Source of the DNA: Mesoaciditoga sp.
Lineage (GTDB): Bacteria > Thermotogota > Thermotogae > Mesoaciditogales > Mesoaciditogaceae
Reading direction: 5' to 3'
DNA length: 44,931 nt
Assembly (NCBI GenBank): GCA_015491995.1
Contig: WGFY01000026.1
Coordinates: 1-44,931 of the forward strand
In this document: positions 1-44,931 of the stretch, piece by piece
Layout of the letters: every line of letters begins with the position of its first letter
Numbering within the stretch: position 1 is the stretch's first letter
The notes under the pieces: generated by a model
Databases searched by the model: none
Told to the model about the DNA's origin: nothing
Seen by the model: the letters and a program-made list of their open reading frames with translations, nothing else
Translations under genes and position numbers: made by a program

Positions 1-610
1 GATCGACAAAATAAATTTAGAAAGGCCAGTGCATATAATAACAATAGAAGATCCTATAGAATACATATTTCAAAACAAAAAAGCGCTTGTTCATCAACGA
101 CAGCTTGGCTACGATACGAATTCGTTTGCCGATGGATTGAAATACGCGCTTAGAGAAGATCCTGATGTCATCCTCGTTGGCGAAATGAGAGATTTTGACA
201 CCATGAAACTCGCTTTAACAGCAGCTGAAACAGGACATTTGGTTTTTTCAACTATCCACACGAATTCTGCAGGATCAGCTCCAGAAAGAATAATAGATGT
301 TTTTCCGGAACATCAACAAAAGCAAGTTGCAATTCAACTTTCAAACACGCTTGTTGGCATTGCATATCAAAGACTGCTCCCATCATCTGATGGAAAAGGA
401 TACATTCCGGTTGTGGAAATACTCACAGGCACAACAGGTGTGAGAAATCTTATCCGTGAAAACAAAGTACATCAAATAGATTCTTTGATTGAAACAGGCT
501 CTAAGTTTGGCATGGTCACGTTTGACGATGCTCTTAAGAAAGAAATATCTCTTGGAAAGTTAAAACGTGAAGACGCTATTATGTACGCAAAAGATCCATC
601 AAAATTTTGA
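1..610 (+). CDS. pilT: Type IV pilus retraction ATPase PilT (3' part, 5' truncated by window edge)
   Basis: This is the C-terminal part of the hexameric ATPase that disassembles type IV pili at the inner membrane. The reading frame is open from base 2, so the N-terminal PAS-like half and the Walker A loop lie outside the window. Visible motifs are TIEDPIEY (Asp box), REDPDVILVGEMRD (Walker B), the His box STIHTN, and GVRNLIRE, which matches the AIRNLIRE signature that separates PilT from the extension ATPase PilB. The gene ends just before a strong hairpin shared with the converging gene. The other pilus genes lie 27 kb downstream, so pilT sits apart from the main operon. Assignment is firm; only the start is unknown. 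Confidence 0.95.
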   Translation, partial: IDKINLERPVHIITIEDPIEYIFQNKKALVHQRQLGYDTNSFADGLKYALREDPDVILVGEMRDFDTMKLALTAAETGHLVFSTIHTNSAGSAPERIIDVFPEHQQKQVAIQLSNTLVGIAYQRLLPSSDGKGYIPVVEILTGTTGVRNLIRENKVHQIDSLIETGSKFGMVTFDDALKKEISLGKLKREDAIMYAKDPSKF

Positions 611-637
611 AGGGGCGTTGATATCGCCCCTTCAAAA
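605..637. terminator. Bidirectional intrinsic terminator between pilT and the DUF5320-like gene
   Basis: A 13-bp perfect stem (605-617 with 625-637) closes a 7-base loop. The stem core is AGGGGCG/CGCCCCT, flanked by TTTT and AAAA, so either strand produces a GC-rich hairpin followed by U residues. It overlaps the pilT stop codon and ends 3 bases from the stop of the opposing gene, so it can serve both. Confidence 0.85.
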
Positions 638-640
638 TCG

Positions 641-880
641 TTAAGATTCTTTCTTTCCGAGTAAATCAAGCCTATCCTTCACGTACTTCAGTTCCTCTTC
701 AAGCCAATGCTCTTGAGCTTCAAGATAGTATTTTTCATCTTCCACAGATGGAGCGTAAGGCATGTGAGCTCTGTATCCCCAGTCGGCTGTGCGGCAACCA
801 TAACCATGACCCACGCCTCTGCTGTATCTGTAACCTCTCCCGTAGTTCCATGCTGGTCCTGTTCCATCGCCAAAAGGCAT
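641..880 (-). CDS. Small DUF5320-like protein
   Basis: This 79-residue protein of unknown function starts MPFGDGTGPAW, then has a Gly/Tyr/Arg-rich stretch (about residues 8-36), and ends in a charged, probably coiled-coil helix (about 45-75). This is the layout of DUF5320 proteins, which begin MPxGDxTGP and are often found in anaerobes; their role is not established. The start is fixed by a perfect AGGAGGTG seven bases upstream of the ATG at 880; a longer frame to 910 would place this site inside the gene. It is transcribed from a good promoter (915-943) divergent from prfA. Confidence 0.75.
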   Translation of the reverse strand: MPFGDGTGPAWNYGRGYRYSRGVGHGYGCRTADWGYRAHMPYAPSVEDEKYYLEAQEHWLEEELKYVKDRLDLLGKKES

Positions 881-914
881 CTTCAACACCTCCTTATATA
901 CTTTATACATATAT

Positions 915-943
915 ATGTTATCACTTTAGTATTCCTTTGTCAA
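915..943 (-). promoter_or_regulatory. Promoter of the DUF5320-like gene
   Basis: On the minus strand: TTGACA (943-938), 17-base spacer, TAACAT (920-915) preceded by TGA, an extended -10. The predicted start is near 908, leaving a 5' leader of about 28 bases that holds the AGGAGGTG site. The -35 hexamer overlaps the plus-strand -35 of prfA almost completely. Confidence 0.75.
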
Positions 944-968
944 GCTCTTTAGAAAATCATGGTATAAT
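937..968 (+). promoter_or_regulatory. Promoter of prfA-mrnC, predicted leaderless
   Basis: TATAAT at 963-968 is preceded by TGG (960-962), giving an extended -10. A TTGTCA at 937-942 is 20 bases upstream, a long spacing, so the extended -10 is probably the main determinant. The expected transcription start, about seven bases after the -10, falls on the A of the prfA ATG at 975. Confidence 0.7.
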
Positions 969-974
969 TTTGTC

Positions 975-2033
975 ATGATAATAGAAGTGTTTAAAGGTTT
1001 TTACGAAAAGTACAAAAAAATCGGCTCTTTACTTTCTGACCCAAAAGTTACGAACTCACCTGAGCTTGTGGTGAAGTATTCCAAAGAACTTTCTAAAGTT
1101 TCGGAACCAGCACGTGTTTACGATGAATATCTGAAAATAAAAAGTGAAATTGAAGAATTGAATCTCATAAACTCGCCCGAAATAGAAGCAGAGGTAAAAA
1201 AGGAGATCGAAGAAAAAGAAAGCGAAATCATTCAGCTGGAAAAAGATGCCCTGAAACTTTTTGAGTCTATGGATCCTAACATGAGCAAAAATGTGATCGT
1301 GGAGATCAGAGCAGGTGTTGGTGGCCAAGAAAGCGCAATATTCGCAGGTGATCTGTTGAGGATGTACCTTCGCTATGCCGAGAGGCACGGCTTGAATGTT
1401 GAGGTGCTTTCTTCACATGAAACAGAACTTGGTGGATTCAAAGAAGTAACCTTTTCCGTGACGGGAAAAGATGCCTATCGCCTTTTTAAATATGAAAGAG
1501 GGGTACACAGAGTTCAACGTGTCCCGCTTACAGAAGCATCCGGAAGGATACACACTTCAACCGCAACTGTTGCGGTCTTGCCAGAAGCTAACGAGGTGGA
1601 TGTCGGTATAAGCCCTGAAGAAATTAGGATCGACACTTTCAGATCTTCTGGGGCGGGTGGACAACACGTGAACAGAACCGAATCCGCTGTAAGGATCACA
1701 CATATTCCAACTGGAATCGTGATCGTCTGTGAATCCGAAAGATCTCAGATCCAAAATAGAACTATAGCCATGAAGATTCTGCGTTCAAGACTTCTCGATT
1801 TGCGGCAGCACCAAGAAAATGAAAAGATGGCTTCTTTGAGAAAGGAGCAGATAGGTACGGCAGAGCGTAGTGAAAAAATAAGAACTTATAATTTCCCCCA
1901 AAGCCGTGTAACAGATCACAGAAATTCGTTTACCACCTATAAACTCAACGGCATCATGGACGGAGATTTGGACGAAATCGTTGAATCCTTAAGAAAATGG
2001 GAAACAGGTAAGTATGCATTTCTTGGAAATTGA
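975..2033 (+). CDS. prfA: Peptide chain release factor 1
   Basis: RF1 recognises UAA and UAG in the ribosomal A site and triggers release of the finished peptide. The 352 residues match the usual length. The order is a helical N-terminal domain (1-100), the codon-recognition loop [12 protein letters not shown], where the PxT tripeptide (PLT) reads the stop codon, and the catalytic GAGGQHVN (GGQ) motif near residue 225. PLT and the overall length exclude RF2, which has SPF and a frameshift. The start at 975 begins a normal RF1 N-terminus, has no Shine-Dalgarno site, and lies exactly where transcription should begin. The 3' end overlaps mrnC by 20 bases, implying translational coupling. Confidence 0.97.
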
Positions 2034-2382
2034 CTTCGATCGGGATATTCGAGAGGTTCATACGAAATCCCTTGCCTACGTTGGAGATGCCGTTTTCGAA
2101 CTCTTTTGTAGAGTGAAATTCTCTTTTGACAATGGAGAAGTACGAAAACACGTAAACGCTTCGGCCCAGGCAAAGTGTTTTGATCTCATGGAAAACTCCC
2201 TTGAAGACGACGAAAAAGAGGTGGCCCTGCGTGGAAGAAATTTAAAAACGCCTCGTAGCAAAGATCCTTCCTACAGAAAAGCCACCGCTTTGGAAAGTGT
2301 TATAGGATATTTGTTCTTAGAAGCTAAAACTGAGAGATTGAACATTTTGCTTGAAAAATGCGTAGACTCTAGATCAGAATGA
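2014..2382 (+). CDS. mrnC: Mini-ribonuclease III
   Basis: Mini-III is a dimeric RNase III-type catalytic domain without a dsRNA-binding domain; in Bacillus it matures the 3' and 5' ends of 23S rRNA. The 122-residue protein shows [12 protein letters not shown] near the start, with its catalytic acidic residue, and [15 protein letters not shown] toward the end; both are hallmarks of the family. It starts inside the 3' end of prfA and probably forms a two-gene operon with it. Its last 9 bases overlap the 3' end of the converging outer-membrane-like gene. Assignment is strong; the substrate in this organism is inferred from family knowledge. Confidence 0.9.
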
Positions 2383-2895
2383 AATGTAAGCCCCACCCGT
2401 TAATTCGATGAGCTGCAATGTCGACATCGTGGGACCTTCAGAAGGGTTCTCTGTGTTATTTCCGCTCAGCATTCTAAATGCACCTTTGACGTAAGCATTC
2501 ACACTTCCAAACAAGTTGAAAATCATCCCGCCGTTGACTCCAAAAACAGGAACCATCGTATTCACTCCCCCCGAAAAATTCGTTAGGACACCGCCATCTG
2601 CACCTACAAAAGGTCTGGTTCCTTCATTGCCAAAAGTGTACCTTGCCCCTCCAAGCAACATGAACAAAGTGGTAGAATTGCTTCCTAATGAAAGCATCAA
2701 CATATCGCCTTGGCCGGTGATCGAAAATCCGTTAAAAAGAGGAATGTTCGCACCACCACAGATGGTTGGAATCATGAATCCGATTCCTGAATAACCCAAG
2801 TAATTCACTCCTCCGCCAATTTCAAATCCGATGCCGAAAGCGAGACCCACAAAAGTCAAAGATACGATGCTTAAAACCAATACGAATTTCACCAT
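2374..2895 (-). CDS. Secreted, probably outer-membrane beta-barrel protein of unknown function
   Basis: This 173-residue protein has a signal peptide (MVKFVLVL to about residue 20, ending near AFG) and then a Gly-rich sequence of alternating hydrophobic and polar residues. It ends in Phe (YISF), as many outer-membrane barrels do. I do not recognise a family; with about 150 mature residues it could form a small 8-strand barrel. The ATG at 2895 has AAGGAGGTGG just upstream; a TTG 18 bases further out lies before that site and is rejected. It is a single-gene unit with its own promoter at 2968-2976, converging on mrnC with a 9-base overlap and no visible terminator between them. Confidence 0.6.
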   Translation of the reverse strand: MVKFVLVLSIVSLTFVGLAFGIGFEIGGGVNYLGYSGIGFMIPTICGGANIPLFNGFSITGQGDMLMLSLGSNSTTLFMLLGGARYTFGNEGTRPFVGADGGVLTNFSGGVNTMVPVFGVNGGMIFNLFGSVNAYVKGAFRMLSGNNTENPSEGPTMSTLQLIELTGGAYISF

Positions 2896-2967
2896 AATGT
2901 CCACCTCCTTCAAAGATCGATGTTGATTCTAAAAAATATTTCAATATAGAAACAACATCTTGTTAAT

Positions 2968-2976
2968 ATTATATCA
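2968..2976 (-). promoter_or_regulatory. Extended -10 of the outer-membrane-like gene
   Basis: Minus strand TGA-TATAAT (2976-2968), with no good -35 hexamer at the correct distance. It would give a leader of about 65 bases before the ATG at 2895. Confidence 0.55.
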
Positions 2977-3039
2977 TCAAAAGTTGTTGATAAAAAACTC
3001 GTGATTTGGTAATGTGACTGAAAATGCAGGTGTTAATTA

Positions 3040-3048
3040 TGGTATAAT
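3040..3048 (+). promoter_or_regulatory. Extended -10 of the trpS operon
   Basis: TGG-TATAAT, identical to the prfA -10. A transcript starting near 3055 excludes the upstream GTG at 3014 as start and leaves the GGAAGGAGTGG ribosome site (3061-3071) serving the TTG at 3077. Confidence 0.65.
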
Positions 3049-3076
3049 TTTCAAAAGCTTGGAAGGAGTGGAAAGG

Positions 3077-4063
3077 TTGCGCATTCTCAGTGGAATGAGG
3101 CCAACGGGAAAATTGCACATTGGGAACCTTTTAGGTGCGTTGGATAGTTGGGTGAAACTTCAAGATGAAGGAAATGAGGATTTTTTCTTTGTAGCAGATT
3201 GGCACATGTTGACCACTGGTTACGAGGACATTTCGAACCTTTCAAATGACACTAAAATACTTGTGAGAGAATTTTTGGCCACAGGCGTAGATCCTATGAA
3301 GAGTGTGATCTTCGTCCAGTCTCATATCAAGGAGCATGCCGAGCTGTATTTGTTGCTATCTATGTTAGTTTCTCTTGGAAGATTGGAGCGTGTTCCAACT
3401 TACAAAGAACAATTGAGAGAATTAAAAGAACGAAACATATCCACTCTGGGTTTCTTAGGCTATCCTGCTCTTCAGGCGGCGGACATACTTGTTTACAACG
3501 CGGAAGGGGTACCGGTGGGGGAAGATCAAGCATTTCACCTTGAACTTACAAGAGAGATCGCACGTAAGTTCAACATTCTTTACAAACGGACTTTCAAAGA
3601 ACCAAAAACTTTGCTCTCCAAAGTCCCAAAACTTTTAGGAACTGACGGAAGAAAAATGTCCAAGAGTTATGGTAACACCATAAGCATAGACACGAGCGAA
3701 AAAGAGCTAAAGAAGATGGTCATGCCCATGATGACAGATCCAGCCAGAAAAAGAAGAACTGATTCAGGAACACCTGAGAAGTGCAATGTTTGGACTTACC
3801 ACCTTGCTTTTGAGACGGGGAAAGAGAATCTAAAAGAAATTCATGAGGGTTGTATGAAGGCCTCCATTGGCTGTGTCGATTGTAAGAAAATTCTTTTAGA
3901 GAGTATGAAAAAGAGGCTGGAGCCTGTATGGGAAAGAATCGAATATATTGACAAGCATCCTGAGATCGTGAATGACGTGATAAGAGATGGAGATAAACGA
4001 GCCGAAAGTGTGGCTTGTGAAACCATGGAAAAAGTGCGCGATGCCATGAATCTTCTTCATTGA
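3077..4063 (+). CDS. trpS: Tryptophanyl-tRNA synthetase with a [4Fe-4S] cluster motif
   Basis: TrpRS charges tRNA-Trp in the cytoplasm. This is a class I synthetase of 328 residues with the HIGH-type motif LHIGN near residue 17 and KMSKS near 195. The C-terminal region has four cysteines spaced C-x22-C-x6-C-x2-C (from EKCNVW to CVDCKK), exactly the spacing known to hold a [4Fe-4S] cluster near the anticodon-binding region of T. maritima TrpRS. The TTG at 3077 is chosen because it has a strong ribosome site at 3061-3071 and gives the normal N-terminus; an in-frame start at 3014 lies upstream of the promoter. It heads the unit trpS-scpA-scpB-rluB. Confidence 0.95.
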   Translation: MRILSGMRPTGKLHIGNLLGALDSWVKLQDEGNEDFFFVADWHMLTTGYEDISNLSNDTKILVREFLATGVDPMKSVIFVQSHIKEHAELYLLLSMLVSLGRLERVPTYKEQLRELKERNISTLGFLGYPALQAADILVYNAEGVPVGEDQAFHLELTREIARKFNILYKRTFKEPKTLLSKVPKLLGTDGRKMSKSYGNTISIDTSEKELKKMVMPMMTDPARKRRTDSGTPEKCNVWTYHLAFETGKENLKEIHEGCMKASIGCVDCKKILLESMKKRLEPVWERIEYIDKHPEIVNDVIRDGDKRAESVACETMEKVRDAMNLLH

Positions 4064-4072
4064 GGGGAGATT

Positions 4073-4759
4073 ATGGATTTAAAAATCCACGTAGGTAAGT
4101 TTGAAGGCTCCTTGGATTTGTTACTTTTCTTGGTAAAAAAGCATCAAATGAATCCATTGGAACTTAAGATATCAGAGATAACAGATGAATTTATAGAATA
4201 TGTGAAAGATATAGAGGAATTGAACATAGATGCCGCATCCGATTTTATGTTGATGGCTTCAATTTTGATGGAGATCAAATCAAAATTGTTGATTAGCCCT
4301 GAGCCATCTGTCATTGAAAAGCAGAGTTCTATTGCAAGAAGGTTGTATGAATATGCACTTGTCAAAGACGCGGCGATAGAACTGAAAAATCTCTATGAAA
4401 GACACTCTAAAGAGTACAGCGTGTTCGTTTTACCGTCTCAAGAGAAAGAAATACCCGGGGAAATACCCAACGTCTTTTGGGATGTGTTGGAATCGGTTGA
4501 AAGAGAGATAAATCTTAGAAAAAAAGTTTATAGAATATCTAAAGATTCTTACTCCGTGTCCAAAAAGTTGGAAGAAATCAAAGAATTTGCGTTTCAGAAG
4601 CGAAGAACGAGTATAAAGGAAATTTTACTGAAGGCTCGTGATAAATTGGAAGCGGTGGTTTTGTTTGTAGCCGTTTTGGAGCTTCTGAGAATAAATTTTT
4701 TGTCTTTGGATCTCCACAAAAAAGAGGTGTTCGTGCACGAGAGCGAAAGTAATTGCTGA
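4073..4759 (+). CDS. scpA: Segregation and condensation protein A
   Basis: ScpA is the kleisin that bridges the SMC dimer and recruits ScpB in the chromosome-organising condensin. The 228-residue protein begins with the typical kleisin start (FEGSLDLLLFLVKKH, MNPLELKISEITDEF), continues with ASDFMLMASILMEIKSKLL, and ends with a winged-helix region. It starts 9 bases after trpS and ends one base before the scpB start, so the two are probably translated as a coupled pair. Length and motifs are normal for the family. Confidence 0.93.
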   Translation: MDLKIHVGKFEGSLDLLLFLVKKHQMNPLELKISEITDEFIEYVKDIEELNIDAASDFMLMASILMEIKSKLLISPEPSVIEKQSSIARRLYEYALVKDAAIELKNLYERHSKEYSVFVLPSQEKEIPGEIPNVFWDVLESVEREINLRKKVYRISKDSYSVSKKLEEIKEFAFQKRRTSIKEILLKARDKLEAVVLFVAVLELLRINFLSLDLHKKEVFVHESESNC

Positions 4760-4760
4760 A

Positions 4761-5294
4761 GTGGAAGCTCTGATCATGGCTTCCCATGGTTTAAGTGTGA
4801 GAGACCTTATTCGTTTGACAACAAGAAAAAGAACTGAGATATTGGAGGCAATTGACACAATAGAGGAAAACTTTTTCTCTCAGGAACATGGGATCGAGCT
4901 GAAAAATGTCGCTGGGCGGTATGTGTTTTTCACAAAAGCCATCTATTCAGAAAATGTTTCAAAATTGAGGAGAAAATCCGTCACGGATCTGACGCGTTCT
5001 CAAATGGAAGTGTTGGCTATTATCGCCCGTAACCAATCAATTACCATGAAGGGAATATCCGAATTCAGAGGAACTGTTCCATCGGGACAGGTTAAGGAAC
5101 TTCTTTCAATGCGTATGATTCGAAGAAGAAGAGATAAAGACAAAAAGGGTCATCCATTCATGTACTTCACAACCGATGAGTTTTTGAAAGCTTTGGGAAT
5201 CTCTGATATATCTTCTTTGCCGAAAGGAGAACTCGTCTTTGAAAATACAGAAATACCTTCGAATGTGCGGCGTAGCGCCGAGAAGGAAAGCTGA
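4761..5294 (+). CDS. scpB: Segregation and condensation protein B
   Basis: ScpB is the tandem winged-helix partner of ScpA in the SMC complex. The 177 residues contain the characteristic RSQMEVLAIIARNQ and the second winged helix with GHPFMYFTTDEFL. The GTG at 4761 follows the scpA stop by one base (TGAAGTG) and lacks a clear ribosome site, so it probably depends on re-initiation by ribosomes finishing scpA. The protein starts directly at the first helix (MEALIMASHGLS), slightly shorter than most homologues. The 3' end overlaps the next gene by 56 bases. Confidence 0.88.
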   Translation: MEALIMASHGLSVRDLIRLTTRKRTEILEAIDTIEENFFSQEHGIELKNVAGRYVFFTKAIYSENVSKLRRKSVTDLTRSQMEVLAIIARNQSITMKGISEFRGTVPSGQVKELLSMRMIRRRRDKDKKGHPFMYFTTDEFLKALGISDISSLPKGELVFENTEIPSNVRRSAEKES

Positions 5295-5952
5295 AGAACT
5301 CGTAAAAAGCGGATGTATCAAGGTTAACGGCCAAACGATTTTTGATTACGTTCAAATTCAGCTTGATGATGTTGTAGATGTCAAAGGGAAAGTCGTTGAA
5401 CCACGCAGGCATGTCTACTACATATTCAACAAGCCTATAGGATATATAACAACTAAAAAAGATCCACAAGGAAGAAAAACCATTTTTGACTTGATAGATG
5501 TTGATGATGACGTTTTCCCTGTTGGAAGGCTTGACAAAGATACAAAAGGATTGTTGGTTTTGACAAACGACGGTGATTTATCTCAGATATTGTTACATCC
5601 TCGTTATGAAGTTGATAGAATTTACGAGGCCAAGATAGAAGGTTGTGTAGAACGAAAAATGATGGAAAAGATGAAAAAAGGAATGAGATTGCCTTATGGC
5701 TACGTGTCCAAAATGAATGTAAAAACGTTTAAGATCGCCAACGGAACGTCAAAGGTTAAAATTGTGATACAAGAGGGTAGAAAGCGTGAGATTAGACGTG
5801 CCTTTAAATTCATCGATCATCCCATAATAGAGTTGAAAAGGGTGTCTTTTGGCCCTTTGAAGCTTGATCAAAACTTGAAAGTAGGAGAGTACCGCCAACT
5901 TACAAAAGAAGAAGAAAAGTTTTTGAAAGAATTCGTGAGTGATAAGAAATGA
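5239..5952 (+). CDS. 16S/23S rRNA pseudouridine synthase, RsuA/RluB family
   Basis: These enzymes convert a specific uridine in rRNA to pseudouridine. The 237-residue protein has an S4 RNA-binding domain (about 1-55, starting MKIQKYLRMCGVAPRRKAEEL) and a catalytic domain with the GRLD motif (VGRLDKDTKGLLVLTNDG), whose Asp is the nucleophile, then QEGRKREIRR near 180. The start is TTG at 5239 with AGGAG nine bases upstream, inside scpB in another frame. scpA-scpB followed by this family is a common gene order in Gram-positive bacteria and Thermotogota. RluB rather than RsuA cannot be decided from sequence alone. Confidence 0.9.
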   Translation: MKIQKYLRMCGVAPRRKAEELVKSGCIKVNGQTIFDYVQIQLDDVVDVKGKVVEPRRHVYYIFNKPIGYITTKKDPQGRKTIFDLIDVDDDVFPVGRLDKDTKGLLVLTNDGDLSQILLHPRYEVDRIYEAKIEGCVERKMMEKMKKGMRLPYGYVSKMNVKTFKIANGTSKVKIVIQEGRKREIRRAFKFIDHPIIELKRVSFGPLKLDQNLKVGEYRQLTKEEEKFLKEFVSDKK

Positions 5953-5971
5953 GACCCTTAAAAAGGGTCTC
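5951..5971 (+). terminator. Terminator-like hairpin after the pseudouridine synthase
   Basis: A 9-bp perfect stem, GAGACCCTT with AAGGGTCTC, has a 3-base loop and overlaps the stop codon. The bases that follow (ACCTTG) contain no run of U, so it may be an inefficient terminator or an RNA-stabilising hairpin. Confidence 0.5.
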
Positions 5972-5988
5972 ACCTTGAAAAAATGTTG

Positions 5989-6009
5989 AGGGGGGATAGG
6001 GGGGTATCC
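5989..6009 (+). other. Paired G6 tracts with small inverted repeat
   Basis: Two runs of six G are separated by ATA. The second run is the loop of a GGATA/TATCC inverted repeat (5994-5998 and 6005-6009). No other such G tract occurs in this AT-rich window. It lies in the 156-base gap between the pseudouridine synthase and the TPR gene; the rest of that gap shows no promoter I can call with confidence. Confidence 0.4.
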
Positions 6010-6108
6010 ACTGTCAAAAGGATGATAACATATCGTATGTATCAATTAAGTTATGTAACAAAAAAGATGTTGTGAAAACATATTTTCCAATGAAGGGAGT
6101 GCACGTAG

Positions 6109-8343
6109 ATGAAAAGAAAAATTTTCCTTCTGTTCATATTGACACTCGTGAGTGGCGTAATGGTTTCATCTGTGTTAGCGATGTCGGTGGACCAAAACGG
6201 TGTGGATATGCTTATGGGGGCAAAGAATGCATTGCAGTTATACAAACAATATGGTGACACTTCTGGGGTGTCCAACGTCGTATCCAAACTTGAGCTTTTC
6301 CTTTCCAAGTACACGGAACCGGCTCAATACATTGGCCAAGCTTATGAGTTGCTTGGAGATGCTTATTATCTTTTGAACAATTACAAGCGCGCTATAAACG
6401 AGTACAAAAAAGCTTTGGAATACCTTCCAAAAAGTTCCATTGATAATGAGTACACGGTTTACTCTCTTGGATATGCCTACATGAGTATCGGTGATAATTC
6501 AAATGCTATTTCTTATTTTTCTTCTCTTTACAACTCTCCAAAATATGCTGATGAGGTAAGGGTACTTGTGGGAAGTATATACGTGAAGATCGGCAAGTAT
6601 ACCGATGCTGAAAAAGTGCTTGGTGAAGTTAAAACCAACGTTTGGAAAGCCTGGGCGGTGTTTTACAAAGGGAAAATAGCTTTTAACACCAAAAATTACA
6701 AAGGGGCCCATGAACTTTTTGCAAGTGTGGCAAATTATTCAAACGATCCAAATGTCATAGAACCAGCCGCTTATTACGATGCCTACTCTTTCCTGAATTT
6801 GAACGATATTCAAAATGCTATGAAAGTTTCTGGCGAAGCCATTAAAAATTACCCACCCACGATATGGAGTGTTGATCTTTACACGATACTTGGGGAATCT
6901 TATTACAGAAATGGTCAATACACAAAGGCTCTTGAAGCGTTTCAAAATGCCATTCAGCTTGCCCCTAATGCTGGCAAACTGTATAAAGCACTCAACGCAA
7001 AAGCCTGGGCCGAGTACAAACTCAAAAAATATGTTGATGCTATTGCTGATTGGAAAAAAGTTCTCGACAAATCAATGGACTCGGGGCTGGCGCTTTCCGC
7101 TGGCTTAAGTGCTGGTGCCACATATAGGGAACTTAAAGACTTCAGTGAAGCTTTGAAACTTTACAAATACATGGAGCCTAAATTCACTTCCCAAAAGAAT
7201 CAAATAGTTCTGCAAGAGGGAAAAACCTATCTGGAGTCGGGGAAATACACGCAGGCAGCTCAGACGTTTGAAAAGCTTTCTGAACTGGTGGATCCTATAA
7301 GCGATTCTGCATCTTATTGGCTTGGCTATACTTATAATGTCGAGGGTAAATACGAAAAGTCTTTAAATACTTTGAGCAAACTTGTGACGAAGACAAAAGA
7401 TCCTAACATGGAGGCAAAATCTTACATGCTTGAAGGTGATATATACTTCAAGAGAAACGATCACAAAAATGCCCAGAGATCATATGAAAATGCCGTGGCA
7501 ATTGGCACGAAAGAAACAAAAAATGTTGCTGAGTATAACCTTGGTCTGATATATTACAACACGTCTGATTATTCCAAAGCACTCAATTACCTAAAAGACG
7601 TTATGAGTAACAGAGTTTTAGATCCGGATTTGGCTCTTAACGCCGCATACTATTTGAGCCAGTCTTACGTCAATTTGAAAAATTACAAATCCGCATTAGA
7701 TGTTTACAATTGGATAATCAAGTACGATTTTGAAGGGCTGTACACCTCTTCCGTTTATGTTTTGAAAGCGGTTGCCATTGAAAAACTCGGTGAATACACT
7801 CAGATTCCACCCTATGTGGATAAAGTTTTAAGTACTTTAACCAACATTTCAAGCAAAAACGATCTTCTTTTTTACAAAGCATATGCTTATTTTAAAAGCG
7901 GGGATCTTAAAAATGCTCATGCAATAGCTTCATCTCTACTTAGCAAAAAGATGTCAAATGATGCGATGGGCGGGATTTTGTACATTGAAGGAAAATATTA
8001 TCAATCCCAAAACAACGCGACTGAAGCTGCAAAATACTTTAAAGAGGTGTATACGAATTATCCATCCAGTAGCGTTGCGCCAGATGCAGCTTATGAACTT
8101 GGCATGATGTATTACAGAATTGGAAAGTATGCAAATGCCAAAGAAGCATTTTTCAGTTTGGTTTCTCTTTTCGGTGGTGATTCACGAGTCCCAGAAGCAT
8201 TCTACTACATAGGCATGTCTTACGAGAATTTGGGTCAAAATTCTGCTGCCCTCCAAGTTTACAACACGATAATAGAGAAATTCCCAAATTCTGGTCAAGC
8301 TGCTTTGGCTAAGAAAAGGCTTTCTGAATTAGGAAAGCGGTGA
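6109..8343 (+). CDS. Secreted tetratricopeptide-repeat protein
   Basis: This 744-residue protein has a signal peptide (MKRKIFLLFILTLVSG, cleavage probably near residue 24, VLA-MS) followed by TPR-type helical pairs along almost the whole chain, from about residue 50 to the end. Repeats such as ELLGDAYYLLNNYKRAI and GESYYRNGQYTKALEAF show the G/A-Y-A-P spacing. It should therefore be a periplasmic scaffold. The start has AGGGAGTG upstream. The stop overlaps the start of the next gene, a predicted outer-membrane protein, which suggests the two work together, as BamD- or YbgF-like TPR proteins do with barrels. No enzyme motif is seen and no precise function is assigned. Confidence 0.75.
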   Translation: MKRKIFLLFILTLVSGVMVSSVLAMSVDQNGVDMLMGAKNALQLYKQYGDTSGVSNVVSKLELFLSKYTEPAQYIGQAYELLGDAYYLLNNYKRAINEYKKALEYLPKSSIDNEYTVYSLGYAYMSIGDNSNAISYFSSLYNSPKYADEVRVLVGSIYVKIGKYTDAEKVLGEVKTNVWKAWAVFYKGKIAFNTKNYKGAHELFASVANYSNDPNVIEPAAYYDAYSFLNLNDIQNAMKVSGEAIKNYPPTIWSVDLYTILGESYYRNGQYTKALEAFQNAIQLAPNAGKLYKALNAKAWAEYKLKKYVDAIADWKKVLDKSMDSGLALSAGLSAGATYRELKDFSEALKLYKYMEPKFTSQKNQIVLQEGKTYLESGKYTQAAQTFEKLSELVDPISDSASYWLGYTYNVEGKYEKSLNTLSKLVTKTKDPNMEAKSYMLEGDIYFKRNDHKNAQRSYENAVAIGTKETKNVAEYNLGLIYYNTSDYSKALNYLKDVMSNRVLDPDLALNAAYYLSQSYVNLKNYKSALDVYNWIIKYDFEGLYTSSVYVLKAVAIEKLGEYTQIPPYVDKVLSTLTNISSKNDLLFYKAYAYFKSGDLKNAHAIASSLLSKKMSNDAMGGILYIEGKYYQSQNNATEAAKYFKEVYTNYPSSSVAPDAAYELGMMYYRIGKYANAKEAFFSLVSLFGGDSRVPEAFYYIGMSYENLGQNSAALQVYNTIIEKFPNSGQAALAKKRLSELGKR

Positions 8344-9725
8344 TAAGCGTGAAGGGCTTTGTCGTTGTGGCGGCTTTTGTTCTTGTAGCTGCCACTATTT
8401 TGGCCCAACCTATACTGCTGGAAATAAACACGAATTTCGTTGCTCACAAGTTGGAGCCAAGTGGGGGGTTTTCATCGAAAAATTTGGGAGTTGAAAATCC
8501 AAAGGAATTTGGGAGATTTTCCATTTTTCCACTTCAAGCGAAGTTTTCTTTTGTCAGACAGGCTAAAGCAGCTCAAATCAACGAAGGAATCCTTGCCATT
8601 CCAAAAAAAGAGTACAAAGCAAGCATAGAATCTGTAAGAAGCGTTGAATTTGCCACTCTTGGAATAACTCGCAAGAATATTCTAAGCCAGTGTGTTCTTA
8701 AATTGCCGTTCACCTTCACATTGCCCAGAGTAGCTTTTTCAAAATCTCAACCTTCTTTCGAGAAAGTTCCTAAGGCATTCAAAGGATTTGAACTTGAAGA
8801 TATAAACCTTTCCAAAGGGATATACGTTCGTGTTGTACCTTTTGAATCTGAAAAGAAATTAACTCCTTCCTTTTCACTTCTTGAAATGAAGAAAAAAATC
8901 ACAGCGTATTCACCTTTGGGAGGCTTAGAGACCATTGGAAAATATTTAAGGGAAAATGAGTACGCTTTTTGGACCACAAAAAAACATTTCGGTATGAAAA
9001 TTGATACTCCTTTGATATCAAATTGGATCGCTTACGACTACGAAAAAAGTTATATAAGTAATTTGTCTTCTTCATTCGCTTTTGGTCCATTTGCTTTCCT
9101 AATTTCGATGAAAGAAGGAAGTGTATCTGGAAAGGTCTCAACACACTCAGACATTTCTTTTGGAGCCGCCATTTCCTCTGAATCAACCGTTTCACTGTTT
9201 GCTGAGCTACCAGCTTCTTTCGGAAATTTCAGGGCATTTGTTGGAGGAAAGTACGTTGTACGATCTTCTCCCGTTATTTTTGAACCAAACGTAATTTTGC
9301 AATATAAATCAGGGAGTTTTTCTCCATATATCTCTTATTGCTACGATGATGCCGTGCCCAATCTAAGAGCAGGCTTGATCGCAAACAGTTTCACTCTCAA
9401 TGGTGAAATGAGCTTAGAGTCAACTCCAATTATGAAATTGATGGCAAAATATTTCAGTCAAATAGGAATCGTAGAAGCGGCTTTTAATATGAATAACGAT
9501 TTGTACTCTGGAAGTCTTCAGATAAGTTCAAAACCTTTTGGATTTGAACCCATACAATTTTCTCTTGGAGCTCTTGCACGGCTGAAATCCAATGGTTCTT
9601 ACAACCTAAAAGGAAGAGTGAATATGAATTTTCGTTTCTTTTTTTCGTATGTTGAAAGTTGGATAGGTGCAGATTTCGATGGAAACTCTACCATCTTTTC
9701 CTATGGTGCGGAGGTGGATTTTTGA
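8340..9725 (+). CDS. Secreted protein with probable outer-membrane beta-barrel C-terminal half
   Basis: This 461-residue protein is not recognised as a known family. It has a signal peptide (KGFVVVAAFVLVAATILA) and an N-terminal region of about 180 residues of unclear fold. The second half has repeated short amphipathic strands with aromatic ends and Gly turns, closing with YGAEVDF, a C-terminal Phe typical of outer-membrane barrels. The GTG at 8340 overlaps the TPR stop (GTGA); a GTG at 8349 is an equally possible start and leaves the signal peptide intact. Coupling with the TPR gene and the next small gene (TTGA overlap) indicates one operon. Confidence 0.6.
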   Translation: MISVKGFVVVAAFVLVAATILAQPILLEINTNFVAHKLEPSGGFSSKNLGVENPKEFGRFSIFPLQAKFSFVRQAKAAQINEGILAIPKKEYKASIESVRSVEFATLGITRKNILSQCVLKLPFTFTLPRVAFSKSQPSFEKVPKAFKGFELEDINLSKGIYVRVVPFESEKKLTPSFSLLEMKKKITAYSPLGGLETIGKYLRENEYAFWTTKKHFGMKIDTPLISNWIAYDYEKSYISNLSSSFAFGPFAFLISMKEGSVSGKVSTHSDISFGAAISSESTVSLFAELPASFGNFRAFVGGKYVVRSSPVIFEPNVILQYKSGSFSPYISYCYDDAVPNLRAGLIANSFTLNGEMSLESTPIMKLMAKYFSQIGIVEAAFNMNNDLYSGSLQISSKPFGFEPIQFSLGALARLKSNGSYNLKGRVNMNFRFFFSYVESWIGADFDGNSTIFSYGAEVDF

Positions 9726-9964
9726 GTAATATAGAATACGATGTGTATGTTGAAATTCCAAAGTCTGCAGTTCATACACTTAATTACATCCTTGAGGCAG
9801 AAGACAATTTGATCAACGTTCGACACATAGATCCGGTTTCTGGATTGTTGAAGATTTTGGTTGTTGATGATGAGTTGAGTGATGTGTTAAAACTTTTAGA
9901 CTCATTAAGGGATGAACTACATTTAAGAGTGGTGAAATATGAGCCGAATCGTGGAGTTCTTTAG
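9722..9964 (+). CDS. DUF4911-like small cytoplasmic protein
   Basis: This 80-residue protein has a beta-alpha-beta pattern (YDVYVEIPKSAVHTLNYILEAEDN, then GLLKILVV and a final helix) resembling DUF4911, an uncharacterised family of about the same length in clostridia and thermophiles. The start is TTG at 9722 with GGAGGTGG (9710-9717) four bases upstream; it overlaps the stop of the barrel-like gene (TTGA). The 3' end overlaps the YqeG-type phosphatase by 26 bases, so the two are probably produced together. Family match is by memory of the pattern, so only moderately certain. Confidence 0.55.
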   Translation: MSNIEYDVYVEIPKSAVHTLNYILEAEDNLINVRHIDPVSGLLKILVVDDELSDVLKLLDSLRDELHLRVVKYEPNRGVL

Positions 9965-11003
9965 AAAGCCAATACCAAGAGAAGTCGTGAAGAATGTTCA
10001 TGAGATAGCTTATGATAAGTTCAAACTCTTAGGATTTGATACGTTTATTTTCGATTACGACAACACACTTGCACCTTTTAGACGGCATGTTTCCGAAGAT
10101 GTGGTTAAACTTTTTGAATCTTTGATAGAGAAAGGTTTTAAGGTGGCTGTGGTGACCAACGGACCTTTTGAAAGGGCTAAAAATCTAAGAGATAAAGTGC
10201 AAAAGATTCACCTTTTTGCCAAAGCGAGAAAACCAGGATTGAGAACGTTGAAGTTGGCGTTATCTAAATTAAGAACTAAGCCGTCAAAGGTTGTGTTGGT
10301 GGGAGATCTTTTTTTTACCGACATCATAGCAGGTAACAGGCTTGGAATGTACACGATATTAGTTGCCCCTTATCCAGGTGTGGGGTTTTTCCTGAAATTC
10401 ACAGCCTTACTTGAGAAGATATCTTATAAAATAGTTCTCTACACCTTTGGATGGCTTTTCAGAATAAGCGAACTCGTTTCCCCAAACGAGTGGCATGCCA
10501 ACGTGTTTGAAATCGATTATGATAAATTGATTTCAAACGGAGTAAAGTTGTTCGTGTTCGATATGGACAACACGCTTGCCAAGTGGGGAGTGTCAAGTTT
10601 AGATAAAAGAACTTTTAAACTTTTGAAAGAACTCTCGGAACGGGTACATGTTGTCATATTTTCAAATGGGAAATCACTTTCTCTTGATTGGATTTCAAAA
10701 AATGCCGATATAATTGTTGTAAGGAGTGCGCATAAACCACTTACCTCTAAATTCATGAAGATCATAAAGAAGTATGAAATATCCAGGAATGAAGTGGTGG
10801 TCATTGGGGATCAACTTTTTACAGACATACTTATGGCCAACCTCTCAGGTGTGTATTCTATAAAGGTTAAGCCCATTTCCACGGAGGAAATTTTTTTCAC
10901 CAAATTTCTCAGAATCCTTGAAAAGATCGTAAAGCCTTTGATAAAGCCTAAACCTGTTATAAAGGCGAAAAATGAAGATTCGAAGAGAAAAGTAGGAAGT
11001 TAG
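9939..11003 (+). CDS. Tandem YqeG-type HAD phosphatase (two fused copies)
   Basis: YqeG proteins are HAD IIIA phosphatases of about 170 residues, related to the mitochondrial phosphatidylglycerophosphatase Gep4. Here 354 residues hold two complete copies. Copy 1 (about 1-180) has FDYDNTLAP, VVTNGP and VGDLFFTDIIAGN. Copy 2 (about 190-345) has FDMDNTLAKW, IFSNGK and IGDQLFTDILMAN. Both keep the DxDxT nucleophile motif, the Thr/Ser motif II, a Lys (ARKPG, AHKPL) and the GDxxxTD motif IV, so both sites could be active. The start at 9939 lies within the preceding gene. A role in phosphatidylglycerol synthesis is inferred from the family only. Confidence 0.85.
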   Translation: MSRIVEFFRKPIPREVVKNVHEIAYDKFKLLGFDTFIFDYDNTLAPFRRHVSEDVVKLFESLIEKGFKVAVVTNGPFERAKNLRDKVQKIHLFAKARKPGLRTLKLALSKLRTKPSKVVLVGDLFFTDIIAGNRLGMYTILVAPYPGVGFFLKFTALLEKISYKIVLYTFGWLFRISELVSPNEWHANVFEIDYDKLISNGVKLFVFDMDNTLAKWGVSSLDKRTFKLLKELSERVHVVIFSNGKSLSLDWISKNADIIVVRSAHKPLTSKFMKIIKKYEISRNEVVVIGDQLFTDILMANLSGVYSIKVKPISTEEIFFTKFLRILEKIVKPLIKPKPVIKAKNEDSKRKVGS

Positions 11004-11065
11004 GGGGAATCGATATAAGGACGACTGTTTTAGGCAAGAAAAAAGAAATTCCAGAGCTTTCGTCT

Positions 11066-12499
11066 TTGCTTTCGTCATTCACGCTCAGGCTTAACATCGC
11101 TGAGACGGTGCGTGCCTGCGTTGAAGAGTTAAAAAAAATCTCGTCCAATTTTTTTGATATCAGTTGGTTTTCTTACATTTCAGATAAAGATAAATTTGGG
11201 GAGAAATTGAATTCACAAACTTTGGATTTCGCAAATTGGGCGATTCATAAACATCGTCTTTCGATCACTCCGATTGGGAACTTCGTAGTTCTTTTTGTAC
11301 CTTTATTCAGCAGGACAAAGAATTTAGGTGTGCTGATTATGGGTATAAAGAGTGATGTGAATCATATCACACGAGGTATTATAGATATTGAAAGCTTTTT
11401 AGCTTTTGAAACATCCATGGTTATAGAGAACATGAAGCTCACCAAGGAACTTGTCAAAAGAAACGAAGAAGTTGTCGAAGCTAAATATTATCTTGAAAAT
11501 GTTTTGAATTCACTTAAATACGCTGTGGTAGTTGAAGATATTTACAGGAATGAGGAATTTTCCAATCTCCCTTACAGAGCCCTTATAAAGGATAATACGG
11601 AGTTAAAGGAACAGGTCAAAGAAATGGTCAACATTTCCTTCGTTGATAGAGTCGAAGTGTCCAACGAGATCGAAAATGATAAAAATTTCTACAGCGTTCA
11701 TGTTGTGCCAGTCGAGTTATCTTCTGGTCTTAAAGTAGTGGCCTCTATACAAGATATAACCAACACAAAGGAGTTGGAACGTCTTCAAAAGATAAATAGG
11801 ATGAAAAACGATTTTGTTGCGAGTATATCTCATGAGTTGAAAACACCGTTGTCGGCGATATTAGCGTATTCTGAAACCATTTTAGATTCGATCGGTGAAC
11901 TTGACGCTGAAACTCTTAAACAATTCGTTGGAACGATTAAGAATGAAGGAGAGCACCTGCAATCCATCGTGAGTGACATGCTCGATTTTTCCAAACTTGA
12001 ATCCGATAGTTTTCCAATGAATTTTAGAAGAATAGATCTTATAAAAGTACTTAAAGAGTCTCAAGAAGGTCTTAAAGCACGTGCGATGGAAAATGGCATA
12101 AAGTTTGGAATATCGATTCCTCAAAACCTTGTAAATGCCTATGTGACTGCAGATCCAAAAAGGATAAGGCAAGTTGTGGACAACTTGGTGGTCAACGCTT
12201 TTAAATACAACGATAACCTTTCACCGGAAGTTATTATAAAATTACGAGAAAAAGAAGATGAATACGTTTCAGAAGTGTACGACAACGGAATTTCAATTCC
12301 AGTAGAAGAGCGGAAAAAGATATTCCAGAAGTTTTACAGGATGGAGACTATGAAAGCGAAGGCATCCGGAACAGGGTTAGGCTTAGCGTTGGCAAAGGAG
12401 ATAATGGAAAAGCATCATGGAAGAATATGGGTCGAAGGTCAAGATGTGTGTATTTTTAAGTTTTCTCTTCCAAAAAAAGATTGGTTATCACAATCTTAA
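11066..12499 (+). CDS. Orphan sensor histidine kinase with GAF-like input domain
   Basis: At least 477 residues: a GAF-like domain (about 10-130), a short helix, a PAS-like segment (140-230), the HisKA dimerisation domain with the phospho-acceptor His in SISHELKTPL (near 256), and a HATPase domain with N box DNLVVNAFKYN and G2 box GTGLGLAL. No transmembrane segment is seen, so it is probably cytosolic. The G1 box reads DNGIS where DNGIG is usual. The TTG start at 11066 has no ribosome site; a TAGGGGGA at 11001-11008 points to an in-frame ATA at 11015, which would add 17 residues. No response regulator is adjacent. An HDOD gene follows after 18 bases. Confidence 0.88.
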   Translation: MLSSFTLRLNIAETVRACVEELKKISSNFFDISWFSYISDKDKFGEKLNSQTLDFANWAIHKHRLSITPIGNFVVLFVPLFSRTKNLGVLIMGIKSDVNHITRGIIDIESFLAFETSMVIENMKLTKELVKRNEEVVEAKYYLENVLNSLKYAVVVEDIYRNEEFSNLPYRALIKDNTELKEQVKEMVNISFVDRVEVSNEIENDKNFYSVHVVPVELSSGLKVVASIQDITNTKELERLQKINRMKNDFVASISHELKTPLSAILAYSETILDSIGELDAETLKQFVGTIKNEGEHLQSIVSDMLDFSKLESDSFPMNFRRIDLIKVLKESQEGLKARAMENGIKFGISIPQNLVNAYVTADPKRIRQVVDNLVVNAFKYNDNLSPEVIIKLREKEDEYVSEVYDNGISIPVEERKKIFQKFYRMETMKAKASGTGLGLALAKEIMEKHHGRIWVEGQDVCIFKFSLPKKDWLSQS

Positions 12500-12517
12500 A
12501 GACGATGAAGGTATAAA

Positions 12518-13372
12518 ATGTCTAAAACTCTAAATGATATTCTTGAGAAGCTCGATTCAATTCCCACGCCGAGTTTTGTCGTTTCGAAGGTTATGGAGCT
12601 CGTGGCTCAGCCGGGAGTTTCTGCTTCAGAACTTACAGAAGTTATAGAAAAAGATCCGAATTTGACGGTAAGGGTGATGAAATTGGCAAATTCGGCTTAT
12701 TATGGTCTCCCTCAAAAGATATCAACCTTATCTCATGCTGTGATGATACTTGGGTTTAAAACCGTTAGAAATCTTGTCACAAGTATATACATGCACGATG
12801 CCTTTTTCACGTCTGAATTGAAAGCGGGCATCAGCACAGACAAACTTTGGTGGCATCTGATCGCAACCGCGATAGCCACTGAGAATATATCCAACAGCGT
12901 TGGGTATATAAACAAAGAAGAGGCATTTTTGGTAGGAATGATCCATGATCTAGGAAAAATAGTTATAGCCCGTCTTTTTCCAAGTTATACGGATGCAGTA
13001 GTTCAACTTGCATCTGCTTCTTCTCTTACATATCTGCAATCCGAAAATAAATTGGGGATTCCAGATCATGTTTCTGTTGTCAACCACCTTATAGAAAAAT
13101 GGGGATTTCCTCACGAGATACAAGTGGCGGTGAACTTTCATCATGAACCCGAGAAAGTTGAAGAGGAAAATATAAAGGATATAACTTATATTTCACATGC
13201 CGCGGATATTGTGGCAAACGTGTTAAATCCAACTGCTTCCGGAAATTATGCGATTCCTATTATGAACAAAACGGTTTGGGCTTATTTAAAACTCAACGGT
13301 TCATTGCTTTTGGAGATCACCAGAAACACCCGGGAAATGACAAAAAAAGCCACTGAATTTTTTAAAGTGTAA
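12518..13372 (+). CDS. HDOD domain protein
   Basis: HDOD proteins are HD-related helical domains that act in bacterial signalling, usually without catalytic activity. The 284 residues begin ILEKLDSIPTPSFVVSKVMEL, the standard HDOD entry, with VMKLANSAYYGLP and ISTLSHAVMILGFKTVRNLV. An HDLGK motif is retained near residue 145, but other HD ligands are not obvious. Its position directly behind the sensor kinase suggests it is an output or partner of that kinase. A strong hairpin overlaps its stop codon. Confidence 0.88.
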   Translation: MSKTLNDILEKLDSIPTPSFVVSKVMELVAQPGVSASELTEVIEKDPNLTVRVMKLANSAYYGLPQKISTLSHAVMILGFKTVRNLVTSIYMHDAFFTSELKAGISTDKLWWHLIATAIATENISNSVGYINKEEAFLVGMIHDLGKIVIARLFPSYTDAVVQLASASSLTYLQSENKLGIPDHVSVVNHLIEKWGFPHEIQVAVNFHHEPEKVEEENIKDITYISHAADIVANVLNPTASGNYAIPIMNKTVWAYLKLNGSLLLEITRNTREMTKKATEFFKV

Positions 13373-13400
13373 AGACCCATCGAATCCTCGATGGGTCTTT
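13371..13400. terminator. Intrinsic terminator between the HDOD gene and tRNA-Pro
   Basis: A 13-bp perfect stem (13371-13383 with 13388-13400; core GACCCATCGA) closes the 4-base loop ATCC and continues into T residues (TTTTT at 13398-13402). Its T run abuts the complement of the tRNA CCA end, so it can also stop transcription of the tRNA on the minus strand. Confidence 0.88.
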
Positions 13401-13401
13401 T

Positions 13402-13478
13402 TGGTCGGGGCGACTGGATTTGAACCAGCGACCTCCTGCGCCCCATGCAGACGCGCTAGCCATCTGCGCCACGCCCCG
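13402..13478 (-). tRNA. tRNA-Pro (GGG)
   Basis: The minus strand folds as a 77-base cloverleaf: acceptor CGGGGCG/CGCCCCG, D stem GCGC/GCGC, anticodon stem TCTGC/GCAGG, loop ATGGGGC giving anticodon GGG with U33 and G37, T arm GCTGG/CCAGT, A73, encoded CCA. The C1-G72 pair and G37 suit proline. A shifted reading with CAT in the loop breaks U33 and is rejected. Confidence 0.92.
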
Positions 13479-13537
13479 ACGCATATACATTCTTACAATA
13501 TCACAAAGTCATCATCTTTTTCAATACCCTAAGAAAC

Positions 13538-13750
13538 TCATGAAGTGGATTTAACAGTCTTTTTTGCGAACTTTTTACTTGTATCAGTTGAATAATAACC
13601 ATTTCCTTTGAAGACGACTCCCACGTTTCCAATCTGTCTGACCATCTTTCCACCACAAACATCGCAACGCGCCTCATCGGCTTCAGAAATTTTCTTCAAA
13701 AGCAGAGCTTCATGACCACACTTCGAACAAATATACCTATAAAGTGGCAC
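13538..13750 (-). CDS. FmdB-type zinc ribbon protein
   Basis: This 70-residue protein begins MPLYRYICSKCGHE and has two CxxC knuckles (CSKC near 8-11, CDVC near 29-32), the FmdB/CxxC_CxxC_SSSS putative regulatory family. It then reads VFKGNGYYSTD, typical of the family, and has a Lys-rich tail. The GTG at 13750 is chosen because GGAGGCGAT precedes it by five bases; ATG codons further out lie before that site. Function in the family is unresolved: proposed to be a transcriptional or metal-related factor. Confidence 0.85.
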   Translation of the reverse strand: MPLYRYICSKCGHEALLLKKISEADEARCDVCGGKMVRQIGNVGVVFKGNGYYSTDTSKKFAKKTVKSTS

Positions 13751-13852
13751 AGAAATCGCCTCCATTTTCATTTTGATGATTTTTTCCATGATATTCTAAA
13801 GATCATGATAACAAAAAAATATTTCAAAAACAAGAATTTTTGTGTGAAGTTC

Positions 13853-13881
13853 TTGACATTTAAATTCAATTCATGTACAAT
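13853..13881 (+). promoter_or_regulatory. Consensus promoter of the radical SAM gene
   Basis: TTGACA (13853-13858), 17-base spacer, TACAAT (13876-13881): near-perfect sigma-70-type spacing. Transcription should start near 13888, leaving a leader of about 50 bases that contains a palindrome at 13899-13908. Confidence 0.85.
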
Positions 13882-13883
13882 TA

Positions 13884-13908
13884 GTTCGAATGGTTTTGAC
13901 CGAACGGT
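13884..13908 (+). promoter_or_regulatory. Operator-like palindromes in the radical SAM leader
   Basis: ACCG-AA-CGGT at 13899-13908 is a perfect 4-bp dyad around AA, with T-rich and A/T-rich flanks. A second inverted pair, GTTCG (13884-13888) and CGAAC (13901-13905), overlaps it. ACCG(N2)CGGT is a shape often bound by TetR-family repressors. Lying just after the predicted start site, it could block transcription. The regulator is not in this window. Confidence 0.45.
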
Positions 13909-13939
13909 AAATTTTTTGATCTGAAAGGGAGCGATTAAC

Positions 13940-15484
13940 ATGGGAGTAGGAAGCACCATAAAAGATAAGGCAACTAAATTGGCCATATCCACGGCTGTGA
14001 ACAAGTACGTTAGCTACATAGCAAAAGATCCGGAAAACAATTTTGATAAAGCCATGGAATCTCTGATAAAACTCGAGAAAACTGTAGGTGGGACGGATAA
14101 ATTGTCCAAATTTGCCAAATGGACGGCAAAAAGTGCTGGTTCAAGGGCATGGATCGTAAGCCTTTTCAAAAAGGATGAAGAAATAGTCAAGAAATTCTTT
14201 ATTAACTTTCTTGTGAACGTCAATCTTGCTTGGATGAAATACAATGCTGAGGAAACGGTTAAGAAAAATGGCTTTGCCGCACCTTACACTATTTTGATAA
14301 GTCCAACGATGAGATGTAATTTGGCTTGCAAAGGCTGTTACTCTGCTAATTACGAGAAGAACGACGACATGCCAATTGAAAAAGTTGATGATATCATAAC
14401 TCAAGGAAAAGCCATTGGGACGTATTTCTACACTTTTTTGGGTGGGGAGCCTTTCGTCAGATGGAATGAGCTTTACCCTTTGATCAAAAAACACAACGAT
14501 TGTCTCTTTCAAATATTCACAAATTCCACCTTCATAACTGACGAAGTTGCCGATCAGATAAAAGAACTTGGAAATATTTACCCGGTTCTCAGCGTTAATG
14601 GCTGGGAAAAAGAAACGGATGAAACGAGGGGAAAAGGATCTTACAAAAAGATAATCGCCGCTGCCGATAAACTTAAGGAAAGAGGCGTGATTTACGGAAA
14701 CTCTTTTGTCTTCATGAGAACGAATTTTGAAACCTTAACTTCTGATGAGCTGTACGATTTCTGGGTCGACAAAGGTTCGTTCTTCGGTTGGCTTTTCCTC
14801 TTCATGCCTGTTGGAAGGGATCCAATTCCGGAATTGATGCCGTTGCCCGAACAGAGGAAAAAAATGGGTGACTTCGTCAGAGGCTTGAGAGCCAAAAAAT
14901 CGTATTTCCTCATGGACTTCTGGAATGACGCACCAAGTGTTGGAGGCTGTATCGCTGGTGGAAGGCGTTACATTCATATAGACAACAGAGGGAATGTGGA
15001 ACCTTGCATATTCGCGCACTTCTCAACTGACAATATAAATGAAAAGTCGTTGGTTGAAGCTCTCCAATCGCCATTCCTTGCGGACATCCGATTCCATCAA
15101 CCACATTCAGACAACCTTTTAACGCCATGTATGATCATAGATAATCCTTGGATACTCAGAGATGTCGTCAAAAAGCATCATGCCGTGGCGACAGATGATA
15201 GTGAAGGAAAGATAATAGACAAACTCGCGCCAGTGCTGAATGAATACTCGGAAGAGCTTCACAAAGAGCTCGATCCGGTTTGGAAAGAAGAGTTCAAAGA
15301 AAATATCGAAGAGATAAAGGAAAAAGGCACAACTCATGGAGAAGGTCTGGACAGACTCTGGCTTCAGAGTCACCCTGAGGAGATAAAACATTGGGCTCAA
15401 AAATATCCCTTTATTCTCGACTACGATTTTCTTCAGGAGGCCATAAAAAAGGCAGATGAACTTAGCGAAGCAGATGTGAGGTAA
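13940..15484 (+). CDS. Radical SAM protein with C-terminal cysteine (SPASM-like) region
   Basis: This 514-residue protein has the radical SAM signature CNLACKGC (C-x3-C-x2-C, near residue 129) for the [4Fe-4S] cluster that cleaves S-adenosylmethionine, followed by FLGGEPF, the GGE motif that binds SAM. A downstream cysteine region (GGCIAGGRR, NVEPCIFAHF, LTPCMI, about residues 335-395) resembles a SPASM auxiliary-cluster domain. The first 110 residues are an extra helical region, and the last 120 are acidic. The start has AAAGGGAGCG upstream. It is a single gene between a consensus promoter with a putative operator and a strong terminator, so it is probably specifically regulated. Substrate unknown; no peptide substrate gene is seen nearby. 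Confidence 0.85.
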   Translation: MGVGSTIKDKATKLAISTAVNKYVSYIAKDPENNFDKAMESLIKLEKTVGGTDKLSKFAKWTAKSAGSRAWIVSLFKKDEEIVKKFFINFLVNVNLAWMKYNAEETVKKNGFAAPYTILISPTMRCNLACKGCYSANYEKNDDMPIEKVDDIITQGKAIGTYFYTFLGGEPFVRWNELYPLIKKHNDCLFQIFTNSTFITDEVADQIKELGNIYPVLSVNGWEKETDETRGKGSYKKIIAAADKLKERGVIYGNSFVFMRTNFETLTSDELYDFWVDKGSFFGWLFLFMPVGRDPIPELMPLPEQRKKMGDFVRGLRAKKSYFLMDFWNDAPSVGGCIAGGRRYIHIDNRGNVEPCIFAHFSTDNINEKSLVEALQSPFLADIRFHQPHSDNLLTPCMIIDNPWILRDVVKKHHAVATDDSEGKIIDKLAPVLNEYSEELHKELDPVWKEEFKENIEEIKEKGTTHGEGLDRLWLQSHPEEIKHWAQKYPFILDYDFLQEAIKKADELSEADVR

Positions 15485-15503
15485 GAAATACTTTTAGAGA
15501 TCT

Positions 15504-15527
15504 AAGCCCCGCTTTGCGGGGCTTTTT
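15504..15527 (+). terminator. Intrinsic terminator after the radical SAM gene
   Basis: Stem AAGCCCCGC/GCGGGGCTT (15504-15512 and 15516-15524), loop TTT, then TTT to complete a T5 tract (15523-15527). The promoter of the next gene begins within its T tract. Confidence 0.95.
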
Positions 15528-15535
15528 GTTACAAT
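15527..15535 (+). promoter_or_regulatory. Extended -10 of the FGGY kinase, fused to the preceding terminator
   Basis: TGT-TACAAT starts at the last T of the terminator run. No -35 is recognisable because that position is occupied by the hairpin. A start near 15542 leaves a 20-base leader with GAGGA before the GTG. Confidence 0.55.
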
Positions 15536-15561
15536 CAAAGAAATTGAGAAGAGGAATTTCA

Positions 15562-17115
15562 GTGAAAGATCTTGTTCTCTCTGTAGATTGCGGAACGCAA
15601 AGCTTGAAAGCTTTTTTGTTCGATAGTCAAGGGAAGATTTTAAAAGAAGAAAGGGTGTTCTACACTCCATATTTCAGTAAAAATCCTGGTTGGGCAGAAC
15701 AGGAGACAGACTTGTATTGGAAAAGTTTGGGAGAAGCTGTTAGGAAAATCTTGGCATCTTTTCCGAGGCTCGCAAAGAAAATAGGAGCCATGGGGGTTAC
15801 CACTCAAAGGGCAACGCTTGTCGTTGTGGACGAAAAAGGCAACCCTTTAAGATCTGCCATCGTGTGGTTGGATCAGAGAAAGGCCAAATTCGATTCGAAG
15901 ATACCGTTTTTTAAAAATATCGCTTATGAGCTGATCGGAATGTCAGAAGCGTCAAGGATTGCTCAAAGTGAAGCAAAGGTAAATTGGATAAGGCAAAATG
16001 AGCCTGACATTTTCAAAAAAGCGTTTAAATTCCTCTTTTTATCAGGATACCTCAATTACAAATTAACTGGGAAATTCGTCGATTCCAAGGCATCACAGGT
16101 AGGTTATTTGCCATTCGATCATAGAAAAAAAGACTGGGCTTCTCCAAATGACATAAAATCGATCATATTTCCAGTAAACAGAGAAAGACTCGTTGAACTT
16201 GTTGAACCATCTGAGAAAATAGGAGGATTGACCGTAGAAGCTTCAAACTTTTTAGGCCTTCCAGAAGGGTTACCAATTTTTGCAACCGCCTCCGACAAGA
16301 GTTGTGAAACACTTGCGATGGGAGCCCTTTCCGAAGATATTGCGAGCTTGAGTTTTGGGACAACAGCCACCATTCAAGTTACCACAAAAAAATATTTTGA
16401 GCCCGTTAAATACATGCCCGCTTACGTGGCGGCAGTGCCTAATTATTACAATCCTGAAATTGAAATTTTTAGGGGTTTTTGGATGATCGCTTGGTTTAAG
16501 GAAGAATTTGGAGCAAGAGAAGTTGAGAAAGCCATTAAGAAAGGCATAGCGCCTGAGGAGCTCATGAATGACTTTCTTAAAAAAGTTCCTGCAGGTTCTC
16601 TTGGATTGATGGTTCAACCTTATTGGACACCGGGGTTGAAAATGCCGGAAGCGAAGGGAGCGATGATCGGCTTTGGAAGCGCTCACACCAGAGCACATAT
16701 TTACAAAGCGATAATAGAAGGACTTGCGTACGCTTTACGAGATGGAAAGGAAAAAATAGAACGAGTGGGAAGGATGAAGATAAAGAAAGTCTCCGTTTCT
16801 GGAGGAGGAGCTCAAAGCGATGAAATTTGCCAGATAACTTCTGATGTTTTCAATTTGCCGGTTTACCGAGGAGAAACATATGAATCTTCTGGATTGGGGG
16901 CTGCGATCGATGCTTTTGTCGGTCTCGGAGCGTACAACAGCTTTGGTGATGCTGTTAAGAATATGGTGAGATATGGAGAGGTATTCAATCCCAAAATGGA
17001 AAATGTTGGCATATATGAGGAGCTTTTCAAAAAAGTGTACTCTCATATGTATCCTCGATTGAAGCCTTTATACGGGAAAATCAGAGATGTGATTGGATAT
17101 CCAAAGAAATCTTAA
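15562..17115 (+). CDS. FGGY-family carbohydrate kinase
   Basis: FGGY kinases phosphorylate sugars or polyols such as xylulose, ribulose and glycerol. The 517 residues contain both halves: FGGY_N with SVDCGTQSLKAFLFD (phosphate loop), TTQRAT and WLDQR, and FGGY_C with LSFGTTATIQV and VSGGGAQSDEICQI plus the Gly-rich ESSGLGAAIDA. The start is GTG at 15562 with GAGGA six bases upstream. The longer frame to 15514 would overlap the terminator. No transporter or isomerase is adjacent, so the substrate cannot be named. Convergent with the next gene, 14 bases apart. Confidence 0.9.
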   Translation: MKDLVLSVDCGTQSLKAFLFDSQGKILKEERVFYTPYFSKNPGWAEQETDLYWKSLGEAVRKILASFPRLAKKIGAMGVTTQRATLVVVDEKGNPLRSAIVWLDQRKAKFDSKIPFFKNIAYELIGMSEASRIAQSEAKVNWIRQNEPDIFKKAFKFLFLSGYLNYKLTGKFVDSKASQVGYLPFDHRKKDWASPNDIKSIIFPVNRERLVELVEPSEKIGGLTVEASNFLGLPEGLPIFATASDKSCETLAMGALSEDIASLSFGTTATIQVTTKKYFEPVKYMPAYVAAVPNYYNPEIEIFRGFWMIAWFKEEFGAREVEKAIKKGIAPEELMNDFLKKVPAGSLGLMVQPYWTPGLKMPEAKGAMIGFGSAHTRAHIYKAIIEGLAYALRDGKEKIERVGRMKIKKVSVSGGGAQSDEICQITSDVFNLPVYRGETYESSGLGAAIDAFVGLGAYNSFGDAVKNMVRYGEVFNPKMENVGIYEELFKKVYSHMYPRLKPLYGKIRDVIGYPKKS

Positions 17116-17129
17116 CACGGATTTGAAAA

Positions 17130-18071
17130 TCATCTTAAAAATATACCGTATGCTATGTAAAGTGTATAAGATAACAAAAGTATCAAACCTTTCCATTTTA
17201 CAGTCTTTCTTTTTTTGTTCAAGAAAAGAAGAAACAGCAAAACCCCAATAGCGTTCATAAAAATGAGATCCACATTTACAGATCTGTCAGGTTTTATTGG
17301 TGAAATAAAAGAAGCGACGCCCAGAACACCAAGAATGTTGAAGAGATTGGATCCAATTATGTTTCCGAGAGCAAGATCGCTTTTCGATTTTATAGAGGCC
17401 TTCACCGATGTTGCGAGTTCCGGTACGCTTGTTCCAAATGCCACGATCGTTGTGGCAATCAAGGTTTCACTGACCTTGAAGGACCTTGCAAGATTTACAG
17501 CGGAGTACACCCCCAATTCTCCACCAGCAGTTACCCCGATCAATCCGACAAGTGCCAGCAAAGAAGAGGCGATCAATCCGTGGGACTTGGTGTTAACTTC
17601 TTCAACGAAGCCTTCCTTTGAAGTTGAAAATGCGTAAACGAGAAAGATGACCATCAAACACAACAGAACGATACCGTCATGGTAATCAAGGTAGCCATCT
17701 TTCAAAAGCATCATCGTGGCAGAAAGCTGGGCGATGAGCATCAAAGGCATCTCGTAGCGTAAAGTTTGTTTTTTTACGATCAAAGAGCCGCCAACGAGAA
17801 ATGAGACGCCAAGTACAAGTGCTATGTTGGTTATGTTCGATCCTATGACATTGCCAATGGCTATTCCTCCACTATGGTTGATTGCTGCAAGCACGCTAAC
17901 TGCGAATTCTGGTGCACTTGTCCCAAATGCAACTATGGTGAGTCCTATGAAAAGATCGGAAACTTTGAACCGTTTTGCCAAAGAGGATGAACCTTCTACC
18001 AACCAATCGGCTCCGCGTTCTAAAATCACAAATGAAATTGCAAGAAGTACGAATTGAATCAAAATGTACAT
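17130..18071 (-). CDS. CaCA-family sodium/calcium exchanger (YrbG-like)
   Basis: Inner-membrane cation antiporter of 313 residues with about ten hydrophobic helices. The two inverted alpha repeats are plain: GLTIVAFGTSAPEF with GNVIGSNITN in the first half, and TTIVAFGTSVPEL with GNIIGSNLFN in the second; the acidic and polar residues in them form the Na+/Ca2+ site. Start ATG at 18071 with GGTGAT upstream. It is divergent from the HD phosphohydrolase; the 52-base gap holds that gene's promoter, and I cannot place this gene's own promoter with confidence. Ion specificity is inferred from the family. Confidence 0.92.
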   Translation of the reverse strand: MYILIQFVLLAISFVILERGADWLVEGSSSLAKRFKVSDLFIGLTIVAFGTSAPEFAVSVLAAINHSGGIAIGNVIGSNITNIALVLGVSFLVGGSLIVKKQTLRYEMPLMLIAQLSATMMLLKDGYLDYHDGIVLLCLMVIFLVYAFSTSKEGFVEEVNTKSHGLIASSLLALVGLIGVTAGGELGVYSAVNLARSFKVSETLIATTIVAFGTSVPELATSVKASIKSKSDLALGNIIGSNLFNILGVLGVASFISPIKPDRSVNVDLIFMNAIGVLLFLLFLNKKRKTVKWKGLILLLSYTLYIAYGIFLR

Positions 18072-18086
18072 TCAGATCACCCGTTA

Positions 18087-18095
18087 TGGTAAAAT
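18087..18095 (+). promoter_or_regulatory. Extended -10 of the HD phosphohydrolase
   Basis: TGG-TAAAAT, close in form to the other extended -10 elements in the window. Start of transcription is expected near 18102, which makes the ATG at 18064 unusable and supports the TTG at 18124. Confidence 0.55.
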
Positions 18096-18123
18096 TGTTT
18101 GTTGTAGAAAAGAGGCGATTCCA

Positions 18124-19560
18124 TTGTATCATAAAGTTTCAAGGGATCCGTTGTATTCCGAAGTCTTTCTTTATCCTTTAGAAATCTTAACAGTGGACAC
18201 ATCAGTTGTTCAAAGGCTACGAATGTTGTCGCAACTTGCTGGAGCTCAGATGAGTTATCCTTCTGCCACTCATACAAGGTTTTCTCACTCTTTAGGCGTG
18301 ATGCATGTTTCTGGAATGTACGCGGCACATCTTTTTGGAGAAGATTCTCCTCAGTTCAGGCTTTGTAGACTTGCCGGTTTGCTTCATGACATCGGTCATG
18401 GCCCTTTTAGTCATCAATTTGACGACGTCGTTTATTCTTCACTTGGCTATAAAGAAGGGCACGATCAATTTAGAGAAAAACTCCTGTTAGAAAAGCTTCC
18501 AGAGTGTATGAAACAAAAATTTGACGCCTCTTCTGAAAGGTTTAAAAAACGCGTTGATGAGGATATGGAGAGGACACTTGGAAAAGCCTTCAAACATCCT
18601 TTCAAAGAGCTGATGGAAAGAGTGAACAAAATATTCATCGGAGAAAATATTGGAGATCCCGTTTTCAACATCATCCAGGGTCCACTTGGAGCGGATAGAA
18701 TGGATTTTGTTCTCAGGGACGCTTATTTCGGTGGTGTGAAACATTACGGCGCAGTTCCACTGAACCGAATAATAAGAAATTCGCTGATCTCCAAAAGAGA
18801 TGAAAGGGATGTTCTGACTTACAACGTTAAAGTGGTAGATGATATATACACCTTTTTGTTCGGAAGGTTCATGATGTACAAAAACGTTTACTTTCATAAA
18901 ACTTCCAGAGCGGCCGATATGATGATCCAAGAGCTTCTTCGTAATGCCATGAATGTACTTGACTTTAAAAGATCGTTGGAAGATTTAAACATGTTCTTAG
19001 ATCTTACAGATAATTACGTGATTGAAAGAATGGAAATGCTTTATCAAAATTCACAGAAAAAAACAAAAGAACTGAAGCGTTCTCATGAGATAATCCGGAG
19101 ATTGAAAAACAGAGAACTCTGGAAGCTGGTGATAGAAATTCCTTTTTCAGCGACAGGCATCGATCCAACCACCATTTCAAAATCTCTTGGAGAAGAAACT
19201 CTGAACAGCATGAAAGTGCGTTTAAAGAGAGTGATCAAAAGTGGTGATGTGAGTGAAGACGATCATGAGAAGGTCGAAGAACTTTTAAGAAAATTTGACG
19301 ATCTTTTCGTGGTGGATACACCTTATAAGCTCACTCTTGTACATCCAGATGAATTTCTTAGCAATCGTGTTTACATTCAAAATGAAAGTGGAAAGGTTAT
19401 GACCTTCGAGAAATTTGAACACGAATATCCTACCTATAAACTCATGTCGGCTAATGCGCTTCAGTTGGTGAGAATATACGTGAAGGAAGATATCAGAGCT
19501 CTCATATCTCGTTACAATTTAATACAAAAAAGTGAAGTTAAGATGACCACAAGATGGTAA
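18124..19560 (+). CDS. HD-domain phosphohydrolase (YwfO/dNTPase-like)
   Basis: This 478-residue cytosolic HD-superfamily metal-dependent phosphohydrolase resembles the YwfO/SAMHD1-like group that acts on nucleotides. Visible: DPLYSEVFLYPLE at the N-terminus, THTRFSHSLGVMH (first His ligand), GLLHDIGHGPFSHQF (HD pair) and QGPLGADRMDFVLRDAY (distal Asp). The last 250 residues are helical and charged. The TTG start at 18124 has GAGG eight bases upstream and lies just downstream of the promoter; an upstream in-frame ATG precedes the promoter. Substrate is inferred (dNTP or similar). It converges on the TonB-like gene with a 3-base gap. Confidence 0.85.
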   Translation: MYHKVSRDPLYSEVFLYPLEILTVDTSVVQRLRMLSQLAGAQMSYPSATHTRFSHSLGVMHVSGMYAAHLFGEDSPQFRLCRLAGLLHDIGHGPFSHQFDDVVYSSLGYKEGHDQFREKLLLEKLPECMKQKFDASSERFKKRVDEDMERTLGKAFKHPFKELMERVNKIFIGENIGDPVFNIIQGPLGADRMDFVLRDAYFGGVKHYGAVPLNRIIRNSLISKRDERDVLTYNVKVVDDIYTFLFGRFMMYKNVYFHKTSRAADMMIQELLRNAMNVLDFKRSLEDLNMFLDLTDNYVIERMEMLYQNSQKKTKELKRSHEIIRRLKNRELWKLVIEIPFSATGIDPTTISKSLGEETLNSMKVRLKRVIKSGDVSEDDHEKVEELLRKFDDLFVVDTPYKLTLVHPDEFLSNRVYIQNESGKVMTFEKFEHEYPTYKLMSANALQLVRIYVKEDIRALISRYNLIQKSEVKMTTRW

Positions 19561-19563
19561 GAG

Positions 19564-20331
19564 TCATTTTATCTCTCCAGATGATGGATTGAATATCGCA
19601 TCTATCTCTATGTTTTTAAGCGCAAAGCTTCGTGGAAAACTCACGATTTTCTCGATGTTGCGAACGTAAATGTCCGTTAAAATCACGCTCGGAGAGCTTA
19701 TTATTTTCTGAATTCTAACACTACCATCTCTCTGCACTTCGGCTATTCCTTTAACCACCCCACTAAGTGTATATGCCATTGCCGTTGGAAGCTTGGAAAG
19801 CTCCAACTCGTAATCCCGCTTCATCTCACCTTGAACCGCCCTGAAATTTGGAATGCCGAGATTCACAAGTTGTGAAAAGTTGTATATGAGCGTGGTAGAA
19901 GCGTTGACTTGGATAAATTGTGGGTTTGTGCCTTTTGGAATCGAAGGATTTACCTCAGATGGATTCACAAATTCAGATGGAGATGACGGCATGCTTGACG
20001 CCACTTTTTCTTCATAAAGTGGCACTTTTGATCCCTTAGGATTACCGACACCTTTAGAAGGTGCCAGTGTGATGTTTTTAAGCGTGTTTATGATTTTGGC
20101 GTCGGTTTGAGAAAGTTTAGGGCTTATCTTATTTTTCCCACTTTCCCCTTTACGAGTAACATAGGTCGGAGATGAAACCATAGACATCGCCGGTGCCGAG
20201 CTCAAGTTTATGGATATTATCTCAGGATAAGCTACGATTTTCTTAGATGATGCCCCCATTATGCCAACCAAACCAATTACAATCAGCAGCTCCAACACCA
20301 CGGCTAAAATGCTGGAAGTTACATATCTCAT
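19564..20331 (-). CDS. TonB-like energy-transducing periplasmic protein
   Basis: This 255-residue protein has one N-terminal membrane helix (SILAVVLELLIVIGLVGI, about 7-24), a long Ser/Pro/Lys-rich linker (30-150), and a C-terminal domain whose pattern (GIAEVQRDGSVRIQKIISSP, then a helix and ALKNIEIDAIF) resembles the TonB/TolA C-terminal fold. Its place directly after exbB and exbD supports a role in carrying proton-motive energy to the outer membrane. The ATG at 20331 is preferred; GGAGGTGAG lies just upstream and a TTG at 20334 is the alternative. Sequence similarity is weak, so the call rests on architecture and context. Confidence 0.7.
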   Translation of the reverse strand: MRYVTSSILAVVLELLIVIGLVGIMGASSKKIVAYPEIISINLSSAPAMSMVSSPTYVTRKGESGKNKISPKLSQTDAKIINTLKNITLAPSKGVGNPKGSKVPLYEEKVASSMPSSPSEFVNPSEVNPSIPKGTNPQFIQVNASTTLIYNFSQLVNLGIPNFRAVQGEMKRDYELELSKLPTAMAYTLSGVVKGIAEVQRDGSVRIQKIISSPSVILTDIYVRNIEKIVSFPRSFALKNIEIDAIFNPSSGEIK

Positions 20332-20346
20332 CAACTCACCTCCAGT

Positions 20347-20766
20347 TCACTGGAGTTTCCTTACTATTAAATCTATGTTGAAGATTTTTCTATTTCTAAG
20401 CACATCCATGACTTTTATTATCGTGCCGTATTTGGCATCTCGATCCGCTTTCAAGTAAACGGAAGTCGGTGTTCCATATTGATCAACATAGGTGGTGACA
20501 AAGCTCATTAAACCTTTAATACCTATATTGGTGTCATCTACATAAACAGAGTTATCAGCGGTGACCACGATGTTCAAAATTTTCTTATTCTGTGTAACTT
20601 GTGAAGTACTGGTAACGGCACTTGGCAACTTTACTTTGAACTTGCTTTGGCTTACGGTGAAGGTCGTGGTCAAGACCAAAAAGAGGATCAACAAGAACAT
20701 GATATCAACCAACGACGTCAGTTCTATCTTGAAATCCTCTGCCCCGTTACCGGGCCTTCTTCTCAA
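20347..20766 (-). CDS. exbD: ExbD/TolR-type biopolymer transport protein
   Basis: This 139-residue protein has a short cytoplasmic start, a single membrane helix with the essential Asp in TSLVDIMFLLILFLVL (near residue 18), and a periplasmic domain of about 100 residues. ExbD/TolR forms the proton-channel rotor or plug inside the ExbB/TolQ pentamer. The start is TTG at 20766, one base after the exbB stop, with GGGAGGTG located inside the end of exbB. Located between exbB and the TonB-like gene in one operon. Confidence 0.88.
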   Translation of the reverse strand: MRRRPGNGAEDFKIELTSLVDIMFLLILFLVLTTTFTVSQSKFKVKLPSAVTSTSQVTQNKKILNIVVTADNSVYVDDTNIGIKGLMSFVTTYVDQYGTPTSVYLKADRDAKYGTIIKVMDVLRNRKIFNIDLIVRKLQ

Positions 20767-20767
20767 C

Positions 20768-21409
20768 TCAATGCACCTCCCCCGCAGGGATGGATTTCAA
20801 TTTTCCAACTGACACACGAATTTCGTCAATTGTTGTAGCGATAAGCCTATCCTCAAACTCTCTTAAAAGCGTCATAAGAATTGCCATTATTATTGCCACG
20901 GCAAGACCTCCAACAGTTGTATAAAGGGCCACACTTATGCCTGCCGCAAGAGATGCTTGACCTTTCAGACCTGCAATTCCTCCCATTGATTGTATGCCAC
21001 CAAAAACCTGAACCATACCCACAACGGTTCCAAAAAAACCTATTAAGGGAGCGAGGGAAATTGACATACTTATGTATCTGAAGTTCTTTTCGAGTTTGAA
21101 TGTTTCATCTTCCACAAAACTTTGAAGAACACTTTCAAATTCTGAAATGTGATTCTTCTCATAATATTCAAAAGCTTTGAGCATCACTGAAGAAAATATA
21201 CTTGAAGACGATCTGCAATATTGCTTAGAAGCGGTAACGTTCTTTTGGGCTATCGCATTTCTAACTTTAACAGATAAAGTCCTCAATTCGGATTTCTCTT
21301 TCAAAACCACAAAAAGTCTTTCAAAGAAAAAAAACAATCCCACTGCTCCAAGGAGCAACACCACAATGAGTATAGGACCCCCGCCGTGAATGAAATCTCC
21401 AATCGTCAT
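20768..21409 (-). CDS. exbB: ExbB/TolQ-type proton channel protein
   Basis: This 213-residue MotA/TolQ/ExbB proton-channel protein has three membrane segments: near 12-33, 120-140 (SLAPLIGFFGTVVGMV) and 160-185 (GISVALYTTVGGLAVAI). The last two carry the family's Gly/Thr signature lining the channel. It heads the operon exbB-exbD-tonB-like. Start ATG at 21409 with AGGAGG upstream. Whether it serves TonB-style import or Tol-style envelope maintenance cannot be decided; no TonB-dependent receptor or Pal gene is in the window. Confidence 0.9.
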   Translation of the reverse strand: MTIGDFIHGGGPILIVVLLLGAVGLFFFFERLFVVLKEKSELRTLSVKVRNAIAQKNVTASKQYCRSSSSIFSSVMLKAFEYYEKNHISEFESVLQSFVEDETFKLEKNFRYISMSISLAPLIGFFGTVVGMVQVFGGIQSMGGIAGLKGQASLAAGISVALYTTVGGLAVAIIMAILMTLLREFEDRLIATTIDEIRVSVGKLKSIPAGEVH

Positions 21410-21478
21410 CTTTTCATCCTCCTTGAACGAATTTTCTCCCCTTGAATTGTCAAAAGGCGTTTTGCTTTCATTTTCTGT

Positions 21479-21487
21479 ATTTTACCA
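21479..21487 (-). promoter_or_regulatory. Extended -10 of the exbB operon
   Basis: Minus strand TGG-TAAAAT (21487-21479). The transcript would start near 21472 with a leader of about 60 bases. It lies 13 bases beyond the 3' end of the CDF gene, so the operon has its own promoter; no terminator is seen between them. Confidence 0.5.
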
Positions 21488-21499
21488 CAAAATCGCTTT

Positions 21500-22390
21500 T
21501 TAACTCTCCCCCCAATTATCTTTTCCTCCTCCGATTGGTTCCGAATGTATGATGACATCTTTTACTTGCGGAAAGCGCGTTTTTATCTTTTTTTCTATGT
21601 AAGTAACCACTTCATGTGATTTTTTCAGACTCATTCTGCCTGGGAGCTCCACGTGCATGTCCACTAAATAGTATGGGCCCAACTTTCTAATTCTTACAAG
21701 ATGCGGGTGAAAAGTATAAGGCGTTTCATTGACGATATCATCTATGCCTTTTATTATCTCAGGTGCTTCTTTTTTCTCCATGATCTCAGGAATGCTTGAC
21801 TTTACTATTTCGACACCCATATACCCTATTAAAATGGACACGAACATGGAAGCGAATGGATCGAAATTCGTGTTGTTTGTAAAACGGATCAGTATGCCTC
21901 CTATCAGCACAGCTGCCGATGAAAAAACATCACTGAGGTAATCTTTGGCGTTTGCCAAAACTGCCTGATTGGAATAGTTTTTTCCCACTCGAAACATGTA
22001 GAAGGAAAGCCCTATTTTTCCTATGATGCTTACAGAGGCCCCGATGATCATAAGATAACCAATGGCGTTAGACTTACCAAAATCTTTCATCGACTCCATG
22101 AAAATAAGAATTGCTGTGAAGACCACAGACATACCCACCATGTTTGTCACAATGGTTTCTGCTCTGCCATACCCATATGGATATTCAGGAGAAGGCGGTA
22201 GAGATGCCATCTTTATGGCTCGGTAAACGAAGATGGATTTTACCACATCTGAAATCGTATCAACACCATCGGCTATCAAGGCAACTGAAAGCGCGAATAA
22301 GCCTACTGTCATTTTGAAGAGCGCTAAAACCACATTTCCGTATATTCCAATTTTAATCGCTTTTAAGCTTTGCTTCGTTCGGGTTTTCAA
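21500..22390 (-). CDS. Cation diffusion facilitator (CDF) metal exporter
   Basis: CDF proteins export Zn2+, Fe2+, Mn2+ or related ions in exchange for protons. The 296 residues have the six-helix membrane domain with LIADGVDTISDVVKS (helix 2, with the two Asp of the metal site) and AKDYLSDVFSSAAVL (helix 5, second site), the loop motif YPYGYGRAE, and a cytoplasmic ferredoxin-like C-terminal domain from about 205 with VDMHVELP. The site residues read D-xxx-D in helix 2 and D-xxx-D in helix 5, which does not fix the metal. Start is TTG at 22390 with a weak ribosome site. It lies 21 bases downstream of the EEP gene and is probably in its operon. Confidence 0.9.
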   Translation of the reverse strand: MKTRTKQSLKAIKIGIYGNVVLALFKMTVGLFALSVALIADGVDTISDVVKSIFVYRAIKMASLPPSPEYPYGYGRAETIVTNMVGMSVVFTAILIFMESMKDFGKSNAIGYLMIIGASVSIIGKIGLSFYMFRVGKNYSNQAVLANAKDYLSDVFSSAAVLIGGILIRFTNNTNFDPFASMFVSILIGYMGVEIVKSSIPEIMEKKEAPEIIKGIDDIVNETPYTFHPHLVRIRKLGPYYLVDMHVELPGRMSLKKSHEVVTYIEKKIKTRFPQVKDVIIHSEPIGGGKDNWGES

Positions 22391-22411
22391 CTTATCATCT
22401 CTAAAATCAAA

Positions 22412-23488
22412 TCATTTTAGCCTCACAATCATTTTTACTGGATTATGGTCGCTGTTTTTGAATCCAAGGTCAAAGGTTTTTACTGACATAATATCGATAT
22501 TTGGTGAGATTAAAAAGCCATCTATGATGGTTGTGAAGTTCTCGCCTTTGACATACGGTTTTTCATCAGAGCGCAAACTTGGTATGTCGGGATCGAAAGC
22601 CCACTTCCAATTTGTAGGTGACCAATTTTCAGGAATACTTATGTATATATCCAAATATTTCATTGGGGTTGTGAATTTGAAATGATCAATGGATATGCCA
22701 GGCATCATGTTATTCCAATCTCCCCCTACGATCACGTAATTGCCTTTATTGTACTCCTTAACGATAAACTCTTTCAAATAATCAAGCTGCTTTTTTCTTA
22801 ACTTCCCACCTTTGTCAAAAGCTGAAAGGTGTAAATTCACAAAGACCAGATTTTTATTCGGATTCGTGGTCTTGTACCAAGAAGCCATAAAACATCTTTT
22901 GAGTTGAAATAAGTTGACTGGCCAAGCGTAATCACCAGGAAAGGTCCATCTTTGAACTTTGAAAGGTTTGTATTTGGTCAGTGTGATAATACCTGATGTC
23001 ACATTTCCCATGGGATGATCTATTGGAACTGGGATGAAGTTTACTTTGTAATTCAACGCGTAGTACTCAAAGTGATCTTTAAGCTCAGCTGTGATTTCTT
23101 TTACTTCATTCACGCCGTAAGTTCTTGCAGCGTTCCAATCCACTTCTTGCAGCAAGACGAAATCGCTTTCGTTTGAAGACAAAAAGTGTTTTATCGCTTT
23201 CATGTTGTCATCTACCACTTTTTTATTAGCGGGCATGGACATTTTCCCTCCGTCCATAAAGAAATCTTCTGAAGCATCAAGGCCACCATATCCTATGTTC
23301 CAAGATAGAATCGACAATTCTTTATTCACTGAAACGACGTTTTTGAAAGTTGACGGTGTGCTAAGTGGTGATAAGTTCAAAACAGGTTGAGGAGAATACA
23401 TGCTAATCGTTGAAAAAAGCAAAAACGCCCCTAAAACTCCTAAAACACCGATCAACATGTAAATGACTATTTGACCTACAAGTTCCAT
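22412..23488 (-). CDS. Membrane-anchored endonuclease/exonuclease/phosphatase-family protein
   Basis: This 358-residue protein has an N-terminal membrane helix (QIVIYMLIGVLGVLGAFLLF) and an extracytoplasmic EEP domain with motifs LSILSWNIGYGG (Asn), LLQEVDW (catalytic Glu), FVNLHLSAF, VGGDWNN (Asp/Asn) and NSDHNPV (final Asp-His). The EEP fold hydrolyses phosphodiesters in DNA, lipids or inositol phosphates; an exported location argues against DNA repair. The ATG at 23488 has AGGAGG nine bases upstream, so the longer frame to 23515 is rejected. A consensus promoter at 23535-23563 drives it, and the CDF gene follows. Confidence 0.85.
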   Translation of the reverse strand: MELVGQIVIYMLIGVLGVLGAFLLFSTISMYSPQPVLNLSPLSTPSTFKNVVSVNKELSILSWNIGYGGLDASEDFFMDGGKMSMPANKKVVDDNMKAIKHFLSSNESDFVLLQEVDWNAARTYGVNEVKEITAELKDHFEYYALNYKVNFIPVPIDHPMGNVTSGIITLTKYKPFKVQRWTFPGDYAWPVNLFQLKRCFMASWYKTTNPNKNLVFVNLHLSAFDKGGKLRKKQLDYLKEFIVKEYNKGNYVIVGGDWNNMMPGISIDHFKFTTPMKYLDIYISIPENWSPTNWKWAFDPDIPSLRSDEKPYVKGENFTTIIDGFLISPNIDIMSVKTFDLGFKNSDHNPVKMIVRLK

Positions 23489-23534
23489 TCTAACATCCTC
23501 CTTTTTGTTGTTCATATTTTGTTATTCATATCTT

Positions 23535-23563
23535 ATGATAGCGCATATTTTAGATATTGTCAA
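23535..23563 (-). promoter_or_regulatory. Promoter of the EEP-CDF unit
   Basis: Minus strand TTGACA (23563-23558), 17-base spacer, TATCAT (23540-23535). The -35 overlaps the -35 of the divergent phosphoesterase promoter in the heptamer TTGTCAA (23557-23563). Confidence 0.75.
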
Positions 23564-23586
23564 AGAATTTGTAATCATGATATAAT
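23557..23586 (+). promoter_or_regulatory. Promoter of the secreted metallophosphoesterase
   Basis: TTGTCA (23557-23562), 18-base spacer, TATAAT (23581-23586) preceded by TGA, an extended -10. Start near 23593 gives a leader of about 50 bases with AAGGAGGG before the TTG start. Confidence 0.78.
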
Positions 23587-23645
23587 CAAAGGGCAAATTC
23601 TTTTCAAGGTTTTTAAACTTGAATTCAAAAAAGGAGGGAATTAAA

Positions 23646-25835
23646 TTGTTGAAGAGGAGTGTGTTTTTGATCGTACTTCTTGCAATGACGGTGACCATTT
23701 TTGCAGCCACTGCTATGCAAGTGACCAATCAATCACAACTCATTGGGGGACCTGCTGCATCAGGACGAATGGGAGATTACATCCTTCAAAATTCGTCGGT
23801 ACGAGTTTTGATAGGTGCACCAGACAATTTTCACGGTTATATGAAAAGCGGTGGAAACATATTGGATGCATCTCTTGCCGAGCTAAGCAACGATCTGTTT
23901 GATGAAGGCCACACGTACTACGGATGGCCAAAACAAGCGATTTACAAAAAGGTAGTCATAAAAGATGATGGAAAGAAGACTGGCAACGCCGTTTTAGAGG
24001 CGATTGGATACAAAAGCGACATGCCTTTCATGAAGATCGATACGACATACACGCTGTATGGGAATTCTGATTACGTTGTGATCAGAACAACCCTCACCAA
24101 CACGTCAAACAAAGCCGTTGGACCGATGATCCTTGGAGATGCGGTCTTCTTTGGATACGCTAGACCTTTTCTCTTCGGAAACGGGTTTTCTTTCAAAAAT
24201 TTCAATTCTTTGCTTGTTGCCGGGTCGGGTGACGGTGTATCTTATGGTTTTACGACAACCCAAATCGATCCTAAAACCGGAAAGATGAAACCGGTTCACA
24301 TCGCTTACATATACAGTGATCCTGAGATAATGTCAAAAGCGATAATAGGAGCCGGGAAATCCATTACCTATGAAAGGGAATTCATAGTTGCGCCTACACT
24401 GGCAGATGTTGAGAAGACCACATTCGATCTTCGCAACGTGCCCTATTCGACAATGAAGGGGAAAGTCGTTGATACATTTGGTAACACGGTTCCACTTGCG
24501 AGGTTAGTTGTCAAAGATGCAAATGGTCTAACAGTTAGTGAAACAAAAACCAACGCCGCGGGAGAATATACCATCTACCTTGAAAATGGAAAATACTCTT
24601 TGAACGTTGATCAGCCGGGTTACACGGCAAAAGCGATGAGCTTCGTAGTTACAGGTAATGGAAACTTGCCGATGTTAACGGTTGGATATGTTACAAAAAA
24701 CACTTTCGTGTGGCCGACGTATTTGACGAACGTTTCAACCGATTCAGTTTACGTTAACCTCAAAACGATCTTGCCATCCGTTGTAACGGTTAAATACGCC
24801 AAATCTTCCGATTACGCAAAGAACGCAAAATTCATGGGATCCATTTCTGAAAGTGTTTTGGATGTCTATCATCACGTGAAGCTTACCAATTTAGATTCGA
24901 ATACTCAGTACACTTACATGGTTATTTCAAAAGATCCAGTTACTGGTTCACAATCATCTAAAATTTTCAAATTCATAACCACACCTCTTGACGATTCTTT
25001 AAAGAATTTTTCATTTGTGGTTTATGGAGATACCCGTACATTCCAGCTTAGAAATAAGATAGTTTGTGATGCGATAGCAAAAGATCCTTCAAATCCACGA
25101 TTTGTTTTCAACATCGGTGATTTGACAATGGACGGAAGAGTTAAAACAAATTGGAGCAGATTTTTCTGGGCTATTCACGATCTTGCCGCCAACATTCCAT
25201 ACTATCCAATTCTTGGAAATCATGAGTACAATTCCTCATATTTCTACGATGCATTCCCACTTCCAAAAGGCGGAGGAACAGATCAGGAAGAATGGTACAG
25301 TTTTAATTACGGTTCCGTTCATTTCATAATTTTAGATGCCGATGTGATCTTAATGGAAAAAGATGCTGCCAAGATGCAAAAACAAACCGATTGGCTTGTA
25401 AAAGATCTTAAAGCCAACGAAAATGCGAAATTCAAAGTGGTCATTTTCCATCAACCATTTTGGACGAATACGACGGATGAAACCGGTAATCCACAGTTGG
25501 TGAAGCATTGGAAAGGCATTTTTGAAAAGTACGGTGTGAATATCGTATTCAACGGACATTATCATGCCTACGAACATTTCTTTGTGAACGGCGTTACATA
25601 TATAACCACCGCTGGCGGAGGTGCGCCGATGTATCAGCTGAAACCAAAGGATAAATGGTGGCCTTTCACCGTAAAATCCATAGCAGACATTCATCATTAC
25701 ACGGTTGTTAATATAAATGGCAACACGATGACTGTTACCGCTAAGGGTGTGCTTAAGCAGATAAATGACAAACAGGAAAAAGCTTTTAAGCCTTACACGG
25801 GAACGATCGATACCTTCACAATCAAAGTACATTGA
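23646..25835 (+). CDS. Secreted multidomain metallophosphoesterase
   Basis: This 729-residue protein has a signal peptide (KRSVFLIVLLAMTVTIFAATA), an N-terminal beta-rich domain of unknown role (about 25-265), a carboxypeptidase-regulatory-like beta domain (about 270-340, MKGKVVDTFGNTVPLARLVV), a fibronectin/purple-acid-phosphatase-N-like domain (about 350-450) and a calcineurin-type catalytic domain (from about 455). The metal ligands are clear: YGDTR, NIGDL, GNHE near 522, FHQPFW and GHYHAYEH near 637. The start is TTG at 23646 with AAGGAGGG seven bases upstream; TTG at 23649 is possible. Likely exported to recover phosphate or act on envelope polymers; the substrate is not known. Confidence 0.88.
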   Translation: MLKRSVFLIVLLAMTVTIFAATAMQVTNQSQLIGGPAASGRMGDYILQNSSVRVLIGAPDNFHGYMKSGGNILDASLAELSNDLFDEGHTYYGWPKQAIYKKVVIKDDGKKTGNAVLEAIGYKSDMPFMKIDTTYTLYGNSDYVVIRTTLTNTSNKAVGPMILGDAVFFGYARPFLFGNGFSFKNFNSLLVAGSGDGVSYGFTTTQIDPKTGKMKPVHIAYIYSDPEIMSKAIIGAGKSITYEREFIVAPTLADVEKTTFDLRNVPYSTMKGKVVDTFGNTVPLARLVVKDANGLTVSETKTNAAGEYTIYLENGKYSLNVDQPGYTAKAMSFVVTGNGNLPMLTVGYVTKNTFVWPTYLTNVSTDSVYVNLKTILPSVVTVKYAKSSDYAKNAKFMGSISESVLDVYHHVKLTNLDSNTQYTYMVISKDPVTGSQSSKIFKFITTPLDDSLKNFSFVVYGDTRTFQLRNKIVCDAIAKDPSNPRFVFNIGDLTMDGRVKTNWSRFFWAIHDLAANIPYYPILGNHEYNSSYFYDAFPLPKGGGTDQEEWYSFNYGSVHFIILDADVILMEKDAAKMQKQTDWLVKDLKANENAKFKVVIFHQPFWTNTTDETGNPQLVKHWKGIFEKYGVNIVFNGHYHAYEHFFVNGVTYITTAGGGAPMYQLKPKDKWWPFTVKSIADIHHYTVVNINGNTMTVTAKGVLKQINDKQEKAFKPYTGTIDTFTIKVH

Positions 25836-25852
25836 GCTTCCTTAAAATAAAA

Positions 25853-25879
25853 AGGGCCCAGATTTCCTGGGCTCTTTTT
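25853..25879 (+). terminator. Intrinsic terminator after the phosphoesterase
   Basis: Stem AGGGCCCAG with CTGGGCTCT (25853-25861 and 25867-25875, one G-U pair), 5-base loop, T5 tract (25875-25879). The next promoter begins inside the T tract. Confidence 0.9.
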
Positions 25880-25905
25880 GATTTTAAGGCACAAAATTGT
25901 AAAAT
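25878..25905 (+). promoter_or_regulatory. Promoter of the GGDEF gene
   Basis: TTGATT (25878-25883), 16-base spacer, TAAAAT (25900-25905). It follows the terminator directly and lies 28 bases before the ATG at 25933. Confidence 0.55.
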
Positions 25906-25932
25906 GTAAGAAAGCAAAATAAGGAGGCGGAT

Positions 25933-27645
25933 ATGAGGGAAAAGGAACACAAGGTATTTTTGATGTTGTCCATATTAACACTTAACGTTTTTTACCTTGT
26001 CATCTTTACTTATGGACAAGGTGCGTTTTTATCGATTGATGATTATTATTTCTTCTTTACGCTGACGATATTCGCCTATCTTATCCAATCTTTTGGAATC
26101 TCAAATTTTGGAGATTTAACCGTCGTTCCACATTTTTTCGCACTCTTTCCCATGCTTGCTGTCTTTGGCCCGATTCCAACATCGATAATTGCGTATGTCA
26201 ACACTCTCTTTGCCTATCGAAAAAATTATGACTTGTATGCCAGATTTTACGGTGGTGTGCAGTATGCGCTTTCTTATTACATTGCAGGAGTGGTAATGCA
26301 GATCTTTCACTTCAATTGGGTTGGGATAATTCTGTCTCTTTTGGTCTTTAAACTCGTTAATTCCATACTGGTCGACATGTTTTACGATTATTTCAGGAAT
26401 AGATGGTACGGCTTAAAAAATGTTATCAAGAACTCGTGCACAGAAGTCGCTTTTTTTTCTTTGACCATCCCAATGGTTTTCATGCTTGTAATTCAAGAAA
26501 AAGATATACTGAAAATCTTTATCGTCTACGCTCTTGTTTTCCCCGTCATTTTCACAAAATTGTTGTCGATCCAAGATAAATTCAATCAAGAGTTGAAGAA
26601 AGAAAAAGTAGAACTTTCCACGAGTTTGAACAAACTCAAAAGAATCTTGGAAGTTTCCGAAATGCTAAAAGTGAATATGTCGCTGGTTGATTTGATGATG
26701 CGTGTCGCTTCTATCATCCATAACGATCTTGGGTGGGAATACGTTTTGGTGAGCATGATCACGCCGGATGGTAAAGTGAATCGGGTCGCCTATTCGGGAA
26801 TTGAAAAAGAGGAGTTTGAAAGGCTTAAAAAAAATCCGCCGCCCCTTAAGATGATAAAGTTCCTTATGAAGGAAGAATTCAAAGTATCACATTCGTATTT
26901 CATACCAGGGGAAGCGATGATAGAGCTTCCGGAGGAATCAAGCTATTTGGGAAATTACGATGTGATAGATGACGAAAGTTGGCAAGAAAAAGATCTGCTT
27001 TGGATTCCCATAACAAATAGGAACGATAAGATGATCGCCTTCATATCCCCAGATAAGCCGCTTGACGGTAAAAGACCGTCATTTGAAGATATAGCCATTT
27101 TGGAAATATTTGCGAATCAGGTTTTCATCGCGCTTGAGAATTCAAATGAGTTTGAAAAACTTCAAGAGAAAGCTATAAGAGACAGCCAAACTGGTCTTTA
27201 CAACCACACCGAGTTTTACAACAAATTTGAAGGAATGATCGAAAGAGATGAAAAGGTTTGTCTTGTGATGATCGACATAGACGATTTCAAGATCGTAAAT
27301 GACACTTATGGACACCAGATGGGAGATAAGATCATTGCCTACATTTCTGAGATGATAAAGCGTTCAATACGTCAAGAAGATATTGCCGCACGCTATGGAG
27401 GAGAAGAGTTTGCAATAATTCTTAAAGGAATAGAAGGAAACACGGCCAAAAGCATAGCTGAAAGGTTGAGAATATCGATAGTGGCAGGAGATTCGCCCGT
27501 TAAGGTTACGATAAGTTTGGGCGTTGCATGCCGTCCAAAAGATGCCTTAGAATCAAATGATATAGTGATGCTCGCTGACAAAGCGCTGTACCTGGCAAAG
27601 ATGAGGGGAAAAAACAGGGTCGTCTTGACTAAAAAAGAATCGTAA
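25933..27645 (+). CDS. Membrane GAF-GGDEF diguanylate cyclase
   Basis: This 570-residue protein makes the second messenger cyclic di-GMP from two GTP. Residues 1-210 form about six membrane helices (a MASE-like sensory region), 210-235 a charged helix, about 240-400 a GAF-like domain, and 405-565 the GGDEF domain. The active-site motif is RYGGEEF (GGEEF at 489-493). RQED, five residues before it (480-483), matches the RxxD inhibitory site, so product feedback is likely. Start ATG at 25933 with AAGGAGGCGG. Single gene with its own promoter. The signal sensed is unknown; a link to the pilus genes downstream is plausible but unproven. Confidence 0.92.
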   Translation: MREKEHKVFLMLSILTLNVFYLVIFTYGQGAFLSIDDYYFFFTLTIFAYLIQSFGISNFGDLTVVPHFFALFPMLAVFGPIPTSIIAYVNTLFAYRKNYDLYARFYGGVQYALSYYIAGVVMQIFHFNWVGIILSLLVFKLVNSILVDMFYDYFRNRWYGLKNVIKNSCTEVAFFSLTIPMVFMLVIQEKDILKIFIVYALVFPVIFTKLLSIQDKFNQELKKEKVELSTSLNKLKRILEVSEMLKVNMSLVDLMMRVASIIHNDLGWEYVLVSMITPDGKVNRVAYSGIEKEEFERLKKNPPPLKMIKFLMKEEFKVSHSYFIPGEAMIELPEESSYLGNYDVIDDESWQEKDLLWIPITNRNDKMIAFISPDKPLDGKRPSFEDIAILEIFANQVFIALENSNEFEKLQEKAIRDSQTGLYNHTEFYNKFEGMIERDEKVCLVMIDIDDFKIVNDTYGHQMGDKIIAYISEMIKRSIRQEDIAARYGGEEFAIILKGIEGNTAKSIAERLRISIVAGDSPVKVTISLGVACRPKDALESNDIVMLADKALYLAKMRGKNRVVLTKKES

Positions 27646-27667
27646 AATTTGATGTCATCATGGGTAC

Positions 27668-27697
27668 TTGACAAAGCCACCTCTTTTAGGGTAAGAT
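27668..27697 (+). promoter_or_regulatory. Promoter of the tRNA cluster
   Basis: TTGACA (27668-27673), 18-base spacer, TAAGAT (27692-27697), ending 19 bases before the first tRNA. The stretch after it is GC-rich, as often seen at stable RNA promoters. Confidence 0.75.
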
Positions 27698-27716
27698 ATC
27701 CGTGTCCGGACGAGCT

Positions 27717-27792
27717 GCCCTCATCGTCTAGTGGTCTAGGACACCGGCCTTTCACGCCGGCGGCTGGGGTTCGAATCCCCATGAGGGCGCCA
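27717..27792 (+). tRNA. tRNA-Glu (TTC)
   Basis: 76 bases; acceptor GCCCTCA/TGAGGGC, anticodon stem CCGGC/GCCGG with loop CTTTCAC (anticodon TTC), T arm GGGG-TTCGAAT-CCCC, G73, encoded CCA. First of four tandem tRNAs. Confidence 0.97.
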
Positions 27793-27798
27793 AGGATT

Positions 27799-27873
27799 GG
27801 GGACATAGCTCAGTGGGAGAGCGCCTGCCTTACAAGCAGGAGGTCGCAGGTTCAAACCCTGCTGTCCCCACCA
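27799..27873 (+). tRNA. tRNA-Val (TAC)
   Basis: 75 bases; acceptor GGGGACA/TGTCCCC, D stem GCTC/GAGC, anticodon stem CCTGC/GCAGG with loop CTTACAA (anticodon TAC), T stem GCAGG/CCTGC, A73, encoded CCA. Confidence 0.97.
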
Positions 27874-27884
27874 CGTGGAAGAGT

Positions 27885-27962
27885 GGGGACGTGGTGCAGT
27901 CTGGTTAGCATGCCGGTCTGTCACACCGGTGGTCGCGAGTTCGAGCCTCGTCGTCCCCGCCA
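27885..27962 (+). tRNA. tRNA-Asp (GTC)
   Basis: 78 bases; acceptor GGGGACG/CGTCCCC, anticodon stem CCGGT/ACCGG with loop CTGTCAC (anticodon GTC), T stem GCGAG/CTCGT with one G-U, G73 as expected for Asp, encoded CCA. Confidence 0.97.
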
Positions 27963-27964
27963 AT

Positions 27965-28040
27965 GCCGAGGTAGCTCAGGTGGTAGAGCAGTGGACTGAA
28001 AATCCTCGTGTCCCTGGTTCAACTCCAGGCCTCGGCACCA
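27965..28040 (+). tRNA. tRNA-Phe (GAA)
   Basis: 76 bases; acceptor GCCGAGG/CCTCGGC, D stem GCTC/GAGC, loop CTGAAAA (anticodon GAA), T stem CCTGG/CCAGG, A73, encoded CCA. The anticodon stem GTGGA/TCCTC has a U-U mismatch at positions 28-42. Confidence 0.96.
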
Positions 28041-28053
28041 GCGAAGAAAAGAA

Positions 28054-28082
28054 GAAAGAGGATCGAATAGCGATCCTCTTTC
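28054..28082 (+). terminator. Intrinsic terminator of the tRNA cluster
   Basis: A 12-bp stem (28054-28065 with 28071-28082; core GAGGATCG/CGATCCTC) with loop AATAG. T residues lie in the 3' arm (CTCTTTCTC) rather than in a long run after it. Confidence 0.8.
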
Positions 28083-28090
28083 TCATGTTG

Positions 28091-28099
28091 TGATATAAT
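28091..28099 (+). promoter_or_regulatory. Extended -10 of the type IV pilus operon
   Basis: TGA-TATAAT, 9 bases after the tRNA terminator hairpin. The transcript would start near 28106 and reach the pilC ATG at 28125, with GAGGTGAT as ribosome site. Confidence 0.65.
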
Positions 28100-28124
28100 T
28101 CAAACGAAAAAGTGAGGTGATAAG

Positions 28125-29330
28125 ATGCCCACTTATGTGTTTGATGCTGTGAATCCAAGCGGTAAGATGGTAAAAGGGAAACTTGATGCCAACAACGAAA
28201 TGAACCTTATAAATAGATTATCCCAAGAGGGATACGTTGTGCTCAACGTTCAAGCTGTTGCAGAGAAAAGGAAAGGTATGAGACTACGTGCCAAATTGGG
28301 GGATTTGGTTTTGTTTACGCGCCAATTTTCAACCATGATAAACGCTGGTGTAAGGATAAAAGATTCCATCAACCTTTTGGCAAGGCAGGAAGCGTTCAGT
28401 AAAACTTTTAGAGATATTCTCTCAGAGGTTGTCTTATCCATTGATGGTGGCATGTCTCTTTCTGAAGCATTTGAAAAGGTTGGCGCATTTGATCCCGTGT
28501 TAATCAACCTCATGCAAGCGGGTGAGAGCGGCGGAGTTCTCGATGAGTCTCTTTCCAAATTATCGGCCTTTTATGAAAATTCGAAGAAGATCAGGGATGA
28601 AATACGTTCCGCTATGGCTTACCCTGTTTTCGTGTCCATCTTTGCCGTTTTGATATTAATGGTGATAAGTTTGTTTATACTTCCCAACCTTTTCAGGGCT
28701 TTTGGTAGCAAAAAACCTGGAGGTGTGGTCGCCATTCTCATAAACACGAACAATTATCTTGCGAATAATTGGATAGCAATCGTGATATTTTTGATAGGAT
28801 TCTTCATAGGAGGATATTTCTTCATGCGCACGCCATATGGAATGGCGACTAAGGGATTCATGCTTTCGCTCTTGCCTCCCATAAAAAAACTTAGACGTCT
28901 TGAAACTTCCTCAAGCTTCAGTAAAACTTTGGCCACTTTGATATCAAGTGGCGTTACAATCACTGAAGCCGTTAAAATGGCTGCCAATGCCACATCAGAT
29001 CATGAATTGATAAAATCGGTTCCTTCGATGATCGATACGCTTAAAAATGGTGGGACACTTAAAGAAGCCATGGGGAAATCCAAGTATTTCCCTCAATTGC
29101 TTGTGGAAATGGTTGGGACCGGTGAGGAAACTGGAAGAGTTGATGAGATGCTCAACAAAGTTGCGGAATTTTACGATCAAGAAGTATCAGTCAAATTAAA
29201 ACAAATAGTTTCCATGATCGAACCAGCCATGATAGGGGTTATAGGAATATTTGTTGGGTTCCTAACCTTCAGCCTTTATCAAACCATGTTCAGCCTTGAA
29301 AATGGGGCGGGGCAAGGATTTGGAAAATGA
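28125..29330 (+). CDS. pilC: Type IV pilus inner-membrane platform protein PilC
   Basis: PilC (type II secretion F family) is the inner-membrane platform on which the PilB/PilT ATPases drive pilin insertion or removal. The 401 residues show the N-terminal YVFDAVNPSGKMVKGKL, two GspF domains (about 65-190 with FTRQFSTMINAGVRIKDSI, and 265-390 with FSKTLATLISSGVTITEAV) and three membrane helices (165-190, 215-235, 365-390). GTGEETGRVDEML is a typical second-domain motif. It heads an operon that runs without visible terminators to the secretin. The PilB extension ATPase is not in the operon. Confidence 0.95.
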   Translation: MPTYVFDAVNPSGKMVKGKLDANNEMNLINRLSQEGYVVLNVQAVAEKRKGMRLRAKLGDLVLFTRQFSTMINAGVRIKDSINLLARQEAFSKTFRDILSEVVLSIDGGMSLSEAFEKVGAFDPVLINLMQAGESGGVLDESLSKLSAFYENSKKIRDEIRSAMAYPVFVSIFAVLILMVISLFILPNLFRAFGSKKPGGVVAILINTNNYLANNWIAIVIFLIGFFIGGYFFMRTPYGMATKGFMLSLLPPIKKLRRLETSSSFSKTLATLISSGVTITEAVKMAANATSDHELIKSVPSMIDTLKNGGTLKEAMGKSKYFPQLLVEMVGTGEETGRVDEMLNKVAEFYDQEVSVKLKQIVSMIEPAMIGVIGIFVGFLTFSLYQTMFSLENGAGQGFGK

Positions 29331-29737
29331 AGGCTGGTCATACCTTGATAGAGCTGCTTGTTTATATTGCTATTGTATCGTTGATTTTATCATTTGTATT
29401 TCCGATTTTCAACACGATGACCGAAAGAACCTTGTTATATGAAGATGTGAAAACCATGAAAAGCATGATAAGATATGCCCGTATCGTCTCTTATTTTAAA
29501 AATTGTAGGGTGGATGTATTTCTTGCCACAAAGCTTGTAAGGGTTATGCTTGGCAAAAGAACTCTTAAAGCTTACAAATTAAATGTGGATGTTAGAGGGG
29601 ACACACATTTCGCATTTTCAAATGGCGTGCCTTACATTTCTGGTGAAACGAAATTTTCAATTGAAGGTTCGTTACCAGTTATCTTAACTGTTACTCCCGT
29701 GATTGGGAAAGTGAATGTGAGAAAATTGGAGTGGTGA
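29327..29737 (+). CDS. Type IV pilin-like (pseudopilin) protein
   Basis: This 136-residue protein has a class III prepilin signal: a short basic leader MKAG, then HTLIELLVYIAIVSLI. Prepilin peptidase should cut after Gly4, leaving His at +1 (usually Phe or Met) and the conserved Glu at +5, followed by a hydrophobic helix to about residue 28. The rest is a small beta-rich globular domain without cysteines. It is probably a minor pilin that helps prime assembly; the major pilin is not in the window. The ATG overlaps the pilC stop (ATGA). Confidence 0.85.
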   Translation: MKAGHTLIELLVYIAIVSLILSFVFPIFNTMTERTLLYEDVKTMKSMIRYARIVSYFKNCRVDVFLATKLVRVMLGKRTLKAYKLNVDVRGDTHFAFSNGVPYISGETKFSIEGSLPVILTVTPVIGKVNVRKLEW

Positions 29738-29738
29738 T

Positions 29739-30713
29739 ATGGGATTGTTCACGAGTTATTACGTTGGGATAGACATTGGAAGGTACGGAGCCAGTGGAGT
29801 GAAGTTGAAGATAAATGGAAAGAAAACGAAGTTGATCTCTTCAACTTCGATTCTTTACAGGAAAGAAGCATTCGATGGTGAAAATTTAAGCGATGAGAGT
29901 GAAATACTCCACGCTCTTGGAATGATCAAAGCCTCTTTGAAAATTAACATGGAGGATGTGATAGTTTCATCGCTTTTTCCAGACAGAATACTTTTTAGGA
30001 AAATAGAACTTCCCAAAATGCCTGAACAGCAGATTTCAAACGCCGCAAAATTCCAAATAGTGAAAGAGCTTTCAATTTCTCCAGATGAAATCACAGTTGA
30101 AGTGGATACAAGACAAAAAGTTCCTAACTTATTAGATGTTTCCGTGCTTGTCGTCAGGAATGAGGATATATCAAAATTCAACAGTTTGTTTTTCAAATCT
30201 AGCTTACCATTTCCGGATATTTTAGATGCAGGCTACTTCAAATTCGGATACATCTTAAAAGATGAGTTGTTCGAAGGAGTGACATTTGTGGTTTTTGAAG
30301 ATGTTGCTTCCACATACCTTGAACTTTTTAAAGACCGAGTGCTCATGGGGATCGACAACGTAATAGGTGGGTCGAAAGAGCTCTTGAAAGATGGGCAAAA
30401 CGCAAATTCACATTATCAAGAGCTTTCGGACAAGATTCAACGGCTTTCAAAGATGATGCTCTCAAGGTTTTCCATGTCAGATGCGGAGGTGGAACATTTC
30501 ATTTTCACATCGGAGATGGAAGAACACCTCGATGTATGGCACAACGTCTTGGGCAATTTTCAAATGGCCAAAGAAGTGCTTATGCATAGAGAGGCTTTCA
30601 ACATCAGTTTAGACGTCCCTTTGGGAGCATACAGTCTTGCGATAAGGGGGGTGACTGATAATTATAAAGATAAATTTCTACCGAAAAAAGGTAAGAAAAG
30701 TAAGACCGTTTAA
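29739..30713 (+). CDS. pilM: Type IV pilus assembly protein PilM
   Basis: PilM is the actin-like cytoplasmic ATPase-fold protein that binds the N-terminal tail of PilN. The 324 residues begin with YYVGIDIGRYGASGVKL (phosphate-1 loop of the actin fold). Later segments follow PilM: SSLFPDRILFRKIELPKMP and a region corresponding to the second ATP-binding subdomain (VIGGSKELLK). Start ATG at 29739 with GGAGTGGTGAT, one base after the pseudopilin stop. The 3' end contains the ribosome site and start of pilN in another frame (53-base overlap). Confidence 0.88.
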   Translation: MGLFTSYYVGIDIGRYGASGVKLKINGKKTKLISSTSILYRKEAFDGENLSDESEILHALGMIKASLKINMEDVIVSSLFPDRILFRKIELPKMPEQQISNAAKFQIVKELSISPDEITVEVDTRQKVPNLLDVSVLVVRNEDISKFNSLFFKSSLPFPDILDAGYFKFGYILKDELFEGVTFVVFEDVASTYLELFKDRVLMGIDNVIGGSKELLKDGQNANSHYQELSDKIQRLSKMMLSRFSMSDAEVEHFIFTSEMEEHLDVWHNVLGNFQMAKEVLMHREAFNISLDVPLGAYSLAIRGVTDNYKDKFLPKKGKKSKTV

Positions 30714-31239
30714 ATTTTTCATAGCCATGGCGATAATAGCTGGGATTGGCTTTTCTTTTTATTTTATAAGTACGAACATGATAGATGGTATTTACGAAAA
30801 TGCCCTTTCAGCGGATAAAAATCTCCTTTCTATTGCTGGAATACCATCTTTGGCTGGTTTGTCTAAGGGTGTGGTTCAATCGAAGATCGACGAACAGATA
30901 CAAAGATATCACAGCGTTTTGAACTCTAAATCACGAATTTTGTCTTACATGAAAGATTTCATAGAAGGTGTGGGAAAATTTCACTCGACCATTCAAGCTG
31001 TAAACAGTGTGTACAAAAAAATAGGTGGAAGAGTTTCTCTTTCTTACTTGCATTACAAGACAAAAAGTGCTTCCACTTTGCAGATGATTCAATTTATTCC
31101 TGAAGGCGATAATGTATTGGATTTGGAGAAGATGCTCTTTAAAAAGCTCGGCTATAAAATCCAAATGAATAAAGTCCAAACCTCCAACTGGTACAAAACT
31201 TCCAGCGAATTCGTTATGATTTCAAAAGGTGAATTATGA
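30661..31239 (+). CDS. pilN: Type IV pilus assembly protein PilN, apparently starting at ATT
   Basis: PilN is a bitopic inner-membrane protein: a short cytoplasmic tail binds PilM and the periplasmic domain pairs with PilO. Reading from ATT at 30661 gives MIKINFYRKKVRKVRPF, matching the usual PilN tail (MIxINLLPxR), then a membrane helix (FFIAMAIIAGIGFSFYF) and a periplasmic coiled-coil plus globular domain to residue 192. GGGGGTGA (about 30647-30654) sits six bases before ATT. The first ordinary start codon, ATG at 30727, would remove the tail and cut into the helix. ATA at 30658 is a second candidate. The function is confident; the exact initiation codon is inferred. Confidence 0.8.
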   Translation: MIKINFYRKKVRKVRPFKFFIAMAIIAGIGFSFYFISTNMIDGIYENALSADKNLLSIAGIPSLAGLSKGVVQSKIDEQIQRYHSVLNSKSRILSYMKDFIEGVGKFHSTIQAVNSVYKKIGGRVSLSYLHYKTKSASTLQMIQFIPEGDNVLDLEKMLFKKLGYKIQMNKVQTSNWYKTSSEFVMISKGEL

Positions 31240-31706
31240 ACAGAAAATTTGTGATATTTACGATACTAATGGCAATTGGTCTTATGATATCCTTTGATTT
31301 TGTCACCTTGTTTCTTCAATCAGGGAAACTTGAGAAGATAACCAAATCGATTCAGAAGTTCGATACTCTTTACTCTGAAAGCTTTAGAATGAATCAACAA
31401 CTTTCAACTTATTCAAAAAGGATCGAACTCAGTGAAGTGTCTCCTTCGCATCTCAAAAATGAGCTCTTGAAATCGGCCCCTTCCGCGAAGTTCAGTGTAT
31501 CGAGAGATACTGTAAAGCTTGAAAAACCTGTGGAAATTGACGTTGTCAAATTGTTGAACACGCTTTTGAAGTACACGAACGTGAATGTGGTTGAAATGTC
31601 GATAAAATCGATGATGCCAGTTAAATATGTAGGATTTGCATACAAAGGCACGCTCAAAGAGCACGTTACATTAGAGAATCTTGTTGTAAAAATTTACGGA
31701 GGATGA
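31236..31706 (+). CDS. PilO-like type IV pilus protein
   Basis: This 156-residue protein has one N-terminal membrane helix (FVIFTILMAIGLMISFDFVTLF), a coiled-coil segment (about 30-65) and a small alpha/beta domain (80-155). This is the PilO/GspM architecture, and the position directly after pilN (ATGA overlap, with AAAGGTGA upstream) matches the pilMNO order. Sequence similarity to well-studied PilO is low, so the name rests on architecture and order. Confidence 0.65.
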   Translation: MNRKFVIFTILMAIGLMISFDFVTLFLQSGKLEKITKSIQKFDTLYSESFRMNQQLSTYSKRIELSEVSPSHLKNELLKSAPSAKFSVSRDTVKLEKPVEIDVVKLLNTLLKYTNVNVVEMSIKSMMPVKYVGFAYKGTLKEHVTLENLVVKIYGG

Positions 31707-31707
31707 T

Positions 31708-32223
31708 ATGAAGAACAAGGCTGTTGTAGCAATACTTTTGATGGTTATAGTGGGGATGTTCTTGTGGGTTGGATACGTACTCTTTTTCCCTAAAACAACG
31801 ATGAACCGTAACGAATCACTTGGCACTCCATCTTTTCAAGTTGAAGCCGTACTTTCAAAGAAAGTTGTTATGGATCATATGAATCCTCTGAAAATTGAAG
31901 TAGATCCGTTTACACCGTTAGTTGTGAAGTTAAGCCAAGAGGATCTTGTCAATCTTTTGGAAGTTTCTTTATCGGATTCCAGCTTTGATAAAAATTTGAG
32001 ATACTTGAGTGGTGTTAAGGGGTATGGAGTGAACATGGTGACACTCTCTTTTGAAGGAAAGAAATCAACATTTGATTTCGGAAAAGCGAATACACGTTTT
32101 TCATGGGATGGAAAGAATTACGTGGTGGTGTACTTCAAACCAGAATTTGAAAGTGCTGTGATCATGGAACTTTCAAATGGAAAATTGTACACCGTTACAC
32201 CGCAAGGACTTATAATTAAGTGA
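31708..32223 (+). CDS. Pilus operon membrane-anchored protein in the PilP position
   Basis: This 171-residue protein has an N-terminal membrane helix (VVAILLMVIVGMFLWVGYVLFF), a linker, and a beta-rich C-terminal domain (about 70-171) ending SNGKLYTVTPQGLIIK. It lies between pilO-like and the secretin, where pilP (linking PilN/PilO to the secretin) is normally found, but it lacks the lipobox cysteine of PilP; the membrane helix makes it more like GspC. Family not recognised by sequence; role inferred from position. It ends overlapping a GTG just before the secretin. Confidence 0.6.
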   Translation: MKNKAVVAILLMVIVGMFLWVGYVLFFPKTTMNRNESLGTPSFQVEAVLSKKVVMDHMNPLKIEVDPFTPLVVKLSQEDLVNLLEVSLSDSSFDKNLRYLSGVKGYGVNMVTLSFEGKKSTFDFGKANTRFSWDGKNYVVVYFKPEFESAVIMELSNGKLYTVTPQGLIIK

Positions 32224-32240
32224 GTGGAGGGCGAGAAAAA

Positions 32241-35200
32241 ATGAGAAGAATTTTTATTTTTACCGCTTTAGTGCTAATTTCTTTTGCCGTTTTGGGGGCA
32301 ACACTTCAAAATTTGACTTTTTCGGCAACACAAGGTTTGTTTCAAGCCGAACTTGTTTTTGATTCATTTCCTTCTTACAGTTTAAAGAGCGTGCTTGGAA
32401 ATTCTCCCACTCTTACTTTTCAAGGCGAAGTGTCGCCAAAGGTTTCTAAAGAGATAGAATGGGGACCTGCAAAAGCCACCATCTCTTCCACTTCAAACCA
32501 AACAAAAGTCGAATTCAACTTTCCATTCATGGTTAGCGCTTTTGTTGGAGAAAAACTGAAGAAAGCAAACACTCGTACACTTGTCGTAAGCTTTGTAACA
32601 CTTGGCATTTCCCAGAGCTTGGCTTTAACTGGGACGGCTACAAAGATAAGCATAGATTTTTCCGGAGAGAAAGGCTCCACTCTTGGCCTTGCTATAAAGT
32701 ACCTTGCGCGCCTTTTGAAGAGAAATCTTGTTATAGATCCTCAAAGCGCTAAAAAACCCGTTAACATAACCCTTTCTGATGTAACGCCGTCTGAAGCTTT
32801 CTACGATGTTTTGATATCGTCACCAGGTATTGGATATGCTGTTCTTCCAGACGGGACGTATTACATAGCCGAGGCAAATTCGCTGGTAAAAGATCTCGGA
32901 AAGCTTGGTGTTGGAACGTACAACAACATCGTAAGCTTTTACGATCTGTCAACGACGAACGTTTCTTCTTCAACTTTTAATTCGCTTGTCGATAACCTAT
33001 TTGGAAATAACAGAGTCGTTGGTTACATCGGTTCTTACGCCATCGTCAAAGCTACAGATGAACAACAAAAAACCATTAAAAGCTTGATGAGTTTTCTCAA
33101 GGAGAGTGAAAGTTTTAAAACCGTGAAATGGTCTAATTTTGAAGCGGAGGCAGAACTCCAAAGGCTTGTGAACGAAATGTACCCTGAGGTGAAAATGATG
33201 TATTTGAAGAGTTTTTCATCGATAATCATGAGTGGGAACAAAATGGATTTGGAGAAAGCATCTGAAATTATTTCAAAATATTCTGAGATCCTTTCACATA
33301 GTGGTCCTAAAATATCCGTAACGTTCAACGTCCCTGTTCAAAATGTTCCCGCTTTCTTGCAATTTTCAAAAAAATTCTCGGCGGTAACATCATATGGTTC
33401 TCCATCGCAAAACGCATCAAATGCGATTTACATCGTTAATGGACCACAAAAACAGATGCAAGCGTTCGAAAAAACTGTAAAACTCATTGCCAGCACTCTT
33501 ACAACTGTAAAATCCAAGCCGTTACACTTCAACTTCGTTACATGGACAGATGAGAACTCAGTCGAAGATCTCCTTAAGATGATAAACATAATGTATTCAG
33601 ATGTGAAATCTGTTTACTTTCCATCGTTTGGACAAATACTCTTTTACGGTCAAAACAACAACGATGTCGATGATGCGGTGAATTTTGTTAAAAATAGAAA
33701 ACCTCTTCAAACTGTTGGAGTTAAAAAAACGACGATAACGGTGAAAATTTCATCGAAAAACCTCTCAACCGTAAACGCTTTCTTGAAAAGCGAATTTCCA
33801 ACGCTCTTCGGGACCGGCACTCTTGTAGGCACATCTGGAGTCGTTCCATATGTGGTGAGCGGTCCTGCCACAGATGTGAGCGCGTTTGTGAATTCGTTGA
33901 AAAATTCTGACCTTATCGTTGGCAAAACTCCAACGAAGATATCTAAAATAAGTGAGACAGTTTTTCTCAAGGAAGTACCATGGTCAGATGAAAAAAGCGC
34001 AGATGATATGCTGAATTTGCTGAAAATAAAATATCAAAACTTGAATGCAGAGTATCTAAAATCCCTTAAAGAGTTTGCGATTTACGGCTTAAACTCGGCG
34101 ATGATAGATGCCGCTTCAACTTTCATAACATCGCACTTGAAAATTCATGAATATGTAAAGGCTTTACCGATAACAACTGTTGTAAAGGTAGATGTCAACA
34201 ACTTCGAAACGGTTAAATCCATGGTGAACTCGAGAAACTTAACGTTCTATGGCCCTACAAAAGTTTCAACTGAATCAACCACACTTTTAATAGGAATTTC
34301 GGGCGTCGCATCTCAAGTGGAAGATATTGTGAATCTTATGAAAACAAGCGGCCTTGTGAAAACCCCGTCACCGATTGCCACTTCTTTAACGGTATCCACC
34401 ACACGTGTGCAAGTGGTCGTCGTGCGCGATGAGAAGATAAGCTGCGATGTGAAAGATTATCCACTTTCTTCTTTGATTCAAAGAGTTTACATGGCATTTG
34501 ATAAAAACGTCGTATTTACATCCCAATCACTTCCTGATGTGACTGTTAAGCTTTCAAAAGTAGGGCTTGATCAATTCAAGTACGCCTTATCAAATGCATA
34601 TGGTTTGAATTTTTCTGGAACTTCGCTTGTCATTGTGGAAAACAACAACACCGGTATAACAAAAGTTTACAAGACTAACGATAACATCGACAAGATAAAA
34701 TCAATGGTGGAGTTTATAGGGGCAAAAGCCTTCATAGTTCCGAATACGGGAATGATAGTTGTAAGTGGACTGTCCCCGGCGAAAGCAAAAGAATTGGACG
34801 ACATGGTAGCACCTCTCCTCGTTTCAAGAAAAGATGTCAATATAGAGGCTAAAATCGTGGACGTGAGTGGGAACAACAACTTGAGTAAAAAGTTTAAAAC
34901 CACCCTTATGACTCCGCAATTGATCTTCGACAACAATTTGAGCTTGAACTTCAATCTCTTAAACGCTTCGAACCTTCCCAAATTTTTGTCAAATTTGGGT
35001 GATCAAATCGTTTCTTCCAAAGCAAGTGTGAGTGCCGATCTTTCACAGACAAGTGGAAGCGCTTCTATTCTTTCATCACCGACGTTGACAACCCAAAGTG
35101 GAATCTCAGCCAACATATTGGTAGGCTCGAAATACCCCTACATGGTTACAACGACGGTAAATGGTCAGCAACAGCAGCAATTGAAATTTTTGGATACAGG

Positions 35201-35525
35201 CATACAGCTTACCATTTTGCCATTTGCCCTTCCGAATGGTCAAATTTCTTTAACCATCACAATTGAAGTAAGTGATGCTGATTGGGGGCATGCGGTGAAT
35301 GGAATTCCCGCGGTCAACACGCGTACCGCTTCAATGAAAGTCGTGATATCCAACGGTCAAACGATCATGATAGGAGGACTGACAAAACATTCCAGATCAC
35401 AAAATGTTACAAAAGTGCCGTTTCTTGGGAATTTACCTTTTATAGGTCAATTTTTCAGATCGACAAGCTTCCAGGATTCGACGTCAAATTTGGACATATT
35501 CATAACGGCAAAAGTGGAGGGATGA
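32241..35525 (+). CDS. pilQ: Type IV pilus secretin (PilQ-like) with triplicated internal module
   Basis: The secretin forms the outer-membrane gate through which the pilus passes. The 1094 residues contain a signal peptide (IFIFTALVLISFAVLGA), an AMIN-like beta domain (25-140), a STN/N0-like domain (about 150-215), then three tandem copies of a two-part module (about 293-705), a further N-domain region (about 720-865), and the C-terminal secretin barrel (870-1094) with SSPTLTTQSG, the NTRTASMKVV strand and IMIGGL near the end. The ATG at 32241 follows GGAGGGCGAG; the GTG at 32220 is upstream of that site. Most PilQ proteins are 700-900 residues, so the module repeat explains the extra size. 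Confidence 0.9.
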   Translation: MRRIFIFTALVLISFAVLGATLQNLTFSATQGLFQAELVFDSFPSYSLKSVLGNSPTLTFQGEVSPKVSKEIEWGPAKATISSTSNQTKVEFNFPFMVSAFVGEKLKKANTRTLVVSFVTLGISQSLALTGTATKISIDFSGEKGSTLGLAIKYLARLLKRNLVIDPQSAKKPVNITLSDVTPSEAFYDVLISSPGIGYAVLPDGTYYIAEANSLVKDLGKLGVGTYNNIVSFYDLSTTNVSSSTFNSLVDNLFGNNRVVGYIGSYAIVKATDEQQKTIKSLMSFLKESESFKTVKWSNFEAEAELQRLVNEMYPEVKMMYLKSFSSIIMSGNKMDLEKASEIISKYSEILSHSGPKISVTFNVPVQNVPAFLQFSKKFSAVTSYGSPSQNASNAIYIVNGPQKQMQAFEKTVKLIASTLTTVKSKPLHFNFVTWTDENSVEDLLKMINIMYSDVKSVYFPSFGQILFYGQNNNDVDDAVNFVKNRKPLQTVGVKKTTITVKISSKNLSTVNAFLKSEFPTLFGTGTLVGTSGVVPYVVSGPATDVSAFVNSLKNSDLIVGKTPTKISKISETVFLKEVPWSDEKSADDMLNLLKIKYQNLNAEYLKSLKEFAIYGLNSAMIDAASTFITSHLKIHEYVKALPITTVVKVDVNNFETVKSMVNSRNLTFYGPTKVSTESTTLLIGISGVASQVEDIVNLMKTSGLVKTPSPIATSLTVSTTRVQVVVVRDEKISCDVKDYPLSSLIQRVYMAFDKNVVFTSQSLPDVTVKLSKVGLDQFKYALSNAYGLNFSGTSLVIVENNNTGITKVYKTNDNIDKIKSMVEFIGAKAFIVPNTGMIVVSGLSPAKAKELDDMVAPLLVSRKDVNIEAKIVDVSGNNNLSKKFKTTLMTPQLIFDNNLSLNFNLLNASNLPKFLSNLGDQIVSSKASVSADLSQTSGSASILSSPTLTTQSGISANILVGSKYPYMVTTTVNGQQQQQLKFLDTGIQLTILPFALPNGQISLTITIEVSDADWGHAVNGIPAVNTRTASMKVVISNGQTIMIGGLTKHSRSQNVTKVPFLGNLPFIGQFFRSTSFQDSTSNLDIFITAKVEG
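33117..34350 (+). repeat. Threefold internal repeat in the secretin gene
   Basis: Three copies of an A-B unit, about 136-148 codons each. A units begin near 33117, 33525 and 33960 and share V-x-W(T/S)D/NFE, a Y-x2-V/L, a following Y-x-K/P-S, and a G before an alanine-rich helix. B units begin near 33306, 33726 and 34170 and share a beta-rich start, F/V-x3-S and a SGP/NGP/SGV turn. Copies are diverged at protein level and are not visible as DNA repeats, so the duplication is old. Confidence 0.65.
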
Positions 35526-35526
35526 C

Positions 35527-36351
35527 ATGGAAAGAAAACCCGTGGCCGCCGGGAGTTTTTATCCATCAGATCCTGAAGAGTTGAGAGATTACATAAGAGA
35601 ACTTTTTCTCTGTAAAAGAGGACCGGGTTTTTTGCCAGATCCGAATGGATTCCAAAAAAATGTTGGGCTTATAGTACCGCATGCTGGCTACGTTTACTCT
35701 GGCGCAACGGCATGCCATGCGTATATGGAAGCATCAAATTTCGGAAAGCCTGATTTGGTGGTTATCCTTGGGCCAAATCATACAGGTCTTGGAAAAGCGA
35801 TATCAATTTGGCCAATGGGAGCATGGATAACCCCATTGGGGAAAGTTAAAGTGGATGAGGAAGTTTCCAATTCATTGTCCAGGGAATTTCCAAGTGTATC
35901 TCTTGATTATGAAGGCCATCTTATGGAACATTCCATTGAAGTTCAAATACCGTTCTTGCAATTCACACTTGGAACGGGATTTAAAATACTTCCCGTTTGT
36001 TTGGGAGACCAAAGAAAAGAAGTCATGTTTAAGTTATCCAAAGCACTTGGTAATAGTCTTAAAAACAGAAGGTTTTGGATGGTTTCATCGACAGATCTTA
36101 ATCATTATGAAAATCATGAAACAACGCTTTTTAAAGATAAAATGGTTATCGACGCCATAGTTAATGGAAATGTCGACGATCTTTACGATAGGATATCTCA
36201 AAATCATATTACGATGTGTGGCTATGGAGCCGTGGCAGTACAAATGTACATGAATATAGGCAACGTGCAACTTTTATCTCATTCAACCAGTGGAGAAGTT
36301 TCAAGAGATTACGAGCAAGAGGTGGGCTATATGGCGGCGTGTACTTGTTAA
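35527..36351 (+). CDS. MEMO-family protein (AmmeMemoRadiSam system protein B)
   Basis: This 274-residue protein is related to the dioxygenase-like fold of human MEMO1. It begins RKPVAAGSFYPSDPEELRD and shows IVPHAGYVYSG and GPNHTG (His ligands), HSIEVQIPFLQ, STDLNHYE, and MCGYGAV, whose Cys completes the His-His-Cys metal set in the family. In many prokaryotes it occurs with AMMECR1 and a radical SAM protein; neither is adjacent here. It starts one base after the secretin stop and ends overlapping comF, so it is part of the same transcript. Biochemical role unknown. Confidence 0.9.
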   Translation: MERKPVAAGSFYPSDPEELRDYIRELFLCKRGPGFLPDPNGFQKNVGLIVPHAGYVYSGATACHAYMEASNFGKPDLVVILGPNHTGLGKAISIWPMGAWITPLGKVKVDEEVSNSLSREFPSVSLDYEGHLMEHSIEVQIPFLQFTLGTGFKILPVCLGDQRKEVMFKLSKALGNSLKNRRFWMVSSTDLNHYENHETTLFKDKMVIDAIVNGNVDDLYDRISQNHITMCGYGAVAVQMYMNIGNVQLLSHSTSGEVSRDYEQEVGYMAACTC

Positions 36352-37016
36352 GCGATGTTTCGAATGCTTTGGACATATTTTTTCCAAGATTTTGTCCTTC
36401 TTGTGGCAAAAAATTGCAAGACGAACAGATGATTTGCAGCGATTGTCTGTCAAGCATAGAACAAATATCCTCTAAAGCGGAAGTGATTTCTAAAAACGGA
36501 TGGTTTTTCAATGAAATGTTTTACCGTGCTCCGTACAAAAGTAGAGTAGGGAGCGTTGTGCGCACTTACAAATACACACCTCATCCTTTATTAGGGGATT
36601 TTTTGGCATATCTTTTTTTGGAGGTTTTTAATCGATTTTCTCCGCCACCTAATTCTTATCTGACTTATGTCCCGATAACTTTTAAATCTCTTAAAGAAAA
36701 AGGATTCGATCATATGAAAAGAATATCCCGACTTCTTTCAAAAAAGTCAGGAATACCATCTTTGAAGTTACTTGAGGTTATCAAGCAAAGAGATCATCAA
36801 GTAGGCTTATCCACAACAAAAAGAAGATCAAACGTTGTGAATAAATACGGAGTTTTAAAAGAAGAACTTTACAAAACATCCGGTACGATAGTTCTCATAG
36901 ACGATGTTTTCACCACAGGCGCAAGTGTGAACGAATGTTCAAAGATGCTGAGAAGATGTGGGGCTTCTAAGGTGTGTGTTTACACTCTGGCAAAAGTTCA
37001 AACGAAAAAAAATTGA
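36339..37016 (+). CDS. comF: ComF-family phosphoribosyltransferase-like protein
   Basis: ComF proteins are needed for DNA uptake during natural transformation, probably acting with the ComFA helicase on the inner side of the membrane. About 225 residues: an N-terminal zinc finger (CPSCGKK and CSDC, about residues 20-40), a middle region with KGFDHMKRIS, and the PRPP-binding loop VLIDDVFTTGAS. The start is uncertain: GTG at 36339 or TTG at 36345, both inside the end of the Memo gene; no in-frame ATG is available there. Placement behind the pilus operon supports a competence role. Confidence 0.88.
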   Translation: MYLLSDVSNALDIFFPRFCPSCGKKLQDEQMICSDCLSSIEQISSKAEVISKNGWFFNEMFYRAPYKSRVGSVVRTYKYTPHPLLGDFLAYLFLEVFNRFSPPPNSYLTYVPITFKSLKEKGFDHMKRISRLLSKKSGIPSLKLLEVIKQRDHQVGLSTTKRRSNVVNKYGVLKEELYKTSGTIVLIDDVFTTGASVNECSKMLRRCGASKVCVYTLAKVQTKKN

Positions 37017-37058
37017 AGAACGATCATACTCAAATCTTGAAGAGAGGTGGGATGATAG

Positions 37059-38039
37059 ATGAATGATTTTATGAAAGAAAAACTGAATCTTGGTCGCTTT
37101 CCAACTCCCATTGAACGTACGAAATGTGCTGAAGAATACGATGTGGAATTGTTCATAAAACGGGATGATCTTGACGAATTCATAGGTTCTGGAAACAAAG
37201 CGAGGAAATTGGAATATCTTTTGTACGATGCACAACGGCTTTCTTGTGACACGGTTTTAAGTGCGGGTGGTATGCAATCTAACCATTGCAGAGCCACTGC
37301 CTATTTTTCAAAGAGACTAGGAATGGATGTTGAGCTTTTTCTTTTTGGGGAACAAGAAGTGCAAGGTAATCTCCTCATTGACAAACTTCTTGGGGCAAGA
37401 ATACACCCTATCAGCCATGAAGAATACGAAAATGTCATGCAAATGATGAACGATAGGAAAAAAGAATTGGAGTCAACAGGGCGTAAAGTTTACGTCATTC
37501 CACCAGGTGGCTCTAATGCCATCGGCTTTCTTGGATATGCTTCAGCCGTTCGAGAAATTTCAAATTGGGAAGAAAAGCATACGAACTTTGATTATGTCAT
37601 CTCAGCAACGGGCACAGGTGGAACTATAGCCGGTCTTGAGATTGGGAAGAGTATGTACGATGAAAAATTCAAAGTGGTAGGAATAAATGTGACAAAGAGA
37701 TCTTCGAGTGATTTTAACAAGAAAATTTCTGAGGAATTGCAGAAATTCAACTTAAGGTATGAGGCTCATATAAAAGAAATTTTTCCAACGATAGTAGATG
37801 GCTATGTTGGTGAAGATTACGCGATACCATCATCTAAAGATTTTGATACCATAAGAGAATTGGCACTGAAAGATCAGATAGTATTAGATCCAGTTTACAC
37901 CGCAAAAGCCTTCAAGGGAATGTTATCCATGATCGATAAGGGAGAGATAAAGCACGGCTCTCAAATTCTTTTCATTCATACTGGGGGAACTTTTGGGCTG
38001 TTCGCTTTTGCCAGAGAAATAAGTAAATTTTTGAGGTGA
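37059..38039 (+). CDS. PLP-dependent D-cysteine desulfhydrase / ACC deaminase family enzyme
   Basis: This 326-residue fold-type II PLP enzyme has [23 protein letters not shown], with the PLP lysine in NKARK, and [12 protein letters not shown], the phosphate-binding and substrate loop. TGTGGT near residue 188 is the second phosphate loop. The family includes D-cysteine desulfhydrase, which releases H2S, pyruvate and ammonia, and ACC deaminase; the two cannot be separated here with certainty. Start ATG at 37059 with GAGGTGGGATGAT. It lies 3 bases before the threonine synthase region, perhaps in one amino-acid unit. Confidence 0.85.
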
Positions 38040-38041
38040 TG

Positions 38042-39085
38042 ATGTTGAGATTGATTGAAAAGTACCGTGAATTTCTACCGATGACGAATTCGACCCCTTT
38101 GATAAGCTTGGGCGAAGGATTTACCCCACTTATCAAGGCCGATAACATCGGAAAGACGCTTGGAATAGAGCTTTATTTGAAGTACGAGGGTACAAATCCT
38201 ACAGGATCTTTTAAGGACAGAGGAATGGTCATGGCCATCGCGAAAGCGATGGAAGGTGGAGCCGAAAATGTTATATGCGCTTCTACTGGAAACACGTCAG
38301 CTTCCGCGGCGGCATATGCGGCAGCTTTTAACTTAAAAGCCATCGTTGTCATACCAACAGGCAAAATAGCGCTTGGCAAGCTGGCACAAGCTATGATATA
38401 CGGTGCAAGAGTCGTTCAGGTAAACGGTAATTTCGATGATTGCTTAAAAATGGTTAGGAAAATCAGCGAAAATTACTCCGTGGTACTTGTGAACTCTTTG
38501 AATCCAAATCGTCTTGAAGGCCAAAAAACAGCCGCTTTTGAGATAGTGGATACTCTTGGTAAAGCTCCAGATTACCATTTTTTGCCTGTTGGAAATGCTG
38601 GAAACATAACGGCTTACTGGATGGGATACACACAATATCATAGATTTGGCAAAATTGAAAAGCTCCCCAAAATGATGGGTTTTCAGGCTGAAGGTGCTGC
38701 TCCAATAGTTCGAAAACATATGGTTGAGAACCCAGAAACCGTCGCGACGGCAATTCGCATAGGAAATCCAGCAAGCTGGGAAAAGGCCGTTAAGGCAAAG
38801 GATGAATCTAATGGAATGATAGATATGGTAAGCGATGAAGAAATTTTGGATGCTCAAAAACTCATAGCCTCGAAGGTGGGTGTGTTCTGTGAGCCTGCTT
38901 CTGCGGCTTCGGTTGCTGGAATCATAAAAATGTCGTCTAATGGATTTTTTAAAGGTGGAGAAAGGGTGGTTGCCACCTTGACCGGCAACGGCTTGAAGGA
39001 TCCCGATGTGGTTCTGGCAAGAGTTCCAAAGATATCGACGGTGCCTAACGATGTCGATTCGTTGATCAAAGAGATAGCACTTTGA
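38042..39085 (+). CDS. thrC: Threonine synthase
   Basis: ThrC is the PLP enzyme that converts O-phosphohomoserine to threonine, the last step of the pathway. About 347 residues: [23 protein letters not shown] at the N-terminus, [10 protein letters not shown] with the PLP lysine near residue 59, [16 protein letters not shown], and [12 protein letters not shown] (phosphate loop). The start lies in GAGGTGATGATGTTG; ATG 38042 is given, TTG 38045 fits the ribosome site slightly better. Its stop overlaps the thrB start, and together they make homoserine-to-threonine conversion. Confidence 0.94.
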
Positions 39086-39921
39086 GAAGCGTAACGATCT
39101 CCGCACCGGCGACGATTGCAAATCTTGGAAGTGGTTTTGATACGCTTGGAACTGCGGTGGAACTGAGAAATTTCGTTACGATTGAAGAAAGTGATCGCTT
39201 CGAAGTTGTAGAATCAGGCATTGTCGTCGCTGGTAAGGACATGGTATCAGAAGTTGTAAAGAATTTTCTCATAGAAAATGGATATCTTCCCAAAGTTAGA
39301 ATTTTAAAAACAAATTCCATTCCGATACGTAAAGGGCTTGGTTCGAGCTCAGCGGCCATAGTCTCAGCGTTGGGCGCCGCAATGAGTTTTTTAAATAGGT
39401 TAAACTTAGACAAGCTCTTTGAGATGGCCGTTAAAATCGAAGGACATCCGGATAACGTTGCTCCCGCTGTTTATGGAGGCTTAATGGTGAGTGCATCCCT
39501 TTCCCAGAGGGCTTTGTCTATACCTATTGGTGTTCCTTTCAACGAAATTACCGTCTTCATCCCACCCTTTGAAAATTCCACCGAAAAGGCGAGAGAAATT
39601 TTGCCAAAGGAAATTTCACTTTCCCAAGCGATCTTTAACCTTCAAAGGCTTGCGATCTTGATAGCTGGAGCTTGTCAAGGCAAAATTATAAAAGAAGGGT
39701 TTGAAGATGAATTACATCAATCAAAGCGCCTTTCATTGCATCAAAAAACAATGGATTTCTTTGAATATCTGAAGTGCAACACTCACAATCCCGTTTTCGT
39801 GTGTGGTTCTGGCCCATCGATAGGAGTGATAGGGAAAACGGATGTAAGAGAGCCGAATGGGTGGAAAAAGACCTTGCTTAAGATTTCAATAGATGGTTTG
39901 AAAGATGAAAAGGTGAATTAG
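39082..39921 (+). CDS. thrB: Homoserine kinase
   Basis: ThrB phosphorylates homoserine with ATP, supplying ThrC. This GHMP-family kinase of 279 residues has the N-terminal [17 protein letters not shown], the ATP loop [31 protein letters not shown], and [11 protein letters not shown] near the C-terminus. The start is TTG at 39082, overlapping the thrC stop (TTGA), which implies coupled translation. No hom or lysC gene is in the window. Confidence 0.95.
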
Positions 39922-39932
39922 GAGGTAAAACG

Positions 39933-40703
39933 ATGCTTGTTGAAGAAATTTTGAACAAAATCGAAGAAATTGCCCCTTTGTTTCTTCAAGAAAGTTATGA
40001 TAATTCTGGGATTCAAGTTGATGGACCAAACATCGACGTATCGAAAATACTTGTCAGCCTCGATCCAACCCCCCAAGCTGTGAAAAGGGCAGTTGAAGAA
40101 GAGTGTCAACTGGTTTTAACACATCATCCTCTTTTATTTGAAGGGTTAAAACAATTGACCCCTAAGAACGCAATTGGTGACATGATATACACTGCAATTA
40201 TAGGTGGGATTACCATTTACGCTTCTCACACGAATTACGATTCCGCTCCAGGTGGATTGAACAATGCTCTTGCACGAAGACTGAAAATGTCAAACGTTTG
40301 GCCCCTTTTGCCGAATGGGATGATGGTTGGTGCTGGAATAGGACGTGTCGGTAACATAGAACCAATGGAAATTCGTGAATTTGCACATTTTGTCAAAACG
40401 TCTTTAAAAGCAGAGGCAATTCAACTTGCACCAACAGGTCCGTCTGAGATTCGGCGTGTTGCAATATGCCCCGGATCAGGCGCTGATTTCATCGATGATG
40501 CTTTAAAGGCAGGAGCGGATATTTACATCACCGGAGATATAACTTATCATGAGATCATAAAAGCGGTTAATTCAGGACTTTCACTTATAATGATTGGCCA
40601 TGATGAAAGTGAAAAGTTTTTTGAAGACGAAATGAAAGAATATTTAGAATCATTTGGAATTAAAGTTATCAAGTACCATGAGAAATTTTATCAAAATATG
40701 TAG
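39933..40703 (+). CDS. Nif3-like dinuclear metal center protein
   Basis: This 256-residue member of the NIF3/YqfO/YbgI family forms hexameric toroids with a two-metal site in each subunit. Ligand motifs are present: LVLTHHPLLFEGL (two His), SHTNYDSAPGGLN (His and Asp), TYHEI and GHDESE (His and Glu). It lacks the inserted PII-like domain found in the longer YqfO type. The start has TTAGGAGGT ten bases upstream. Family function is unresolved; suggested links include GTP cyclohydrolase-like activity. Possibly in the thr operon, 11 bases after thrB. Confidence 0.9.
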   Translation: MLVEEILNKIEEIAPLFLQESYDNSGIQVDGPNIDVSKILVSLDPTPQAVKRAVEEECQLVLTHHPLLFEGLKQLTPKNAIGDMIYTAIIGGITIYASHTNYDSAPGGLNNALARRLKMSNVWPLLPNGMMVGAGIGRVGNIEPMEIREFAHFVKTSLKAEAIQLAPTGPSEIRRVAICPGSGADFIDDALKAGADIYITGDITYHEIIKAVNSGLSLIMIGHDESEKFFEDEMKEYLESFGIKVIKYHEKFYQNM

Positions 40704-40712
40704 AAAGTGATA

Positions 40713-40721
40713 TGGTAAAAT
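40713..40721 (+). promoter_or_regulatory. Extended -10 before the three small envelope genes
   Basis: TGG-TAAAAT, just after the Nif3 gene. Start near 40728 leaves about 20 bases to the GTG at 40749, with AAGGGGGAAAG as ribosome site. No terminator is seen between the Nif3 gene and this element. Confidence 0.55.
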
Positions 40722-40748
40722 GTTATAGACGAATTTAAGGGGGAAAGT

Positions 40749-41036
40749 GTGACAGATTATTTTTTTTCTTACAAAAAGAAAAAAGAAAAAGAGAAAAGAT
40801 CCATCGATTATAGCGTTTTGATCGATGAGCTGATCGATAGGCTGTCGGAAAAGATATCAAACATGATAATCAAAAACTTGAATGGGGAAAATGAAGTTAA
40901 AGCTATGAACATTCCTGAGAAACGCTCTTTTGAGCAAATTCTTGAAGAAGAGGTTTCCAAGCTTGACTCTATTGAAGAAGTTCAGTATCTTGGCAAATAC
41001 CTTGTGGGATATTGGAAGAAATTGCATTTGAAATAA
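40749..41036 (+). CDS. Small charged protein of unknown function
   Basis: This 95-residue protein is not recognised. It starts with a Lys-rich stretch (YKKKKEKEKR), then predicted helices (IDYSVLIDELIDRLSEKISNM, and SFEQILEEEVSKLDSIEEV) and ends in a basic tail. No signal peptide or membrane segment. GTG start with AAGGGGGAAAG upstream. It is first in a set of three closely spaced genes (16-base gap to the next), followed by the M18 aminopeptidase. Confidence 0.6.
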   Translation: MTDYFFSYKKKKEKEKRSIDYSVLIDELIDRLSEKISNMIIKNLNGENEVKAMNIPEKRSFEQILEEEVSKLDSIEEVQYLGKYLVGYWKKLHLK

Positions 41037-41052
41037 ATTCGGAGGTGTGTTT

Positions 41053-41640
41053 ATGTCACGTTACAACAAGCTACTTTGGATAGTGGTCGCAGTTTTAGCC
41101 GGAGTGATGGTATTTCAGTTTTTTCATATAAAAAAGAGCCCAGCTTACAAACAAACCTATTATATTTCTGAATACACGTTTTCAAACAATTCCACAGCTG
41201 TTTCCATACACAGTGTGGCACGGTTTGTTTTTGACAAACCTGAAGAATTGAAAAAAGCTGCGAAACAATTTGAAGGATTGAGCCATAAGGATAAGATAAA
41301 AGCTTACAGTGATATGTTCGCAAATCTTTCTAAGAACGCGAAGATTCCCCTGAAAGTTTTGGATTATCAATCTACAATGACCATATTTAAAGGCAACACG
41401 ATGCAAATCGAAGAAAATGGGGTCATATCTGGTATAGTCGTTCCAGATGGTGATGTGATTAAGGTTTCGATGGGAAAAGTTGGGATGAAGCTTGATAAAA
41501 ATTCCAAGGTTACATTCAATTTCCCAAAATCAGACAAGATAATCTCAATTTCCCCGACTCCTACTGTGGCGAGTGGTAATCGATTGATATGGAAAGGTCC
41601 AATGGATCTCAAATTTCCGGAGGTAGAATATAAAAAATGA
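41053..41640 (+). CDS. Membrane-anchored extracytoplasmic protein of unknown function
   Basis: This 195-residue protein has one N-terminal membrane helix (LLWIVVAVLAGVMVFQFF) and an exported domain with mixed helix and strands (FDKPEELKKAAKQFEG, and IVVPDGDVIKVSMGK). Its length and layout recall DUF4897, an uncharacterised family I associate with Thermotogota, but I hold this loosely. The ATG at 41053 has GGAGGTG upstream; an in-frame GTG at 41047 lies within that site. Its stop overlaps the next start. Confidence 0.6.
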   Translation: MSRYNKLLWIVVAVLAGVMVFQFFHIKKSPAYKQTYYISEYTFSNNSTAVSIHSVARFVFDKPEELKKAAKQFEGLSHKDKIKAYSDMFANLSKNAKIPLKVLDYQSTMTIFKGNTMQIEENGVISGIVVPDGDVIKVSMGKVGMKLDKNSKVTFNFPKSDKIISISPTPTVASGNRLIWKGPMDLKFPEVEYKK

Positions 41641-42149
41641 TCAACATCTTGTGGCTTTCCGTTGGAGTGATGATTGGCATTATTCCTTCAATGGTGATCC
41701 TCATCTTGAGTTCAAGAAAACAAAAAAGAATAAGTTCTTTCGATAGCGACAACATCTCAGAACTGATCGGGAAGATTCAGCATGTTACAAGTGTAAATGT
41801 CGATACTGTTGAACGAAAGATTATAGAGCTGAAATCGACAATTCATGAATCAAATGTGGCTTACATGAAGCTCAACGAAGCTATGTCAGAGATGAAGAAC
41901 TTTTCTGTGAATTTTCCTAAACCAAAGGGTATTCCAATCAAAAGTAAAGAAAGGGAATTTCAAATTCCCTTTGGAAAAGCAGAAACAACTTTCGTGAAAG
42001 AGCCCACTATAAGGCATTTAAACAAGGAAGAAAAGATATTGGATCTCAAAGAAAGAGGGTGGGGCTTGGAAAGAATAGCAGAGAGTTTGGATATGGGAAT
42101 TGGTGAAGTGAATCTCATCATAGAGATGAATTCTCGGCTTTTAAAATAA
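41637..42149 (+). CDS. SwrB-like membrane protein with C-terminal helix-turn-helix (DUF6115-like)
   Basis: This 170-residue protein has an N-terminal membrane helix (ILWLSVGVMIGIIPSMVILIL), a coiled-coil stretch (about 40-90), a linker, and a C-terminal helix-turn-helix of about 40 residues (EEKILDLKERGWGLERIAESL, then MGIGEVNLII). This matches DUF6115, seen in Bacillus SwrB, which assists assembly of the flagellar base and export gate. No flagellar genes are in the window. The start (ATGA) overlaps the previous gene. Family match is moderate. Confidence 0.6.
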   Translation: MINILWLSVGVMIGIIPSMVILILSSRKQKRISSFDSDNISELIGKIQHVTSVNVDTVERKIIELKSTIHESNVAYMKLNEAMSEMKNFSVNFPKPKGIPIKSKEREFQIPFGKAETTFVKEPTIRHLNKEEKILDLKERGWGLERIAESLDMGIGEVNLIIEMNSRLLK

Positions 42150-42168
42150 TTTTTTAGGAGGGAGCTAC

Positions 42169-43566
42169 ATGACAAAAAAAGAATGTGAAACTCTTAAGAA
42201 GAAATTGGAATATTCAAACGAAAATGCGTGGAAGAATCTTAAGGTAAAACTGACTGACAAATTTTCAAAAGATTACATGGCTTTCATGTCGGAGGGTAAA
42301 ACGGAGAGAACTTTTGTAAAGAAAACTGTAGAGATCTTAAACAAGAATGGTTATGTTCCAATAGAAAAGGCCGATCTGAAAGAAGAAGTAAAAGCGTACA
42401 AAGTTTACAGATCAAAAGCAATAGCTATATACAGGATACCTGAAGATATTCAAAATGGTTTTAACGTAATAGCATCTCATATAGACTCACCTAGAATAGA
42501 TATGAAGGCAAGGCCGGTTTACGAAGACTCCGATGTTGTGTTGGCGAAAACTCACTATTATGGTGGCATAAAAAAATATCAGTGGTTCAACATTCCTCTG
42601 GCTATCGTTGGCGTTATCCTTAAAGAAAACGGAGAAACCATCGAAATTAACATTGGAAACGATCCGAAAGATCCGGTGTTTGTAATAAGCGATCTGCTTC
42701 CTCATTTGGATAGAAACCCGGATAAGAAGTGTCGTGATATAAGCGGAGAAACGCTTAACCTGATAATAGGATCAAAGCCAATAACTTTTGAAAAACTCGA
42801 TTCTCCTGCGAAGTTGAACGTCCTTAGAATTCTTAACGAAAAATATGGAATCGTCGAAGAAGATCTGACAAGCGCTGAATTGGAGCTGGTTCCAGCTTTT
42901 GAGCCGAGAGAAATGGGATTTGATCGTAGCATGATATCCGCTTATGGACATGATGATAAGATATGTGCTTACACGAGCTTAAGAGCGCTTTTGGATGCCA
43001 AAAAAATTGCAAGACCAACTGCGATCGTGTTTTTTGACAAAGAAGAAATAGGGAGCGATGGTAGCACAGGAGCAAAAAATCAATTCTGGCTTCCGCCGAT
43101 TAAAAAAGTGTTGAGTGCAAGAGGAAAAGATGCCAATGTTTTCTTGGATGATCTGATAGAGGATACGGCTGTACTTTCTTCTGACGTGAGCGCCGCTGTG
43201 AACCCGACTTTTAAAGATGTTCAAGAGATGAACAATGCTGCCATTTTAGGTCATGGTATTGTTGTGACAAAATACACGGGATCTTATGGAAAAGCTGGAG
43301 CTAACGATGCAGATGCGGAGTTCGTTTTGAAGATAAGAAAACTGTTGAACGATAACAAAGTAGCATGGCAAACTGGCGAACTTGGAAAAGTAGACGTTGG
43401 AGGCGGCGGAACAGTCGCGAAGTTCTTCGCAGAACGCGGTATGCATGTTATCGATACAGGACCAGCTTTGTTAGGAATGCATTCTCCTTATGAAATAGTG
43501 TCAAAGGCAGATCTTTACCATTCTTACCTTGCTTACAAGGCTTTTGTCGAAAAATTTGAAATGTAA
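42169..43566 (+). CDS. M18-family aminopeptidase
   Basis: This 465-residue zinc aminopeptidase (M18, aspartyl aminopeptidase-like) is a cytosolic tetrahedral oligomer that removes N-terminal residues from peptides. Metal and catalytic motifs: ASHIDSPRID (first His), YGHDDKICAY (bridging Asp), FDKEEIGSDGSTG (catalytic Glu pair), LDDLIED, and ALLGMHSPYEI (last His). Start ATG at 42169 with AGGAGGGAG. It is the last gene of the unit beginning at 40749, ending at a hairpin. Specificity cannot be read from sequence. Confidence 0.93.
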   Translation: MTKKECETLKKKLEYSNENAWKNLKVKLTDKFSKDYMAFMSEGKTERTFVKKTVEILNKNGYVPIEKADLKEEVKAYKVYRSKAIAIYRIPEDIQNGFNVIASHIDSPRIDMKARPVYEDSDVVLAKTHYYGGIKKYQWFNIPLAIVGVILKENGETIEINIGNDPKDPVFVISDLLPHLDRNPDKKCRDISGETLNLIIGSKPITFEKLDSPAKLNVLRILNEKYGIVEEDLTSAELELVPAFEPREMGFDRSMISAYGHDDKICAYTSLRALLDAKKIARPTAIVFFDKEEIGSDGSTGAKNQFWLPPIKKVLSARGKDANVFLDDLIEDTAVLSSDVSAAVNPTFKDVQEMNNAAILGHGIVVTKYTGSYGKAGANDADAEFVLKIRKLLNDNKVAWQTGELGKVDVGGGGTVAKFFAERGMHVIDTGPALLGMHSPYEIVSKADLYHSYLAYKAFVEKFEM

Positions 43567-43580
43567 TTGATGCTTTGATC

Positions 43581-43612
43581 AACCACTCCGCCTTTTGTAT
43601 AGCGGAGTGGTT
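43581..43612 (+). terminator. Terminator-like hairpin after the aminopeptidase
   Basis: An 11-bp perfect stem AACCACTCCGC/GCGGAGTGGTT (43581-43591 and 43602-43612) with a 10-base loop. It is followed by CTGTGA rather than a U run, so its strength is uncertain. Confidence 0.6.
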
Positions 43613-43649
43613 CTGTGACCCATCTCGGCAAAGAAAACAACAATTTACA

Positions 43650-43658
43650 TGGTATAAT
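43650..43658 (+). promoter_or_regulatory. Extended -10 of recJ
   Basis: TGG-TATAAT, the same nine bases as before prfA and trpS; no -35 hexamer at the proper distance. Start near 43665 gives a leader of about 30 bases with GAGAGGATG before the TTG at 43697. Confidence 0.65.
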
Positions 43659-43696
43659 TCGATGAAAAGTGATAGAAAGATGGGAGAGGATGTGAA

Positions 43697-44931
43697 TTGA
43701 AAAGTGAATGGGAGGTTGCTCAATCTCACGAAAAGTGGGAAGGTTTTTTGTGTGATAAATTTCATATAAGTTCTCTTCTTGCACGCCTGCTTGTCAATAG
43801 AAATGTTGATTCGATTGAAAAAGTTGAACAATTTTTGATGCCGGATAAGATCCCCTCAGGAAACCCTTACAGAATGCATGATATGGATAAAGCCGTTGAA
43901 GAACTCGTCAAAATAAGAAAAAGCGGGAAAACTTTGGTGATATATGGAGATTACGATGTAGATGGCGTAACTGGAACGGCACTATATTATCTGGCGTTGA
44001 AGAAGTGGGGATGGAATGTGGATTATCACATTCCCAGTCGTTTGGATGATGGCTATGGCCTGAGTAAAGATGCCATTATGGAATTGCATAAAAAAGGTGT
44101 AAGAAGACTCATCACGGTGGATTGTGGAATTACCTCGGTTGAAGAAACGGCCTTTGCGAATTCCCTTGGCTTTAAAATAATAATAACAGATCACCATGAA
44201 GCAAAAGAAGTAATCCCACCTGCTGTAGCGATAATTGATCCCAAGCGCCCAGGTGATCAATACCCATTTAAGGATTTTTCTGGTGTGGGAGTTGCTTACA
44301 AGGTTCTTCAAGCACTTCAAAAAAGGATTGGAAACATCGATGATCTGGAAGAATACCTCGACATAGTTGCTTTAGGCACTGTGGCGGATATTGTTCCAAT
44401 TCTTGAGGAGAACAGGTATTTTGTTTATAAAGGAATGAAACTTTTAGGAGAAAAAAAGAGAGTTGGAATTGCAAAGCTCATGGATCTTTCCAATGTCAAC
44501 ACAGATGATATCAAAGCCCATGATATTGGTTTTAGAATAGCGCCAAAAATAAATGCCGTTGGAAGAATAGACAGCGCTTATGCTGCCCTTAAACTTATTT
44601 TGGAAGAAGATTCGGAGAAATCATACTCCTTTGCAAAAAAGTTAGTTGATAAGAATCGAGAAAGACAGTTTATAGAAAATAAAATATATCAACAGGCTTT
44701 GGCTCACTTAGAGACGATGAAAGATTTAGAACATCGTAGAATTCTCGTTCTTGCAGGCGAAAAATGGCATCCTGGAGTTATAGGAATAGTGGCTTCTCGT
44801 ATCCTTTCGATCTACCATAAACCCACTTTGATGATCTCAATAGAAGGTGATATTTCAAGGGGATCAGCCAGAAGTATCGAGGGTGTCAACATAGTGCAAA
44901 TTCTCAAAAAAGCCGAAGATTTACTTGAAGA
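43697..44931 (+). CDS. recJ: Single-stranded-DNA-specific exonuclease RecJ (5' part, truncated at window end)
   Basis: RecJ degrades single-stranded DNA 5' to 3' in recombination and repair. The frame is open to the window end (about 411 residues seen of a usual 550-800 or more). Motifs of the DHH superfamily: VIYGDYDVDGVTGTAL (motif I), TVDCGIT (motif II), ITDHHEAKE (DHH, motif III) and VALGTVADIVP (motif IV). GRIDSA and GEKWHPGVIGIVASR belong to the second half and the start of the DHHA1 domain. The start is TTG at 43697 with GAGG seven bases upstream; no in-frame ATG occurs before motif I. Confidence 0.95.
   Translation, partial: MKSEWEVAQSHEKWEGFLCDKFHISSLLARLLVNRNVDSIEKVEQFLMPDKIPSGNPYRMHDMDKAVEELVKIRKSGKTLVIYGDYDVDGVTGTALYYLALKKWGWNVDYHIPSRLDDGYGLSKDAIMELHKKGVRRLITVDCGITSVEETAFANSLGFKIIITDHHEAKEVIPPAVAIIDPKRPGDQYPFKDFSGVGVAYKVLQALQKRIGNIDDLEEYLDIVALGTVADIVPILEENRYFVYKGMKLLGEKKRVGIAKLMDLSNVNTDDIKAHDIGFRIAPKINAVGRIDSAYAALKLILEEDSEKSYSFAKKLVDKNRERQFIENKIYQQALAHLETMKDLEHRRILVLAGEKWHPGVIGIVASRILSIYHKPTLMISIEGDISRGSARSIEGVNIVQILKKAEDLLE

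Follow-up and report, generated by a model that had tools for sequence, protein, structure and literature searches.

A tandem repeat of paired domains with a predicted N1-type fold in the pilus secretin of Mesoaciditoga and the lengths of its orthologues in Thermotogota

The secretin encoded on a contig of Mesoaciditoga sp. (WGFY01000026.1 of assembly GCA_015491995.1; its 44,931 nucleotides are referred to as the window) contains three tandem A-B units of about 140 residues each, at residues 297–714, whose alignment scores exceed those of all shuffled controls. Together with this repeat and its dimeric register, we observed a pilus-type operon, a recurrent predicted secondary structure of the modules, gains and losses of whole modules among orthologues, and a correlation between secretin length and the length of envelope spacer rods. 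The most probable explanation is that the protein is a pilus secretin (PilQ) whose periplasmic stack has grown by tandem A-B duplication, with a copy number tuned to the distance between outer membrane and cell.

The secretin gene and its operon

The gene occupies 32220..35525 on the plus strand, as do all features of the window given below, and encodes a PilQ-type secretin of 1101 residues. Its identification as a secretin, made in a preliminary description of the window, is borne out by the barrel/gate domain at residues 943–1099 (35046..35516), which matches Secretin PF00263 with E=1.5e-42 and 145.5 bits against a cut-off of 27.5 and belongs to the Secretin superfamily. The best NCBIfam model was TIGR02515 (PilQ), with 123 bits below its curated cut-off of 284; the protein is PilQ-like by gene context, without certification by the PilQ model. 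Translation probably starts at Met 8 (32241), and a signal peptide is predicted at about residues 8–27. The N-terminal beta-sandwich domain (residues 28–131, 32301..32612; strands in the AlphaFold model at a pLDDT of about 75–83) is AMIN-like by its position and all-beta prediction; AMIN gave no Pfam match in this secretin. It is followed by a putative N0-like domain (residues 140–222, 32637..32885), which is well conserved among nine family members and modelled with low confidence, and then, ahead of the repeats, by a possible N1 domain (residues 228–294, 32901..33101), suggested by conservation and modelled at a pLDDT <50. Downstream of the repeats lie a second N0/STN-like domain (residues 730–808, 34407..34643), with the predicted order beta-beta-alpha-beta-beta-alpha-beta-beta, and the last N domain, at the N3 position (residues 810–872, 34647..34835), both conserved across the phylum.

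Upstream of the secretin gene are genes for a PilC/GspF inner-membrane platform protein (28125..29330; T2SSF PF00482, E=5.5e-57), a pilin-like protein with a prepilin methylation motif (29327..29737; N_methyl PF07963, E=2.5e-5), and PilM (29739..30713), the latter assigned by its operon position and a match to TIGR01175 below the cut-off (E=2.6e-4). Candidates for PilN (30727..31239), PilO (31236..31706), and PilP (31708..32223) were placed by position only, with no family match for PilO and no meaningful one for PilN and PilP. With PilC, pilin, and PilM recognised, the gene order fits pilC-pilin-pilM-N-O-P-Q, and this pilC-to-pilQ operon and the same downstream gene are common to Mesoaciditoga, Mesotoga-like, and Kosmotoga-like genomes. 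The assembly ATPase and competence channel of a PilQ system are likewise encoded in the Mesoaciditoga genome, as a PilB-type ATPase (C14; T2SSE, E=1.9e-130) and ComEC (C74; E=4.2e-40). Assignment of the secretin to type II secretion instead is very improbable: the score of the GspD model TIGR02517 (116 bits) is close to that of the PilQ model, but a pilM-type gene, the pilMNOPQ order, and ComEC argue for a pilus, and TM0088, its orthologue in Thermotoga, appears as pilQ in PMC5637354.

The window also contains the C-terminal part of a T2SSE-type ATPase (PilT/PilB-like) at 29–610, truncated at the contig edge. Two further, short secretins occur in the same genome (L002, 1483–2640, 385 aa; L003, 620–1765, 381 aa); both consist of an STN-like N-terminus and a secretin domain, and each has as neighbours an STN-type protein and a large protein of periplasmic appearance. 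Short secretin-matching ORFs, mostly of about 385–434 aa, were found across Thermotogota.

A threefold repeat of A-B modules

The preliminary description had proposed three copies of a two-part periplasmic module at 33117–34350, which corresponds to residues 300–711 of the ORF. Residues 293–712 were split into three units (U1 to U3) and compared by Smith-Waterman alignment with 1,000 shuffles per pair. Scores were 126 for U1-U2 (best shuffle 60), 157 for U2-U3 (best shuffle 68), and 67 for U1-U3 (best shuffle 66). The six modules, whose slightly refined boundaries were drawn by eye from the alignment, are A1 (residues 297–360, 33108..33299), B1 (361–430, 33300..33509), A2 (431–498, 33510..33713), B2 (499–570, 33714..33929), A3 (571–647, 33930..34160), and B3 (648–714, 34161..34361). 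Profiles for each module position were built from sub-alignments of the nine family members and compared with hhalign. The A modules matched one another with probabilities of 98.8% (A1-A2), 98.0% (A2-A3), and 96.3% (A1-A3), and the B modules with 97.4% (B2-B3), 89.7% (B1-B2), and 21.9% (B1-B3), while all A-B pairs among the six modules remained <5%. As A profiles match A and B profiles match B but never each other, the repeat is an A-B dimer present three times, and the proposed two-part unit thus stands; what suggests a kinship of A and B is their common predicted fold.

An AlphaFold model (eight sequences) displayed the order beta-alpha-beta-beta-alpha in all six modules. This is the order of N1/Secretin_N domains and, at the level of prediction, agrees with the earlier proposal of N1-type, KH-like modules; it was also predicted for four modules of a giant orthologue described below. 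The model as a whole is weak (mean pLDDT 57.6, pTM 0.26), and we therefore used its secondary structure and set the arrangement of the modules aside. Its top Foldseek match was Deinococcus 8co1 (E 9.2e-12). In sequence searches, Secretin_N PF03958 stayed below threshold in the Mesoaciditoga secretin (11.9 bits against a cut-off of 28.2) and exceeded it in a giant orthologue (34.9 bits). The Mesoaciditoga A profile matched the profile of the giant modules with a probability of 84%, the B profile with 28%.

Secretin length and spacer rods in Thermotogota

The secretin search covered 103 Thermotogota genomes, in which pilus secretin orthologues range from 944 to 4,575 residues. The relatives that carry names belong to Mesoaciditogaceae and comprise Athalassotoga saccharophila and Mesoaciditoga MAGs. 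In this family about 1,100 aa are usual, except in the sister genus, the Athalassotoga group (G008–G010, including A. saccharophila), with 944–949 aa; here a single alignment gap at about residues 508–645 (B2 and A3) removes exactly one A-B period. Secretins of most other families have 1,190–1,620 aa. Giant secretins, encoded by uninterrupted ORFs, occur in a family that is presumably Kosmotogaceae, with 2,635 aa in one genome (G018) and 3,900–4,575 aa in five others (G022, G024, G027–G029). The giant genes sit between the gene in the PilP position and the same downstream gene as in Mesoaciditoga. A module HMM gave 23, 39, and 50 matches in L035, L048, and L047, respectively (E at or below 1e-3), with a spacing of mostly about 66 aa that is near-constant over thousands of residues, and L047 is longer than L048 by blocks of 267, 262, and 133 aa, equal to 4, 4, and 2 modules. 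A phylum-wide module HMM built by iteration lost positions (from 47 to 43) and undercounts modules in ordinary-length secretins; therefore, secretin lengths were used in place of module counts. Overlapping windows made the module alignment collapse onto identical residues, and non-overlapping four-module blocks took their place. Between two Mesotoga-like genomes, dN/dS was 0.096 for the whole giant gene and 0.11 for the modules, and this purifying selection indicates that the giants are maintained proteins. For a four-module piece of a giant, four beta-alpha-beta-beta-alpha domains were predicted (pLDDT 74), and secretin N domains were among the best Foldseek matches (6i1x, 8co1, 5mp2).

Some further details were noted. 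The array of L047 contains 329 bp at 100% DNA identity (ORF nucleotides 6481–6809 and 7285–7613), which would reflect a very recent duplication or gene conversion. In Kosmotoga pacifica (L038, G020), a module array of about 1 kb lies on the opposite strand at about 4.4–5.5 kb, flanked by plus-strand module arrays in two frames; the stretch is either inverted internally or misassembled in this 454/Illumina genome. An uncultured member of the Myxococcales carries a PilQ-like ORF of 2,478 aa (L113, 3065–10498); AMIN lies close to its N-terminus, and its long central part has no Pfam assignment.

The toga of T. maritima is kept at a distance of about 50 nm by a coiled coil of 316 residues in OmpA1 (PMC3387000). 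SLH proteins were found in 99 of the 103 genomes, with a periodicity of about 3.5 residues in most examples checked, and we compared secretin ORF lengths with the ORF lengths of SLH coiled-coil spacers (OmpA/Omp-alpha). These rod lengths are proxies, hand-transcribed from stop-to-stop ORFs with several paralogues per genome. The comparison excluded genomes in which the secretin contig was truncated, Petrotogaceae (their secretin is only distantly related), and SLH proteins >800 aa (fused proteins of about 1,000 aa in Fervidobacteriaceae and one 864-aa protein); 688–700-aa SLH proteins of Mesotoga, one of which was examined and had no clear heptads, were kept in the Spearman analysis and dropped in the contrasts. 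Several choices of paralogues and exclusions followed sight of the lengths. In one Fervidobacteriaceae-like genus (G066–G072, G074), SLH proteins of about 980–1,140 aa far exceed its other SLH proteins.

The comparison of secretin length with envelope width suggested in the preliminary description, run here with rod length as proxy, could have failed and gave a positive correlation. Across 22 genera, Spearman coefficients were 0.86, 0.79, and 0.69 for the longest, mean, and shortest paralogue, and 0.84, 0.74, and 0.63 without the giants, so the strength varies with the paralogue chosen. Centring by family gave 0.91 (mean paralogue, n=18 genera, no giants). P values are optimistic where genera count as independent; phylogenetic contrasts, which are fairer and here used a tree built from the secretin domain itself, gave r of 0.43–0.56 (p 0.003 to 6e-5) with or without giants. 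PilM, encoded in the same operon, served as a control, limited to 14 genomes because it diverges quickly. It has 314–388 aa (about 20% variation) and its length rose weakly with that of the rods (rho 0.50, p=0.07, or 0.25 when the giants were omitted). TamB, considered as another ruler across the periplasm, was set aside: PF04357 matched in none of the 103 Thermotogota genomes, while being present in the Thermus and Deinobacterium controls, and thus provided no positive control.

The slope within families implies about 5 nm per 66-aa module, a rise that makes a ruler-like ring stack plausible and would be of the order expected from Thermus PilQ. The earlier suggestion that a longer stack spans the wide toga periplasm is retained in part. 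Secretin length rises with rod length across the 22 genera, within families, and in contrasts, but the Mesoaciditoga secretin lies at the short end of the phylum and its rods are short (312 and 345 aa, where the presumed Thermotoga genus has about 408), and Mesoaciditoga is therefore not exceptional for a wide toga. At the other end, the Kosmotoga/Mesotoga giants overshoot the rod-length trend about 2–3 times. The presumed Kosmotoga combines a giant secretin with ordinary rods (430 and 474 aa), and where OmpA reaches about 570–590 aa the implied coil is about 70 nm, whereas a stack of about 50 rings, each of several nm, would be longer than 100 nm. The giants are thus too long for one ring per module across the gap set by the rods; either their toga has ballooned and the stack traverses it, or a module does not correspond to one added ring.

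Explanations and known systems

In the explanation we favour, tandem duplication of A-B pairs of ring-building domains (N1/Secretin_N type) would have lengthened the periplasmic part of PilQ, and in the oligomer each module would most likely contribute one ring. Stacked end to end, the rings would determine the inward reach of the channel, from the outer membrane to the PilMNO(P) platform, and their number may have evolved to fit the distance between outer membrane and cell that is held by the SLH coiled-coil rods, with span as the putative selected function. The correlation of lengths is not proof of this mechanism, and stacking is putative, as pTM values of 0.26 and 0.40 give no confidence to the relative placement of modules. 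We also counted against it that two other secretins of the same genome have only about 385 aa.

Alternatively, the N1-type modules might add no rings end to end; they could be a tether, flexible or folded back on itself, or a sleeve with binding sites for partners (peptidoglycan, pilin, or DNA, for example), and unequal recombination would let copy number drift neutrally. Nucleic-acid binding is a known ability of KH-like folds elsewhere, the linkers between modules have low confidence in the models, the giants exceed what the rods call for, and copy number is readily altered, as the identical 329-bp stretches in one array illustrate. We nevertheless regard such a tether or sleeve as unlikely in view of the correlation with rod length within families and in contrasts, the purifying selection on the modules in the two Mesotoga-like genomes, and the near-constant module spacing. 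Less likely still, the correlation could be a by-product of lineages that generally lengthen repetitive envelope proteins, without functional coupling. Coiled coils and secretin arrays are both repetitive, Kosmotogaceae secretins are larger than needed, and PilM has a weak positive trend; however, the non-repetitive PilM varies little, and the giant secretin beside ordinary rods in the presumed Kosmotoga argues against a single common force of expansion. Tuning of an A-B stack to the envelope remains the preferred reading. Its boldest extension, in which Thermotogota pilus secretins are molecular rulers with a number of rings that follows the spacing of the envelope, and those of Kosmotogaceae form tubes of some 40–50 stacked rings, well over 100 nm long, that cross the ballooned toga periplasm, appears doubtful to us, with a likelihood between those of the two alternatives just described.

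Thermotogota offer a natural series for asking how trans-envelope machines are adjusted to the width of the periplasm: one orthologous channel lengthens domain by domain, alongside a spacer rod that can be measured, and tomography could put the ruler idea to a direct test. As far as our searches of open-access literature reach, the dimeric A-B repeat, the series of orthologues (944 to 4,575 aa), and the correlation with rods are new, and we found no description there of the Mesotoga-like secretins of 3,900–4,575 aa, five to six times the length of Thermus PilQ.

Among known systems, the type II secretins GspD/XcpQ (6i1x, 5mp2), with the layout N0-N1-N2-N3, share the ring-building fold of N1, N2, and N3; they have three N1-type domains and are much shorter. 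DR_0774 of Deinococcus radiodurans (8co1), the top structural match, likewise combines several N domains with a wide envelope, but it has 740 aa and its sequence matches in the secretin region only (phmmer E=9.4e-6, residues 938–1098). TM0088 of Thermotoga maritima and the other Thermotogota pilQ products are orthologues by homology, with operon position compared for Kosmotogaceae; they differ in module number, and the A-B register is established for Mesoaciditogaceae. A close parallel is PilQ of Thermus thermophilus, a secretin of type IV pili and DNA uptake with 757 aa and six stacked rings, N0–N5 (PMC5745081, PMC4463427), that form with the barrel a channel of about 35 nm (PMC4463427). Its rings N1–N5 have the beta-alpha-beta-beta-alpha order, and it is described as crossing most of a wide periplasm (PMC5745081), which its extra N-type domains are proposed to bridge. 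Since secretins with extra rings are thus already known, those of Thermotogota are a variant rather than a new kind. The five N1-type rings of Thermus PilQ (PMC5745081), for which no dimeric A-B repeat is reported, compare with six repeat modules plus other N domains in Mesoaciditoga, confirming the excess of modules claimed in the preliminary description, and with up to about 50 modules in its Kosmotogaceae relatives.
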